The position numbers and the translations under genes are program-made. Positions 1-52,066 of a DNA stretch of 52,066 nt are shown piece by piece. Origin of the DNA: Candidatus Nealsonbacteria bacterium RIFOXYB1_FULL_40_15. Its GTDB lineage: Bacteria > Patescibacteriota > Minisyncoccia > Minisyncoccales > GWA2-38-27. Each line of letters begins with the position of its first letter. Positions within the stretch are counted from its first letter, which is position 1. The notes under the pieces are model-generated. The model was not told the origin of the DNA. It saw only the letters and a list, made by a program, of their open reading frames with translations, and ran no database searches. The DNA is taken from positions 6,956 to 59,021 of the forward strand of contig MHMM01000005.1 of the NCBI GenBank assembly GCA_001821555.1. Direction: 5' to 3'.

Positions 1-13
1 CTGGAAGCACATA

Positions 14-349
14 TTGATTTATTCTTTCTCGGGTATTATTATGGTTTTAGCTATAATCTTCCTCTCTTTAACAAACTGGAAGATATACCAAAGAAAAGCG
101 AATCTGAACGAAAAGATTGCGGAGCTTCAAGGAGAAATTTCAGTTTTAGAAGAGAGAAAAATAGAGCTTTCCGGGCTAATTTCATATGTTCAGAGCGATG
201 ATTATGTGGAGCAGGTTGCAAGAGACCAGTTAAATATGAAGCGCCCCGGAGAAGAAGTTGTGGTTATACAGGACGATAAAAAGGATTCAGGGGATAAAGA
301 GAGAGAGGTGGGCTGGTGGGAAAAGCTAAAGAGCATATTTTCAAAGTAG
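14..349 (+). CDS. Septum formation initiator family protein (FtsB/DivIC-like)
   Basis: Short protein with N-terminal TM segment followed by coiled coil and 'DDYVEQVARDQLNMKRPGEEVV' motif typical of FtsB/DivIC. Confidence 0.8.
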   Translation: MIYSFSGIIMVLAIIFLSLTNWKIYQRKANLNEKIAELQGEISVLEERKIELSGLISYVQSDDYVEQVARDQLNMKRPGEEVVVIQDDKKDSGDKEREVGWWEKLKSIFSK

Positions 350-434
350 GTCAGGCGTTGCGTAATAAATTTACTTTGCAAATTTAAACGCGACAGCAAC
401 GTTGAAATTTTTACCAAGAAAATTTCTTGCCGTT

Positions 435-505
435 GCGGGATTAGTACAGCGGCAGTACGCTTGCTTCCCAAGCAAGAGACGCGAGTTCGATTCTCGTATC
501 CCGCT
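435..505 (+). tRNA. tRNA-Gly (CCC)
   Basis: Acceptor gcgggat/atcccgc, anticodon stem CTTGC/GCAAG, loop TTCCCAA, T-arm gcgagTTCGATtctcgt. Confidence 0.9.
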
Positions 506-514
506 CAAGAATAG

Positions 515-586
515 GCCGAGATAGCTCAATGGCAGAGCAACGGTATCGTAAACCGTAGGTTGCGAGTTCGACTCTCGCTCTCGGCT
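515..586 (+). tRNA. tRNA-Thr (CGT)
   Basis: Acceptor gccgaga/tctcggc, anticodon stem ACGGT/ACCGT, loop ATCGTAA, TTCGA T-loop. Confidence 0.9.
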
Positions 587-647
587 CATAGTTTTGGAAA
601 TTTTAAGGTTTCATGCTAAACTATTAAAAAGACTAAACCTGTTAAAT

Positions 648-1764
648 ATGGATGAAAATCTGGAGAAAATAGAGGAGCTAGAAAAAAGAATCCATCATTT
701 AATGGACTGTCTTTGATGTTGAAAAGATTAAAAAAAGAATAATTAAGATCAGAAAAGAGAGCGAAAGTCCGGATTTTTGGCAGGATCAGGAAAGGGCAAA
801 GTCTTTGAGCAAAGAAATGGCCGATCTTTCAGAAGAGGCCGAAGAGGCCTGCAGGATTTGCAAAGATTTAGATACGGTAAAAGATTTTAAGGCGGTAGAG
901 GACAAAGATATAGAAAAAGAGATGGCCGGAAGAATAGAAAAGCTTGAAAAAGATGTAGGAAAGCAAGAAACCAAAGCTTTTTTATCAGGAAAATATGACA
1001 AAGGAAGCGCGGTTATTGAAATTTCATCGGGGGCCGGAGGAGTGGATGCCCAAGATTGGACAGCTATGCTGTTCAGAATGTATGAGAGATATTGTTCAAA
1101 TAAAGGATTTGAAACAAAGGTTATAAACTGTTCTTACGGGGAGGGAGTGGGGCCCGAAGGAAGAATAGGAATAAAATCAGTTTCATTTGAAGTGAAAGGA
1201 AGGTATGCCTACGGTTTTTTAAAAAAGGAATCGGGAATACACCGGCTTGTAAGGCAATCTCCTTTTTCGGCAAAGGATTTAAGGCACACCTCTTTTGCTT
1301 CTGTCCAAGTAATGCCCGAGATAGAAAAAGAAGACGAAATTGAATTAAAACCCGAGGATTTAAGAATAGATGTATTCAGATCTTCAGGACCCGGAGGGCA
1401 GAATGTGAACAAGAGAGAGACGGCTGTAAGGATTACCCATCTTCCAACCGGAATAGCAGTTGCTTCCCAGTCCGAAAGACTCCAGGGGACAAACAAGGAG
1501 AATGCAATGAGGATACTTTATTCAAAACTGTACCTTATGAAAGAAGAAGAAAAAAAGGAGGAATTAAAAAAGATCAAAGGGGGACAGGTTTCAGCCAGCT
1601 GGGGCAATCAAATAAGATCTTATGTCCTTCATCCTTATAAAATGGTAAAAGATTTGAGGACTCAAATCGAGACCTCTGATGCCGAATCAGTATTGGACGG
1701 AAACATCAATCGCTTTATAGAATCTGAAATAAAGTTAAATGATATCAGTAAAAGATCTGACTAA
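648..1764 (+). CDS. prfB: Peptide chain release factor 2, with programmed +1 frameshift at CTT TGA (711-716)
   Basis: ATG at 648 opens MDENLEKIEELEKRIHHLMDCL-stop(TGA 714); +1 shift gives LDVEKIKKRIIKIRKESESPDFWQDQERAKSL..., joining the 805-1764 ORF; GGQ motif region 'SSGPGGQNVNKRETAVRITHLPTG'. Confidence 0.95.
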
Positions 1765-2431
1765 AATATATCCCTCAAAGTCATCTGTGCCCGCAGTGGC
1801 TTTAAATGAGGTTTCTTTTGATATAAAAGAGAAGGAATTTGTTTCAATAGTAGGAAAATCGGGGGCGGGCAAAACAACTCTCTTAAAGCTTATCTTAGCA
1901 GAAGAAGAACCGACTAAAGGCCAGATATTTTTCCAGGGACAGGATATAGGGCAGATAAAAAGATCAAAGCTTCCCTTTTTAAGACAAAAACTGGGAGTGG
2001 TTTTTCAAGATTACAAGCTTTTTCCCTCAAAAACGGCCTATGAGAATGTATCATATGTTATGGAAGTGATGGGGGCTTCGGGGGAGGAGATCGAAAGAGA
2101 TGTTCCTAAGGTTTTAGATCTTGTGGGGCTTTCCGATAAGGCGTTTAATCTGCCATCGGAGCTTTCGGGAGGAGAAAGGCAGAGAGTAGCCATAGCCAGG
2201 GCTTTCGTGCACAGGCCGGATGTTATTCTGGCCGACGAGCCTACGGGGAATTTGGATCCTTATAATACTTTTGATATAATTCAGCTATTGATTAAGATAT
2301 ATGAAATGGGCACTACTGTGGTTCTTGCCACTCATGACAAGGAAGTGATTAACAGTCTGGGTAAAAGAGTTATTACTTTAGATCAGGGCAGGGTTGTAAG
2401 AGACGATAAAAAAGGAAGATTCGTTTTATGA
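1739..2431 (+). CDS. ftsE: Cell division ATP-binding protein FtsE
   Basis: Walker A GKSGAGKTT, ABC signature LSGGERQR, Walker B VILADEP; adjacent to ftsX. Confidence 0.92.
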   Translation: MISVKDLTKIYPSKSSVPAVALNEVSFDIKEKEFVSIVGKSGAGKTTLLKLILAEEEPTKGQIFFQGQDIGQIKRSKLPFLRQKLGVVFQDYKLFPSKTAYENVSYVMEVMGASGEEIERDVPKVLDLVGLSDKAFNLPSELSGGERQRVAIARAFVHRPDVILADEPTGNLDPYNTFDIIQLLIKIYEMGTTVVLATHDKEVINSLGKRVITLDQGRVVRDDKKGRFVL

Positions 2432-3333
2432 ATTTATTTAAAAGAGTACTAAAAAACGGGTGGAAGAATTTCTCGGGCAGTTTCGGCCTAAGCTTTGCGA
2501 CTGTTTTTGTGATGATTTTGGTTATATCCACCATTACCATCCTTTATTTCTTAAATCCTATTTCAGATATGCTTGTAAAAGATGTGGAGGAGAAAGTGGA
2601 TGTTTCCGTTTATTTCAAAGAAGAAACAGATCCCGAAGATATACTAGAAGTTAAATCCGAAATCGTAAAGATTCCCGAAGTGGAGGAAGTCAACTATATA
2701 TCCAAAGAAGAGGCCTTTGAGAGCTTTATGGACAGGCATAAAGAAGACCATATTCTGATAGATTCTTTGGCCGAAGTGGGGTATAATCCTTTTCTTGCTT
2801 CTTTGAGCGTCAAGGCCAAAGAAGCTTCCCGATATGAGCAAGTTGCTGTTTTTCTTGAAACAGGCCCTTTCAAAGAGCTAGTAGATAAAATAGACTATCA
2901 CCAGAGAAAGCCTGTTATTGAGAAAGTCTTTGCGTTTACAAAAGGAGTAAAGAATATAGCATTCTTTTTTAGTATGGTTTTTGGGATAATTGCCTTAATA
3001 ATAGCTTTTAATACAGTAAAGATAGCTATACAGAGCTCCAAAGAAGAAATATCAATTATGCGGCTTGTGGGAGCTTCAAACTGGTTTGTAAGAGGTCCTT
3101 TTATAATTCAAGGGCTAATAGCAGGATCAATAGCCGCTTTAATTACTTTTGTTTTGACTTTTGTTGCCTCCCACTTTCTTGATTCTAACATATCCTCTAT
3201 AATTCCCAGCGTAAGTCTTCTCGGAATATTTAGCTCCAATCTATTGGCATTGCTCTTGATTCAGTTGCTTTCGGGGGCTATACTGGGAACTGCTTCCAGC
3301 TTGATAGCTGTAAGAAAGTATTTGAAGATATAA
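2428..3333 (+). CDS. ftsX: Cell division protein FtsX (permease)
   Basis: Four-TM topology, 'ISIMRLVGASNWFVRGPFIIQG' motif, overlaps ftsE by ATGA. Confidence 0.92.
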   Translation: MNLFKRVLKNGWKNFSGSFGLSFATVFVMILVISTITILYFLNPISDMLVKDVEEKVDVSVYFKEETDPEDILEVKSEIVKIPEVEEVNYISKEEAFESFMDRHKEDHILIDSLAEVGYNPFLASLSVKAKEASRYEQVAVFLETGPFKELVDKIDYHQRKPVIEKVFAFTKGVKNIAFFFSMVFGIIALIIAFNTVKIAIQSSKEEISIMRLVGASNWFVRGPFIIQGLIAGSIAALITFVLTFVASHFLDSNISSIIPSVSLLGIFSSNLLALLLIQLLSGAILGTASSLIAVRKYLKI

Positions 3334-3404
3334 TGCGGGATCGTCTAATGGTAGGACACATCCCTCTGGAGGATGGTATCTAGGTTCGAGTCCTAGTCCC
3401 GCAG
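3334..3404 (+). tRNA. tRNA-Gln (CTG)
   Basis: Acceptor tgcggga/tcccgca, anticodon stem CATCC/GGATG, loop CTCTGGA; begins immediately after the ftsX stop. Confidence 0.9.
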
Positions 3405-3415
3405 CAAGCTTGTGC
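3381..3415 (+). repeat. Candidate attL-like repeat (tRNA-Gln 3' end)
   Basis: taggttcgagtcctagtcccgcagcaagcttgtgc; about 27/35 identical to 5151-5185. Confidence 0.6.
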
Positions 3416-3519
3416 ATGGTTCTTGCGACCGAGTTTTATATTTAAAATCGGTTCTAATCCTAGAGCCATCGGAAGCTTTAGAAATACCAGATATTGAGTA
3501 ATTATGTTAAAATAATAAT

Positions 3520-4536
3520 ATGAAATTTCCCCGAACCAAGAAAATAATTTTTGTTAATAATAAAGGCGGGGTAGGAAAAACAACATTGGCTTTTAATTGT
3601 GCAGTTTCTTTTGCTGAGCAGGAATACAAAACCGTTTTAATTGATTTGGATCCGCAATGCAACTTGACTCGGCTTGCCATGGGTGAGAATTTTTACGAAA
3701 AGAACTTATTTTCCAGTTCTGAAAAAACAATTTATGATGTTTTGCGCGGAGTGATAGAAGGAGGGTCGGATATCGATTTGAATGTTAAGTTCTTACCCAC
3801 AAAGGCGGATAAAAATCTTTTCCTTTTAAAGGGAGACATCAAACTTTCTTTATACGAAAGTATCTTGATGACAGCTTTTGTTCAGGCAGCATCTGGCGCT
3901 CAAATAGGGTATTTCCAAACAAGCGCAATAGACCGTTTCTTGCGGGAAAAGGGATTGAGCGATCAAATAGATATTTTTGTTATAGATACTTCCCCCAGCT
4001 TGGGAATTCTTAACGAGATGGTTCTTTTGGGAGCTGATTATTTTGTTGTTCCAATGCTGCCCGATGCATTTAGCGTACAAGGAATTGAGAATCTTGGCGT
4101 GGTATATGAGCAATGGAAAATACAATGGCGAAACACAGCAAAAGCTTTGGCTGGGAATACCGAGACCAAATTTGTGCTTCAAGGAGATCCGCTTTTTATT
4201 GGATATGTAGTCAATTCTTATAATGTTTACGGTAAGCAGCCGATTTTGGATCATCGCATCTGGATGGAGAAAATTCCAGAACGTGTAAAAAGGTATCTTT
4301 CGGAAAAGCATTGTCGCAACGGTTTAGTTGAGCAAAGCTGGAAAAATCCCCTGCAGGTTATTCAGGACTACGGGCGAATTCCTGCCAAGTGCCAAGAGCT
4401 GGGCGTTGCTATTTTTGAACTTGATCCCAAACTAGTCGCTGATAATCAACAAGGCACTAAAGATAACATAGAAAAATCGAAAGAAGAATTTACCGGTTTG
4501 TCAAAAGCAATATTGGAAACTCTTTCTGCTTATTAG
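3520..4536 (+). CDS. ParA/Soj-family AAA ATPase
   Basis: Deviant Walker A NNKGGVGKTT, 'LIDLDPQCNLT', 'FVIDTSPSLG'. Confidence 0.9.
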   Translation: MKFPRTKKIIFVNNKGGVGKTTLAFNCAVSFAEQEYKTVLIDLDPQCNLTRLAMGENFYEKNLFSSSEKTIYDVLRGVIEGGSDIDLNVKFLPTKADKNLFLLKGDIKLSLYESILMTAFVQAASGAQIGYFQTSAIDRFLREKGLSDQIDIFVIDTSPSLGILNEMVLLGADYFVVPMLPDAFSVQGIENLGVVYEQWKIQWRNTAKALAGNTETKFVLQGDPLFIGYVVNSYNVYGKQPILDHRIWMEKIPERVKRYLSEKHCRNGLVEQSWKNPLQVIQDYGRIPAKCQELGVAIFELDPKLVADNQQGTKDNIEKSKEEFTGLSKAILETLSAY

Positions 4537-4539
4537 GTT

Positions 4540-5127
4540 ATGTTGCCCAAAGGATCAATCAGCAAAGTTTACGAATATTATTTTACAGAACCTCGTTTTA
4601 AGAACGAAGCATTGCATTCCCTCGAAGAGTTTTTTAATTGTCCGGATTTGTGCGAAGGAGGCGCTATCAATATGGAAAGCGAAAAGGGAGGGGAATTCTT
4701 CAACGAGTGGTTTTTATATGATTTTATTATGAGTAGCGGGCAAACCGTTTTGGAAAATTTTATTGCCGACAACCCACTCGGCTTGAAAGATGCGGAAATG
4801 GAAATTTATCGAAAATTACTCAATAATAAATATGGACTTTTTGAAACTATAAATATAGAAATAGGAAAAAGTATTGCATTGAAAGATTTGCAAACGGGGA
4901 AACGATGGGATGTCAGAGAAAATAAGGCCACTTTTGATCTCAAGAAGGGGGATTTATTTTTTGCCAGAATAGGAGAGGTGGAGGACCATTACGAATTGAT
5001 TGGCTCCGATACTTTTATAATGAGGGATATTGATGGAAACATAGAAAAATCTCTTCGAAATGAAAAGATTAAATTTACACCAAAAATAGTAAACGAGATT
5101 TATCACAACTCCGGGAAACTTAAATAA
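4540..5127 (+). CDS. Hypothetical protein, partner of ParA-like ATPase
   Basis: Complete 195-aa ORF 3 nt after the ParA stop; no family recognised. Confidence 0.7.
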   Translation: MLPKGSISKVYEYYFTEPRFKNEALHSLEEFFNCPDLCEGGAINMESEKGGEFFNEWFLYDFIMSSGQTVLENFIADNPLGLKDAEMEIYRKLLNNKYGLFETINIEIGKSIALKDLQTGKRWDVRENKATFDLKKGDLFFARIGEVEDHYELIGSDTFIMRDIDGNIEKSLRNEKIKFTPKIVNEIYHNSGKLK

Positions 5128-5150
5128 CAATGGCGATAGGGTGACCGAGA

Positions 5151-5185
5151 CGGGTTCGAATACTAGCGCCGCAGCAACCTTGAGC
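5151..5185 (+). repeat. Candidate attR-like repeat (degenerate tRNA-Gln 3' end)
   Basis: cgggttcgaatactagcgccgcagcaaccttgagc aligned ungapped with 3381-3415. Confidence 0.6.
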
Positions 5186-5239
5186 GCCCCCAACCCGACC
5201 GAGAGGGGGTCAAAGAGGCCCGTACCTCTTGAAAACTTG

Positions 5240-5259
5240 CCTGCCTGCCGGCAGGCAGG
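5240..5259. repeat. Perfect 20-bp palindrome CCTGCCTGCCGGCAGGCAGG
   Basis: Direct reading; GC-rich against an AT-rich background. Confidence 0.9.
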
Positions 5260-5336
5260 AGCCCGGTCTTTGAGAGGCTCGCCTCGCTAGATCCTACGGC
5301 GAAGCGGGTCGGGCCTCTGCCAACTTTTCCCGACTC

Positions 5337-5382
5337 TTTTCTACTGCCCATTTGGGCAGTTTTGTGTTAGGATAAAACAATG
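5337..5382 (+). promoter_or_regulatory. Repeat R1 copy 1: ACTGCCC-hairpin plus TTTTGTGTTAGGATAA promoter abutting ATG
   Basis: ttttctACTGCCCatttGGGCAGTtttgtgttaggataaaacaATG. Confidence 0.75.
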
Positions 5383-6153
5383 GTGCCGTTTACCGATAAA
5401 CAGTTAAAAGTTTTAATGAAGCTTGGCCTAAGTGAAATCCAGGCAATTTTATATTTAACATCCTTGAAACATGGCATTCTGTCAGTTTTAGAATTATCAA
5501 AACTTACGAAAATTAACAGACAAAAAATATACGAAGAGTCGGAGAAACTTGTGGAAATGGGTTTGTACGATATAACCAGAAAGCAAAGGAGAAAATATAT
5601 TTCTGCTGTCCCGATGAAATTATTAAAACTTGGCGAAGAAAAAATAAATAAAACTCAAGAAACCCTGAAGGAATTGTCTGGCATTATCCCTCAGCTTGAG
5701 TCTATGCCTGCGAGTAAGAAAAACAAGGTTGTCGTTAAATATTATGAAGGAATAGGTAAAATAAAAGAAGTGTATAAAGAAGAGTTGGAAATGGCTAAAA
5801 ACACAGAGGTGTTATCCTTGGCAGGATCTATTGACGATATATTTAAATTTTTTCCTGAGTCTTATTGGGAAGAATGGAACAAAAAATTCGTTAAGCAAGG
5901 ATCAAAAACCAGAATGTTGGTTCATAAATCAGATGCTGCACGGGAAACAACGGGACATGACAATGATTATAAAAGGGAGACCAGGTATATTGATAATTTC
6001 TCGCTCAAAGTAAATATAGATATTTTCGGAGAAAATGTTTTATTGGTTTCTTTTTATGATGAAATTGCCATATTGATTAATAGTCAAATACTTTCTCAAT
6101 CGTACAGAATAATGTTTGAAACTCTCTGGGGTATGGCAAAATCATTCAAATAA
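5380..6153 (+). CDS. TrmB-family-like transcriptional regulator
   Basis: N-terminal wHTH 'LGLSEIQAILYLTSLKHGILSVLELSKLTKINRQKIYEESEKLVEMGL' plus C-terminal domain. Confidence 0.75.
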   Translation: MVPFTDKQLKVLMKLGLSEIQAILYLTSLKHGILSVLELSKLTKINRQKIYEESEKLVEMGLYDITRKQRRKYISAVPMKLLKLGEEKINKTQETLKELSGIIPQLESMPASKKNKVVVKYYEGIGKIKEVYKEELEMAKNTEVLSLAGSIDDIFKFFPESYWEEWNKKFVKQGSKTRMLVHKSDAARETTGHDNDYKRETRYIDNFSLKVNIDIFGENVLLVSFYDEIAILINSQILSQSYRIMFETLWGMAKSFK

Positions 6154-6207
6154 GAAAAATGTTGTAGAAAACAAACAACAAAATAACCCCTAATTTATAT
6201 TCATTTT

Positions 6208-6232
6208 AACGTCACAAAAGACGTTTTTTGTT
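6208..6232 (+). terminator. Intrinsic terminator
   Basis: AACGTC-acaaaa-GACGTT followed by T run. Confidence 0.7.
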
Positions 6233-6315
6233 TTTTTATTACGCGAATTTGTAAATGGCATTATTATTATAGCGTAGAGTGGTTTTAATGTTCTTTTGAT
6301 TGGAAAGGAGAAAAC

Positions 6316-6516
6316 ATGCCACCTAGCGGATTTACCCCAAAAGCCGTAGAAGGTGCCCTAACTTTTATAGGGACCTGCTACGAAGATTTGCTGGCAGAGG
6401 TTCGTTCTGGCAAATACAAAAGCATCGAAGAAGGGATTGAGCATGAGCTGGGGCTAATCAAAAAAGCCCTCACGAAGCTTCATCTCGACAATGATGGCAA
6501 CATCACCGAAAGGTGA
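6316..6516 (+). CDS. Hypothetical small protein (66 aa)
   Basis: Strong SD (aaaggagaaaac) before ATG; intact ORF. Confidence 0.6.
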   Translation: MPPSGFTPKAVEGALTFIGTCYEDLLAEVRSGKYKSIEEGIEHELGLIKKALTKLHLDNDGNITER

Positions 6517-6560
6517 CATTGTCTCAAGACCTGAGTATGTCTGTAAACTACTCTTTTTAT

Positions 6561-6827
6561 TTATTCCAATATTATTTTTTTGTCTTTGAGGATTAATTTG
6601 CTTTTGAGGAAATATAGAAGTTCGCGTTTCTCGATAATGGTTCCGTCTTTAAGGAGATATTTTGCATAATTTCTCACATCCACATCCGTATTATTCGGTT
6701 CTTTTTCGTGGCCCAGGACCCCAACTCTGAATTTGTTAAATCTAGCTATTTCCTGCTCTATTTTTGATTTTATTCCAAGTTCATCCAAATCTATCTTATC
6801 CATTAACTCTATAAACTCTTTTATCAA
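6561..6827 (-). CDS. Hypothetical protein
   Basis: 88-aa ORF, plausible composition. Confidence 0.45.
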   Translation of the reverse strand: MIKEFIELMDKIDLDELGIKSKIEQEIARFNKFRVGVLGHEKEPNNTDVDVRNYAKYLLKDGTIIEKRELLYFLKSKLILKDKKIILE

Positions 6828-6949
6828 ATCTTGCTCATTAATATTCTGATTCTTGCAGTCTATATTCCTGGCCTTGGTGCAGAAGTAATAGACATGGCGG
6901 TTCGTCCCGCCGTTTTTTAGTTTCTTGAATTTCTCATCAGCAAATATGA

Positions 6950-6985
6950 AAGACTGTTTCCCCTCGGGGATAAACAGTCTTTTTC
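6950..6985 (+). terminator. Intrinsic terminator
   Basis: AAGACTGTTT ... AAACAGTCTT followed by T-rich tract. Confidence 0.75.
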
Positions 6986-7030
6986 TTTTTGGGATTGGAG
7001 CATTTAGCGATTATTTGGTACAATAAAAAT

Positions 7031-7279
7031 ATGACGATACTGGAAATATCTCAAATAATATATAATCTTGTCTCTGTGGTTGCGATAACTGTGATTACGA
7101 TACTAATTTGCGTAATTGGTTTTGACATAATCAAAATTGTAAGATCAGTTAAAAAGTTCACAAATAATATAAGCAAAGAATCATCCGAGTTATACGAAAA
7201 GATAAGTAAATTTATGGCCGGTATATTAAATCTGTCGTTTATTCCAAAGTTGTTTAATAAGAAAAAGAAGCGGAAATAA
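7031..7279 (+). CDS. Small membrane protein
   Basis: ATG 7031 lies about 7 nt after TACAAT (likely leaderless start; track start 6989 is upstream of the promoter); hydrophobic N-terminus. Confidence 0.6.
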   Translation: MTILEISQIIYNLVSVVAITVITILICVIGFDIIKIVRSVKKFTNNISKESSELYEKISKFMAGILNLSFIPKLFNKKKKRK

Positions 7280-9108
7280 TGAAAATATTTAGAAGTTTTC
7301 GAAGTTTTAAAGTTCTAGCAATTTTAATTGCCTGTTTTGTGTTAGTCGCGGGAGTTTTGACTTTTGTTTTTTTAAAATTTTCTCCCAATCCAAACCTTAA
7401 TACTCAATATTGCCATGTAGCAGGTTTGCCTTATCAAAATCTGGCGCTGCCAATAGAGGAAAGAGTAGACGACTTAATGAGCAGAATGAACGACTGGGAA
7501 AAAATAGGGCAGATGGCCTTAGTGGAAAAAAACAGTGTTAGTCCTAAGGATGTTACGAAATATAATTTGGGAGCTGTTTTGAGCGGAGGCGGAGCAGGAC
7601 CAAAACAAGACACTCCTTTGGCTTGGCTTGAGATGTTGAATAATTTTCAAGATGCAGCCAACGAGACATGCTTGGGAATACCGCTTTTGTATGGAGTTGA
7701 TGCCATACACGGCCATAGTAATGTTCTTGGAGCCACAATCTTTCCTCACTCTATTGGCTTGGGAGCAACCGGGGACGCAGATTTGGTTAAGCGGGTTGCA
7801 AAAGCAACTGCCGAAGAGGTGGTAGCTACTGGGATTTATTGGAGTTATTCGCCCAATCTTGATGTTGTCACAGACATACGCTGGGGCAAAACCTATGAAA
7901 CATTTGGGTCGGATACGGCAAATGTGAGTAAATTGGGATTGGCTTATCTGGAGGGGACTCAAGGATCTCTAAACGGCTATTTTGAAGTTTTGGCCAACCC
8001 AAAACATTTTATCGGCGGAGGGTCTATGACTTTTGGAACCTCGCGCAATCCAAAATTTAAGGTAGAAGAAGGGGATATAAGAATGGATGAGGAAACATTA
8101 CGCCAAACTCACTTGGTTCCTTTTAGGGCAGTTATAGACGGCGGAGCGCAAGTTATTATGGTGGGTACTGCCAGTTGGAACGGAGAAATAAACTCGGCTA
8201 ATCATCATCTTCTGACAGATATATTAAAAAACGAACTTGGATTTTCGGGGTTTGTTGTTTCTGACTGGTACGGAGTTTATGAGATAGAAAGCAATAAATA
8301 TAACTCTTTGGTCAGAGCGGTAAATGCGGGAATTGATATGGTTATGCTTCCGTTTGAATACAAAAGCTTTATGGGCTATATGCAAAAAGCGGTGTCTAGC
8401 GGCGATATATCCAGGGAGAGGCTAGACGATGCCGTAAGAAGAATCTTAACAGTCAAATTTAAAACAGGTTTATTTGACCGTCCCCGGGCTACCGTAGAAG
8501 GATTGTCTGTCATAGGGAGCAAGGATCATCGTGAATTGGCCCGAGAAGCAGTTCGTAAATCGCAAGTGTTGCTAAAAAACACAAATTCTACCCTGCCCTT
8601 ATCAAAATCATCGGCCAAGATTTTGATCTCCGGGTTTTCAGCAGATAATTTGGGAAGGCAAGCAGGAGGATGGACAACAGAATGGCAAGGCATAGATGGG
8701 AATTATGGAATAGTGGGGACTACCATACTTCAGGCAATAAAGAATACAGTTTCCAAAGACACAGAGATTGTGTTTAACAAGAAGGGCGATTTTTTGACAG
8801 AAAACAATCCGGCAGATGTTGGGATTGTAGTTGTGGGGGAGAAACCTTATGCTGAAGGCTGGGGAGATAAGGACAGTATAACTTTGAGTCCCGAAGATTT
8901 ATCGGCTATAGAAAAAACAAGGGCAAACAGCAAAAAAGTTATAGTTGTTATTGTCTCGGGCAGGCCGATGGATATAGCAAAATATGCAAAAGATTGGGAT
9001 GCGGTGGTGGCTTCGTGGCTTCCGGGTAGCGAAGGCGGGGGAGTGGCAGATGTTTTATTTGGGGAATATCCTTTTGTAGGTTCGCTACCTGTTATATGGG
9101 ACCTATGA
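7279..9108 (+). CDS. Glycoside hydrolase family 3 (beta-glucosidase-like), membrane-anchored/exported
   Basis: N-terminal TM; 'YGVDAIHGHSNVLGATIFPHSIGLGAT', 'KHFIGGG', 'FSGFVVSDWYGV' GH3 motifs. Confidence 0.9.
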   Translation: MKIFRSFRSFKVLAILIACFVLVAGVLTFVFLKFSPNPNLNTQYCHVAGLPYQNLALPIEERVDDLMSRMNDWEKIGQMALVEKNSVSPKDVTKYNLGAVLSGGGAGPKQDTPLAWLEMLNNFQDAANETCLGIPLLYGVDAIHGHSNVLGATIFPHSIGLGATGDADLVKRVAKATAEEVVATGIYWSYSPNLDVVTDIRWGKTYETFGSDTANVSKLGLAYLEGTQGSLNGYFEVLANPKHFIGGGSMTFGTSRNPKFKVEEGDIRMDEETLRQTHLVPFRAVIDGGAQVIMVGTASWNGEINSANHHLLTDILKNELGFSGFVVSDWYGVYEIESNKYNSLVRAVNAGIDMVMLPFEYKSFMGYMQKAVSSGDISRERLDDAVRRILTVKFKTGLFDRPRATVEGLSVIGSKDHRELAREAVRKSQVLLKNTNSTLPLSKSSAKILISGFSADNLGRQAGGWTTEWQGIDGNYGIVGTTILQAIKNTVSKDTEIVFNKKGDFLTENNPADVGIVVVGEKPYAEGWGDKDSITLSPEDLSAIEKTRANSKKVIVVIVSGRPMDIAKYAKDWDAVVASWLPGSEGGGVADVLFGEYPFVGSLPVIWDL

Positions 9109-9140
9109 TATGCAAAAGGTGAAGCGTCCCCTCTTTGTTA

Positions 9141-9200
9141 TTTGTCTCATTTCAATCCAAAATGCTATAATTTAGGCAGACCGAGACGCCTCGTTATAAT
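9141..9200 (+). repeat. Repeat R3 copy 1: promoter-containing element
   Basis: tttgtctcatttcaatccaaaaTGCTATAATttaggcagaccgag; similar to 12381-12427. Confidence 0.6.
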
Positions 9201-9282
9201 AGAGAGGAAAGACCCCTGTTCTACCTTCAAATTACAGGGTAGCAGTCACATTACAAGTCAAATAGACTAGGATGCCTATTCA

Positions 9283-9329
9283 TTTTCTACTGCCTAAAGG
9301 GGCAGTTTTGTGTTAGAATTAATCTAATG
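9283..9329 (+). promoter_or_regulatory. Repeat R1 copy 2
   Basis: ttttctactgcctaaaggggcagttttgtgttagaattaatctaATG. Confidence 0.75.
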
Positions 9330-9824
9330 AGTGAAAATAAAGAGAAAAATAACTTTGCATATATTGACGGAGCCAACTTGAACAATGCGTTAAAAGAATT
9401 GGGTTGGGATTTGGATTATAAAAAGTTCAGAATTTGGCTGTCTGATAAATATAGAGTAGAGAAGGCATATATTTTTATTGGATTAATTCCGAAATATAAA
9501 AACCTATATAAATATTTGCAGGAGGCGGGTTTTACTTTAATATTTAAAGAAGTGATTTATGATGGAACCGGGAAGCCGAAAGGAAATTGCGATGCTGATC
9601 TTGTTTTGCAGGCAGTTTGCGATACTTACGAAAATGAGTCTGATAAAGCAGTTATTGTTACAAGTGACGGAGATTATTCTAGTCTGGTTAAGTTTTTGAT
9701 GAAAAAGAGTAAGTTGATTGCTATTTTATCTCCCAGCAGTCCTAAAAAATGTTCCATATTACTAAAAAGAACAAACGCAAAAATATCTTATATAAATGAC
9801 CAAAAAGATAATTTGAAAGCTTAA
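9327..9824 (+). CDS. NYN domain (LabA/DUF88-like) protein, paralog A
   Basis: 'FAYIDGANLNNALKELGWDLDYKKFRIWLSDKYRVEKAYIFIG', 'GNCDADLVLQAVCD', 'AVIVTSDGDYSSLVKFL'. Confidence 0.9.
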   Translation: MSENKEKNNFAYIDGANLNNALKELGWDLDYKKFRIWLSDKYRVEKAYIFIGLIPKYKNLYKYLQEAGFTLIFKEVIYDGTGKPKGNCDADLVLQAVCDTYENESDKAVIVTSDGDYSSLVKFLMKKSKLIAILSPSSPKKCSILLKRTNAKISYINDQKDNLKA

Positions 9825-9828
9825 AAGA

Positions 9829-9870
9829 AAAAACCCCCGGTACGGACTAACCGTACAAGGGTTTCTTTCG
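9829..9870 (+). terminator. Intrinsic terminator
   Basis: AAACCC..GGTACGG-actaa-CCGTAC..GGGTTT then T-rich. Confidence 0.75.
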
Positions 9871-10008
9871 TAGTAATCGTCTTCATTATAGCAAAACATA
9901 AATTCGTGTCAATTGGGGACGGCGTTGGGGCGACTGGAGAGTAAAAGAATTTATTAATTCTGATAAATCCATGCATATTGGAGCAATTGAAAAGGAGAAA
10001 TAAAGCTT

Positions 10009-10497
10009 ATGAAAATTAAGATCAGAATAGCAAAACCTGAAGATGCTGGGAAGATTGTAGCGATAAATAAAATTGGGTGGTTGACCACTTATGTGAATCA
10101 GGAAAACGGAATAACTAAAGCGGACATTTTATCTAAAAACTTTAATAGACAAAAAGCTTGGAGAGAATCAATTCAAAACCATAAAAGAGAATCTCATTTT
10201 TGGATTGCTGAGTGCGACGGAAAGATTATTGGGTATATAAGCGCTAAAAAAGACAAAGAATATAACGAATTGGGAATATATATTCTTCCTAAATTTCAAT
10301 CTATGGGAATAGGCGGCAGGCTTATTAAGAAAGCTTTCAAATGGTTAGGAGAAGAGAAGAAGATTAGAATAAGTGTTGTAGGTTATAACGCCAAAGCAAT
10401 AAATTTCTATAGCAAGCACGGTTTTATAAAAATTAAGAATGAAAATCATAAATTGCCTTCAGGTAAAAATTTACCAACAATTATGATGATTAAGTAA
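10009..10497 (+). CDS. GNAT family N-acetyltransferase
   Basis: 'KIRIAKPEDAGKIVAI', 'LGIYILPKFQSMGIGGRLIKKAFKW', SD aaaggagaaata. Confidence 0.85.
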   Translation: MKIKIRIAKPEDAGKIVAINKIGWLTTYVNQENGITKADILSKNFNRQKAWRESIQNHKRESHFWIAECDGKIIGYISAKKDKEYNELGIYILPKFQSMGIGGRLIKKAFKWLGEEKKIRISVVGYNAKAINFYSKHGFIKIKNENHKLPSGKNLPTIMMIK

Positions 10498-10500
10498 AAT

Positions 10501-11154
10501 ATGAAATTATTACTAACATCAGCTGGTATATCAAATAAGTCTATTGAAAAGGCATTGTTAGATTTTATGGAGAAGCCTTTTTCTGAACTCAATCTCGCTT
10601 TTATTCCCACTGCCTCGAATGTAGAAAAGGGAAATAAAGACTGGCTTATAAAAGATCTTCAAATTTGTACGGAATTGGGATTTAAGCAAATAGATATTGT
10701 AGATATTTCCGCTCTGCCCAAAGAACACTGGGAGCCAAGGCTAAACGAAGCAGATGTTCTGATGTTTGAGGGAGGTGACACTTATTATTTGATGCATTGG
10801 GTAGATAAATCAGGGTTAAAAGATTTACTACCAGAAATGCTTAAAACGAAAGTGTATATTGGGATTAGCGCGGGAAGTATGATTTGCTGTCCCAAAATAC
10901 ACGCAGGCGAGAAGCTATATTCTTCAGAGAAAGAAAGATATAAGGGAGATGAAAAGGCCTTGGGTTTGGTAGATTTCTACATTGAACCCCATCTCAATTC
11001 CCCGTGGTTTCCGGAAGTCAAAGACGAATTTTTAAAGGAAATTGCAGAGAAAGTTAAAGAGCCAATGTATGCGATTGACGATAATACCGCCATTAAAGTT
11101 ACCGATGAAAAAGTTGAAGTTATAACGGAAGGAAAGTATATAAGATATAATTAA
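10501..11154 (+). CDS. Peptidase E (S51 family)
   Basis: 'LMFEGGDTYYLMHW', 'YIGISAGSMICC', 'FYIEPHLNSPWFPE'. Confidence 0.88.
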   Translation: MKLLLTSAGISNKSIEKALLDFMEKPFSELNLAFIPTASNVEKGNKDWLIKDLQICTELGFKQIDIVDISALPKEHWEPRLNEADVLMFEGGDTYYLMHWVDKSGLKDLLPEMLKTKVYIGISAGSMICCPKIHAGEKLYSSEKERYKGDEKALGLVDFYIEPHLNSPWFPEVKDEFLKEIAEKVKEPMYAIDDNTAIKVTDEKVEVITEGKYIRYN

Positions 11155-11158
11155 AAAT

Positions 11159-12367
11159 ATGATTGAAAATAGTATTGTATATAGAAATTTTAGAGGCAAA
11201 TACGAATATCTGCCTATTTCAAAAGCCCAAGGGTCTGAAATTTGGGATAAAGATGGAAAAAGATATATTGATTTTACTTCTGCCTGGAACGTGACGAATT
11301 TAGGGTGGAATAATCTGGAAGTTAATGAGGCTGTTATTCAACAGGCAAAGAAGAATGTTCAAGGGCTTTTGTGGGGATCGGATCCCATCCAGGAAGAATA
11401 TGCTAAAGCCTTAACTTCTGCATTGCCGAAAAGTCTCGATGCCTGCGTAAAAGAAACAGGCGGGACGGAATCGGTGGAAACCGCCATTAAGATAGCTCGC
11501 ACTTATACAGGCAGGAAAAAAATTATTGGATTTAAGAATTCATATCATGGACAGCTTTTTGCTTCTGTTGCTCTGGGATATTCGCCAAACTCTGTAGAAA
11601 AACTTTCTCCGCTTGTGCCCGAGATTATCCAAATAGATTTTCCGCACGAAGATGTCGGAGAAGAAGGCTTTGATAAATTTATTTCCGATTTGGAAAATCT
11701 TTTATCAAAAGAAGATATCGCCGCGGTCGTAACTGAACCCGGGATTATCACCGGCTGGGGATCGACAGTTGTTGCCTATCCTGGTTTCTTGAAAAAGGTC
11801 AAAGAGCTTACTCAAAAATACGGTACTTTACTTATTGTAGATGAAGTTGGAACAGGATTTTCCAGAACCGGAAAGCTTTTCGGGATTGAACACGAGGATG
11901 TTGTTCCTGATATGATAGTTTTGGCAAAAGGTATTTCGAACGGAGCTTCTGCAATTGGGACCGTGGTCGGGCAATCTGTAATTTTCGAAAAGGCTTTTTC
12001 TGACGCTATTTTAGTCTCAACTTTTGGCTGGACTCCAATTGCCTGTGCTGCCGCCTTGAAGACGCTTCAAATTCACCGGCGTGATAAGGTTTGGGAAATG
12101 GCAAAGAAAAAAGGGGAGTATATCTTAGAGAAATTAAAACCTTTTGTGGGTAAAGCCATAACCAGCTTACGTGGAAAAGGAATGGAAATCGGTATCAGAT
12201 TCAAAAATCCGGAAACTTGCTCCGAGGTTCGTAAGAAATCATTTGAAAACGGTTTACATGTAGTCGTTGGGGGAAACGACAATATGCAGATTATGCCTCC
12301 CTTGACCATTTCTCAAAAATTATTAGATAAGGGATTGGAGACCTTGATCGAGAGCATTAGAAAATAG
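11159..12367 (+). CDS. Class III PLP-dependent aminotransferase
   Basis: 'TGGTESVETAIKIARTYTGRKKIIGFKNSYHGQ', 'LLIVDEVGTGFSRTGKLFG', 'MIVLAKGISNG'. Confidence 0.9.
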   Translation: MIENSIVYRNFRGKYEYLPISKAQGSEIWDKDGKRYIDFTSAWNVTNLGWNNLEVNEAVIQQAKKNVQGLLWGSDPIQEEYAKALTSALPKSLDACVKETGGTESVETAIKIARTYTGRKKIIGFKNSYHGQLFASVALGYSPNSVEKLSPLVPEIIQIDFPHEDVGEEGFDKFISDLENLLSKEDIAAVVTEPGIITGWGSTVVAYPGFLKKVKELTQKYGTLLIVDEVGTGFSRTGKLFGIEHEDVVPDMIVLAKGISNGASAIGTVVGQSVIFEKAFSDAILVSTFGWTPIACAAALKTLQIHRRDKVWEMAKKKGEYILEKLKPFVGKAITSLRGKGMEIGIRFKNPETCSEVRKKSFENGLHVVVGGNDNMQIMPPLTISQKLLDKGLETLIESIRK

Positions 12368-12380
12368 GGAGAGTATCGCG

Positions 12381-12427
12381 TTTGTTTCATTTTGAATTAA
12401 AGTGCTATAATTCAGGCAAGCCGAGAG
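12381..12427 (+). repeat. Repeat R3 copy 2: promoter-containing element
   Basis: tttgtttcattttgaattaaagTGCTATAATtcaggcaagccgag. Confidence 0.6.
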
Positions 12428-12439
12428 GCGTTATTAAAT

Positions 12440-13165
12440 ATGGATATAAAGAAAATCGTAAAAGACGCATATAAGGATATTGCAACCAATAATTCTGGTT
12501 GTGGTTGCGGTTGCAATAACGCCAAAAGCATTTCAAAAAGTATTGGATATTCTGATGAAGAATTGAAAATAGTAGGGAAAGCCAATCTTGGCTTAGGTTG
12601 TGGCAACCCCTTAGCTTTTGGAAAGATAAAAGAAGGGTATATTGTGTTAGATTTAGGATCCGGCGCTGGCATAGATGCAATTTTAGCTGCTAAAAAAGTT
12701 GGCGAAAAGGGAAAAGTAATCGGTGTTGATATGACGGGAGAAATGATTAAAAAAGCAAAAGAAAACGCCGAAAAACAAGGCATAAAAAATGTTGAGTTTT
12801 TGTTGGGAGAAATTGAAAATTTGCCAATCGCTGATAACTTTGTTGACGCAATAATTACCAATTGTGTTATTAATTTAACTCCGGACAAATCTAAGGTATT
12901 CAGTGAGGCATATAGAGTTTTGAAGCCAGGAGGAAAGATCTATTTGTCTGATATTGTTTTATTAGAAGAACTTACAGAAGAACAGAGGAATAATAAAGAA
13001 CTCATATCCGGTTGTGTTGCAGGCGCTTTGTTAAGAAACGATTACTTGAATAAAATAAAAGAAGCTGGTTTTCGGGTAAAAGTTCTTTATGAAAACACCG
13101 GCATCAGCAAACATCAATATAACGGAATGCCACTGGAAAGCATAATGGTTGAGTTGACGAAATAA
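12440..13165 (+). CDS. ArsM-like SAM-dependent arsenite methyltransferase
   Basis: 'LGLGCGNPLAFGKIKEGYIVLDLGSGAGIDAILAAKKVG', 'ITNCVINLTPDKSKVFSEAYRVLKPGG', 'SGCVAGAL'. Confidence 0.8.
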   Translation: MDIKKIVKDAYKDIATNNSGCGCGCNNAKSISKSIGYSDEELKIVGKANLGLGCGNPLAFGKIKEGYIVLDLGSGAGIDAILAAKKVGEKGKVIGVDMTGEMIKKAKENAEKQGIKNVEFLLGEIENLPIADNFVDAIITNCVINLTPDKSKVFSEAYRVLKPGGKIYLSDIVLLEELTEEQRNNKELISGCVAGALLRNDYLNKIKEAGFRVKVLYENTGISKHQYNGMPLESIMVELTK

Positions 13166-13278
13166 ATAAAAAAACATCTAAAAATGAAAATAACGTGGAG
13201 AAGCGGGTCACCCCAATTTCCATGTAAGTCTCTCTATATGATTAATTTATGCCATGGACAATTAGAATAGATATCGGA

Positions 13279-13362
13279 GAGTGATAGATCCCGAGGGTCT
13301 AACACTCTCCGAGGGTCTAACACTCTCCGAGGGTCTAACACTCTCCGAGGGTCTAACACTCT
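13279..13362 (+). repeat. Repeat R2 copy 1: inverted repeat GAGTGATAGATCC-CGA-GGGTCTAACACTC plus four tandem 18-bp units (cgagggtctaacactctc)
   Basis: Direct reading; units begin at 13292, 13310, 13328 and 13346. Confidence 0.9.
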
Positions 13363-13380
13363 AACACCCCTATGACAACT

Positions 13381-13430
13381 TTTTCAGGACTGCCCAAATG
13401 GGCAGTTTTGTGTTAGGATAAGATTATATG
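13381..13430 (+). promoter_or_regulatory. Repeat R1 copy 3
   Basis: ttttcaggactgcccaaatgggcagttttgtgttaggataagattatATG. Confidence 0.75.
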
Positions 13431-13871
13431 AAAGAAAGATTTAAAATTACACCCGCAGTTTATTTGATTTTAATAAAAGACGGTAAAATTCTTCTCCAAA
13501 GAAGATATAATACTGGATATTTTGATGGCTATTATAGTCTTCCAGCCGGGCATTTGGATGGAAACGAAACCTTTAAGCAAGCGATGGCAAGGGAGGCAAA
13601 AGAGGAGACGGGCATTGACCTGGATGTGGCGGATTTGGAGCTGGTTCATGTAATGAACCGCAAAATACCCGAAAACGAAAGAGCAGATTTCTTTTTTACG
13701 GCCAAAAATTGGATAGGCGAACCGAAAATAACGGAATCGGACAAGTGCGATGATTTAAGTTGGTTTGATTTGAATAATCTGCCGGATAATATAATTCCGT
13801 ATATAAAGCAGGCAATTAATTCTTTTTCAAATAATATAATTTACAGCGAATGCGAAGGCGAAAAAAAATAA
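13428..13871 (+). CDS. NUDIX hydrolase
   Basis: Nudix box 'GHLDGNETFKQAMAREAKEETGIDL'. Confidence 0.9.
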   Translation: MKERFKITPAVYLILIKDGKILLQRRYNTGYFDGYYSLPAGHLDGNETFKQAMAREAKEETGIDLDVADLELVHVMNRKIPENERADFFFTAKNWIGEPKITESDKCDDLSWFDLNNLPDNIIPYIKQAINSFSNNIIYSECEGEKK

Positions 13872-13872
13872 T

Positions 13873-14310
13873 GTGAAAGAAGAAAAGAAACTATTTCCCA
13901 ACGAAACTGTTTTAATAACCAAGTATTTTGATATTCATCAGGATTGGGAAGTTCCTATTCCCGGATTTTTTATTATTGCATCTGTAAGAAATATAAAGTC
14001 TATTGCAGATTTTACGGAAGATGAGTTAAGAGAATTCAGCCAAATTCTTTGCCAGATGAGAATTGGCATGAGGGAAATTTTGAATATTCAAGAAGTTTAT
14101 CTTTTTCAAAGAGAAGATACTGAGCACACTTTTCATTTGTGTTTATTTCCCAGATATGATTGGATGGAAAAATTCGGAAAAAAATCAGAATCAATGCGCC
14201 CGATTATAAATTATGCAAAAGAAAATATGTGCAACGAAGATATTTTCAGAGAGGTAAAAAAGACGGTGGCTAAAATCAGAAATTATATGGAAAAATTAAT
14301 AAAAATATGA
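13873..14310 (+). CDS. HIT-like protein
   Basis: GTG start; 'EVPIPGFFIIASVRN', 'LFQREDTEHTFHLCLFPR' HIT-like context. Confidence 0.5.
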   Translation: MKEEKKLFPNETVLITKYFDIHQDWEVPIPGFFIIASVRNIKSIADFTEDELREFSQILCQMRIGMREILNIQEVYLFQREDTEHTFHLCLFPRYDWMEKFGKKSESMRPIINYAKENMCNEDIFREVKKTVAKIRNYMEKLIKI

Positions 14311-14565
14311 GAAAACTTATTCTTGCGTCTGGTTCGCCATCGAGAAGGGAAATGTTCGAAAAAGCCGGGTTAGTTTTCGAAGTTAATCCGAGCAATTACG
14401 AAGAAGATATGTCTTTGTAGCTTTCTCCGAAAGAGTTAGCGATGCATCTTTCTATAGGCAAGGCTCGGGCGGTTGCCGATAGATACAAACAAGGCGTGAT
14501 AGTTGGTGCGGATACATTTGTAGTTTATCAAAATCAAATTCTAGGAAAGCCGCATACTCCTGAAA
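14307..14565 (+). pseudogene. maf-like nucleotide pyrophosphatase, interrupted and truncated
   Basis: MRKLILASGSPSRREMFEKAGLVFEV...[TAG 14418-14420]...LSPKELAMHLSIGKARAVADRYKQGVIVGADTFVVYQNQILGKPHTP then R2 repeat. Confidence 0.85.
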
Positions 14566-14621
14566 GTGATAGATCCCGGTGATAGATCCCGAGGGTCTAA
14601 CACTCTAACACTCTATGTCAA
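14565..14621 (+). repeat. Repeat R2 copy 2
   Basis: agtgatagatcccggtgatagatcccgagggtctaacactctaacactctatgtcaac. Confidence 0.85.
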
Positions 14622-14622
14622 C

Positions 14623-14669
14623 TTTTTCTACTGCCTAAAAGGGCGGTTTTGTGTTAGAATAAAATAATG
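14623..14669 (+). promoter_or_regulatory. Repeat R1 copy 4
   Basis: ttttctactgcctaaaagggcggttttgtgttagaataaaataATG. Confidence 0.75.
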
Positions 14670-15158
14670 GAAAGAAAAGGGAAAAATAACTTTGCATTTA
14701 TAGACGGTCAAAATCTCCATCTTGGTATTCATAGCTTGGGCTGGAAGCTAAGTTTTAGCCGTTTCAGAAAATATCTTGCCGAAAAATATTCTGTGACAAC
14801 CGCCTATTATTTTATCGGATATATGCCCGGAAATCAGCCATTATATTCAGAACTGCAAAAATCCGGATACGTGTTGATATTCAAGCCAACCGTTCCTGAC
14901 GACAACGGCAATGTTAAGGGAAACGTAGACGCCGATTTAGTTTTACAGGCGATGATTGATTTCCCAAACTATAATAAAGCAATAATTGTAACAAGCGACG
15001 GGGATTTCTATTCTTTGGTAAAATATCTTTATCAAAATAATAAATTACGGTTTATAATGAGTCCTTATGTTAAAACCTGTTCAACCTTACTAAAAAAGGA
15101 AGCAAAAGAAAAAATCGTATTTATGAATAATTTACGACAAAAACTTGAATTAAAATGA
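14667..15158 (+). CDS. NYN domain (LabA/DUF88-like) protein, paralog B
   Basis: 'FAFIDGQNLHLGIHSLGWKLSFSRFRKYLAEKYSVTTAYYFIG', 'GNVDADLVLQAMID', 'AIIVTSDGDFYSLVKYL'. Confidence 0.9.
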   Translation: MERKGKNNFAFIDGQNLHLGIHSLGWKLSFSRFRKYLAEKYSVTTAYYFIGYMPGNQPLYSELQKSGYVLIFKPTVPDDNGNVKGNVDADLVLQAMIDFPNYNKAIIVTSDGDFYSLVKYLYQNNKLRFIMSPYVKTCSTLLKKEAKEKIVFMNNLRQKLELK

Positions 15159-15160
15159 AA

Positions 15161-15200
15161 AGGCACCGCCAAGGGACGAAACCCAGGGAGGTGCCTTCTC
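15161..15200 (+). terminator. Intrinsic terminator
   Basis: AAGGCACC ... GGTGCCTT followed by tct. Confidence 0.6.
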
Positions 15201-15320
15201 TTATGGATATTTGTAGTATAGCATAAAAAGAGGTTAAAGGTCAATGAATCTGTGGATAACTAAAATATGAAGCCGATTTGTTAGGGGATTTATATAAATT
15301 AATTCTAAAATTCTAAAAAA

Positions 15321-15911
15321 ATGGCAAAGACTAAAATTTTAGTTAAAGGTTATGCGAAAGAGATAGACGGGGAAGAGCATGCTTCTTCTACGGCGACACT
15401 GATTCAAGAGAACGGTTTAAACATAATTGTAGATCCGGGCATGGACAGGAAGGCATTGTTGGAAGGAATGTCAAAAGAAGGATTAGCAACAGGAGATATA
15501 AATTTTGTTGTTTTAACTCATACTCACTTAGACCATTGCCTTTTGGCTGGTATCTTTGAAAATGCCAAGGTTTTGGACAATAGCGACATATTTTCTTTTG
15601 ACGGGCGCATTGGCGAACACGATGGCAGAATTCCAGGCACCGACATAGAAATTGTAGGAACACCTGGCCATGATCAATTTCACTGCTCCGTCTTGGCGAA
15701 TACGGAGGATTTGGGCAAAGTAGTTATTGCCGGAGACATATTTTGGTGGTCAGATGATGAAGAGCAGAAAACAGATAGGGAATCATTAATAAACCACGAA
15801 GATCCTTACGTAAAAGATGAAGAAGCTTTAAAAGAAAGCAGGAATAAGATTTTGGATATTGCAGATTATATCATCCCGGGCCACGGCGAAATGTTTAAAG
15901 TCAAGAAATAA
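15321..15911 (+). CDS. Metallo-beta-lactamase fold hydrolase
   Basis: 'VVLTHTHLDHCLLAGIF', 'IVGTPGHDQFHCSVL', 'IIPGHGEMF'. Confidence 0.88.
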   Translation: MAKTKILVKGYAKEIDGEEHASSTATLIQENGLNIIVDPGMDRKALLEGMSKEGLATGDINFVVLTHTHLDHCLLAGIFENAKVLDNSDIFSFDGRIGEHDGRIPGTDIEIVGTPGHDQFHCSVLANTEDLGKVVIAGDIFWWSDDEEQKTDRESLINHEDPYVKDEEALKESRNKILDIADYIIPGHGEMFKVKK

Positions 15912-15915
15912 TTTT

Positions 15916-16362
15916 ATGAAAGATGTTAAAAAGCACCCGAAAGTGGGAGTAGGAGTTATTCTATTAAAGAATAACAAGATTTTATTGGGAAAAAGGCATG
16001 AAGATCCAGCGAAAGCCGATAGTCAGCTTCATGGAGAAGGAACTTGGACATTACCCGGAGGCAAGCTTGATTTTGGAGAGAATCTAGAGGATTGTGCGGC
16101 AAGGGAAACATTGGAAGAAACAAGTATAAAAATTAATAAAGATAGCATTAAAATTATAAGCGTGACAAATGATAAAGTTAAAGATGCCCATTTTGTAACT
16201 GTTGGTTTCTTGTGCGAAGATTTTGAGGGAGAAAAAAAGGTGATGGAGCCGGATGAAATAACAGAATGGAAATGGTTTGATTTGGACAACATCCCGAGCC
16301 CGATGTTTTTCCCAAGCGAAAAAGTAATAAAAAACTTTATTAATAAGGAAAATAAATTTTAA
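15916..16362 (+). CDS. NUDIX hydrolase
   Basis: Nudix box 'GGKLDFGENLEDCAARETLEETSI'; start set at MKDVKKHPKVGVGV. Confidence 0.9.
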   Translation: MKDVKKHPKVGVGVILLKNNKILLGKRHEDPAKADSQLHGEGTWTLPGGKLDFGENLEDCAARETLEETSIKINKDSIKIISVTNDKVKDAHFVTVGFLCEDFEGEKKVMEPDEITEWKWFDLDNIPSPMFFPSEKVIKNFINKENKF

Positions 16363-16364
16363 TC

Positions 16365-16850
16365 ATGGTTCAGAGATATTTCACACAAACATTCGGAGTA
16401 GTTGCTGCAATCATAGAAAAGGAAGGAAAAATTCTTATGGTTAAAGAAGTCAAAGAAATAGCCAAGGATTTATGGAACCATCCTGCTGGCTGGATTGATG
16501 TTGGAGAAAATCCCATCGAAGCCGTAAAGAGAGAGGTTAAAGAGGAAACAGGATATGATTTTACACCGACAGGAATTATAGGCATCTATTCTTTTTACAA
16601 AAAGCATTTGAAAGAAGATTATAATATAACGCCTCACGCTATTAAGATTGTATTTGCGGGCACGATAGTAGAAGAAGGGAGAACAGAACTGGCTGAAGAT
16701 GTTTCAGAAAATAAATGGTTTTCTCCGAAAGAAATTTACAAAATGGATAAAAATACTTTAAGGGATATTGATATAAAACAGATTCTAAAAGATTATCTTT
16801 CCGGCAAGAATTACCCCTTGGAATTAATAACTCAGATCACAAGTGAATAA
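16365..16850 (+). CDS. NUDIX hydrolase
   Basis: Nudix box 'GWIDVGENPIEAVKREVKEETGYDF'. Confidence 0.9.
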   Translation: MVQRYFTQTFGVVAAIIEKEGKILMVKEVKEIAKDLWNHPAGWIDVGENPIEAVKREVKEETGYDFTPTGIIGIYSFYKKHLKEDYNITPHAIKIVFAGTIVEEGRTELAEDVSENKWFSPKEIYKMDKNTLRDIDIKQILKDYLSGKNYPLELITQITSE

Positions 16851-16886
16851 CATAAAAAACAGAACCAAAAGATAGGAATTATCAAA

Positions 16887-17987
16887 ATGAATCGAGAGAA
16901 AATAAAAAACGAAGACTTAGGATATAATTCTTTTTTTGAAGCCGAAAGAAACCGGCTCAAGATGAATGATTTTCCGGTTGCCCGGGTTATTTCCGAACTC
17001 AAAGAAGCATACAGGGTTAAAAATCCAAAAGGAGAGTTTTTTGCAAAAATCACCGGTAAGCAGATTTTTACAGCTTCTTCCAGAGAGGATTATCCTGCCG
17101 TTGGCGACTGGGTTGTTATTACCGAGCTTGATGAAGAACGCGCCGTTATTCGCGGTGTTTTTCCCAGGATGACGATGATTAAAAGAAAATACGGAGATAA
17201 GAATAGGGCTGGCGAGAAAAGCGAAACTCAAATTATTGCGACAAATATTGATGTTGCTTTTGTCGTTGAATCAGTCGATCGGGATTATAATTTGAACCGT
17301 TTTGAAAGATATTTTGCCATTGCAGAAAACGGGGGAGTAAAACCCGCAATTATACTTAATAAAATAGACCTTCTTTTGAAAGAAGACCTGGGAAAAAGAT
17401 TAACTCAATTGAGAAATAGGTTTCCCGGCATTGACATTATTTTAACGAGCGTCTTGAATAACGAGGGCCTTAATGAATTACGAAAATATATAATCAAAGG
17501 CAAGACATATTGCTTTTTGGGCTCATCTGGAGTGGGAAAATCCTCTCTAATCAATAAATTAATCGGCGAGAAAATAATTAAAACAGAGGATATTAGCTCT
17601 TATTCCGGCAGAGGCAAACATGCAACCACAAGCAGGCAGATGTATTTTCTGGATAACGGGGGGATAGTGATTGATAATCCGGGCATCCGCGAAGTCGGCA
17701 TGACCGATGTCGGCCAAGGAATTAATATAACCTTTAGCGAAATAGCTGCGTTGGCTCAAAAATGCAGATATACCGATTGCGCACATACTAATGAACCGGG
17801 TTGCGAGGTTATAAAAGCCGTAAAGTCCGGAAGATTGGATAAAGAAAAATACTCCAATTACATTAATCTTAGAAAAGAAGCCGAATATTATGAGATGAGC
17901 GATGTTGAAAGAAGAGAAAAAGACCGCCAGTTTGGCAAGTTTGTAAAGAATGCCATTAAAGATCTAAAAAAATACAAGGATAATTAA
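16887..17987 (+). CDS. rsgA: Ribosome small subunit-dependent GTPase (RsgA-like, circularly permuted)
   Basis: OB domain, 'NKIDLL', 'GSSGVGKSSLINKLIG', 'DNPGIREVGM', C-terminal CxxxxC..H..C zinc motif. Confidence 0.88.
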   Translation: MNREKIKNEDLGYNSFFEAERNRLKMNDFPVARVISELKEAYRVKNPKGEFFAKITGKQIFTASSREDYPAVGDWVVITELDEERAVIRGVFPRMTMIKRKYGDKNRAGEKSETQIIATNIDVAFVVESVDRDYNLNRFERYFAIAENGGVKPAIILNKIDLLLKEDLGKRLTQLRNRFPGIDIILTSVLNNEGLNELRKYIIKGKTYCFLGSSGVGKSSLINKLIGEKIIKTEDISSYSGRGKHATTSRQMYFLDNGGIVIDNPGIREVGMTDVGQGINITFSEIAALAQKCRYTDCAHTNEPGCEVIKAVKSGRLDKEKYSNYINLRKEAEYYEMSDVERREKDRQFGKFVKNAIKDLKKYKDN

Positions 17988-18027
17988 ACTAAAATAAATC
18001 TGTTTTTGAATTGTGCAGAAAGTGAAT

Positions 18028-18498
18028 ATGGCATATAGGTATTTTTCAGCAGGGTACTTAGTAAGAAATGGAAAGGTTTTTTTGATACACCACAGAAAAT
18101 TTGATAAATGGACTCCGCCCGGAGGACATATTGAAGAAAATGAAACACCAGATCAGGCTCTGACAAGAGAATGGAAAGAAGAACTTTCTTTAGACATAGA
18201 TATTCTGCCAGCTTATCAATCTGCTTTTTCGGGTGATGCAAATGCCACGCCAGTGCCAATGCCATTTCATATTGATCTTGAGCGAGAGGGATTTGAGAGT
18301 CCTCATATCGGGTATTTTTTTTATGTTAAGCTGCGTGATGAAAGCCAAAAAATCAACATTTTAGAAAGAGAGATGTTTGGCACAGGATGGTTTTCTAAAA
18401 GTGAATTACCAGGACTTAAAACCTTTGATCAAGTGAAATCCTTAGCAAGATTTGCAATTGAAAACTACCCCGGTCCGACAGGAAGCATTAAAGAATAA
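18028..18498 (+). CDS. NUDIX hydrolase
   Basis: Nudix box 'GGHIEENETPDQALTREWKEELSL'; start set at MAYRYFSAGYLV. Confidence 0.88.
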   Translation: MAYRYFSAGYLVRNGKVFLIHHRKFDKWTPPGGHIEENETPDQALTREWKEELSLDIDILPAYQSAFSGDANATPVPMPFHIDLEREGFESPHIGYFFYVKLRDESQKINILEREMFGTGWFSKSELPGLKTFDQVKSLARFAIENYPGPTGSIKE

Positions 18499-18502
18499 AA
18501 AA

Positions 18503-18533
18503 TCCGCCAAGAAAAAGTTTTCTTAGCGGTTTT
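18503..18533 (+). terminator. Intrinsic terminator
   Basis: ccgccaagaaaa-ag-ttttcttagcgg followed by tttta. Confidence 0.7.
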
Positions 18534-18775
18534 ACTTTGAATTGAGAACCGCTAGTCCACTAGGGGGAAATAACTTATTCTTGTTCAAACAGAAGGGTTG
18601 TTAACAGAACTGTGGAAAAATCCTGTGGAGAACCGGTTTGACTGCCCTTTTGGCCGGCAATATTATCAAGATTAAGCGAAAAGCATTATAGAAAATGCGC
18701 GTAAAAGGTCGAAGGGATTAATAACAAACTATTTATTCAAGCCAATCTTGGGTAAATAAGGTTAAAAGAAAAAAT

Positions 18776-19840
18776 ATGAAAAAAATAATAATTAGTTTAA
18801 GCGTAATTGGCGTAATCGCCGTGGCCGTGATTGGAGGAACAGTTGCTTATTTCACAGACACAGAAACAAGCGTTGGGAATACTTTTGCGGCAGGAACAAT
18901 AGATATTGAAGTAGATGGAGAAAATCCTTGGACAGAAACAGAAACTCTCAATGTTTCTGATATGAAACCGTCCCAGCATGAATATACAGAATATGTAATT
19001 CATAATGTCGGAGAAAACCCTGCAAACATATTCAAAACAATAAGCAATATCAGAGAAGATGATGGGCAGGTGTCTGAATCAGAGTGTACGGATGCTGGGG
19101 GGGCATGGGAGGGTGAAGGAGAGTGCAGTAATTATACATCCAAAGACGATATATCGTCTGTGGTGAAATACGATATGTCTGTTTGGGTTTATAACGAAAA
19201 CCCCGAAGATTCCCAAGCCAAGCCAATATGGTGGCAAGTCATATATACCGATGGAATGGGAGAAACATTAAAGAGCATTGAGAATGTTGATGTTTTGTTG
19301 GGAATGTTGCCAGCCGGCTGGTATATGAAAGTTCAGCAGAGCTATCATATGGACGGAGAAGCAGGAAACGAATATCAAGGGGATATCATGAATTTTGATA
19401 TTACTCTTAAAGCAGAACAGTTGATAAATACTGTGATTTTGGAGAATAAAATATTTCCAGCAGGAGAAGAGCCCACAATAGAGTATGATTCTATAAGTGC
19501 GAAGGTTGAATATACCGTAAAGGATGCAGAATTTGACTATGTGTTGACAGTGAACGGCATGTCAAACGGACAATACACCCTAATCGCATGGGATGATACT
19601 CCCAATGGTTATACATTTGATTGGAATAATAGAGGAAGCGCTATTTCTCTGGCTAATATAACTGTAAGCGGAGATCCTGCCAGTGTGAGTGGAAGCATTG
19701 ATCTTGAAAGGGATCTTATCAATGCCAAGCTATGGTTGATTACCGGAACCTATCCGGTTGGCAGTCCTGTAGGTAGCTTTGGATGGAATCCAAACGGATT
19801 ATTTGAAACTGCCTTGATGGACTACTACGATAGTTTGTAA
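18776..19840 (+). CDS. TasA/CalY-like SipW-dependent exported protein
   Basis: N-terminus 'MKKIIISLSVIGVIAVAVIGGTVAYFTDTETSVGNTFAAGTIDIEVDGE' typical of SipW-cognate signal sequence. Confidence 0.85.
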   Translation: MKKIIISLSVIGVIAVAVIGGTVAYFTDTETSVGNTFAAGTIDIEVDGENPWTETETLNVSDMKPSQHEYTEYVIHNVGENPANIFKTISNIREDDGQVSESECTDAGGAWEGEGECSNYTSKDDISSVVKYDMSVWVYNENPEDSQAKPIWWQVIYTDGMGETLKSIENVDVLLGMLPAGWYMKVQQSYHMDGEAGNEYQGDIMNFDITLKAEQLINTVILENKIFPAGEEPTIEYDSISAKVEYTVKDAEFDYVLTVNGMSNGQYTLIAWDDTPNGYTFDWNNRGSAISLANITVSGDPASVSGSIDLERDLINAKLWLITGTYPVGSPVGSFGWNPNGLFETALMDYYDSL

Positions 19841-19892
19841 GTTTTGATTGTTTATGAATCCCTGCTTTCTTCGAAGGCGGGGGTTATAAGCA

Positions 19893-20402
19893 ATGAAAAC
19901 AGCAATTAAAATAATATACTATGCCTGCCTGGGAATTTTGGCTGCTATTGCCTTATTTTTGATGGCTTCTGCTCTTCCGATTACCGGTAACTACAAAATT
20001 AAAATTGTTCTTTCAGGATCAATGGAGCCGACTATAAACAAGGGGAGCATTGTCGTGATTAAGCCAGAAGAAAGATATAATTTGGGAGACATAGTTAATT
20101 TTAAACGGGGGAGCAGGGGAGAAACGATTACCCATAGAATAATCGCAGAAGAAAAATCAGGATATATAACAAAAGGAGACGCCAATGACGGGCCTGACAG
20201 GCAAGAGGTCGGGAGAGCTGATATACTCGGCAGGGTGTTAATATATATTCCTTATTTGGGATACTTGGTTTCTTTTGTTCAAAAGCCCGCCGGATTTGTT
20301 ATTACGATAATCGTTCCTGCTGCGATAATAATCGGCGATGAAATAAAGAAAATATATGAGGAAATCCTCAATAAGAAAAAGAAAAAAGCCCGTATCAGCT
20401 AA
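19893..20402 (+). CDS. Signal peptidase I (SipW type)
   Basis: 'VLSGSMEPTINKGSIVVIKP', 'ITHRIIAEEKSGYITKGDANDGPD', TM at both ends. Confidence 0.9.
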   Translation: MKTAIKIIYYACLGILAAIALFLMASALPITGNYKIKIVLSGSMEPTINKGSIVVIKPEERYNLGDIVNFKRGSRGETITHRIIAEEKSGYITKGDANDGPDRQEVGRADILGRVLIYIPYLGYLVSFVQKPAGFVITIIVPAAIIIGDEIKKIYEEILNKKKKKARIS

Positions 20403-21333
20403 AAGATATCAAAGAAGGAAAAAAGCGATTTCTTACAATATAGAAAAGGATATTTTTTGGCTGAAAGGATCGGCCATTCTCAAAATGGCGGCAGTTTCTC
20501 TGGTCGTTTACTCTAGCTGGCTTAATATTTTGGATATCGGCCATACTTTTTCTTACTTTAATGACGCAGAAAAAAACGCAGACAACAGATATGAAGCAGG
20601 TTTATTAGATTTTTCTTTGGAGGAGCGTAAAAAGTCTCCTTTAAAAATAAATTATTCTTCAACCGGGGTAAAAACAATTAAGATTTTGAATAATGGAAAT
20701 TTGAATTTCAACTATACTGCAGAAGGAATAGATTTTAAGGGGCAGCTTTGCAATTTTTTGGAAGTGAGAGCAAAAGCAAACGGAAAAGAAAAGTATGCCG
20801 GAGATCTTACTGATTTAAACTTTGGAGCGTTGTTCTCTGAATCGGAAAATCTCCATTTCTCCTTCAGCTTTGAGGGAAACGAAACAGATTATCCCGGATC
20901 GTCTTGCAGTTTTTACATCAATTTTAAAGGGTGGAGAGAAGATGCCCCGGATTTTTCAATTCCCGGGTTTAGCGACGAAGAAAAAGTATTTATAGAAGTA
21001 ATTCTTAAGAAGCCAAAATTAAAGCCGGCTGACCTGCCTCAAGAAGATATTGCTGTTATATCTTTGGATATAACAGACATGCCGGTTATTCAAGAAGAAA
21101 TCCAGGAAAACAAAAATGAAAATCTGCCCCAAGAAGAGCCATCTGGCTCTAGAGAGGACGCTGTTCTTGAAGAGCCATTGCCGCAAGAAGATCAAGAAGA
21201 AATTTTGTTTCAAGAAGAGCCATCTGCATCCAAAGAAGATCCTGTTATAGAAGAAGTATTCTTGCAAAAAGATTTAGAAACAGAGGAAAAAGAAATAATA
21301 GAGGGTTCGCCCGTAGAGGAAAATGCGCAATAG
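20356..21333 (+). CDS. Second SipW-cognate-like exported protein with acidic Glu/Pro-rich C-terminus
   Basis: Overlaps sipW-like gene; 'TFSYFNDAEKNADNRYEAGLLDFSL' resembles AYFTDTE.N.F.AG motif; C-terminal PQEEPS/QEEPSASKED repeats. Confidence 0.75.
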   Translation: MRKSSIRKRKKPVSAKRYQRRKKAISYNIEKDIFWLKGSAILKMAAVSLVVYSSWLNILDIGHTFSYFNDAEKNADNRYEAGLLDFSLEERKKSPLKINYSSTGVKTIKILNNGNLNFNYTAEGIDFKGQLCNFLEVRAKANGKEKYAGDLTDLNFGALFSESENLHFSFSFEGNETDYPGSSCSFYINFKGWREDAPDFSIPGFSDEEKVFIEVILKKPKLKPADLPQEDIAVISLDITDMPVIQEEIQENKNENLPQEEPSGSREDAVLEEPLPQEDQEEILFQEEPSASKEDPVIEEVFLQKDLETEEKEIIEGSPVEENAQ

Positions 21334-21345
21334 ATATAAAAAGGT

Positions 21346-22596
21346 TTAGTTGACGCGGAAATTCTTTCTTCTATAGCCGCGCCATCTTTTTTTATTTGGC
21401 CGAAAATTGTTTGTATAATCGCATTCTAATTTGCTTATAGGCAGATTGCCGGGCAATCTGGAAATAGGCAAGTTTATTTTTGTCAGCTTTTCTATTTCCC
21501 TAATCTTAGGTTTTTGGTCTGGCATGGCAAACGATATTGCCTTTCCTTTCATTCCGGCTCTTCCGGTTCGGCCAATGCGATGGACATAATCTTCTGCGTT
21601 TTCGGGAAGGTCGTAATTGACAACCAATTCAATATTTTTTACGTCTATGCCGCGCGAAGCTATATCTGTCGCCGTTAAAACCCTGTATTTTCCGGATTTG
21701 AATCCTTGCAATGCTTCCTTTCTTTGCCCTAAAGATCTGTTTGAGTGTATTTCGGCTGCGGATATGCCAGTTTCTTTTAGAAAATTACAAACCTTCTTGG
21801 CTCCGTGCTTGACCCTTATAAATATCAATACGCTTCCATTATATTCTGAAAGCAAGCTTTTTAAGAGGGCTGATTTCTGGTTTTTTGATACGAAAAAAAG
21901 CTGGTGTTCAATATTTTCGGCCATTGTTCCGGATTTGGCTATTTCTATCCTAACTGGCAACTTCATGTAGTTTGAAGCTATCTTGGCAATGCTATCTGGT
22001 ATGGTGGCGGAGAAAAGCATTGTTTGGCGGTTCTTTGGAACGACCTGCAGAATTTTATTTATCTGCGGGGCAAATCCCATATCCAGCATCCTATCGGCCT
22101 CGTCTAAAACCAAAATATCAACATTGTTTAAATTTAATGTTTTTTGGTGGATATGGTCGTTTATTCTTCCCGGGGTTCCTATAATAATATGAGGATTATT
22201 CCTTATCATTCTTATCTGTCTGTATATCGGAACTCCTCCGATTAAAGTAGCTGTTTTTAGGCCGAAAGCACGGCCGATCTTTGACAGAGTTTCTTCAACT
22301 TGCATCGCTAATTCTCTGGTTGGAAGAATAATCAGGCCCTTTCCGTTTTTTGTTTTTTGAATAACGCTCTGTATCAAAGGAACGCTAAAGGCCAGCGTTT
22401 TGCCCGTGCCGGTTTGGGCAATCCCAATAATGTCTTTGCCTTGAATTGACAGGGGAATGGCTTGATTTTGTATGGGAGTCGGAATTTTGTACCCCAAGCG
22501 ATCCAGGGCATCAAATAATCTCCGGTCTATTCCAAGACCGATAAAAGTTGCTCCCGGCTTGGTGTTTTCTGATTTGTCTATCTGTAATTGATTCAT
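21346..22596 (-). CDS. DEAD-box RNA helicase (RhlE-like)
   Basis: 'AQTGTGKTLAFSVPL', 'LDEADRMLDMGF', 'SATIP', 'YVHRIGRTGRAG'. Confidence 0.92.
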   Translation of the reverse strand: MNQLQIDKSENTKPGATFIGLGIDRRLFDALDRLGYKIPTPIQNQAIPLSIQGKDIIGIAQTGTGKTLAFSVPLIQSVIQKTKNGKGLIILPTRELAMQVEETLSKIGRAFGLKTATLIGGVPIYRQIRMIRNNPHIIIGTPGRINDHIHQKTLNLNNVDILVLDEADRMLDMGFAPQINKILQVVPKNRQTMLFSATIPDSIAKIASNYMKLPVRIEIAKSGTMAENIEHQLFFVSKNQKSALLKSLLSEYNGSVLIFIRVKHGAKKVCNFLKETGISAAEIHSNRSLGQRKEALQGFKSGKYRVLTATDIASRGIDVKNIELVVNYDLPENAEDYVHRIGRTGRAGMKGKAISFAMPDQKPKIREIEKLTKINLPISRLPGNLPISKLECDYTNNFRPNKKRWRGYRRKNFRVN

Positions 22597-22734
22597 ATCT
22601 TTTAATTATACATCAAAGTATTTTAGATGTCAATTTAATGCCCCTTTCCTATTGACATGGGCATAGTTATGAATATATAATCAAAATAGAGGGGCTAGGT
22701 CATCCTCTCTGAATAATAATTAAATATTTAAATT

Positions 22735-22953
22735 ATGCCAAGATTTGACGGAACAGGCCCCGGAGGAGCAGGCTCTAAGACAGGTTGGGGAAGAGGCCCC
22801 TGCGGATCAGGCCTTAGAAGATGCTTTGGAAGATTTTGGAGCAATCCAATTTTGACCAAAGATCAGGAAATTGAGGTTTTATCTTCTGAAGCAGAATCTT
22901 TGGAAGAGGAGCTTAAGGCGGTAAAAAATCGCCTGGAAGAGCTTAAGAAATAA
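22735..22953 (+). CDS. DUF5320-type small protein
   Basis: 'MPRFDGTGPGGAGSKTGWGRGPCG' N-terminus plus C-terminal coiled coil. Confidence 0.75.
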   Translation: MPRFDGTGPGGAGSKTGWGRGPCGSGLRRCFGRFWSNPILTKDQEIEVLSSEAESLEEELKAVKNRLEELKK

Positions 22954-23004
22954 CCGAAATATGCTGCGGGCTTCTGCCCGCAGTATTATTCTCAACTAAA
23001 AGAT

Positions 23005-23292
23005 ATGGTAAGACCCTTAAAACCAAGGAAAATATTGTTTGATCCTTCCGTAACCTACTTTAAGCCCAGAGCCGTTCCTTTGTCTATGCTTGAGGAGATA
23101 GAACTGAATATAGACGAACTAGAAGCTTTGCGGTTGAGAGATTACGAGGGTATAGAGCAGATAGAAGCTGCCGAGAAAATGAAGATTTCCCAAAGCACCT
23201 TTCAAAGGATTTTGTCATCTGCCAGAAAGAAAGTTTCCGAAGCTTTGATTGAAGGGAAAGCGATAAAGCTAAGCAATAAACCTAAACGTTAG
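23005..23292 (+). CDS. DUF134 family DNA-binding protein
   Basis: 'ELNIDELEALRLRDYEGIEQIEAAEKMKISQSTFQRILSSARKKVSEALIEGKAI'. Confidence 0.85.
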   Translation: MVRPLKPRKILFDPSVTYFKPRAVPLSMLEEIELNIDELEALRLRDYEGIEQIEAAEKMKISQSTFQRILSSARKKVSEALIEGKAIKLSNKPKR

Positions 23293-23298
23293 ATATCC

Positions 23299-23799
23299 TT
23301 ATCTTATAATCTTGATGCCGGCGGGAAGTTTCTGGCTGATAATGTTTAAATCAAGTTCTGAATAGTTGTTGCCGGAAATATCAAATGTTTTTAGATTCTT
23401 AAGATTCCCGAGCTCATAAGGCAATCCAGTGAGCTGGTTATCTGATAAATCCAGTACTTCCAAATTGATAAGCTGGCCTATTTCAGCAGGCGCGCCGGTC
23501 ATAAGATTGTTGCTGGCATTTAATACCTTAAGATTTTTGAGGTTTCTTATTTCTGCTTGAATTGCTCCGCCGATTTTGTTATTGGATATATCCAGTTCTT
23601 CTAATTCTTGCATGCCAAAAACGTAGCCAGGGATTTTATCAAGACTTTGGTTGCTTAAATCCAACTTTCTCTCCGCTGCTACTCCGCCATTATTATTTTT
23701 CGGATTTTCAATATTGCCGAATAACTGCTGGTCGAAGAAGGTATAGCCAGAAAGAGCGACAGCCACAATAATTAAGATTCCAATGATTATACTTTTCAT
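23299..23799 (-). CDS. Leucine-rich repeat protein with N-terminal TM/signal
   Basis: Repeats 'LEELDISNNKIGG', 'LKVLNASNNLMTG', 'LEVLDLSDNQLTGLP', 'LKTFDISGNNYS'. Confidence 0.88.
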   Translation of the reverse strand: MKSIIIGILIIVAVALSGYTFFDQQLFGNIENPKNNNGGVAAERKLDLSNQSLDKIPGYVFGMQELEELDISNNKIGGAIQAEIRNLKNLKVLNASNNLMTGAPAEIGQLINLEVLDLSDNQLTGLPYELGNLKNLKTFDISGNNYSELDLNIISQKLPAGIKIIR

Positions 23800-23826
23800 A
23801 AAAAATTATATGGTCAAGGCAACTTC

Positions 23827-24384
23827 TTAGAAATTGTCTTTTACTGTAAATATTACAAGTCTTTTGGTATATGTTTTTTTGCTTTCTATCCAGTCTCCGT
23901 TGCAGGTAATAAGGTTTAGATATGAATTATTATCTTCTTTATGAAATATTTCAGGAGCCGGATCTGCAGGATTATAAATACGGCTTCCTTGGACTGTAAA
24001 AGATAAAAGATTTCCCCTGTCATCTTTTATGTAAACCTTGTCTCCCTCTTTTAGCTTGTGTAGTTTGTCAAAAACTGATCCTACTCCTATTTTCCAGGGC
24101 CCAAAATGGCCTGTTATTATAGAGCTTCCGGGGCTTCCGGGCTTAGGCCCTAAATTGAACCAGGCCACATCGCCGGGAGTTGAAGGAGCTCCTACCGATC
24201 CGTCATCTGCTAATCCTAGATGAATTATATTTGCATCTACGTCAATAGAAGGAATAACAAGCCGGACAGGATATCCGGGCTCTTCAGAAACAGAAGGCCC
24301 GCCCGGAATATCCTGTTCTACGGCAGGAGCCGCCAGCAAAGAAAGAAGTATGACTATAATTGGAATTATTTTCAATACCATCAT
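23827..24384 (-). CDS. Sortase (class E/F-like)
   Basis: 'IPSIDVDANI', 'ITGHFG', 'NLITCNG', 'YTKRLVIF' give His/Cys/Arg catalytic triad. Confidence 0.88.
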   Translation of the reverse strand: MMVLKIIPIIVILLSLLAAPAVEQDIPGGPSVSEEPGYPVRLVIPSIDVDANIIHLGLADDGSVGAPSTPGDVAWFNLGPKPGSPGSSIITGHFGPWKIGVGSVFDKLHKLKEGDKVYIKDDRGNLLSFTVQGSRIYNPADPAPEIFHKEDNNSYLNLITCNGDWIESKKTYTKRLVIFTVKDNF

Positions 24385-24432
24385 TCAGAGAAAATAAAAG
24401 CTGAAATTAATCAACTTTTATTTTTTAAAAAC

Positions 24433-24876
24433 TTACCTTGCCCAGTTTAGCTTATAAGCTAAAAATAGCAAGAGGGATGCCAAGGCAATAGATCCTGCAA
24501 TAGCCAAAGTATTCAGTCCCTGCGGGGCTAAGCCTGTATCAGGTAGCGTTGTTACGGTGAAATTTACCGAATTGGAGGCTGCTCCCCCCGGATTGACCAC
24601 GGTTATAGTCCTTGTTCCGGCTGTCGTAAGATTTGCCGCAGGCACTACTGCCGTAAGGCTTGTTCCGGACACAAACGTAGTCTGAAGGTCAACGTTATTC
24701 AGCCTTGCAACCGAACCCGAAACGAAATTTGTTCCGGTAATTGTTACGGTTGTGGCAGAACTTCCTAAAGATACTGAACTTGGAGAAATGCTGGTAATGG
24801 TCGGATTCGCCTGGGCAAGAGTGACTGCGGGGAGAACCAGTGCCAAAGCTACCGCCAATAATAACTTTCTATACAT
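24433..24876 (-). CDS. IPT/TIG domain surface protein with LPDTG sortase signal
   Basis: Signal peptide, 'PTITSISPSSVSLGSSATTVTITGTNF', C-terminal LPDTG + TM + KLNWAR. Confidence 0.88.
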   Translation of the reverse strand: MYRKLLLAVALALVLPAVTLAQANPTITSISPSSVSLGSSATTVTITGTNFVSGSVARLNNVDLQTTFVSGTSLTAVVPAANLTTAGTRTITVVNPGGAASNSVNFTVTTLPDTGLAPQGLNTLAIAGSIALASLLLFLAYKLNWAR

Positions 24877-25022
24877 AAAATTATATATTAATTTAATTAA
24901 TTTATGTCGGCCTTTTTATTTGTACTATAAATAATACAGAATATAGATTAAAAATTATTTAAAATATGCTAATATTATTACCGTAGTTGCTTTTTGAAGC
25001 AATTTTCGTAATATATTTATTG

Positions 25023-25547
25023 ATGCAAAAAAAGGAAAATAAGGAATTCGCCAAAGTCTATGACGATTACGCCGTCCGTATTTATAATTTTATTTATTAC
25101 AAGACTCACCATAAAGAAACAGCGGAGGATTTGGCGAGCCAAACATTCTTAAAGGCCTTTTCAAAGTATGAAACGTTTGATATCAATAGGGGATCAGTTT
25201 CTTCGTGGCTTTATAGAATAGCCAGAAACACGGTGATAGATTTTTACAGAACTAAAAAAAATATCTTAAACATAGATGATGTCTGGGATCTTTCAAAAGA
25301 AAACGGGATAGAAAGAGATTTTGATACGTCAGAAAAACTTAAAGAGGTAAAGGGTTATCTGGAGAAGCTGAATAGCGTTCAAAGAGAAATAGTCATGTTG
25401 AGGATATGGGAGGGGATGTCTTACAAAGAAATAGGAGAGATAATCGGAAAAACCGAAGCCGGATCCAAGATGGCCTTTTTAAGGACTATGCAGGCACTGA
25501 AAAAAGAAATACCGGCCCTTCTTATGATATTTATGTTACTTTTTTAA
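25023..25547 (+). CDS. ECF-type RNA polymerase sigma factor
   Basis: Region 2 'YDDYAVRIYNFIYYKTHHKETAEDLASQTFLKAF', region 4 'QREIVMLRIWEGMSYKEIGEIIGKTEAGSKMAFLRTMQALK'. Confidence 0.88.
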   Translation: MQKKENKEFAKVYDDYAVRIYNFIYYKTHHKETAEDLASQTFLKAFSKYETFDINRGSVSSWLYRIARNTVIDFYRTKKNILNIDDVWDLSKENGIERDFDTSEKLKEVKGYLEKLNSVQREIVMLRIWEGMSYKEIGEIIGKTEAGSKMAFLRTMQALKKEIPALLMIFMLLF

Positions 25548-25569
25548 AGCAGAACGTATTAAACATTGT

Positions 25570-26907
25570 ATGGACAAAAAAACAAAAGAAATATTAGAAG
25601 AATTATATGCTATAGACCAGAGCTTTAGGGGCTATGAGAAGGACTTGGTTGAAATTATCCAGAAGCTTTTGTTGTCTAAGCCAGACACAAAAGTGAATGC
25701 TGAATTTATAAAAAAACTTAAATTGAAGGTGTCTGAAAAGCCGAAGACTTCCAGTATGCTATTCTTTAAATGGGCCCTGGCCGGAGTTTTTGCCTTGGCT
25801 TTGATTATCTTTTTTGCTTATCCAAAACAACAGCAAGATCAACAGTTTGCAGTTGAAGAAAAAATAGAAAAATTAGGCGAGAATGCTTTTGGAAGGATTT
25901 ATTTTTCCCAGCAGGATCAGCAGAAGTCGCTTTCTGTTGAAGGATCAAACAGGGCTTTCGGCGGAGGAGGGGACGATGCAATTATGCCTCCCATAGATAT
26001 GGTCAACTACAGGTATGCATATAAAGGGGAGGATTTTATGGTGGGAGAGGATAAAGTTATTGTCTACAGAAAAGCCAAAGGAAGTTCGATTGGAAATTCC
26101 TTGAATAATCTTCTTGGCGGAATAAGAACCGATCTTTTGGACGCAGGCAAGTTTTCAGACAGGAAAATCGGAAGCTTGGAGTTTTCCGAAGACAGAGATT
26201 TTGGATATTCTGTCTACTTTGACGCAAGGAATGATTCTGTATATATAAATCCAAATTGGGAGAAATGGCCCAATTACGGAGGAGTAACGCCGCTGTCAAA
26301 GTCTGTAGATTCGTCAATTGCAAGACCGGAAGGCAATCCGTTGGATCCGATTCCGGACAGCCATGCAATTTCTATAGCCGACAGTTTTGTTTCTCAATAT
26401 GGCCTGGATATGTCCGATTACGAGAAAGGAGAGGTTTTGAGGTTATGGTATGGAGGAGAAGATGTTGCAGTAGTTTATCCTCTAAAAGTGTCAGGACAAA
26501 TAGCCTATGAGGAAAATGGCCAGAAATACGGTCTTTATGTAAACGTGAGTTCAAGATATGAAAAAGTTACTTCGGCTGGGAATATTTCTCCAAATCTTTT
26601 TGAAAGCTCAGAATATGCTCCTGAATTGGATGCGGGAAAGGCGATAGAAATAGCCGAAAGGGGCGGGATATATGGGTATATACCGCTAATGGAATCCTCC
26701 GTGAGAACCGTGGATATAGAGCTGGGAACGCCCGAGAAAAAACTGGTTAAAATATGGGTTTATAGCGACAAATTCAATTCGGGGGAAATTTTCGCGCCAG
26801 CCCTGGTATTTCCTTTTTTAAACAAGCCGGAAGGATTCTATAGAGACAATATAGTTGTTCCTCTGGTCGGACTCTCAAACGAAGAGCCCGTAAGAGTGAT
26901 GAAATAA
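25570..26907 (+). CDS. Single-TM protein, putative anti-sigma/sensor for preceding ECF factor
   Basis: Starts 22 nt after sigma stop; N-terminal cytoplasmic helix, TM 'FFKWALAGVFALALIIFFAY', large extracytoplasmic domain. Confidence 0.65.
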   Translation: MDKKTKEILEELYAIDQSFRGYEKDLVEIIQKLLLSKPDTKVNAEFIKKLKLKVSEKPKTSSMLFFKWALAGVFALALIIFFAYPKQQQDQQFAVEEKIEKLGENAFGRIYFSQQDQQKSLSVEGSNRAFGGGGDDAIMPPIDMVNYRYAYKGEDFMVGEDKVIVYRKAKGSSIGNSLNNLLGGIRTDLLDAGKFSDRKIGSLEFSEDRDFGYSVYFDARNDSVYINPNWEKWPNYGGVTPLSKSVDSSIARPEGNPLDPIPDSHAISIADSFVSQYGLDMSDYEKGEVLRLWYGGEDVAVVYPLKVSGQIAYEENGQKYGLYVNVSSRYEKVTSAGNISPNLFESSEYAPELDAGKAIEIAERGGIYGYIPLMESSVRTVDIELGTPEKKLVKIWVYSDKFNSGEIFAPALVFPFLNKPEGFYRDNIVVPLVGLSNEEPVRVMK

Positions 26908-26934
26908 AGCTAGTTCTTAGCTTGTAATATACTA

Positions 26935-27480
26935 ATGGGGGAAATTCCTATAGAGGATCAGATCAAACTTGTCCAACAGGGTAGAATTGAGCTTTTTGAC
27001 CGGGTTGTAAAAGAATATGAGGAAAAGCTTTTAAGATACGGCCGGAGGTTTCTGAGCAGAGAGGAAGATATAGAAGAAATAGTCCAGGAAGTGTTTATAA
27101 AAAGCTATGTTAATATAAAGAGCTTTGATTCTTCAAAGAAGTTTTCTCCTTGGATATATAGGATAGCCCATAATGAATTTGTAAACGCCCTAAAGAAAAG
27201 AAGGCCTCTTTATTTTTTTGATTTGGATGTTTTTTTTCCTTATTTTATTTCAAAGGAAAACTTTAATGACGAGTTTGATAAAAAAAGGATGCAAGAGATT
27301 ATAAATAAATATATCGGCAGTCTAGATTATAAATACAAAGAGCCGGTAATCCTTTATTATTTTGAAGACTTAAGCTATAAGGACATATCGGATATATTAA
27401 GGATTCCCGTTTCAACTGTAGGGGTAAGGATTAAAAGAGCCAAAAAAATATTAAAAAATCTATGGACGAAAAAATCTTAG
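26935..27480 (+). CDS. Second ECF-type RNA polymerase sigma factor
   Basis: 'EDIEEIVQEVFIKSYVNIKSFDSSKKFSPWIYRIAHNEFVNALKKRR', region 4 'EPVILYYFEDLSYKDISDILRIPVSTVGVRIKRAKKILK'. Confidence 0.9.
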   Translation: MGEIPIEDQIKLVQQGRIELFDRVVKEYEEKLLRYGRRFLSREEDIEEIVQEVFIKSYVNIKSFDSSKKFSPWIYRIAHNEFVNALKKRRPLYFFDLDVFFPYFISKENFNDEFDKKRMQEIINKYIGSLDYKYKEPVILYYFEDLSYKDISDILRIPVSTVGVRIKRAKKILKNLWTKKS

Positions 27481-27878
27481 AAAAAATCAGGCAATTAAAA
27501 ATGCGTCCCAAATGCTATTTTGTCTTCAAAACAGCGCTTTTGATTATCTTGGTTGCCGTTGCTTTTATCGCGGTTCTTTTCCTTTCTAGCTTTCTTATGT
27601 TCTGCATGTGCTGTTCAGGAATCTTTTTTATCGGGATATTGGCCTTGATATTTCTGCTGATTATATTTATGGAAAAGATAACGAGCGAGGTTTCTTACAG
27701 AAAGCCGCTGGTTTATTCTTTGTTATTTATGATTATCCTGATATTGGTTTTTTCTTCGGCTATAAACAGGATGAAGTTTCACGAGAGAATAGAAAGAAGG
27801 AATCTGCCGATGATCAGAAGAATATACAAAGTTCCCCGTCCGGAATTTGAAATAAAATCCAAAAGGATGATGTATTAA
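27462..27878 (+). CDS. Multi-TM membrane protein, possible anti-sigma partner
   Basis: Overlaps sigma gene; several hydrophobic segments. Confidence 0.6.
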   Translation: MDEKILEKIRQLKMRPKCYFVFKTALLIILVAVAFIAVLFLSSFLMFCMCCSGIFFIGILALIFLLIIFMEKITSEVSYRKPLVYSLLFMIILILVFSSAINRMKFHERIERRNLPMIRRIYKVPRPEFEIKSKRMMY

Positions 27879-27880
27879 GA

Positions 27881-28369
27881 ATGAAAGGTCGCAAAAAACA
27901 AATAATTATTTCCATGAGTAAAAAATTGATTTTTGCATCAGCAGGGGTTATGGCTGTTTTCTTGTTTGCAGGAATTGCAGCCGCCCAATCTTTTGGGGGT
28001 TCTCAAGATATCGTCCAAAGGATCGCTGAAAGGTTCAACCTGGAAGAATCTGCTGTCCAAGAGGTGTTTAATGAAATGAGGGAAGAAAAAATGCTTCAGC
28101 AGGAAGAAAGGGTAGAAGAAAGGCTGGATAAGTTCGTGGAGGACGGAAAGATTACGCAGGATCAGGAAGATCAGATCTTGGCCAAAAGAGAAGAGATCAA
28201 GAATCTTCCTGTAGAGGAAAGAAAAGATGCGGTGGATGAGTTTAGGGAGTGGTCCAAAGAAAACAACATCCCATTTGGCTTTATGGGGCCTTGGGGAAAG
28301 GGACCAAAAGTGGGAAATTGCCCAATGATGGGCGGGTTAGGCCAATTCAATAGAGGCGAAGTAAATTAA
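27881..28369 (+). CDS. Exported helical protein (DUF2680-like)
   Basis: Signal peptide, 'IAERFNLEESAVQEVFNEMREE...', C-terminal GNCPMMGG. Confidence 0.6.
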   Translation: MKGRKKQIIISMSKKLIFASAGVMAVFLFAGIAAAQSFGGSQDIVQRIAERFNLEESAVQEVFNEMREEKMLQQEERVEERLDKFVEDGKITQDQEDQILAKREEIKNLPVEERKDAVDEFREWSKENNIPFGFMGPWGKGPKVGNCPMMGGLGQFNRGEVN

Positions 28370-28381
28370 AAAGTAAAGCAG

Positions 28382-28402
28382 ACAGCCCATAGGGGCTGTT
28401 TT
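28382..28402 (+). terminator. Intrinsic terminator
   Basis: ACAGCCC-atag-GGGCTGT-ttt. Confidence 0.7.
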
Positions 28403-28454
28403 GCATTTTAAGAAACCTGCTTGACTAGATGTTTCAGTATGATAGTATAAACCC

Positions 28455-28473
28455 ATACCCTAGGTAGGGGTAT
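28455..28473 (+). promoter_or_regulatory. Candidate CsoR operator (ATACCC-N7-GGGTAT)
   Basis: ATACCCtaggtagGGGTAT just downstream of a TATGAT/GTATAA -10-like region and upstream of csoR-like gene. Confidence 0.65.
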
Positions 28474-28480
28474 TAATACT

Positions 28481-28588
28481 ATGTTAAAACATTGCAAATG
28501 TAATCCCCGGAAAACCGAGAATGAATACTGTGATCATTGCGGAAGAAAAAAAGACGAATGTGCTTGCGACAACAATGAAGCCGAATAA
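28481..28588 (+). CDS. 35-aa Cys-rich microprotein (putative metal-binding)
   Basis: MLKHCKCNPRKTENEYCDHCGRKKDECACDNNEAE*; below the ORF-track size cutoff; ends overlapping the csoR-like start at 28575. Confidence 0.65.
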   Translation: MLKHCKCNPRKTENEYCDHCGRKKDECACDNNEAE

Positions 28589-28850
28589 AAAACAGAGGGC
28601 TTTAATTAATTTTAAAAAAGCCCAGAGTTTGATTGGAAAAATCATAGAAATGGTGGAAGCAGATGAATACTGCATAAATATAATGCAGCAGAATTTGGCT
28701 GTCCTTGGCCTATTGAAATCTGTCCATCAGATGCTTATGGAAAACCATCTCAACACTTGTTTTAAGAAAGCCATAGACTCAAAAGATAATAAAAAGAAAA
28801 ACAAAATGGCGGAGGAGATACTAAAAGTAACTAAATTATTTAATAGATGA
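28575..28850 (+). CDS. csoR: CsoR/RcnR-family metal-sensing repressor
   Basis: 'KKAQSLIGKIIEMVEADEYCINIMQQNLAVLGLLKSVHQMLMENHLNTCF' with Cys..His..Cys ligand pattern; ATG 28575 preferred over track start 28521. Confidence 0.82.
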   Translation: MKPNKKQRALINFKKAQSLIGKIIEMVEADEYCINIMQQNLAVLGLLKSVHQMLMENHLNTCFKKAIDSKDNKKKNKMAEEILKVTKLFNR

Positions 28851-29224
28851 AGGGCATCAAAGGATTTATTATGCTTGTTCTTGCTGCTTTCCTGGCGGGA
28901 AGCTTCAATATTTGTTTTTTGCATACAGAAGATGCCCTTGCCTTGGGTGGCAAGATGGATCCGGAAAGTTTTGATATTTGCCCGAAAACGGACGGTTCGA
29001 CCAAAGACGGCGAAACCAGCCAGCAGAATTTTTTATACTGCTGTTTTTCGCATGCTCAAGCAAAAAAAGAAGCTCCCGACAGCGAAAAAGGATGTTACGA
29101 ATTTACTTTTTTAGAATCAGAAGATGAGCCACCTTGCATAAGCCAGATATTTTATTTTAAGGATTCTTTTGATTTTTTTGCCTATGAAGATTTATCTCTT
29201 CTGTCCGTTTTTAAGAAAGAATAA
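28847..29224 (+). CDS. Exported Cys-containing hypothetical protein of copper operon
   Basis: ATGA-type overlap with csoR; signal peptide; six or more Cys. Confidence 0.65.
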   Translation: MKGIKGFIMLVLAAFLAGSFNICFLHTEDALALGGKMDPESFDICPKTDGSTKDGETSQQNFLYCCFSHAQAKKEAPDSEKGCYEFTFLESEDEPPCISQIFYFKDSFDFFAYEDLSLLSVFKKE

Positions 29225-29291
29225 ACAAAATCTTATGCTATTTTTCCCTAAATAGCGTTGGTTTAGGGTTGTTTTACTTTGTAATAAATTT

Positions 29292-30647
29292 ATGTTTACA
29301 CTCAAAGAATATACTTATTTCGTAAACGGCATGCACTGCGCCTCATGCGAGATAATAATAGAAAAAAAACTGCTTGAGTTCAAAGAAATAAAGTCAGTTG
29401 ATGCAAAAACGGAAAAAGGGGAGGTATTAATTGAATATGTGGGAGAAAAGCCTTCTTTAAACCAGCTTAATAAGTGTTTTAGGGAAGAAAAATACATCTT
29501 TTCTGACAAACCAATTCTGTTCTCAAAAAAAGGATTTATGCGATCTGTTCTGACCGCCATAATCTTAATCGGAGCATTTCTTTTGTTAAATAGGCTGGGT
29601 TTTTCAAGCATAGCCAACATTAATTCTTCCTCCTCTTTAATTTCTTTTTTCATCTTCGGCTTGATTGCCGGCCTTTCCAGCTGTGCGGCTCTCGTCGGGG
29701 GGATTGTTCTGTCTATGTCAAAACAATGGCTCCAGTATTATTCGGACAAAGATTCTGTTTATGAGAAGCTGAAACCCCATCTGATGTTCAATATTGGAAG
29801 GATTGTGTCTTATGCTGTATTCGGAGCGGTATTGGGGATCATAGGAAGCCAGCTTAAAATCTCATTGACGTTCACCTCGTTATTGATCATTGTTGTTTCG
29901 CTGGCAATGGCTTTCTTTGGGGCCCAAATGCTTGGAATCAAGGCCATTAAAAGATTCCAAGCATCGGCTCCGAAGTTTATTTCCCGCTATATTGCCAATG
30001 AAGAAAACTTCAAGGGTAGAAAAATGCCTTTCATAATGGGAGCCTTGACGTTTTTTCTTCCCTGCGGATTTACTGTTTCGGCCCAGGGGGTAGCTCTACT
30101 GTCGGCAAGTCCTGTCCAAAGCTCTCTTATTATGCTTGCTTTTGCCCTGGGAACATCCTTTCCTCTTTTGGGCATAGGATTGTCAGCCATAAAGTTTTCC
30201 AAACCCGAGCTAACTTTGCAGTTTTCAAGAATTGCCGGAATAATGATTCTTTTTTTTGCTGTTTTCAATATAAACAGCCAGCTGGCCGTTTTGGGATTTA
30301 AAAATCTAGCGGATCTGGATTTGTTCCGGGCAAATGCGATCACGTATAACGAAAGAGATTTGCCAGAGATAATTAATGGAAAGCAGGTTATAAAAATGGA
30401 TGCAATGTCTTATGGTTATAAGCCGAATAATTTCAAAGTGAGAGCAAATATTCCCGTAAGATGGGAAATAACAGACAAAGGAACCTCTGGCTGCGCAAAC
30501 GCTATTATTTCTAATAGCCTCTTTCCTGACCAGATTTCTTTGAAGCCGGGCCAAATAAGCGTTAAAGAGTTTATTCCTCAAAAGCCCGGAAGATATAAAT
30601 TTAGCTGCTGGATGGGAATGATCTCCGGCGCGATAGAAGTAATATGA
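29292..30647 (+). CDS. HMA - TauE/SafE (DsbD-like TM) - cupredoxin-like fusion protein
   Basis: N-terminal 'VNGMHCASCEIII' HMA, multi-TM core, C-terminal 'ANAIISNSLF...YKFSCWMGM' cupredoxin-like ligands. Confidence 0.8.
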   Translation: MFTLKEYTYFVNGMHCASCEIIIEKKLLEFKEIKSVDAKTEKGEVLIEYVGEKPSLNQLNKCFREEKYIFSDKPILFSKKGFMRSVLTAIILIGAFLLLNRLGFSSIANINSSSSLISFFIFGLIAGLSSCAALVGGIVLSMSKQWLQYYSDKDSVYEKLKPHLMFNIGRIVSYAVFGAVLGIIGSQLKISLTFTSLLIIVVSLAMAFFGAQMLGIKAIKRFQASAPKFISRYIANEENFKGRKMPFIMGALTFFLPCGFTVSAQGVALLSASPVQSSLIMLAFALGTSFPLLGIGLSAIKFSKPELTLQFSRIAGIMILFFAVFNINSQLAVLGFKNLADLDLFRANAITYNERDLPEIINGKQVIKMDAMSYGYKPNNFKVRANIPVRWEITDKGTSGCANAIISNSLFPDQISLKPGQISVKEFIPQKPGRYKFSCWMGMISGAIEVI

Positions 30648-30790
30648 GCAAGATACTTTTAATTTTTATTGCAATAATTGCATCGCTTTCGAGCACAGCT
30701 CTGTTTTACGGGTATGCAAGGGAAAGCGCGCCTCCGAGAGCCGATTCAATTAATGAAGAATCAGAACAGCCGGTTGCGGACTTGTTCTGA
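30644..30790 (+). CDS. 48-aa single-TM/exported small protein
   Basis: ATGA overlap with preceding stop; MSKILLIFIAIIASLSSTALFYGYARESAPPRADSINEESEQPVADLF*; not in ORF track. Confidence 0.6.
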   Translation: MSKILLIFIAIIASLSSTALFYGYARESAPPRADSINEESEQPVADLF

Positions 30791-30799
30791 TTATAAAAT

Positions 30800-33136
30800 A
30801 TGGAAACAGTCAATTTAACAATTTCAGGAATGCATTGCGCTTCATGCGCCAGACTGATCGAAAAATCAATTAAAAAAATAAATGGAGTCAGCAAAATAAA
30901 TGTGAATTTTGCCGCAGAAAAAGCATTTATTGTTTTTGACGAGAAGATTGTCGGCAAAGATGTTTTTATCAGGGCAATTGCAAAAGCAGGATATAGCGCG
31001 GCCGAGGAAGACAAGGAAAAAGATTCTAAAAAAAAGGAAGCTGCCGTTTCCACCGTTTTTAGAAAGTTTATTTTCAGTTTTGCCATAAGCCTTCCTATGC
31101 TTTATTTCATGCTTTTTGATTTTTTTGATCAGCTTCCTGGCAAAAGCCAGCTTTTCCCTTATATAGGAATAATTTCCTTGCTTTTGACTTTGCCGATTCA
31201 ATTTGTAATCGGAGCTGGTTTTTACAAGGGGATGTGGTCTGGCATTAAGATGAAAACTTTTAATATGGATTCTTTGATCGCGATAGGAACTTCTACGGCT
31301 TTCATCTATAGTTTAGTTAACATGGCTGTTTATTTCTCCAAAACAGGATCTTTAATCGGAATCAACGGATCAAAAGTGCCAGATTTGTATTTTGAGACTG
31401 CCGCATTCCTTATAACCTTCGTTCTTCTCGGAAAATGGCTTGAAGCAAGAACTAAAAGCAGGGCTTCAGATGCTATTAAAAAGCTGATGGGGTTGCAACC
31501 AAAAACAGCGAGAGTGATACGGATGAATCAAGCCCAAGATATTCCTATAAGCGAAGTTGTCCAGGGCGATACGGTTTTGGCGCGTCCTGGCGAGAAAATT
31601 CCAACTGATGGAAAAATTACAAAGGGAAGTTCATTCGTGGACGAATCTATGATTACAGGCGAAAGCATGCCTGTTGGAAAAAATGTGGGGGATAATGTTA
31701 CAGGAGGGACAGTGAATAAAACGGGTAGCTTTGAATTTTCCGCATCAAGAGTCGGAGGGGAAACTGTTTTGTCCCAGATTATCAGACTGATAGAAGAGGC
31801 GCAGAATTCAAAAGCTCCCATTCAAAATTTTTCCGATAGGATTTCATCCTGGTTTGTCCCGATTGTTATCGGAATAGCATTGTTAACTTTTGCAATATGG
31901 TATTTCTTTCTTGGATCGGAACTAAGTTATTCTTTAATGGCCTTTACTGCAGTGATTGTGATCGCCTGTCCCTGTGCACTGGGTCTTGCCACGCCCACTT
32001 CATTGATGGCCGGGACAGGAAAGGGAGCCGAATACGGAATTCTGATAAAGGGAGGCGAGCCCTTAGAAGCTGCTTGTAAAATAAACACAATTGTTTTTGA
32101 CAAAACAGGGACCATCACTAAAGGTAAGCCCGAAGTGACAAATATATGCAAATTCGGATCAATAGAAAAGGGGGAAATAATGAAAATCTCTGCTAGTCTT
32201 GAAAAACAGTCTGAGCATCCGCTGGCAGAAGCAATATTTAGTTATGCAAAAGAAAAGTCCATTATTATTGAAGACGTGAATAATTTTAATGCGATTCCGG
32301 GAAGGGGCGTTTCTGGCGACATAAAAAGTAAAAAGTATTTCTTGGGAAACAGGGTGCTTGTTTCGGGATTCTTAAATTTGCCCATTGACAAATTTAGCAG
32401 AGAGATAGAAGATTTAGAAGAACAAGGAAAAACAGTTATGATTCTAGCGGACGCAAAAGATATTTTAGGAGCTGTCGCGGTTGCAGATACAATCAGGCCC
32501 AGCTCATTAAAAGCAATAAAAATGCTCAAAGAAATGGGTATGAACATATTTATGATAACCGGGGACAATAAAAGAACGGCAATGGCGATTGCCTCTGAAA
32601 CGGGCATTGAAAATGTTTTGGCCGAAGTGTTGCCCAAAGACAAAGCAGATGAAGTTAAAAAGCTTCAGCGGAAAGGATTTAAAGTAGCCATGGTGGGAGA
32701 CGGCGTAAACGATGCTCCGGCCTTAGCCCAGGCCGATCTGGGGATTGCTATGGGTTCTGGAACGGATGTTGCCATGGAAGCGGGCGGAATTGTTATAATG
32801 AAAAACGACATAAGCGACATTCCGACTGCCTTTGAACTGTCAAAAGAAACAGTGGGAAAAATAAAGCAGAACCTTTTCTTCGCTTTGTTCTATAATATTT
32901 CTGCCATACCGATAGCAGCAAGAGCATTTGCTTTTTGGGGGGTTGTATTAAAGCCCGAACTGGCAGGGCTAGCCATGGCCTTAAGCTCTGTTTCGGTAGT
33001 GGTTAACTCATTGTTTTTAAGGCTTTTCAGGCCGGGCAGAAAGAATTACGTATCCTTGATAGCTCCTGTTATAATGCTTATTATCTTCGCATTATTATTT
33101 ATTGAATTTGCAAGATTTAGTTCTAGAGCAATGTAA
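30800..33136 (+). CDS. copA: Copper-translocating P1B-type ATPase
   Basis: HMA '[11 protein letters not shown]', '[31 protein letters not shown]', 'DKTGTITKG', '[32 protein letters not shown]'. Confidence 0.95.
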
Positions 33137-33143
33137 AACTAAA

Positions 33144-33797
33144 ATGATACTGCCCTCAATTACAACAACTGAAGGATCTGATTGGAAAAAGAAGATAAAA
33201 GAAGCAGAGGAGCTGGATGAAGTCTGCTTTTTTTTGACCTGCCTAGAACGCAAAGAGCGGGAAGAGTTTTACTTTTTGGCAAGAAAAATAAAAAGAGCGC
33301 CCTTTGTCCACCTAAGAAGCGATATGGGCGCTGACGAGATAGAGCTTCTTAAAAATAACTTTGGATCAAAAATATTCAACATACATACTCTTAGAGAACA
33401 TCCCCTGGAAAAAGACCTTTCCGAATTTAAAAAAAGCATTTTCATAGAAAATATTTATTTCCCTTTGGACGAAAAGGAGCTGAAGGAGTTCGGGGGGATA
33501 TGCCTTGATTTTGCCCATCTTGAGAATGACAGGATTCTTGAAAAAGAAAAATATCAGCGCAATCTTTCTGTCATTAAAAATTTTCCAATAGGATGCTGCC
33601 ATATAAGCTGCGTGAAGAAAAAGCCCAGGCTTGACCATAGAAATTTCCTAAGATATGACAGCCATCAAATGGGAGAATTGAAAGAGCTTGATTATCTTAG
33701 GGGGTATAAAGATTATTTTTCTGGAATCTTAGCCATAGAACTTGAAAATAGCATTGAAGACCAGCTAAAAGCGATAGAATATATAAGATCTTTTTAG
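33144..33797 (+). CDS. Hypothetical protein (TIM-barrel-like sugar phosphate isomerase/epimerase-like?)
   Basis: Intact ORF; ATG start near 33144 preferred over TTG 33102 inside copA. Confidence 0.55.
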   Translation: MILPSITTTEGSDWKKKIKEAEELDEVCFFLTCLERKEREEFYFLARKIKRAPFVHLRSDMGADEIELLKNNFGSKIFNIHTLREHPLEKDLSEFKKSIFIENIYFPLDEKELKEFGGICLDFAHLENDRILEKEKYQRNLSVIKNFPIGCCHISCVKKKPRLDHRNFLRYDSHQMGELKELDYLRGYKDYFSGILAIELENSIEDQLKAIEYIRSF

Positions 33798-33841
33798 AAT
33801 TATTAATCATAAGTTAATACGATTCTATGTATTTTTAGGAT

Positions 33842-34153
33842 ATGATTTTGAATTCACTGGACTATTTTTCAAAAAATAGGGAAAAGATGAAAAAACTTGT
33901 CTTAATCGGAGGAATATTTAACGCCCTGTATGCTGAACAAATTGAGTTTTTTGAGAAAGCAAAAAAACTGGGGGATACCCTGGCGGTGCATGTAGCCGGA
34001 GAAAAGAAGGGAATCTTAAGGTCCAGAAAAAGAGCGGAGCTTGTTTCGGCCATAAAGCACGTGGATATTGTTTTCATTTCTAATAAGGATATAGGAAGCA
34101 AAAGTATTATGGAAAAAATAAAGCCGGATCTTTTTTATATGTTTCCTCATTGA
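33842..34153 (+). CDS. Degenerate cytidylyltransferase-like protein lacking HxGH
   Basis: 'KLVLIGGIFNALYAEQIEFFEKAKKLGDTLAVHV' aligned to next gene. Confidence 0.75.
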   Translation: MILNSLDYFSKNREKMKKLVLIGGIFNALYAEQIEFFEKAKKLGDTLAVHVAGEKKGILRSRKRAELVSAIKHVDIVFISNKDIGSKSIMEKIKPDLFYMFPH

Positions 34154-34156
34154 TTT

Positions 34157-34507
34157 ATGGCAAGCATAAAGTATTTGGCTGACAATAGGCATAAGATGAA
34201 AAGACTTGTTTTGGCAGGCGGTATTTTTGATGTTATCCATATAGGCCATATTAATTATTTCAAAAAAGCCAAATCTCTCGGGGACACCTTGGCAGTCCAT
34301 ATAACCGAAGGAAAAAGCTTTTTTAACGCCAAAAAAAGAGCGGCAGCTATTTCGGCGATTAAGTTTGTGGACTTTGTTTTTATTGCTCCCGGCGATTTCT
34401 GCGATAAAAATATTCTAAAAAAACTAAAGCCGGATATCTTAATGCTTAATGACGGTCCCGATAAATTTGATTGCAAGGGAACGGTCGTATTCAGGAAGTA
34501 TTTTTGA
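34157..34507 (+). CDS. Cytidylyltransferase-like nucleotidyltransferase
   Basis: 'RLVLAGGIFDVIHIGHINYFKKAKSLGDTLAVHIT' with HIGH motif. Confidence 0.85.
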   Translation: MASIKYLADNRHKMKRLVLAGGIFDVIHIGHINYFKKAKSLGDTLAVHITEGKSFFNAKKRAAAISAIKFVDFVFIAPGDFCDKNILKKLKPDILMLNDGPDKFDCKGTVVFRKYF

Positions 34508-34538
34508 AAAGTTCTGCATTTCTGCTATAAATACAGTA

Positions 34539-35201
34539 ATGGATGCGCTTTATGAAGATAACCACATTATTGCTGTTTTTAAGCCCGCAGGAGTTTTAGT
34601 CCAAGAAGATTCTTCCGGAGACGAAAGCTTGCAGAAGCAAGTTAAGGGTTTTTTAAAACAAAAATACGGAAAGAAAGGCAATGTTTTTCTTGGTGTCTTG
34701 CACAGAATAGATAGGCCTGTTTCTGGAATTGTGCTTTTTGCAAAAACCACCAAAGGGGCATCAAGGATTTCAGCCCAATTCAGGGCCGGAGAAATCCAAA
34801 AGACTTATCTTGTCTTGGTTTCGGGTTTGCCCAAAGATTCTGAAGGATGCCTGAAGAATTTACTTGAAAAAAGAGGCGGAAAAGCCATTATTTCGGTTAA
34901 GGGAAAAGAATCAATACTTTGCTATAAGGTTTTGAAATCCAACGGGGAATATTCGCTTCTTGAGTTAACTCCTAAAACAGGAAGGTTTCACCAGATAAGG
35001 GCCCAGCTTTCTAATATGGGAAACCCCATTCTGGACGATTTAAAATATGGAGGGAAGCTGTTTTTTAAGAACAGGAGCATTGCCCTTGTGGCTTCGGGGA
35101 TTTCTTTTAAAAAAGCGGTTGGGGGAGAAAAAGTAGAGCTTTCTATAAACATGCCCAGCGAATGGGAGCGTGTTTTTAAAAATAATGTACAGAAAAGATA
35201 G
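34539..35201 (+). CDS. RluA-family pseudouridine synthase
   Basis: 'DNHIIAVFKPAGVLVQ', 'HRIDRPVSGIVLFAKT', 'KTGRFHQIRAQL'; start revised from 34449. Confidence 0.9.
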   Translation: MDALYEDNHIIAVFKPAGVLVQEDSSGDESLQKQVKGFLKQKYGKKGNVFLGVLHRIDRPVSGIVLFAKTTKGASRISAQFRAGEIQKTYLVLVSGLPKDSEGCLKNLLEKRGGKAIISVKGKESILCYKVLKSNGEYSLLELTPKTGRFHQIRAQLSNMGNPILDDLKYGGKLFFKNRSIALVASGISFKKAVGGEKVELSINMPSEWERVFKNNVQKR

Positions 35202-35817
35202 GAAAGAAGAATATTATACTAAAAAGGCGAAAAAGGAAGGCTATCCTGCCAGGTCTGTTTATAAACTGAAAGAAATAGACGAAACATTCGGGGTTATAAA
35301 AGAAGGAGATCTGGTGCTGGATTTGGGGTCTGCTCCCGGCTCCTGGCTTTCTTACATTTCTAAAAAAGCAGGCAAGGTTTATGGGATAGACGAGAACGAA
35401 ACGGAGATTGGGGGAGACAATATTGTTTTTATCAGAAAGGATATAAATGACGAGAGCGTATTGGATATGATTAGGGGCCTGAAATTTGATTCTGTTGTCG
35501 CTGATCTTTCTCCTAAGACAACGGGAATCAGGTTTTTGGACTCCGGACTCTCTCTGGAGCTTTCAGAGAGGGCTTTTTTTATTGCAAAAAAGGTTTTGAA
35601 AGAAGGGGGAGACTTTGTCTGCAAGATTTTTGAGAGCCAGGAATCCTCTGATTTTATAAAATCAATTGGACCTTCATTTAAGATGATAAAAAGATTCAGG
35701 CCGAAAGCGGTTTTGAGGAAAAGCAAAGAATTCTATATTGTAGCCAAAGGATTCAAAAAAAGTAAGCTTACTTTAGGAGACTGCTCAGAAAGCAGTTTTT
35801 GTGTTAAAGTAAAATAA
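35185..35817 (+). CDS. RlmE/FtsJ-like rRNA methyltransferase
   Basis: 'YPARSVYKLKEID', 'VLDLGSAPGSWLSYI', 'DSVVADLSPKTTG', 'GGDFVCKIFE'. Confidence 0.88.
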   Translation: MYRKDRKEEYYTKKAKKEGYPARSVYKLKEIDETFGVIKEGDLVLDLGSAPGSWLSYISKKAGKVYGIDENETEIGGDNIVFIRKDINDESVLDMIRGLKFDSVVADLSPKTTGIRFLDSGLSLELSERAFFIAKKVLKEGGDFVCKIFESQESSDFIKSIGPSFKMIKRFRPKAVLRKSKEFYIVAKGFKKSKLTLGDCSESSFCVKVK

Positions 35818-35821
35818 TATG
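35779..35821 (+). promoter_or_regulatory. Repeat R1-like element copy 5
   Basis: gactgctcagaaagcagtttttgtgttaaagtaaaataatATG; hairpin overlaps end of upstream gene. Confidence 0.6.
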
Positions 35822-36253
35822 AAAATAGAATTCAACAAAGTTACGTGGTATTCTAAGCTAGCGGCAGCAGTTATCTTTTTATGCGTCTTTGCCATTGCTT
35901 TTTATTTGGGAAAGGGATTTGGAGAATTGGATCGCCACACGCCTCAAATAGAAGAAAAACCGACAGTCTCTTTGAATGAAATTATGCGAAAAATAGACCA
36001 ATGCTTGCCGTTAAGCGATATAAAAAGCCATGAAACTTGCCAGCAGTTAATGGCAGAAGCGTGGCCTTTTGTATCGGAGGCAATTAATGATTGCAAGGTG
36101 GAAAGAGTTTTTCAGGCGCACAGTCTGATAGTTTCGGCTGACTTGAAAGACGGCCGGAGAATAACGGCCTTTGAGCCTAAAATAGACGATATCCTGAATT
36201 TGGCCGAATCAGCCGAAAGCCGTTGCGGACACATACCCGTTGCAACCGAATAA
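35819..36253 (+). CDS. Hypothetical membrane-anchored protein
   Basis: Single N-terminal TM, intact ORF. Confidence 0.6.
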   Translation: MKIEFNKVTWYSKLAAAVIFLCVFAIAFYLGKGFGELDRHTPQIEEKPTVSLNEIMRKIDQCLPLSDIKSHETCQQLMAEAWPFVSEAINDCKVERVFQAHSLIVSADLKDGRRITAFEPKIDDILNLAESAESRCGHIPVATE

Positions 36254-36259
36254 AAATAT

Positions 36260-37021
36260 ATGGAAAAAGACCTAAAAAAACTTGTGATTGAAGAGTTTTC
36301 AGGGGTAAATGCCCAACTGCAATATGTTAAAAAAGCAGAGGAAGGTCTTTGGATTTCAGAACAGCATTTTATTAAAAAATACTTTATTCAAAAGGGAGCT
36401 AGGGTTTTGGATATTGGATGCGGAACTGGCAGAACAACTATTCCTTTGCATAAAATGGGTTTTAATGTAATAGGAATTGATCTAGTTTCAGCCATGATTG
36501 AAAACGCAAAGAAGATTGCCCACAGCAAGAATTTAAATATGGATTACAGAATTGGCGATGCTACAAATCTTAACTTTCAAGACAACAGTTTTGATTATGC
36601 TCTTTTTTCAAATCAAGGATGGACGCAAATACCTGGAAGCAAAAACAGGCTTTGTGTTCTGAACGAAGCATGGAGAGTTTTAAAAGACGGGGGAATATTT
36701 ATATTCACCGCTCACCCCCGAGTTTGGGTAGGAAAATATTGTTTCTTCTGGCTCTGGCAGTGGGTCCGCTTCTATATCTTAAAGCCACTGGGCTTTAATA
36801 TTGCTGAACTTGATTTCGGAGACAGGTTTTTTAGCAGAGAGTCTAGTGATACCCAGAAAACATATAAGACAAAGCAATATATTCATATTTCTTCGGTGAG
36901 AGAGACCAAGCGTGAAATTGAAAAAACAAAATTCAAAATTCTTGAAATAAACGGATTATTTCAAATATCTAAAGAAGATGTTAGAAAACATCCCTCTGTT
37001 TTCTATATCTGTCAAAAATAA
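36260..37021 (+). CDS. Class I SAM-dependent methyltransferase
   Basis: '[30 protein letters not shown]', '[14 protein letters not shown]'. Confidence 0.88.
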
Positions 37022-37025
37022 TTAT

Positions 37026-37412
37026 ATGTGGTATTTCGCAACGCCCCATACTAATGTTGAAGTAAAAATAAACGAGCTGGATCACAACAAATTGGACAGA
37101 AATGAGCAGTTAGCAAAGCTTTTAGAAGAAGCTGGTCTTGAAATATTCCTGCCCTACAGGGATGCGGATCAATCCTTATCGGGCAAAGATCTGTTAGAAA
37201 AAGAATTGGAGGTTATAAGAAGGAGTGAGGGAATCATAGTCGCTTTGTCAAATACTAGAGGAGTTTATCTCGAAGCAGGTTATGCCAAAGCTTTGGATAA
37301 AAGAATGATCGGACTGATTGTGGAGGAAACAAGAGAATTGAGCGATTGGGGCAAGGCTTTTTTTGAATATATTGCTAAAGATCCGCAGGACTTGATAAAT
37401 TATCTAGCTTAA
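37026..37412 (+). CDS. Nucleoside 2-deoxyribosyltransferase-like protein
   Basis: 'LEEAGLEIFLPYRDADQ', 'SEGIIVALSNTRGVYLEAGYAKAL'. Confidence 0.78.
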   Translation: MWYFATPHTNVEVKINELDHNKLDRNEQLAKLLEEAGLEIFLPYRDADQSLSGKDLLEKELEVIRRSEGIIVALSNTRGVYLEAGYAKALDKRMIGLIVEETRELSDWGKAFFEYIAKDPQDLINYLA

Positions 37413-37424
37413 AATAACTGTGCT

Positions 37425-40271
37425 ATGTTCAAAGAGCTATACGGGCAGTTGAATAGGGAGCAGAAAGAGGCGGTGGACGCGATTGAGGGGCCTGTGATGG
37501 TTATTGCAGGCCCGGGGACGGGCAAAACCCATCTCTTGACCATGAGAATCGCCAATATCCTGGATAAAACAGACGCTTTGCCAGAGTCTGTTTTGGCTTT
37601 GACCTTTACAGAGTCCGGAGTCTCGGCCATGAGAAAAAAGCTTTCTTCTATAATTGGCTCTTTGGCATACAGGGTTGAAATATATACGTTTCACGGCTTT
37701 TGCAACAAGATTATAAAAGACTATCCCGATGAGTTTTTGGATATAACGGGCTCTGACAATATTTCAGACGTGGAGCAAATCAAATTACTGAAACAGATCC
37801 TAGAAAACACAAACCTCAAGCACTTAAAGACTTTTTCAGATCCCTGCTTTTTTCTTTGGGCTGTTGTTTCTGCAATATCCGAATTAAAGCGCCAGGGATT
37901 TGACTACATTGCTTTCAAAAAACTTGCAGAAAAAAAGGAGGCAGAGTTTCTTAAAATAAAAGATCTTTATTACGAATCAGGAAAATACAAAGAGCAGATG
38001 AAAGGCAGGTATCTAAAGGATCAGAAATACATAAACAGGAATAAAGATTTGGCTGTGATATATGAAAAATACCAGCAAGAACTGAAAAAGAAAAAGCTTT
38101 ATGACTATGGAGATATGGTGATGAGAACAGCCGAAGTTTTGCAGAAAAACAAAGAATTGCTTTTGATTCTGCAGGAGCAATACCAATATATTCTGGTGGA
38201 CGAGCATCAGGACACCAATTCAGCCCAGAATAGGATATTAGAGCTTTTGGCCAGTTATTTTGAAAGCCCCAATCTCTTTATTGTGGGAGATGAAAAACAG
38301 GCCATATTCCGCTTTCAGGGGGCTTCTAAGGAAAATTTCAATTACTTTAAAAAACTCTACAAAGGCGTAAAAGTCATTAGTTTGAGATCAAACTACAGGT
38401 CTCCCCAGATAATTTTGGATGCTGCCTTCAGCGTTGATTCTTTAGGAGGAAAACTAAAATCAGAATCAAAGAGGCCGGAGGATCCCATTTCTTTGATGGT
38501 TTTTGATTCTACGGAAGAAGAGCTTTTTAATCTGGCCGAAGATATATTGAAACACAAAGATGAGAAAGTTGCTGTTCTTTTCCGCGAGAACAAAGAAGCT
38601 CTCTCTATTGCCAGAGTATTAGAAAAGAAAGGCGTATCCTTCTCAATAGAATCCGATCAAGACGCGCTAGAAGACGAGGACATCAAAAAACTTCTTATTA
38701 TCCTAAAGGCAATTCAAAACTTTGGATCGGACAAGGATTTTATATTCTTCCTGCACTTAAGCTTTTTGAATATTCCGGCAATTGATATTTATGAAATCTC
38801 CAGATCTCCATATAAATCAGCAAAAGAAGGAAGATGCTCTGATGCTGTCAAAAAAGCATACAACGATCTTGCCGAATGGAAGAAAAGCTCAATGAATGAG
38901 AATGCGCCAACAATATTTGAAGATATTGTCAGAGATTCCGGCTTCTTGGGATATTTGCTTTCAAAGCCCGGCTCTGCAGAAAAGATAAAAAAGCTCCACG
39001 CTCTTTTTGCCTCTCTAAAAAATGAACTGGCGAGAAATAAAAACTATACTTTGGATGACTACTTTTACCACATTGATGTTTTAAGGGAGCAGAATATCTT
39101 TCTTAAATCAAACCACATACCTTCCCAGGATAAGGTTAGATTAATGACTATACATAAATCAAAAGGGCTGGAATTTGATATTGTTTATTTAATTAACGCC
39201 ATTTCAAAGCAGAACATCAGGAGAAGCTATATTAAGTTGCCAGAAGAAGTCTTGGGGGCAGAAGAAGACGAAGAAAAGAATTTGTTTTATGTTGCCCTTA
39301 CCCGAGCCAGAAAAAAGCTGATTATTTCTTACTCCAATCAAAATACCGAAGGCAAAGCCCAGTATCCTGCAAGCTTTTTGGAGTTAATTCCGGAAAAATA
39401 TATAAAAAGAGAATCTAATTTAAATAAATTTGAGCTTAAAGAAGAATTTGCCCCTCCTCCTATCTTAAAAGACGCAAAAGAAAAGAGCATCTTAAATGAG
39501 CTGTTTTTAAAATATGGGCTTTCTGCAACCGCTCTAAACAATTATTTGGAATGCCCGTGGAAGTATTTTTACAGAAGTCTAATAAGAATTCCTGAATCTC
39601 CTAACAAGCATCTGATGTTTGGAACTGCTACGCACAGCGCCTTAAAGAGTTTTTTTGATAAATATTCAGCGGGTGAAAATCCTGGCGCAAAAAATTTGAT
39701 AATGTTTTTTGAGAAATCACTTAATAGCCAGCCATTGCAGAAAAATGAGTATGATGAGATTCTTGAAAAAGGAACAAATGCTTTAGCAGGGTATCATAAA
39801 GAGCATTCTTTAGGGTGGAAAAGGAATATTTTATCTGAATACGGAGTCAGGGGAGTGGAGCTGGCCAAAAATATAATTATTGCAGGAAAGATAGATAAAA
39901 TAGAAATAAATGATTCGGCCAACAATGTTAACGTCGTAGATTATAAAACGGGAAAGCCGAAGACTAAAAACTGCATTGAGGGCAAAACCAAAGATAGCGA
40001 CGGAAACTACAAAAGACAGCTTATTTTTTACAAGCTTCTTTTGGATGGGCACGGCAGGTATAATGTAAAGACAGGAGAAATAGATTTCATAGAGCCCGAT
40101 CAAAAAGGAAGGTATCATAAGGAAGCTTTTGATATAAAAAAAGAAGATGCAGATATTCTAAAGGAAGAAATAATTCAGATTTCTCAAGAAATAATAAATC
40201 TTGATTTTTGGGACAAAAGATGCGATGACCCTGATTGCCAATATTGCAAAATGAGGGCGTTAGCCCGTTGA
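37425..40271 (+). CDS. UvrD/Rep-type superfamily 1 helicase fused to PD-(D/E)XK nuclease with Cys cluster
   Basis: 'IAGPGTGKTHLL', 'LVDEHQDTNSAQ', 'MTIHKSKGLEFDIVYL', 'VALTRARKKL', C-terminal 'VDYKTGKPK' and 'CDDPDCQYC'. Confidence 0.92.
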   Translation: MFKELYGQLNREQKEAVDAIEGPVMVIAGPGTGKTHLLTMRIANILDKTDALPESVLALTFTESGVSAMRKKLSSIIGSLAYRVEIYTFHGFCNKIIKDYPDEFLDITGSDNISDVEQIKLLKQILENTNLKHLKTFSDPCFFLWAVVSAISELKRQGFDYIAFKKLAEKKEAEFLKIKDLYYESGKYKEQMKGRYLKDQKYINRNKDLAVIYEKYQQELKKKKLYDYGDMVMRTAEVLQKNKELLLILQEQYQYILVDEHQDTNSAQNRILELLASYFESPNLFIVGDEKQAIFRFQGASKENFNYFKKLYKGVKVISLRSNYRSPQIILDAAFSVDSLGGKLKSESKRPEDPISLMVFDSTEEELFNLAEDILKHKDEKVAVLFRENKEALSIARVLEKKGVSFSIESDQDALEDEDIKKLLIILKAIQNFGSDKDFIFFLHLSFLNIPAIDIYEISRSPYKSAKEGRCSDAVKKAYNDLAEWKKSSMNENAPTIFEDIVRDSGFLGYLLSKPGSAEKIKKLHALFASLKNELARNKNYTLDDYFYHIDVLREQNIFLKSNHIPSQDKVRLMTIHKSKGLEFDIVYLINAISKQNIRRSYIKLPEEVLGAEEDEEKNLFYVALTRARKKLIISYSNQNTEGKAQYPASFLELIPEKYIKRESNLNKFELKEEFAPPPILKDAKEKSILNELFLKYGLSATALNNYLECPWKYFYRSLIRIPESPNKHLMFGTATHSALKSFFDKYSAGENPGAKNLIMFFEKSLNSQPLQKNEYDEILEKGTNALAGYHKEHSLGWKRNILSEYGVRGVELAKNIIIAGKIDKIEINDSANNVNVVDYKTGKPKTKNCIEGKTKDSDGNYKRQLIFYKLLLDGHGRYNVKTGEIDFIEPDQKGRYHKEAFDIKKEDADILKEEIIQISQEIINLDFWDKRCDDPDCQYCKMRALAR

Positions 40272-40324
40272 CAAAGCATTAATCTTAAGATAAAAAGCAA
40301 GAAGTTCGTCGAGCCAATCTAAAT

Positions 40325-40480
40325 ATGGAGAATCCTATGTCTGAACAGAAGAGAGCGTTAAAGATGGAATCATTTGATAGAGCGGCAAGAGAGGACGATA
40401 TTGCCCGCTTTATCGAAGAACACACGGTTATTCACATTTTTGAATGGAAAGGACTCTTGAGGATTGTCTATATCGCATAA
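40325..40480 (+). CDS. Small hypothetical protein (51 aa)
   Basis: MENPMSEQKRALKMESFDRAAREDDIARFIEEHTVIHIFEWKGLLRIVYIA*, followed by a terminator. Confidence 0.5.
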   Translation: MENPMSEQKRALKMESFDRAAREDDIARFIEEHTVIHIFEWKGLLRIVYIA

Positions 40481-40485
40481 GGCAT

Positions 40486-40516
40486 AAAGGGCGGCTTGAA
40501 CGCAAGACGCCCTTTT
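40486..40516 (+). terminator. Intrinsic terminator
   Basis: AAAGGGCG...CGCCCTTTT. Confidence 0.75.
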
Positions 40517-40562
40517 GTATTAAGCTTGATTATTAAATGAAATTTGTTAAAATAAAAGCATT

Positions 40563-40808
40563 ATGTTTGATAAATTGAAACAGCTAAATCAAATAAGGCA
40601 GTTGAAAAACGAGCTTGAAAAAGAAAGCCGGGAAGTTGAAAAAGAGGGAGTTAAAGTTAAAGTAAACGGAAAAATGGAGGTTTTGGAGATTACTCTGAAT
40701 CCCGAGCTTGATTCTTTGAGGCAGGGGCAAATAATAAAAGAATGCATCAATGAGGCCATGAAGCAGATCCAAAAAGCTGCAGCCGAAATGATGTTTAAAA
40801 TGCAATGA
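40563..40808 (+). CDS. YbaB/EbfC family nucleoid-associated protein
   Basis: 'VKVNGKMEVLEITLNPEL..', short size. Confidence 0.82.
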   Translation: MFDKLKQLNQIRQLKNELEKESREVEKEGVKVKVNGKMEVLEITLNPELDSLRQGQIIKECINEAMKQIQKAAAEMMFKMQ

Positions 40809-41554
40809 ATAAGAAAAATTTAGCCATAATAATCATATTAGTCTTGATAATCTTGGGGGTAGGATTGTACTATGCTTTCTTTGCAAAAGAAGAAATCTCT
40901 CAAGAGGAAATTAACTTTAATAAAACCGGAAGACTAGCTATAAATAATCCGGGGATGGATGAGAATACCTGGTATTTTATTTACGAGGAACCGGGGCAAC
41001 CGGCTCTTGTTGCTAAGTTGGATATAAAACAAAGCGCTGTGTGCTATGAGAATTCTGCAGAAAAGAGCTGTGCTGATATTGAGTTTTTGCAGAGTCAGAA
41101 AGTTGAGGTAAAAGGATTTCTTTCGGAAAATATTGTATCGGTCCACGAAATAAAAATTCTTGAAGAAACAATACAGGTTATAGTTTATTACCGAGACAAA
41201 AATGCTAAGAACGAAGATGTATGCTCTGAAGAGGGGCTTATGCCTGTTTTCAGAGAAGTGTCCGAAGAGAATAAAATAGAAGAAACTTTAGATCTTCTTC
41301 TATCGGGGTATATTACCGAACAAGAGAAAGAGAGGGGAGTTGCCACAGAGTTTCCTCTAGAAGGTCTTGAGATTGAAAGTTTTGTTCTTGAAGACGGAAA
41401 GCTTACTTTAGTTTTCAGGGATCCAAACAATAAAACGGTGGGAGGCGCTTGCAGAGTTGGAGCTCTATGGTCCCAAATATCAAAAACAGCAAAGCAGTTT
41501 GAGGAAGTAAAGGAGGTGAAATTCAGTCCGGAAGACGCTCTTTTTCAGCCCTAA
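40805..41554 (+). CDS. GerMN-domain-like lipoprotein/membrane protein
   Basis: N-terminal TM; 'LDLLLSGYITEQEKERGVATEFPLEGLEIESFVLEDGKLTLVFRD' resembles GerMN. Confidence 0.65.
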   Translation: MNKKNLAIIIILVLIILGVGLYYAFFAKEEISQEEINFNKTGRLAINNPGMDENTWYFIYEEPGQPALVAKLDIKQSAVCYENSAEKSCADIEFLQSQKVEVKGFLSENIVSVHEIKILEETIQVIVYYRDKNAKNEDVCSEEGLMPVFREVSEENKIEETLDLLLSGYITEQEKERGVATEFPLEGLEIESFVLEDGKLTLVFRDPNNKTVGGACRVGALWSQISKTAKQFEEVKEVKFSPEDALFQP

Positions 41555-41572
41555 TTTTATTCAGGAGTTTGC

Positions 41573-41653
41573 ATGGCAGAGAAGAGAGGTGGAAAGGAAA
41601 AGAAGCAAAAATACAGAAATAATCCGGGAGGAAGGAGGAGAAGAAGAAAATAG
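41573..41653 (+). CDS. 26-aa highly basic peptide
   Basis: SD caggag; MAEKRGGKEKKQKYRNNPGGRRRRRK*; terminator directly downstream. Confidence 0.55.
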   Translation: MAEKRGGKEKKQKYRNNPGGRRRRRK

Positions 41654-41658
41654 GAAAC

Positions 41659-41692
41659 AGGCTGTCCCTGCTCATCGGGGACAGCTTTTTAT
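41659..41692 (+). terminator. Intrinsic terminator
   Basis: aGGCTGTCCC-tgctcatc-GGGGACAGCttttt. Confidence 0.85.
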
Positions 41693-41731
41693 TTCACATA
41701 TTTTTTACAGATAAAGAGTTAGAATTAAAAC

Positions 41732-42466
41732 ATGTTAAAGCAAAAGGAAATACCTTTTTTCAAGCTTAACAACCGATCGGCAATGCCGATAATTGGCTTT
41801 GGAACAGGAAGTTTGAAGGGAGAAGATGCTTTTTCCAGCGTTAAATTTGCGTTGGAGGCAGGATATAGGCACATAGATACGGCTGATATTTATGAAAACC
41901 ATAGAGAAATAGGCCGAGCAATAAAAGAATCTCTTTTGAGCAGGAGGGATATTTTCATAACCACAAAATATCACGATTCTTTGTCAGAAAACGTAAAAGA
42001 TTCGCTTGATAGATTCTTAAGAGAGCTTCGGACGACATATATAGACCTCCTTCTTCTCCACAGGCCTGCAGAAAATTCAAATTCTATAGGAGTTTCTAAT
42101 TTTAGTATAGAACAGCTTAACGAAGCCCTTCATTTGGGATTTGAGATTTCAAACAATCAAATAGAATTTCATCCCAGTCTAAACGAAAGAGAATTGCAGA
42201 ATTTCTGTTCTGCAAACAGGGTGGTTGTCACGGCCTATTCTCCTTTGGGGCAGGGAAAAGATCTTAGTATAAAAGCGGTTGAAGAGATAGCTGAAAAGCA
42301 TGATGTTGAGCCATCAAATGCGATACTTGCCTGGCATATCCAGAGAAACAGGGCTGCTATACCTTCCTCTAAGAATAAGGACCACATAAAAGAGAATTTA
42401 GAAAGTCTTAGCGTAGAACTTTCAGAAGATGAGCTGGAAAAGATAGACAAAATAGGGGAGTATTGA
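41732..42466 (+). CDS. Aldo/keto reductase, internally shortened
   Basis: 'IIGFGTGSLKG', 'GYRHIDTADIYENHREIG', 'IFITTKY', 'IGVSNFSIEQL', 'VVTAYSPLGQG'. Confidence 0.85.
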   Translation: MLKQKEIPFFKLNNRSAMPIIGFGTGSLKGEDAFSSVKFALEAGYRHIDTADIYENHREIGRAIKESLLSRRDIFITTKYHDSLSENVKDSLDRFLRELRTTYIDLLLLHRPAENSNSIGVSNFSIEQLNEALHLGFEISNNQIEFHPSLNERELQNFCSANRVVVTAYSPLGQGKDLSIKAVEEIAEKHDVEPSNAILAWHIQRNRAAIPSSKNKDHIKENLESLSVELSEDELEKIDKIGEY

Positions 42467-42540
42467 AGGCCATTGCAATTTGATGTAGAAATAAATCAGT
42501 TCTTCAAACAACGTAATAACTTTGGTTAGGAGACTTTGAG

Positions 42541-43530
42541 ATGGAACATGTATTTGCCGGGGCTATTGATCTGCAGGTAAACGGTTGTTGCGGAGTTGAT
42601 TTTAACAACCCTGACATTACGGTGGAGGAAGTTAGGAAGGCGTGTGAATACCAATGGAGGACGGGAACGGTGAAATTTCTTCCCACAATAGTCAGCAATC
42701 CAAAAGATGTTATTATCGGAGTCCTTTCAAGAATCAAAGAAGCGATGTTCGACGAGCTTATTGGTCTGTCTATTCCGGGGGTTCATCTGGAGATATATCC
42801 CGCCCTCGGAGCAATAGGATGCCATAACCCGAATTACTTGCAAAATCCCGATTGGAGCTTCATCGAGGGTTTGGGCGAATTGTCCAGGATGGTAAGGATA
42901 ATCACTCTGGCTCCCGAACTTGAGGGAGCCATAGGATTCATCAAGCAGGCAATAGCCAATGGAATTGTCATTGCTCTTGGCCACACTCTAGCTGATTACG
43001 AGACCATTAGAGGGGCATGGTTTGCCGGAGCATCCCTGTCCACTCATCTTGGGAACGGGATACCCGCTGTTCTCCCAAGAAATGATAATCCCATAAACAG
43101 CCAGCTTTTTCTTGCTGGCCTGGGAGCTACTTTTATTGCGGATGGCTTCCATATTCCCTCGCATGTCTTAAAATCATATATAAGGCAAGGAAAGGGAATA
43201 GGAGCCAGTGCGATCGTCACAGATAGCATATCTGCTGCTGGCATAGGAGAGGGCGCATTCCAGCTGGCCGGGAAAGATATCGTTGTCAGCGGAGGAAAAG
43301 CTTCTCCCAAAGGGAGAACTGACATTCTTGCGGGATCAGTGGCATCTATGCTGGATATGATCGGGAATCTTATTGATATGGGGTTCAGCCCTCAAGAGAT
43401 AGGGTGGCTCATATCCAAGAATCCCGCCGGAGTCCTAAGGCTTTCTCCTACTGAAGTTTCTCAATCCGAAGTTCGTCTTGAATTTCCGCAGGTCAAAAGG
43501 GTCAGGATAGGAGATCATTGGGTGATCTGA
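42541..43530 (+). CDS. nagA: N-acetylglucosamine-6-phosphate deacetylase-like
   Basis: 'AIDLQVNGCCGVDFNNPDIT', 'PGVHLEIYP', 'IALGHTLADYETI', 'STHLGNGI', 'ATFIADGFHIPSHVLK'. Confidence 0.85.
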   Translation: MEHVFAGAIDLQVNGCCGVDFNNPDITVEEVRKACEYQWRTGTVKFLPTIVSNPKDVIIGVLSRIKEAMFDELIGLSIPGVHLEIYPALGAIGCHNPNYLQNPDWSFIEGLGELSRMVRIITLAPELEGAIGFIKQAIANGIVIALGHTLADYETIRGAWFAGASLSTHLGNGIPAVLPRNDNPINSQLFLAGLGATFIADGFHIPSHVLKSYIRQGKGIGASAIVTDSISAAGIGEGAFQLAGKDIVVSGGKASPKGRTDILAGSVASMLDMIGNLIDMGFSPQEIGWLISKNPAGVLRLSPTEVSQSEVRLEFPQVKRVRIGDHWVI

Positions 43531-43540
43531 AGGAGTAAAA

Positions 43541-43566
43541 CAAAGGCCCGCGCTTTACAGCCGGGC
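43541..43566 (+). terminator. Intrinsic terminator
   Basis: GCCCG-cgctttacag-CCGGGCTTTTC. Confidence 0.7.
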
Positions 43567-43635
43567 TTTTCTTTTTGACTAAAGCAGAGAAAATTGGCAA
43601 ATTTGAAATATGCCATTAAGCATCGGAACGGTAGG
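43566..43635 (+). repeat. Partial duplicate of ychF promoter/start region
   Basis: ctttttgactaaag...caaatttgaaatatgccattaagcatcgg versus 46994-47062; about 80% identical by hand count. Confidence 0.8.
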
Positions 43636-43770
43636 GACGCAACTCGACCTAATTTAATACCTTTCAATTTTAAGATAAAACTTTTAAGAAATGCAGAATT
43701 ATCCACAGTTAGCAGTTGATTTATTGGATATAATCGTATATAATCGGATATAGTTAAAATATAGACGATT

Positions 43771-44832
43771 ATGGATCAAAATAGATTTAATAAAAGAATA
43801 AAACTTACCCAGGAGATTCTTGCAAAGATAGGCAAAATAGATGAATTTAAAGGTCTCTGGCAAGGGAGTTTAAGAATCAGTCCGCAGATATTGGGCCGTC
43901 TTAAATTGTGGGTGATTATAACTTCAACTGGCGCTTCTACTCGTATAGAAGGAGCAAAAATGACAGATGAGGAAATCGCTCGTTTTTTACGTGGATTAAA
44001 CTCTAAACACCCAAAAAATCGAGACGAACAAGAAGTTGCCGGATATGCTGATTTAATTGGAAGAATTTTTGATAATTGGAAAACTGTTAAATTATCCGAA
44101 AATTGGATATTGCAATTTCACGATATTCTTCTTCATTTTTCTGATAAAGATCAAATACATAAAGGTAAGTATAAAAGCGCTCCGAATACAGTGGTAATGA
44201 CAAATAGCAAAGGAGAACAAGTGATATTATTTAACCCGACGCCTCCATATTTAGTAAAACCAGAAATGCAGATTGCGATTGAATGGGCGAATGAAGAGTT
44301 AGAAAAGAAAGAAATACATCCGCTTCTTATTGTTGCAAATTTTATTTTTGAATTTTTAGCTATTCATCCTTTTAAGGATGGCAATGGAAGAATCAGCCGT
44401 GCGTTAACAAATCTTTTACTTCTAAAATCAGGATATGGCTATATTCCGTATGTGTCACTTGATGAAATCATTGAAGAAACAAAAGCAGATTATTATTTGG
44501 CGCTTCGAGCAACTCAAAAAAATCATAAAACAGATAAGGAAGACATTACGCCATGGGTTGATTATTTTATAGATGCCTTAATGGAACAAACGATCAGGGC
44601 TAAAAAAATAATGGAAGAAGACCAACCGGAAAAATTGCTTTCTGAAAAACAAATGTTAATCTATGATCTTTTCGAGGGAGATAAAGAACTAGCCGTCGCA
44701 GACATAGATAAACTCCTAAAAAACAAAATACCACAATCAACCATAAAGCAAGCATTATCCCGCTTGGTTGTTTTGAAATTGATTAGTCGCATCGGCCAGG
44801 GACGTAGCACGAGATATAAGAAAACTGTCTAA
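43771..44832 (+). CDS. Fic/DOC family protein with C-terminal winged helix
   Basis: Fic motif HPFKDGNGR, N-terminal 'WVIITSTGASTRIEGAKMT', C-terminal wHTH. Confidence 0.92.
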   Translation: MDQNRFNKRIKLTQEILAKIGKIDEFKGLWQGSLRISPQILGRLKLWVIITSTGASTRIEGAKMTDEEIARFLRGLNSKHPKNRDEQEVAGYADLIGRIFDNWKTVKLSENWILQFHDILLHFSDKDQIHKGKYKSAPNTVVMTNSKGEQVILFNPTPPYLVKPEMQIAIEWANEELEKKEIHPLLIVANFIFEFLAIHPFKDGNGRISRALTNLLLLKSGYGYIPYVSLDEIIEETKADYYLALRATQKNHKTDKEDITPWVDYFIDALMEQTIRAKKIMEEDQPEKLLSEKQMLIYDLFEGDKELAVADIDKLLKNKIPQSTIKQALSRLVVLKLISRIGQGRSTRYKKTV

Positions 44833-45006
44833 TGATTATCACAAACCGAAACGAGCAGGGGAGGATTTTATGCTCAACGGCTCCAAAGCAAAAGCTTTTT
44901 ATCTGTGGCCTGAAACTTGACATATTCAATTATCTTTTATAATATATTGAATTGCTCATTGTAAACTCAATAACTCTATTTATGCATACGAGAAAGGAGA
45001 ATTTCT

Positions 45007-46950
45007 ATGGCAGAGCAGACAGCTCAACTAAGGTTTCCCGAGATTGTTCTCTGGGACAAGGACAAGAGAACGCCCAAAATCACCTTCATCAACCCCAGTG
45101 ATTTCCGGAGAGAATCTTTGCTGGAAGTTTTGGGCTTGGCAACGAGCCCTCTGGCAGAGAGTTTCGGCGTCATCGACAGGGAGGAGGTGATGAGAAGGCA
45201 AAGGATTGCCAAGTTCATCTTCGACAATCCCGCAATGGCCAGTTTTTTCATGGGGACAGAGTTTCCTTTCTCTGTTCCGACAGAAGGCCAGGTTTTTCTG
45301 GACTACTACAATCCCAGAAAAGAACACAACCCGTTTTGGCGGGTTATGGGAGTGTTCGCAGAAATACTGCCTTCCTGCCAAAATGTTCCTCCGGAGCTGG
45401 AATCTCTGGCGGAATTTTTGTCTCAGACACGGCCTGAAATGGAAAAGGCCGAAACGGAGATGGCCCGAGAGATCGGTGAAAGACTCCAGAGAGCCACGTA
45501 TTTTGAGGGAGTGGCCAGTTTCAAACTCTCCGACTCCAATGGAGGACTCTCTCTCGATCGGAAGAAAACGGTTTTCTACGGTTTCAGGAGGTACTCCTAC
45601 ACGCTTTCAAGAATTCTGCGGGAAGTCGATTCTCCTTTCGAGAATTGCGTGTTGTCCAAGCTCGCAGAAATCTGCCAGGCGGTGATAAGCTGGATCAACG
45701 GGAGGATTTTTTATGCCCCTCTGAGAATCCGGCAGATGCCATATCCTGCGCTGAACGACATCTGTTTTTTCTTGAAGAAGCAGGTGGGCGAATGCCTGGG
45801 AGAGTTCTACGACTACCGCCGCCCTGTCACCCTGAAGGTTCTCTTCAGGTATTCTGACCAGGGATTACAGGCCCAATTGGTCGGGATTGATCGGGAAGAT
45901 GAATCAGGCAGAAGTGAGAAAAAGGAGGCCGAAAACCGAATCGGCAGGGGATTCTCTGGCTACAGCACGATGGACCGTTTCCGGATCTCCAGAACCAACC
46001 GTATGGTTCTGAATCGGATATCCGGATCGGAAGAGCAACTTTTCCTGGCCAGAGTTTTGGCCAAAATCAGAGAGGTTGCGCCGGAGATAGTCAAATCGTT
46101 CGTTCCGGTGGAATCTCCCATTACAGATCTGAAATACAGATGGGACTGCGTTCCCGTTCTCTGCAGCCACGAGTTCAGGGATGTTTATGAGCGGACTTGT
46201 CTCTATCACGAGTATTTCGGCTATCACTTCCAGATTTTCAGAGAGATCGCCGAAGCTATTCAGGCGTTGAAAGATCGTTCCAGGAAGTGGCGGAAACCGC
46301 TGTGTTTCCCGACTATCCTCGAAGATGGCAACCATCTCGTGTCTTTCGATTCGCTTGTTCCGGTTCATCTTGTCGGACAATCGGAAGATCCGAAGAAGCG
46401 GGTCAAGCTCGTCCCAATCAATTCTCTGCCCAAGCTCAACGGACAGATGATCGGCTTGACTGGCCAGAACGCAGGCGGTAAATCGACGACCATGGAAACC
46501 ATCGTCAACGCCGTTTATTTGGCACAGTCCGGGCTACCTGTTTTCGGGAAGGATGTCAGTTTGAACGTCAAAACCAGAGTTGGCATGAGCTTTCTCGAAA
46601 GAGGCAGCGGTTCCACGCTGCAACTTCTTCTGGCAAAATCCAAGGCAATCCTGGAAGTTCTGGACGGCAAGGAGCAAAGCGGAACACTCTTGGTTGTTGA
46701 CGAGGTTGGCACGGGTACCCAGGAAGTGGACGGCCTCGACTTCGGAAAAGTGTTCCTCGGGAAACTTTCCGGATCCGGCTGCAGTGTCATATTTAGCACC
46801 CAGATCATCGATTTGGCAAAGCATGCTCAAGAAAGACTTGGCGCGCAATGCTTCACCTTTGATCTGGATCACCGCATTTCTCCCGGTGTCGGGAGGGGCG
46901 GAATCGAGAAGCTGATGGAACAGATAGGTATGAAGGAGTTATTGAGTTAG
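45007..46950 (+). CDS. MutS-like ATPase-domain protein with divergent N-terminus
   Basis: Walker A 'GLTGQNAGGKSTTMETI', 'SFLERGSGSTLQLLLAK', Walker B 'GTLLVVDEVGTGTQEVDGLDFG'. Confidence 0.82.
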   Translation: MAEQTAQLRFPEIVLWDKDKRTPKITFINPSDFRRESLLEVLGLATSPLAESFGVIDREEVMRRQRIAKFIFDNPAMASFFMGTEFPFSVPTEGQVFLDYYNPRKEHNPFWRVMGVFAEILPSCQNVPPELESLAEFLSQTRPEMEKAETEMAREIGERLQRATYFEGVASFKLSDSNGGLSLDRKKTVFYGFRRYSYTLSRILREVDSPFENCVLSKLAEICQAVISWINGRIFYAPLRIRQMPYPALNDICFFLKKQVGECLGEFYDYRRPVTLKVLFRYSDQGLQAQLVGIDREDESGRSEKKEAENRIGRGFSGYSTMDRFRISRTNRMVLNRISGSEEQLFLARVLAKIREVAPEIVKSFVPVESPITDLKYRWDCVPVLCSHEFRDVYERTCLYHEYFGYHFQIFREIAEAIQALKDRSRKWRKPLCFPTILEDGNHLVSFDSLVPVHLVGQSEDPKKRVKLVPINSLPKLNGQMIGLTGQNAGGKSTTMETIVNAVYLAQSGLPVFGKDVSLNVKTRVGMSFLERGSGSTLQLLLAKSKAILEVLDGKEQSGTLLVVDEVGTGTQEVDGLDFGKVFLGKLSGSGCSVIFSTQIIDLAKHAQERLGAQCFTFDLDHRISPGVGRGGIEKLMEQIGMKELLS

Positions 46951-46956
46951 TATCAT

Positions 46957-46995
46957 GGCCTGCGATTTGCGGAAACGCATTTCGCGGGCCTTTTT
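46957..46995 (+). terminator. Intrinsic terminator
   Basis: GGCCTGCGA...TCGCGGGCCttttt. Confidence 0.8.
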
Positions 46996-47062
46996 CTTTT
47001 TGACTAAAGTGCATAAATTTAGTAAATTTGAAATATGCCATTAAGCATTGGGATAGTTGGGT
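46994..47062 (+). repeat. ychF promoter/start, intact copy of the direct repeat
   Basis: ctttttgactaaagtgcataaatttagtaaatttgaaatATGccattaagcattggg. Confidence 0.8.
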
Positions 47063-48099
47063 TGCCAAACGTAGGCAAGTCCACATTGTTCCAGACAATT
47101 ACAAAGAAACAGGTGGATATAGCAAACTATCCTTTTTGCACCATAGAGCCCAATCTGGGAGTTGTTGCCGTTCCCGATGAAAGAGTAGATAAACTGGCCA
47201 ACCTTACAAGCTCTAAAAAGAAAATATATACTACTATTGAATTCTGGGATATAGCAGGGCTTGTAAAAGGAGCTAATAAGGGAGAGGGGCTGGGAAATAA
47301 GTTTCTTGCAAATATCAGAGAAACAGACGCAATAGTATATGTATTGCGCGCCTTTTCTGATAAAAATGTGATAACGACTCAGAATAAGATAGATCCCTTG
47401 TCCGAAAAGGAAATTCTGGACACAGAGCTTATCTTAAAAGATCTAGAAACATTGGAAAAAAGATTGTCCGGCCTGGAAAGAGATATGAGGTCAGGAAATA
47501 AAGAGGCGATAAAGGAGCATGATGCCGTCAGAAAAGCCAAGCAGTTTTTAGACGAAGGAAAGATTTTGTATGGACAAGATTTTGATGAGGAAGAGTTAAA
47601 TATTCTAAAGCAGTACCAGCTTTTGACTTTAAAGCCAAGATTATACCTTTTGAACGGAAAAGACGAGGAGGTTCCAAAAGAAATCATAGCCGAATTTAAA
47701 ACCCGCAACTGGCATTTTTTGATAGCAGATATTTTGGCTGAGTTTGAAGTGGCAGGACTGAACAGAGAGGAGAGAAAAGAACTGGGATTTGCAGAAGAAT
47801 CAGAACTGGATATTTTAATCAAGAAAGCATATCAGACTCTGGGGCTTATAACCTTTTTGACAACGGGGCCCGATGAGACCAGGGCATGGACTTTGGAGAA
47901 GAACAAAAAAGCCCCGCAGGCCGGGGGAGTAATACACTCGGATTTTGAAAAGAACTTTATCCGTGCCGATGTTATAAACTGGAGGGATCTTTTGAATGCA
48001 GGAGGATTTGCTCAAGCTAGAGAGAAAGGCCTTATCCGCACCGAAGGCAAAGAGTATATCGTCGCTGACGGTGACGTGATTGAAATACGCCACGGTTGA
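47035..48099 (+). CDS. ychF: Redox-regulated ATPase/GTPase YchF
   Basis: 'SIGIVGLPNVGKSTLFQTITKKQVDIANYPFCTIEPNLGVV', 'FWDIAGLVKGANKGEGLGNKFLANIRE', TGS domain. Confidence 0.96.
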   Translation: MPLSIGIVGLPNVGKSTLFQTITKKQVDIANYPFCTIEPNLGVVAVPDERVDKLANLTSSKKKIYTTIEFWDIAGLVKGANKGEGLGNKFLANIRETDAIVYVLRAFSDKNVITTQNKIDPLSEKEILDTELILKDLETLEKRLSGLERDMRSGNKEAIKEHDAVRKAKQFLDEGKILYGQDFDEEELNILKQYQLLTLKPRLYLLNGKDEEVPKEIIAEFKTRNWHFLIADILAEFEVAGLNREERKELGFAEESELDILIKKAYQTLGLITFLTTGPDETRAWTLEKNKKAPQAGGVIHSDFEKNFIRADVINWRDLLNAGGFAQAREKGLIRTEGKEYIVADGDVIEIRHG

Positions 48100-48149
48100 G
48101 CCCATTGGCAAACATAGAATTTGTGGAAATAATAAATCTTAAGCAAAAG

Positions 48150-48194
48150 AAAACCTCGGGTGATGTTTTGTGTTTACATCACGCGAGGTTTTGC
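48150..48194. terminator. Bidirectional terminator between convergent genes
   Basis: AAAACCTCGGGTGATGT...ACATCACGCGAGGTTTT. Confidence 0.8.
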
Positions 48195-48195
48195 A

Positions 48196-48504
48196 CTAAA
48201 GAATCTCGATGGATTCCGCGAGCGGCGTAAATTCGTGCGCGAAGACTTCTTTTTGAACATCGTTTATCTGCCTGACTTTGAAGTCTTGAATGCGAGGGAC
48301 GCTTCCCCAAATTCCATAAACCGCAAGTTGGTTGTGAGCGACCGCGAGCCACATCGTATCAAATTCCAGTCTGTGCTGGAGCCGCAGAAATGTACGTTGC
48401 TGGAACTTTTCTCCAACATCGGCTTTGAAAGTTATTCGGATAATATTGCCTACGGCAATACCCTTCAGCGCTTCGTTTGCATCTTGTTCACTAGTAATCT
48501 TCAT
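48196..48504 (-). CDS. Hypothetical protein (102 aa)
   Basis: Reverse-strand SD agaaggagaataagtATG. Confidence 0.65.
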   Translation of the reverse strand: MKITSEQDANEALKGIAVGNIIRITFKADVGEKFQQRTFLRLQHRLEFDTMWLAVAHNQLAVYGIWGSVPRIQDFKVRQINDVQKEVFAHEFTPLAESIEIL

Positions 48505-48654
48505 ACTTATTCTCCTTCTGTTCGGAAAAATTCGGTTTTTAAGCGGTTGAATATATCAACCTTGCTACCCATATTGTATATTATAATACACTATTTGTCA
48601 ATAGTTGGACATAAAACCCAAGTGCAGGGTGTATTGAATAGAAATCCGACATAA

Positions 48655-48882
48655 TTAGAGTAAATCTATAAATTCGTCTATCGTGAGGCCTGCTTGCAGA
48701 ATGATTGATTTTAAAGTTTTTGGCGCAAGGTCTCTATTGTGATAAGGGATAGTGACTCTTAAATTTAAATTATCGGGATGCCTTAATTGAACATGGCTTC
48801 CCGATTGATGATATTCAAAAAAACCAGCTTTTTTTAAGGCCTTGATTGTCAAGGCAGATGGTATCCGAGGAAGCTTGGGCAC
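48655..48882 (-). CDS. hicA: HicA-like toxin (YcfA family)
   Basis: 'ALKKAGFFEYHQSGSHVQLRHPDN...VTIPYHNRDLAPKTLKSIILQAGLTIDEFIDLL'. Confidence 0.9.
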   Translation of the reverse strand: MPKLPRIPSALTIKALKKAGFFEYHQSGSHVQLRHPDNLNLRVTIPYHNRDLAPKTLKSIILQAGLTIDEFIDLL

Positions 48883-48884
48883 AA

Positions 48885-49115
48885 CTAGATGCTTACATTA
48901 ACTGTTCCTTTCTTTTTGGCGCTTTTCAGCATTTTATCTTTAAGTAAAGCTTCAAGATAACACCGAATAGCATCTTTTGCCATTTCTTTCGCCTCTTTAA
49001 GGTTGTTTCCCTCTGTTACAAGACCGGGGAGTTTTGGGACAGTTACTGTATATCCTTGGCCGTTATTTTCAAAAACTACCTCAAAGTTATAGATTGTTTG
49101 TTTTCTTTGCTTCAT
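48885..49115 (-). CDS. hicB: HicB-like antitoxin
   Basis: 'VVFENNGQGYTVTVPKLPGLVTEGNNLKEAKEMAKDAIRCYLEALLKD'; start corrected from 49373 to 49115. Confidence 0.88.
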   Translation of the reverse strand: MKQRKQTIYNFEVVFENNGQGYTVTVPKLPGLVTEGNNLKEAKEMAKDAIRCYLEALLKDKMLKSAKKKGTVNVSI

Positions 49116-49237
49116 ATTTTTTATTATATCAAAATAACAGGTTATAATCAAATTAAAAATATCCGCACTAATTGTGAGGGATTTTTTAATCCTTGCTTTA
49201 CCGGAATAATTGAATATAATGTAAATAGCACGTTTTT

Positions 49238-49372
49238 GGGGCCGTAGCTCAGTTGGTAGAGCACAAGGTGAGCTCATTCTCGCTAACCAAGCTTGCAAGC
49301 GCTGGTTCAAATGAAAATTTGAATCAAGATGAGTGAGGCTTGAGGTCGTGGGTTCGAATCCCGCCGGCTCCA
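49238..49372 (+). tRNA. tRNA-Ala-like gene interrupted in the anticodon loop region (about 62 extra nt); intron-containing or pseudo-tRNA
   Basis: Acceptor ggggccg/cggctcc with G3.U70, D-arm GCTC..GAGC, T-arm GTGGG-TTCGAAT-CCCGC, but 69 nt between CAAGG (27-31) and GCTTG (39-43). Confidence 0.65.
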
Positions 49373-49397
49373 ATTAGCCTGTAAGGGGGTGCAGGCA

Positions 49398-49431
49398 AAA
49401 AGAGCCTCTTATTCTTAGGGGCTCTTTTTTA
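49398..49431. terminator. Terminator between tRNA-like gene and efp
   Basis: AAAGAGCCTC...GGGGCTCTTTTTT. Confidence 0.8.
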
Positions 49432-49998
49432 TTTCTTTTCTATCCTTCTTACGTATTCTTCCTTTTCCGTATTTATTTCTATAGTATCGCCCTCTTCTAT
49501 AAAGAGAGGAACCTGTATTTCAGCTCCTGTTTCTAATTTAACGGTCTTTGTTCCGCCTTGCGCCCTGTCTCCTTTTATTCCCGGAGGAGCTTCTTTCACC
49601 GCAAGCTCCATTTTGATCGGAGTTGATATGCTGATGATTCTGTCTTCATAAACTAGTCCGTCCACTTCAATATTAGATTTTAAGAATTTAAAAGCGCTCC
49701 CTATCTGTTCTTTTGACAGTTCAAACCTTTCGGAGGGTTTGTCAGGGTAGCAGAACACATATTTATCTTTATTTGAATATATAAACTTTATAACCGTTCT
49801 CTCAAGTTCGGCTTCTTCAAAAATATCTCCCTGATGGAAATTTCTTTCAAATACATTTCCTGTCACCAGATTCTTTATCTTTGTTTGAATGACAACTCTC
49901 CTTTGGGCTTTTTTCATAGGCATGGACCATAAAACCTCGTAGGGTTGCCCGTCTATTATAATCCTTATTCCTTTTCTTAATTCCGAATGTGAAATCAT
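49429..49998 (-). CDS. efp: Elongation factor P
   Basis: 'LRKGIRIIIDGQPYEVLWSMPMKKAQRRVVIQTKIKNLVTGNVFERNF', 'LETGAEIQVPLFIEEGDTIEINTEKEEYVRR'. Confidence 0.93.
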   Translation of the reverse strand: MISHSELRKGIRIIIDGQPYEVLWSMPMKKAQRRVVIQTKIKNLVTGNVFERNFHQGDIFEEAELERTVIKFIYSNKDKYVFCYPDKPSERFELSKEQIGSAFKFLKSNIEVDGLVYEDRIISISTPIKMELAVKEAPPGIKGDRAQGGTKTVKLETGAEIQVPLFIEEGDTIEINTEKEEYVRRIEKK

Positions 49999-50119
49999 AT
50001 TTGTAAAATTCTTTCTCGGAAAACGCTTTGCTTGACACGCATATTTTTCTGCTGAAAAATTGCTCTATCTCGCGCCGTCGCGCTGCGAAAGGTCTCGCAA
50101 AGCATTTATCCGGTAGAAT

Positions 50120-50989
50120 TTAGAAAAATTTCGAATGTCCTTTTAAATATTCCTCGTAATCCATTTCTTTCTTTCCTTCAGGCTGCACTTTTTTGATTGT
50201 AAGGTTTCCTTCAGAAAGTTCTGCTTTTAATATTTTAACTCTTAACACTTTACCATTTTTCTGGACAAAAGTAAACGCTCCCGGCCATGGATTGTACGCC
50301 CTTATTTTCCTATCTATTTTTTCAGGACTTTCATTCCAGTCAATTTCTCCGTCTTCTTTTTTAAGAATCTTGGTAAAAGTCGCTTCTTCGTGGTTTTGAT
50401 CTTTGGCTTTTATCTCCCCCTTGATCCAGCTCGGGATTGTTTTTAAAAGCAAATTAGCTCCGGCGTTAGCCAATTTTTCAGACAATGATTTGCATGTATC
50501 TATGCTTGATACTTGATACTTTACGCTTGATACTATTTTTCCGTGATCCATTTTTTCATCCATAAGCATTATAGAGACACCTGTTTCTCTTTCTCCTTCT
50601 AATATCGCAGACTGGATAGGGGAAGATCCTCTGTATTTTGGAAGCAACGACGGATGGACATTTAATGACCCGTATTTTGGAATATCCAGGATATTCTTTG
50701 GGATTATTTGCCCATACGCCGCTGTAATAATAATATCTGGCTTTATGCTTAATACTTTATACAAAATACTTGATATTTTTATGGGCTGTTCAACTGGAAT
50801 GTTATATTTTTGGGCAGTTATTTTGACGGGAGGGGGCGTCATTTCTTGCCTTCGGCCGACTGGCTTATCGGGGGAGGTTATAACCAAAACCGGCTCATAA
50901 AGATTGGCTATGAGTTTTTCAAGTATTATCGCTCCGAATTCCGGTGTTCCTATAAATACTATTTTGGGCATCATTGCTCTGTTTTCCAT
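50120..50989 (-). CDS. fmt: Methionyl-tRNA formyltransferase
   Basis: 'IVFIGTPEFGAIILEKL', 'NVHPSLLPKYRGSSPIQSAILEGERETGVSIMLMDEKMDHG', 'AYNPWPGAF'. Confidence 0.95.
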   Translation of the reverse strand: MENRAMMPKIVFIGTPEFGAIILEKLIANLYEPVLVITSPDKPVGRRQEMTPPPVKITAQKYNIPVEQPIKISSILYKVLSIKPDIIITAAYGQIIPKNILDIPKYGSLNVHPSLLPKYRGSSPIQSAILEGERETGVSIMLMDEKMDHGKIVSSVKYQVSSIDTCKSLSEKLANAGANLLLKTIPSWIKGEIKAKDQNHEEATFTKILKKEDGEIDWNESPEKIDRKIRAYNPWPGAFTFVQKNGKVLRVKILKAELSEGNLTIKKVQPEGKKEMDYEEYLKGHSKFF

Positions 50990-51642
50990 TCTATTTTGTT
51001 TTCTTTATCAGCAAATTCAAGCCATTCGCCGTCTTTTGAAATAACATACCATTTCTTTTTGGCTTCAGACCATACCATAGGCCTGCTATTGTAATACGGT
51101 TTTTTGACTATTTCTTTTGGTTTTAATCTGTCTAGTTCCAGCCACTTTTTGAACACTGTTTCTATTGTGTAATCCAATTTTCTTGAATTTGCCCAATCTG
51201 CAACCTTGGTTATTGCCTGTTTTGCTTTATCCAGAGATCCTGCAAGTTCCAAAAGCTCTTTAGCTGGCCTGGTATATCTTGAGTAGATTATCTTTCTTTT
51301 TCTTGCGCTTTGCTTTAATTCTTTTAAGTCCACCCCCTTGCTTTCAAAAAAATGGGTGACAATCTGCCTGATTTTAGTTTCTTCTTTTAATTCTTCCAAA
51401 CGTTTCATCTTTCCCTTTTTTAGATACTCCTCTATTTTCTTTGCTGTTTCTTCTCCTATTCCTTCTATCTTTGTCAGTCCTTTCTTTCCCTCTTTTTTAT
51501 ATATTATAGCGACGTCTTCATTAAAACTTTCTAAAGATTCGGCTGCTTTGTTATAGGATTTTATTTTAAATAAGTTTTCTCCCTTTATATCTAAAAGCTT
51601 TGCGATTTCACGAAATGCCTCTGACAATTCCTTGTTTTTCAT
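50971..51642 (-). CDS. Helix-hairpin-helix protein resembling isolated DNA polymerase X N-terminal domain
   Basis: 'FREIAKLLDIKGENLFKIKSYNKAAESLESFNEDVAIIYKKEGKKGLTKIEGIGEETAKKIEEYLKKGKMKRLEELK' with no Pol X palm. Confidence 0.7.
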   Translation of the reverse strand: MKNKELSEAFREIAKLLDIKGENLFKIKSYNKAAESLESFNEDVAIIYKKEGKKGLTKIEGIGEETAKKIEEYLKKGKMKRLEELKEETKIRQIVTHFFESKGVDLKELKQSARKRKIIYSRYTRPAKELLELAGSLDKAKQAITKVADWANSRKLDYTIETVFKKWLELDRLKPKEIVKKPYYNSRPMVWSEAKKKWYVISKDGEWLEFADKENKIEWKTEQ

Positions 51643-51932
51643 AAAATCTGCTTTATTCTTTCTGCCTCCTGCTGGACAATAGGAGAATCATATTCTCCCG
51701 AATGGGCAGTGGAGCCCTTGTATACGGGCCTTTTCTGATCCAAATGCAGATTAATTACAAGTTCCCCCTTCTCTTTCTTTATATACAAATGGAATCTTGG
51801 GTATCCTGACCTCTCCAGGGGCCTGGCAAAAACAGCTTGCTTTGTTTTTTCGTCTTCGTGCATAAACAAATAACCAGCCCTTCTCAACAGGGTTATAACG
51901 CTTCCGCCCGGATCAGAGATATTAAATGTCAT
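51639..51932 (-). CDS. Hypothetical protein (97 aa)
   Basis: ATG overlap with next gene, intact ORF. Confidence 0.65.
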   Translation of the reverse strand: MTFNISDPGGSVITLLRRAGYLFMHEDEKTKQAVFARPLERSGYPRFHLYIKKEKGELVINLHLDQKRPVYKGSTAHSGEYDSPIVQQEAERIKQIL

Positions 51933-52066
51933 TATTGAATGTTATCACTTTTGAAGAAAAAAAGAAGCCCGAAACTATGTCGGGCCCATATAACGCGATT
52001 TTTCGACTAGATGGGGTCATCCATCAATAATCGGCTCTTGAGATCCCATATCAAAATCTGGTGAAG

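What the first reader, a model, noticed from the sequence alone, without database searches (positions are those of the whole stretch)
13277..13370. Inverted repeat plus four tandem 18-bp units (R2) just upstream of an R1 cassette
GAGTGaTAGAtCC-CGA-GGgTCTAaCACTC forms a 13-bp imperfect hairpin, and its right arm is then amplified as cgagggtctaacactctc x4 (13292-13362). The same R2 core recurs at 14565-14621, again directly before R1 (both followed by ctatg[a/t]caactttttc). R2+R1 thus form a composite boundary on either side of the Nudix-HIT-maf segment. Inference: a recombination or mobile cassette boundary, loosely analogous to integron attC sites, with repeat-number variation.
Basis: partly seen in the sequence, partly recalled or inferred. 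Interest (0 to 1): 0.7.

Follow-up and report, generated by a model that had tools for sequence, protein, structure and literature searches.

The report
Orphan transposase-associated palindrome with amplified arm
The repeat is a stray copy of a short hairpin sequence that, in related tiny-genome bacteria, sits on both sides of a transposase gene (RAYT), and here one half of the hairpin has been copied four times in a row; it is not a gene-cassette boundary like those of integrons.

Summary
The repeat is real: an imperfect palindrome (13274-13312) with its right half in four perfect 18-bp copies (13291-13362). A second copy (14566-14611) has its left half doubled instead. The genome holds five copies at four places. 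The other two places have no R1, and two of the window's four R1 modules have no R2, so "R2+R1 composite boundary" fails.

A covariance model of the hairpin found the same palindrome (TGTTAGAC-nn-loop3-nn-GTCTAACA, always 7 nt between arms) in other genomes of the order. In four of them it lies 11-36 bp from Y1/HUH transposase genes (RAYTs) that form one clade (support 100/100). Among 30 RAYT loci, 20 carry a matching palindrome on both sides, against 0 of 161 control genes. R2 is therefore an atypical, tagless REP-like palindrome of a RAYT system. It is an orphan here: the genome's only RAYT belongs to another clade and sits beside a different palindrome.

Each R2 locus bears a different tandem duplication (13, 15, 18 or 71 bp). 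The best reading is hairpin-assisted local duplication, inferred and not shown. The palindrome at 14566 marks the break of a maf pseudogene. Strain variation could not be tested.

The parts
13274..13312 (+). R2 palindrome W1: TCGGAGAGTGATAGATCC-CGA-GGGTCTAACACTCTCCGA
   Evidence: the repeat finder I5, 18-nt arms 89% complementary; model hit 3.0e-9
13291..13362 (+). Right-arm array: four perfect 18-bp units CCGAGGGTCTAACACTCT
   Evidence: Tandem Repeats Finder, 4.0 copies, 100%
13352..13367 (+). Terminal doubled partial unit TCTAACAC-TCTAACAC, present at the 3' end of every R2 copy in the genome
   Evidence: sequence
14566..14591 (+). R2 copy W2: left arm doubled, GTGATAGATCCCG x2
   Evidence: Tandem Repeats Finder
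14579..14611 (+). R2 copy W2: palindrome GTGATAGATCC-CGA-GGGTCTAACAC plus terminal TCTAACAC
   Evidence: sequence; model hit 3.0e-6
14307..14565 (+). maf pseudogene: 5' half only, in-frame TAG at 14418-14420, broken where R2 W2 begins; no 3' half elsewhere in the genome
   Evidence: PF02545 match 1-86/187, one TAG, the only match in the genome
13370..13424 (+). R1 module before the Nudix gene (ACTGCCCAAATGGGCAGT hairpin, then TGTTAGGAT): likely terminator/promoter unit, separate from R2
   Evidence: function inferred
14613..14665 (+). R1 module before the NYN gene
   Evidence: function inferred

Best explanation
R2 is an orphan copy of a short palindrome family that belongs to a RAYT (REP-associated Y1/HUH tyrosine transposase) system found in this order of small-genome bacteria. 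In relatives the palindrome TGTTAGAC-nn-(3-nt loop)-nn-GTCTAACA stands close to both ends of one clade of RAYT genes and is scattered between genes elsewhere; the expected action is that the transposase recognises the single-stranded hairpin and moves or copies it (inferred from known RAYTs). In the window's genome the cognate RAYT clade is absent and five palindromes remain. These remnants are unstable hairpins: each locus has acquired a different local tandem duplication (left half, right half or whole element), most simply by replication slippage in which the polymerase jumps from the foot of the hairpin back to its loop. At W1 both jump points read CCGA, which gives exactly the 18-bp unit. 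The W2 palindrome marks a rearrangement that cut off the 3' half of maf. Shown: family, RAYT linkage, clade specificity, absence of the cognate clade, duplications. Inferred: mobilisation by RAYT, slippage, any part in the maf break.
For: The hairpin model finds all five copies in the own genome and related palindromes in 17 of 146 other genomes. GTTAGACN{2,9}GTCTAAC occurs in 10 of 100 genomes, with very few control hits; all but two chance-like matches (G042, G060) have exactly 7 nt between the arms although 2-9 were allowed, including the C10 copy of the window's genome. GTTAGAC palindromes flank RAYT genes in G003, G021 (two loci), G067 and, as a CTAGAC variant, G090, 11-36 bp from the matched gene region. 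6 of 43 palindromes lie near a RAYT against 0.6 expected, P = 3e-5; these five RAYTs form one clade, 100/100. Matching palindromes on both sides: 20 of 30 RAYT loci; the 3 hits among 164 controls are RAYT genes themselves, so 0 of 161 others, Fisher 5e-20. The RAYTs match Y1_Tnp and, below cut-off, NCBIfam REP_Tyr_transpos. Own RAYT: one copy, 38% identical to the G067 protein, outside the clade, beside ATGAGCCTGGCTCA palindromes. Duplications: 18 bp x4, 13 bp x2, 71 bp x2, 15 bp x3; relatives also show single-arm duplications (G074 13 bp, G090 14 bp).
Against: No cognate RAYT is left in this genome, so movement of R2 is not observed. The exact R2 sequence (GTTAGACCC arms) is unique to this genome among those searched. 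The canonical REP head GT[AG]G is absent: 1 of 84 flanks. Copy number is very low (5). No empty site was found. The slippage mechanism rests on unit boundaries and a 4-bp microhomology only.
Confidence: 0.82

Rival explanations
1. The tandem half-palindrome array was made by the RAYT itself, for example by the rolling-circle amplification of palindrome modules proposed for BIMEs (Nunvar et al. 2010, PMC2817692), before the transposase was lost.
For: Arrays occur in palindromes of several RAYT families, some beside the gene: G076 has several GTTAGGG palindromes next to its RAYT and G090 has doubled arms beside its RAYT. The authors argue that BIME length variation is unlikely to result from slippage alone.
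Against: The unit here is one arm plus loop, not a whole palindrome or an inverted pair; unit length differs at every locus; no cognate RAYT is present now.
Confidence: 0.2
2. R2 is a regulatory element (operator array or transcript hairpin) acting with the promoter-like R1 module of the downstream gene.
For: Both window copies stand directly upstream of R1 and a start codon; tandem arrays can serve as operators.
Against: R2 at C4 (beside tRNA-Gln) and at C10 has no R1; R1 at about 5315 and 9260 has no R2; relatives carry the family next to RAYTs and scattered between unrelated genes.
Confidence: 0.08
3. R2 is a recombination site bounding exchangeable gene cassettes, like an integron attC site.
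For: Two direct copies bound the Nudix / maf-fragment segment; GTTAGAC and GTCTAAC happen to fit the core-site consensus GTTRRRY / RYYYAAC (from memory).
Against: The order of the two core motifs is reversed relative to attC; W1 and W2 lack GTT in the left arm; no integrase among 28 scanned window proteins; other R2 copies bound no cassettes.
Confidence: 0.03
4. The array is an assembly artefact of the metagenome-derived genome.
For: Only an assembled consensus is available and reads could not be examined.
Against: Independent duplications of different unit length are present at all four loci and also in relatives.
Confidence: 0.03

Closest known systems
REP sequences and RAYTs / TnpA-REP (Nunvar 2010 PMC2817692; REPINs, PMC3116915; TnpA-Y1 survey PMC6006769)
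   Same: Short extragenic palindrome, scattered copies, paired around a Y1 transposase gene, palindrome sequence specific to the transposase clade, orphan copies.
   Different: No GT[AG]G head, lower GC, only 5 copies here, cognate transposase absent from this genome, single-arm tandem amplification.
TnpA-Y1 subclass 2.6 and class 3 with 'atypical secondary structures' (PMC6006769)
   Same: Transposase gene flanked by non-canonical hairpins, copies of which occur elsewhere in the genome.
   Different: Reported mainly from Bacteroidetes (2.6) and from Planctomycetes, Acidobacteria and Proteobacteria (class 3); the subclass of the present RAYTs was not assigned.
BIMEs (tandem clusters of REPs)
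   Same: Tandem repetition that involves REP palindromes.
   Different: BIMEs alternate whole REPs in opposite orientation; here half a palindrome is repeated in direct orientation.
Integron attC sites
   Same: Short imperfect palindrome; 7-mers that fit the core-site consensus.
   Different: Core motifs in reversed order, no integrase found, no cassette array.

Membership tests
RAYT-associated REP system | Palindrome family flanks a Y1/HUH transposase gene | tested here: met
   In relatives: five RAYTs of one clade; 20 of 30 RAYT loci have matching palindromes on both sides against 0 of 161 control genes. Not in the window's own genome.
RAYT-associated REP system | Palindrome sequence tracks the transposase clade | tested here: met
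   The GTTAGAC group is one clade, 100/100; RAYTs of other clades have other palindromes.
RAYT-associated REP system | Flanking palindromes in inverted orientation | tested here: inconclusive
   Loop orientation is inverted (CCG/CGG) at G003 and G067 but not at G021 C1; the near-perfect palindrome makes orientation hard to read.
Canonical REP | GT[AG]G tetranucleotide 5' of the hairpin foot | tested here: not met
   1 of 84 flanks; hence called atypical, REP-like, not a canonical REP.
Canonical REP | High copy number (usually >100 per genome) | tested here: not met
   5 copies in the own genome; at most 27 model hits (both strands counted) in a relative.
Canonical REP | Extragenic location | tested here: met
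   W1, C4 and C10 are intergenic; W2 is at the broken end of a pseudogene.
Canonical REP | Bound and cleaved as single-stranded DNA by the cognate RAYT | not testable with these tools
   needs biochemistry
Integron attC | RYYYAAC ... GTTRRRY order of core boxes | tested here: not met
   Order is GTTAGAC ... GTCTAAC, and the left arm in W1/W2 is GATAGAT.
Integron attC | Integron integrase gene | tested here: inconclusive
   None among 28 window proteins between about 0.8 and 25.5 kb; no genome-wide search was made.

The most novel reading that the evidence does not exclude
Single-arm amplification of RAYT palindromes is an ongoing, hairpin-driven process that makes hypervariable arrays and breakpoints in these reduced genomes, even after the transposase is lost, and so shapes their accessory gene regions.
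Probability: 0.2. Interest if true: 0.6.

Novelty: new variant of a known kind. Interest (0 to 1): 0.42.

Why it matters
It points to a RAYT/palindrome system, with palindromes lacking the usual GT[AG]G tag, across an order of very small bacterial genomes; four full-text searches of the held library for palindromic repeats, RAYT, IS200 transposase or REP together with Patescibacteria or CPR found no paper that joins them. It also gives a clear example of half-palindrome amplification, a repeat pattern that looks like a new cassette system but is better read as decay and local expansion of orphan transposon palindromes.

Tried and rejected
Own-genome RAYT as the maker of R2: rejected, because it lies beside another palindrome family and belongs to another clade. 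Exact R2 core in 99 relatives: none. R2 signatures in viral contigs: none. Genome-contig scan: 32 scattered hits in unrelated taxa, treated as chance because about that many were expected. Phage and plasmid records: no match. Rfam: only tRNAs in the window. Conserved gene order: NYN homologues in relatives have unrelated upstream sequence with no R1 or R2 visible in the stretches read, so no empty site could be defined. R1 as part of R2: rejected, since each occurs without the other. Metagenome reads or strains: not available under the caps.

Full report
Observation. The sequence at 13274-13312 is an imperfect palindrome with 18-nt arms, 89% complementary, and a 3-nt loop. Its right half, with the loop, is present four times in perfect 18-bp units at 13291-13362. 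A second copy at 14566-14611 has the left half doubled (13-bp unit) and a single right half. Both end with a doubled TCTAACAC and are followed by CTATG[A/T]CAACTTTTTC, where the R1 module starts.

Genome-wide distribution. The window is 52 kb of a 761-kb genome estimated at 99% complete. Its size and gene content suggest a Patescibacteria-type organism; that is inference. R2 occurs at four places: W1 and W2 in the window; C4:40500-40643, two copies in a perfect 71-bp tandem duplication just 3' of tRNA-Gln; and C10:99671-99737, a palindrome with three right arms in 15-bp units, next to an ORF that matches only the C-terminal part of an oligopeptide-transporter ATPase. R1 occurs near 5315 and 9260 without R2, and the C4 and C10 copies have no R1. 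R2 and R1 are therefore separable.

The maf junction. The third gene of the segment is a maf pseudogene: it has an in-frame TAG, matches only positions 1-86 of 187 of the Maf profile, and has no other piece in the genome. Its homology ends where R2 W2 begins, and the other side of R2 is the NYN gene's R1. R2 thus lies at a rearrangement breakpoint. Whether it took part in the break is unknown.

What the family is. The exact R2 core was not found in 99 relatives, but a covariance model of the hairpin found related palindromes in 17 other genomes of the order. A pattern search showed one architecture: GTTAGAC, 7 nt, GTCTAAC, that is, a 9-bp inner stem with a 3-nt loop, although 2-9 nt were allowed between the arms. 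The C10 copy of the window's genome fits exactly; W1, W2 and C4 differ by the A-A mismatch of GATAGA against TCTAAC. Reading around these palindromes showed that in G003, G021 (two loci), G067 and G090 they stand close to the ends of a gene of the Y1/HUH transposase family. These proteins match Pfam Y1_Tnp and, below the curated cut-off, the NCBIfam REP-associated tyrosine transposase; they read MPNHFHL and YIHRNP/YVHRNP, the HUH and tyrosine motifs of the class (motif signature from PMC6006769).

Statistics. 6 of 43 GTTAGAC palindromes lie near a RAYT against 0.6 expected (P = 3e-5). More generally, 20 of 30 RAYT loci carry palindromes that share a 9-mer on both sides of the gene. The same test gave 3 hits among 164 control ORFs; by their coordinates all three are RAYT genes themselves, so the remaining controls give 0 of 161 (Fisher 5e-20). 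A maximum-likelihood tree puts the five GTTAGAC-flanked RAYTs in one clade with 100/100 support, and other clades have their own palindromes. This matches the published RAYT-REP co-evolution (PMC2817692).

Orphan status. The window's genome has one RAYT, on contig C8. It is 38% identical to the G067 protein over the aligned part, falls outside the GTTAGAC clade, and lies beside ATGAGCCTGGCTCA palindromes. R2 is therefore an orphan remnant, or the cognate gene lies in the small missing part of the assembly.

The arm array. All four R2 loci carry tandem duplications with different units: 18 bp x4 right half (W1), 13 bp x2 left half (W2), 15 bp x3 right half (C10), 71 bp x2 whole element (C4). 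Relatives show the same kind of event: the left half doubled with a 13-bp unit in G074 and arms doubled in G090 (14-bp unit). At W1 the motif CCGA occurs both at the loop and at the foot of the right arm, and a slip from one to the other gives exactly the 18-bp unit. This suggests hairpin-assisted replication slippage. RAYT-driven rolling-circle amplification, as proposed for BIMEs, is the main rival.

Relation to known families. It works like, and is related to, RAYT-associated palindromes, but it fails two features of canonical REPs: the GT[AG]G head (1 of 84 flanks) and high copy number. I therefore call it an atypical REP-like palindrome of a RAYT system. Tagless 'atypical secondary structures' beside TnpA-Y1 genes are known for subclass 2.6 and class 3 (PMC6006769). 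Integron attC membership fails: the core boxes are in the wrong order and no integrase was seen among the 28 proteins scanned. Literature searches for palindromic repeats, RAYT, IS200 transposase or REP together with Patescibacteria or candidate phyla radiation found no paper that joins them; the library is open-access only.

Limits. No reads, no sister strains and no empty site were available. Mobilisation by a RAYT, slippage, and any role of R2 in the maf break are inferences.

Noticed in passing
window 49238-49372 (+): tRNA gene (Rfam 52.7 bits) with an insert of about 60 nt in the anticodon loop, missed by ARAGORN: looks like a small tRNA intron, too short for an ordinary group I intron.
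   Followed up: partly
window 5315-5378, about 9260-9324, 13370-13424, 14613-14665; also L017 and other genome copies: R1 module: ACTGCC-loop-GGGCAGT hairpin, then TTTTGTGTTAG[A/G]AT a few bases before the start codon; looks like a combined terminator and extended -10 (possibly leaderless) promoter shared by Nudix, NYN, TrmB-like and other genes.
   Followed up: partly
L043 4576-4604, 4781-4809, 8454-8482; L044 6697-6726: A second palindrome family, ATGAGCCTGGCTCAT / ATGAGCCAGGCTCAC in doubled 15-bp units, beside the genome's own RAYT (L043 4854-5576) and elsewhere: probable palindrome of that RAYT.
   Followed up: partly
L044 4674-5035: tRNA-Gln(ttg) with a 20-bp duplicate of part of the tRNA about 300 bp away on the far side of a GIY-YIG endonuclease gene, suggesting insertion of that gene at the tRNA.
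   Followed up: no
window 13428-18498: Four separate NUDIX genes in 5 kb (13428, 15859, 16365, 18013) among other small genes, plus two NYN paralogues (9327, 14667; about 51% identical).
   Followed up: no
window 15157-15195 and L079 (G028): The hairpin after the NYN gene (GGCACCGCCAAGGGACGAAACC...GGTGCC) is conserved downstream of the NYN homologue in G028, more than a plain terminator would need.
   Followed up: no
L045 4224-4574 (-): 116-aa ORF whose C-terminal part matches an oligopeptide-transporter ATPase tail and whose start looks CYTH-like by eye; probable rearrangement product next to the C10 copy of R2.
   Followed up: no

What the first reader, a model, noticed from the sequence alone, without database searches (positions are those of the whole stretch)
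49238..49372. tRNA-Ala-like gene with a structured ~62-nt insertion in the anticodon loop
Acceptor, D and T arms are intact and canonical, including the G3.U70 alanine identity pair. Between CAAGG (27-31) and GCTTG (39-43) there are 69 nt instead of 7. The insert can fold: CTCAT...ATGAG closes two hairpins, AACCA...TGGTT and TTCAAAT-GAAA-ATTTGAA. A TATAAT box at about 49216 and a terminator at 49398 suggest transcription. It is far shorter than known group I introns, and no clean splice choice restores U33 plus an Ala anticodon. Either a novel small tRNA intron/insert or a repurposed tRNA-like RNA.
Basis: partly seen in the sequence, partly recalled or inferred. Interest (0 to 1): 0.7.

Follow-up and report, generated by a model that had tools for sequence, protein, structure and literature searches.

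The report
Extra alanine-tRNA-like gene without anticodon
This bacterial genome carries a spare alanine tRNA-like gene whose codon-reading loop has been replaced by a long folded arm; five similar but unrelated-in-sequence cases turned up in other Patescibacteria, so it may be a tRNA reused for a job other than reading codons, although a recent dead gene copy cannot be excluded.

Summary
In detail: 49238-49372 scores 52.7 bits as a tRNA, with 7/7 acceptor pairs (G3.U70), intact D and T arms, and 69 nt where the 7-nt anticodon loop belongs. The insert folds better than shuffles (z about -3). It is not an ordinary intron: no single excision gives a 5-bp stem with U33, and it matches neither of two short-tRNA-intron families that I met in phages and bacteria. 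It is not needed for decoding: the 99%-complete genome has intact Ala-GGC, -UGC and -CGC tRNAs and a tmRNA. It is single-copy, with no counterpart in 246 relatives. The same architecture (spare isoacceptor, intact body, loop replaced by an arm that folds well in five of six) occurs in five other Patescibacteria (Pro-, Gln-, Ala-, Gly-like and one unassigned), with unrelated insert sequences; four of six, the window included, have a well-placed promoter-like site. Best reading: a transcribed, non-decoding tRNA-like RNA that AlaRS could charge, reused off the ribosome (about 0.45). Main rival: recent, still undecayed pseudogene (about 0.37). An intron is unlikely (about 0.12). No expression evidence was available. 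By-product: widespread 43-73-nt tRNA introns near position 28/29 in phage and bacterial tRNAs.

The parts
49193..49220 (+). promoter-like site TTGCTT - 16 nt - TATAAT, 17 nt upstream of the tRNA-like 5' end
   Evidence: 9/12 consensus matches; shuffle p = 0.08
49238..49244 (+). acceptor stem 5' strand GGGGCCG, with G3 of the G3.U70 pair
   Evidence: 7/7 pairs with 49365-49371
49247..49262 (+). D arm GCTC-AGTTGGTA-GAGC
   Evidence: 4/4 pairs, canonical D-loop residues
49264..49268 (+). anticodon stem 5' strand CAAGG (27-31; G31 faces G39)
   Evidence: 4/5 pairs with 49338-49342
49269..49337 (+). 69-nt sequence in place of the 7-nt anticodon loop
   Evidence: one copy in the genome
49267..49284 (+). 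5' hairpin GGTGAG-CTCATT-CTCGCT of the minimum-energy fold
49288..49342 (+). long imperfect arm CAAGC...GCTTG capped by a GAAA tetraloop (49313-49316); takes in the canonical 39-43 strand
49338..49342 (+). anticodon stem 3' strand GCTTG (39-43)
49348..49364 (+). T arm GTGGG-TTCGAAT-CCCGC
   Evidence: 5/5 pairs
49365..49372 (+). acceptor 3' strand CGGCTCC with U70, and A73; CCA is not encoded
49397..49429 (.). intrinsic terminator, symmetric, at the end of the convergent EF-P gene

Best explanation
A transcribed, non-decoding tRNA-Ala-like RNA. Its own promoter-like site would give a short-leader transcript ending at the terminator; RNase P, 3' trimming and CCA addition would mature the ends as for any tRNA; AlaRS, which reads G3.U70 and A73 and does not need the anticodon, could charge it; EF-Tu could bind its acceptor/T half. 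With no anticodon loop it cannot decode, and the long structured arm replaces the codon-reading end, so it would act off the ribosome (alanine carrier, AlaRS or tRNase decoy, or regulator, with the arm as binding site). Shown: anatomy, structure above chance, spare status, absence from the searched relatives, recurrence of the architecture. Inferred from known tRNA biology: transcription, maturation, charging and any function.
For: Body fully canonical. Insert folds better than shuffles. Spare gene beside a complete Ala set. Simple insertion into a loop should leave an excision that restores the loop; none exists for the window, so the loop was replaced, not interrupted, and the body stayed intact. 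Five further Patescibacteria cases: L330/L352 (Pro-like), L418/L451 (Gln-like), L430/L502 (Ala-like), L449, L450 (Gly-like), with acceptor pairs 6 or 7 of 7, T stem 5/5, RF00005 48.1-52.7 bits, anticodon stem 5/5 and running on for 5-10 contiguous pairs, arm z = -6.6, -4.4, -5.3, -4.4, -0.7. In the four other genomes where identity could be assigned, all cognate isoacceptors expected are present without it. Promoter-like sites 12-19 nt upstream in L330 and L430 (10/12, p = 0.004 and 0.015) and in the window and L450 (9/12, p = 0.08 and 0.05).
Against: No expression or charging data. No orthologue in any sampled relative, so no sign of conservation or covariation. The five analogues share architecture but no insert sequence, so they need not share a function. 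The window is the least extended of the six and its canonical anticodon stem is not the favoured pairing (probability 0.014). The cases were selected by a pattern that fixes D-arm and T-loop letters and then by acceptor pairing, so only the T stem, arm folding and promoter sites are independent evidence. Two of six promoter scores and one of six arm folds are unremarkable.
Confidence: 0.45

Rival explanations
1. Recent tRNA-Ala pseudogene: an extra, perhaps horizontally acquired tRNA-Ala had its anticodon loop replaced in one event (insertion with deletion, or template switching at the hairpin) and has not yet decayed.
For: Complete Ala set elsewhere, single copy, no orthologue in 246 relatives, unrelated inserts in the analogous cases. 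Other tRNA debris (5' halves, repeated 3' ends) is common in Patescibacteria.
Against: Not one defect in the body; arm folding beyond chance in five of six cases and an arm continuing the anticodon stem for 7-10 bp in four; promoter-like sites kept in four of six.
Confidence: 0.37
2. A functional tRNA with one or two small introns in the anticodon arm, removed by an unknown nuclease/ligase.
For: Short introns do occur in tRNA genes of bacteria and phages: 49 of 75 insert-bearing tRNAs from two sequence collections give a canonical arm on a single excision, against 8% of shuffles. CTTGCAA, an Ala-UGC anticodon loop, lies inside the window insert.
Against: No single excision gives 5 pairs, U33 and R37. 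Two introns around CTTGCAA would leave a G31/G39 mismatch, and such cognate 7-mers are expected by chance: shuffle p = 0.37, 0.34, 0.14 and 0.11 in four cases, none in a fifth, combined about 0.26. No match to models of two short-intron families. The tRNA is not needed.
Confidence: 0.12
3. Assembly or chance artefact, for example a chimera of two tRNA genes.
For: The genome is a 21-contig draft and tRNA repeats can misassemble.
Against: Seven perfect acceptor pairs across 121 nt, an Ala identity pair, a structured insert with no other copy, and five analogues in other genomes; reversed-pattern controls gave no hits.
Confidence: 0.05

Closest known systems
tmRNA (SsrA)
   Same: Ala-type acceptor with G3.U70, T arm, no anticodon loop, long insert where the anticodon would be; scores 32.3 bits against RF00023, below its cut-off of 47
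   Different: Has a full D arm, is 135 nt rather than about 350, no tag sequence recognised; a genuine tmRNA lies elsewhere in the genome at C13 (103 bits)
Intron-bearing tRNAs of phages and bacteria, including the 'enigmatic' Lak megaphage introns (PMC6784885)
   Same: tRNA body with a structured insert of 43-73 nt
   Different: Those found here restore a canonical arm when excised, mostly at 28/29 or 29/30; this one does not and lacks their motifs
Group I introns in bacterial tRNAs
   Same: Insert in the anticodon region
   Different: Potential self-splicing introns in bacterial tRNA genes are mostly over 200 nt (PMC8450103); no group I family matched here
Archaeal pre-tRNAs with bulge-helix-bulge introns
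   Same: Extended, structured anticodon arm
   Different: The canonical 37/38 site gives no U33 in the window; bulge-helix-bulge motif and splicing endonuclease not tested
Allo-tRNAs and other non-canonical tRNAs (PMC7609411)
   Same: Extra tRNA-like genes with unusual arms, some with G3:U70
   Different: Allo-tRNAs have 8/4 or 9/3 acceptor/T arms and keep an anticodon; here the 7/5 body is normal and the anticodon loop is absent
Intervening sequences of bacterial 23S rRNA (from general knowledge)
   Same: A loop replaced by a long hairpin, a possible RNase III substrate
   Different: In tRNA this would remove the codon-reading part; not tested

Membership tests
functional elongator tRNA-Ala | 7-bp acceptor with G3.U70 and A73, D arm, 5-bp T stem with TTCGAAT loop | tested here: met
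functional elongator tRNA-Ala | 7-nt anticodon loop with U33 and an NGC anticodon on a 5-bp stem, directly or after one excision | tested here: not met
short tRNA introns of phages and bacteria (families A and B defined here) | single excision restores a canonical anticodon arm | tested here: not met
   window best: 5 pairs but no U33
short tRNA introns of phages and bacteria (families A and B defined here) | family motif: TTATC or TTACTTC at the 3' end (A), hairpin plus CAGCAA (B) | tested here: not met
   covariance models R1 and R2 do not match the element at E of 1 or better; R1 is a weak model
group I intron | match to a group I family model in Rfam | tested here: not met
   E up to 10
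archaeal-type tRNA intron | bulge-helix-bulge motif and tRNA splicing endonuclease in the genome | not tested
tmRNA | RF00023 at gathering score, tag reading frame | tested here: not met
   32.3 bits against 47; real tmRNA elsewhere
spare tRNA-like RNAs with a replaced anticodon loop in Patescibacteria (defined here) | RF00005 above cut-off, acceptor 6-7 of 7, T stem 5/5 | tested here: met
spare tRNA-like RNAs with a replaced anticodon loop in Patescibacteria (defined here) | cognate isoacceptors complete without it | tested here: met
   (window); for four others
spare tRNA-like RNAs with a replaced anticodon loop in Patescibacteria (defined here) | anticodon stem continued by a long structured arm | tested here: inconclusive
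   arm structured (z -2.7) but only 4 contiguous canonical pairs; alternative pairing preferred
pseudogene | no expression, degenerating body | tested here: inconclusive
   body not degenerate; expression not testable

The most novel reading that the evidence does not exclude
Patescibacteria repeatedly turn spare tRNA genes into expressed, chargeable but non-decoding RNAs by replacing the anticodon loop with a long structured arm: aminoacyl-RNAs that serve some purpose other than codon reading. The window gene is the alanine version.
Probability: 0.35. Interest if true: 0.8.

Novelty: new variant of a known kind. Interest (0 to 1): 0.5.

Why it matters
If expressed and charged, it would be an aminoacyl-RNA that cannot take part in decoding, in small, reduced genomes that keep few extra RNAs. 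It gives a concrete set of six genes to test for non-decoding uses of tRNA (amino-acid donation, synthetase or tRNase decoys). It is also a caution: ARAGORN at default settings misses this gene, and insert-bearing tRNAs cannot be taken as intron-containing without a splice test. The side survey suggests that short introns in phage and bacterial tRNAs are more widespread than the single paper found here reports.

Tried and rejected
Single-intron model: all 17-nt arms from every prefix/suffix split, 4- or 5-nt variable region, no canonical solution. A shifted 4-bp-stem reading by hand gives U33 but only four stem pairs; rejected. Two-intron model using CTTGCAA: matches expected by chance. Degenerate tmRNA: rejected. 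Multi-copy mobile palindrome: no other copy in the genome. Integration site: a DNA search of the genome with the whole gene finds only itself. Phage or plasmid origin: no blastn hit for the RNA in either collection, no exact 23-mer of the insert in viral contigs. Orthologue next to EF-P: ten genomes checked including its own, only one other tRNA (L069) and no counterpart. Literature: ten searches, nothing on such RNAs in Patescibacteria. My first acceptor-pairing count of the pattern hits was off by one position and was redone.

Full report
The window (G000, a 761-kb, 99%-complete draft genome that falls among Patescibacteria-type genomes) contains at 49238-49372 a tRNA-like gene that Rfam scores at 52.7 bits (cut-off 29) and that ARAGORN misses at default settings. 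The body is canonical: seven acceptor pairs including G3.U70, four D-stem pairs, five T-stem pairs, T8, A14, A73. Where a 7-nt anticodon loop belongs there are 69 nt.

G31 and G39 do not pair, so the flanking stem is CAAG/CTTG. The favoured fold (-53.4 kcal/mol) does not use that stem: the 3' GCTTG pairs with an inner CAAGC to make one long imperfect arm capped by GAAA, with a short hairpin GGTGAG/CTCGCT on the 5' side; forcing the canonical stem costs 2.4 kcal/mol. Folding exceeds dinucleotide shuffles: z = -3.49 for the whole RNA and -3.28 for the arm, -2.70 for the bare core.

The genome does not need the gene for decoding. Its other tRNAs include intact Ala-GGC, Ala-UGC and Ala-CGC and there is a genuine tmRNA at 103 bits. 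The insert has no second copy. Neither the gene nor its pattern occurs in any of 246 relatives of the same order; the same-family genomes belong to other genera. Around EF-P, the downstream neighbour, ten family genomes including this one show no counterpart. Phage and plasmid collections have no match.

Is it an intron? For 75 single insert-bearing tRNAs (the window itself among them) I asked whether removing one stretch leaves a 17-nt arm with five pairs, U33 and a purine at 37: 49 do, against 8% when inserts are shuffled, and 35 of the 49 have the junction after position 28 or 29. So short tRNA introns are real and common there. The window is not one of them: its best product has five pairs but no U33. 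It lacks the motifs of the two main families, and covariance models of those families (R1, R2) do not hit it, while R2 does find further members in phage contigs. R1 is weak and its silence counts for little.

I then searched Patescibacteria with three D-arm patterns (roughly 900 genomes, reversed-pattern controls all zero). Most hits are tandem tRNAs or tRNA debris. Five are single tRNA-likes with acceptor pairing of 6 or 7 out of 7 and an insert in place of the anticodon loop: L330/L352 in G565 (Pro-like C1-G72, A73; anticodon stem identical to that genome's own tRNA-Pro(CGG)), L418/L451 in G957 (Gln-like U1-A72, G73), L430/L502 in G514 (Ala-like G3.U70), L449 in G338 (identity not assigned) and L450 in G484 (Gly-like, U73). 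RF00005 scores are 48.1-52.7 bits. In all five the anticodon stem pairs 5/5 and continues for 5-10 contiguous pairs; arm z-scores are -6.6, -4.4, -5.3, -4.4 and -0.7. In the four genomes where identity can be assigned, the cognate isoacceptors are complete without the gene (Gln CUG/UUG, Ala three, Gly three, Pro three). Insert sequences are unrelated. Five of the six, the window included, have no fully acceptable single-excision product; L430 has one, but with a Gln anticodon on an Ala acceptor.

Promoter-like sites lie 12-19 nt upstream of the 5' end in four of six: 10/12 matches in L330 and L430 (p = 0.004, 0.015) and 9/12 in L450 and the window (p = 0.05, 0.08); two are unremarkable. L450 is followed by a GC-rich hairpin and T run (read from the sequence); the window's terminator lies at the end of the convergent EF-P gene.

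A tempting alternative was that a cognate anticodon loop hides in each insert (CTTGCAA for Ala-UGC in the window, CTCGGGT for Pro-CGG in L330, TTCTGAA for Gln-CUG in L418, TTGCCAC for Gly-GCC in L450) and that two introns flank it. Shuffles produce such matches often (0.37, 0.34, 0.14, 0.11) and L430 has none; my combination by Fisher's method gives about 0.26. I reject it.

Interpretation. A simple insertion into an anticodon loop should leave an excision that restores the loop. None exists here, so the loop was replaced; yet the body has no defect. Together with the recurrence in unrelated spare tRNAs, this favours an RNA kept for its tRNA body and its new arm, not for decoding. AlaRS recognises G3.U70 without the anticodon (established knowledge; see also PMC7609411 on G3:U70 allo-tRNAs), so charging is plausible. 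The opposing view, a recent one-step replacement in a spare gene that has not yet decayed, fits the lack of orthologues and the unrelated inserts nearly as well. Selection on pairing (pattern, then acceptor cut-off) inflates the apparent intactness of the set; the T stems (30 of 30 pairs), arm folding and promoter sites are the independent parts. I put the non-decoding RNA at 0.45 and the pseudogene at 0.37. Transcription, charging and function are all untested.

Novelty: no paper in the library describes such RNAs in Patescibacteria (ten searches; the most direct). The library lacks most subscription papers, so this is weak evidence of novelty. The nearest published facts are the 'enigmatic' introns of Lak megaphage tRNAs (PMC6784885) and reviews of non-canonical tRNAs (PMC7609411).

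Noticed in passing
L092, L115, L141, L160, L216, L220, L222, L240, L253, L279, L287, L291, L305, L306 (pattern hits): Family B of short tRNA introns in Lachnospiraceae and viral contigs: 43-57 nt, hairpin followed by (A)CAGCAA, mostly inserted after position 28 or 29; removal restores canonical arms for Ile-UAU, Asn-GUU, Lys-UUU, Phe-GAA and others. L279 carries several in one tRNA array (model R2 hits at 660, 786, 915 besides the one at about 1189).
   Followed up: partly
L099, L126, L146, L154, L163, L165, L190, L195, L201, L217, L226, L317 and others: Family A of short tRNA introns (Nostoc, Calothrix, viral contigs): 49-63 nt, small hairpin, 3' end GGGTTATC or GTTACTTC, mostly at 28/29 or 29/30. 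A possibly related set with GGCGAATGCCGGACGGAACTACA occurs in L132 (Rhizobium), L166, L177, L185.
   Followed up: partly
L176, L303, L302, L292: tRNA-like sequences nested inside the anticodon loop of another tRNA; in L303 removing the inner one leaves a Lys-UUU arm. Similar to the nested tRNA reported for Lak phages.
   Followed up: no
L399, L406, L409, L432, L433, L437, L438, L439 and others (Patescibacteria): 5' tRNA halves ending in the anticodon loop, followed by CCCCG(TTAG) or CCCGCC motifs, just upstream of a complete tRNA; recurrent in many genomes.
   Followed up: no
L086, L157, L392, L396, L412, L415: Complete tRNA genes followed within some 25-50 nt by a second copy of their own 3' end, like remnants of integration sites.
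   Followed up: no
G000:C6:9236-9311 (L046): tRNA-like gene with anticodon UUA (reads UAA), 45.3 bits; a possible ochre suppressor or pseudogene.
   Followed up: no
window 48885-49115, minus strand: HicB-like antitoxin gene (PF15919) divergent from the tRNA-like gene; no toxin partner was noticed next to it. The ORF called at 48885-49373 is this gene extended by read-through of the antisense of the tRNA-like gene.
   Followed up: partly
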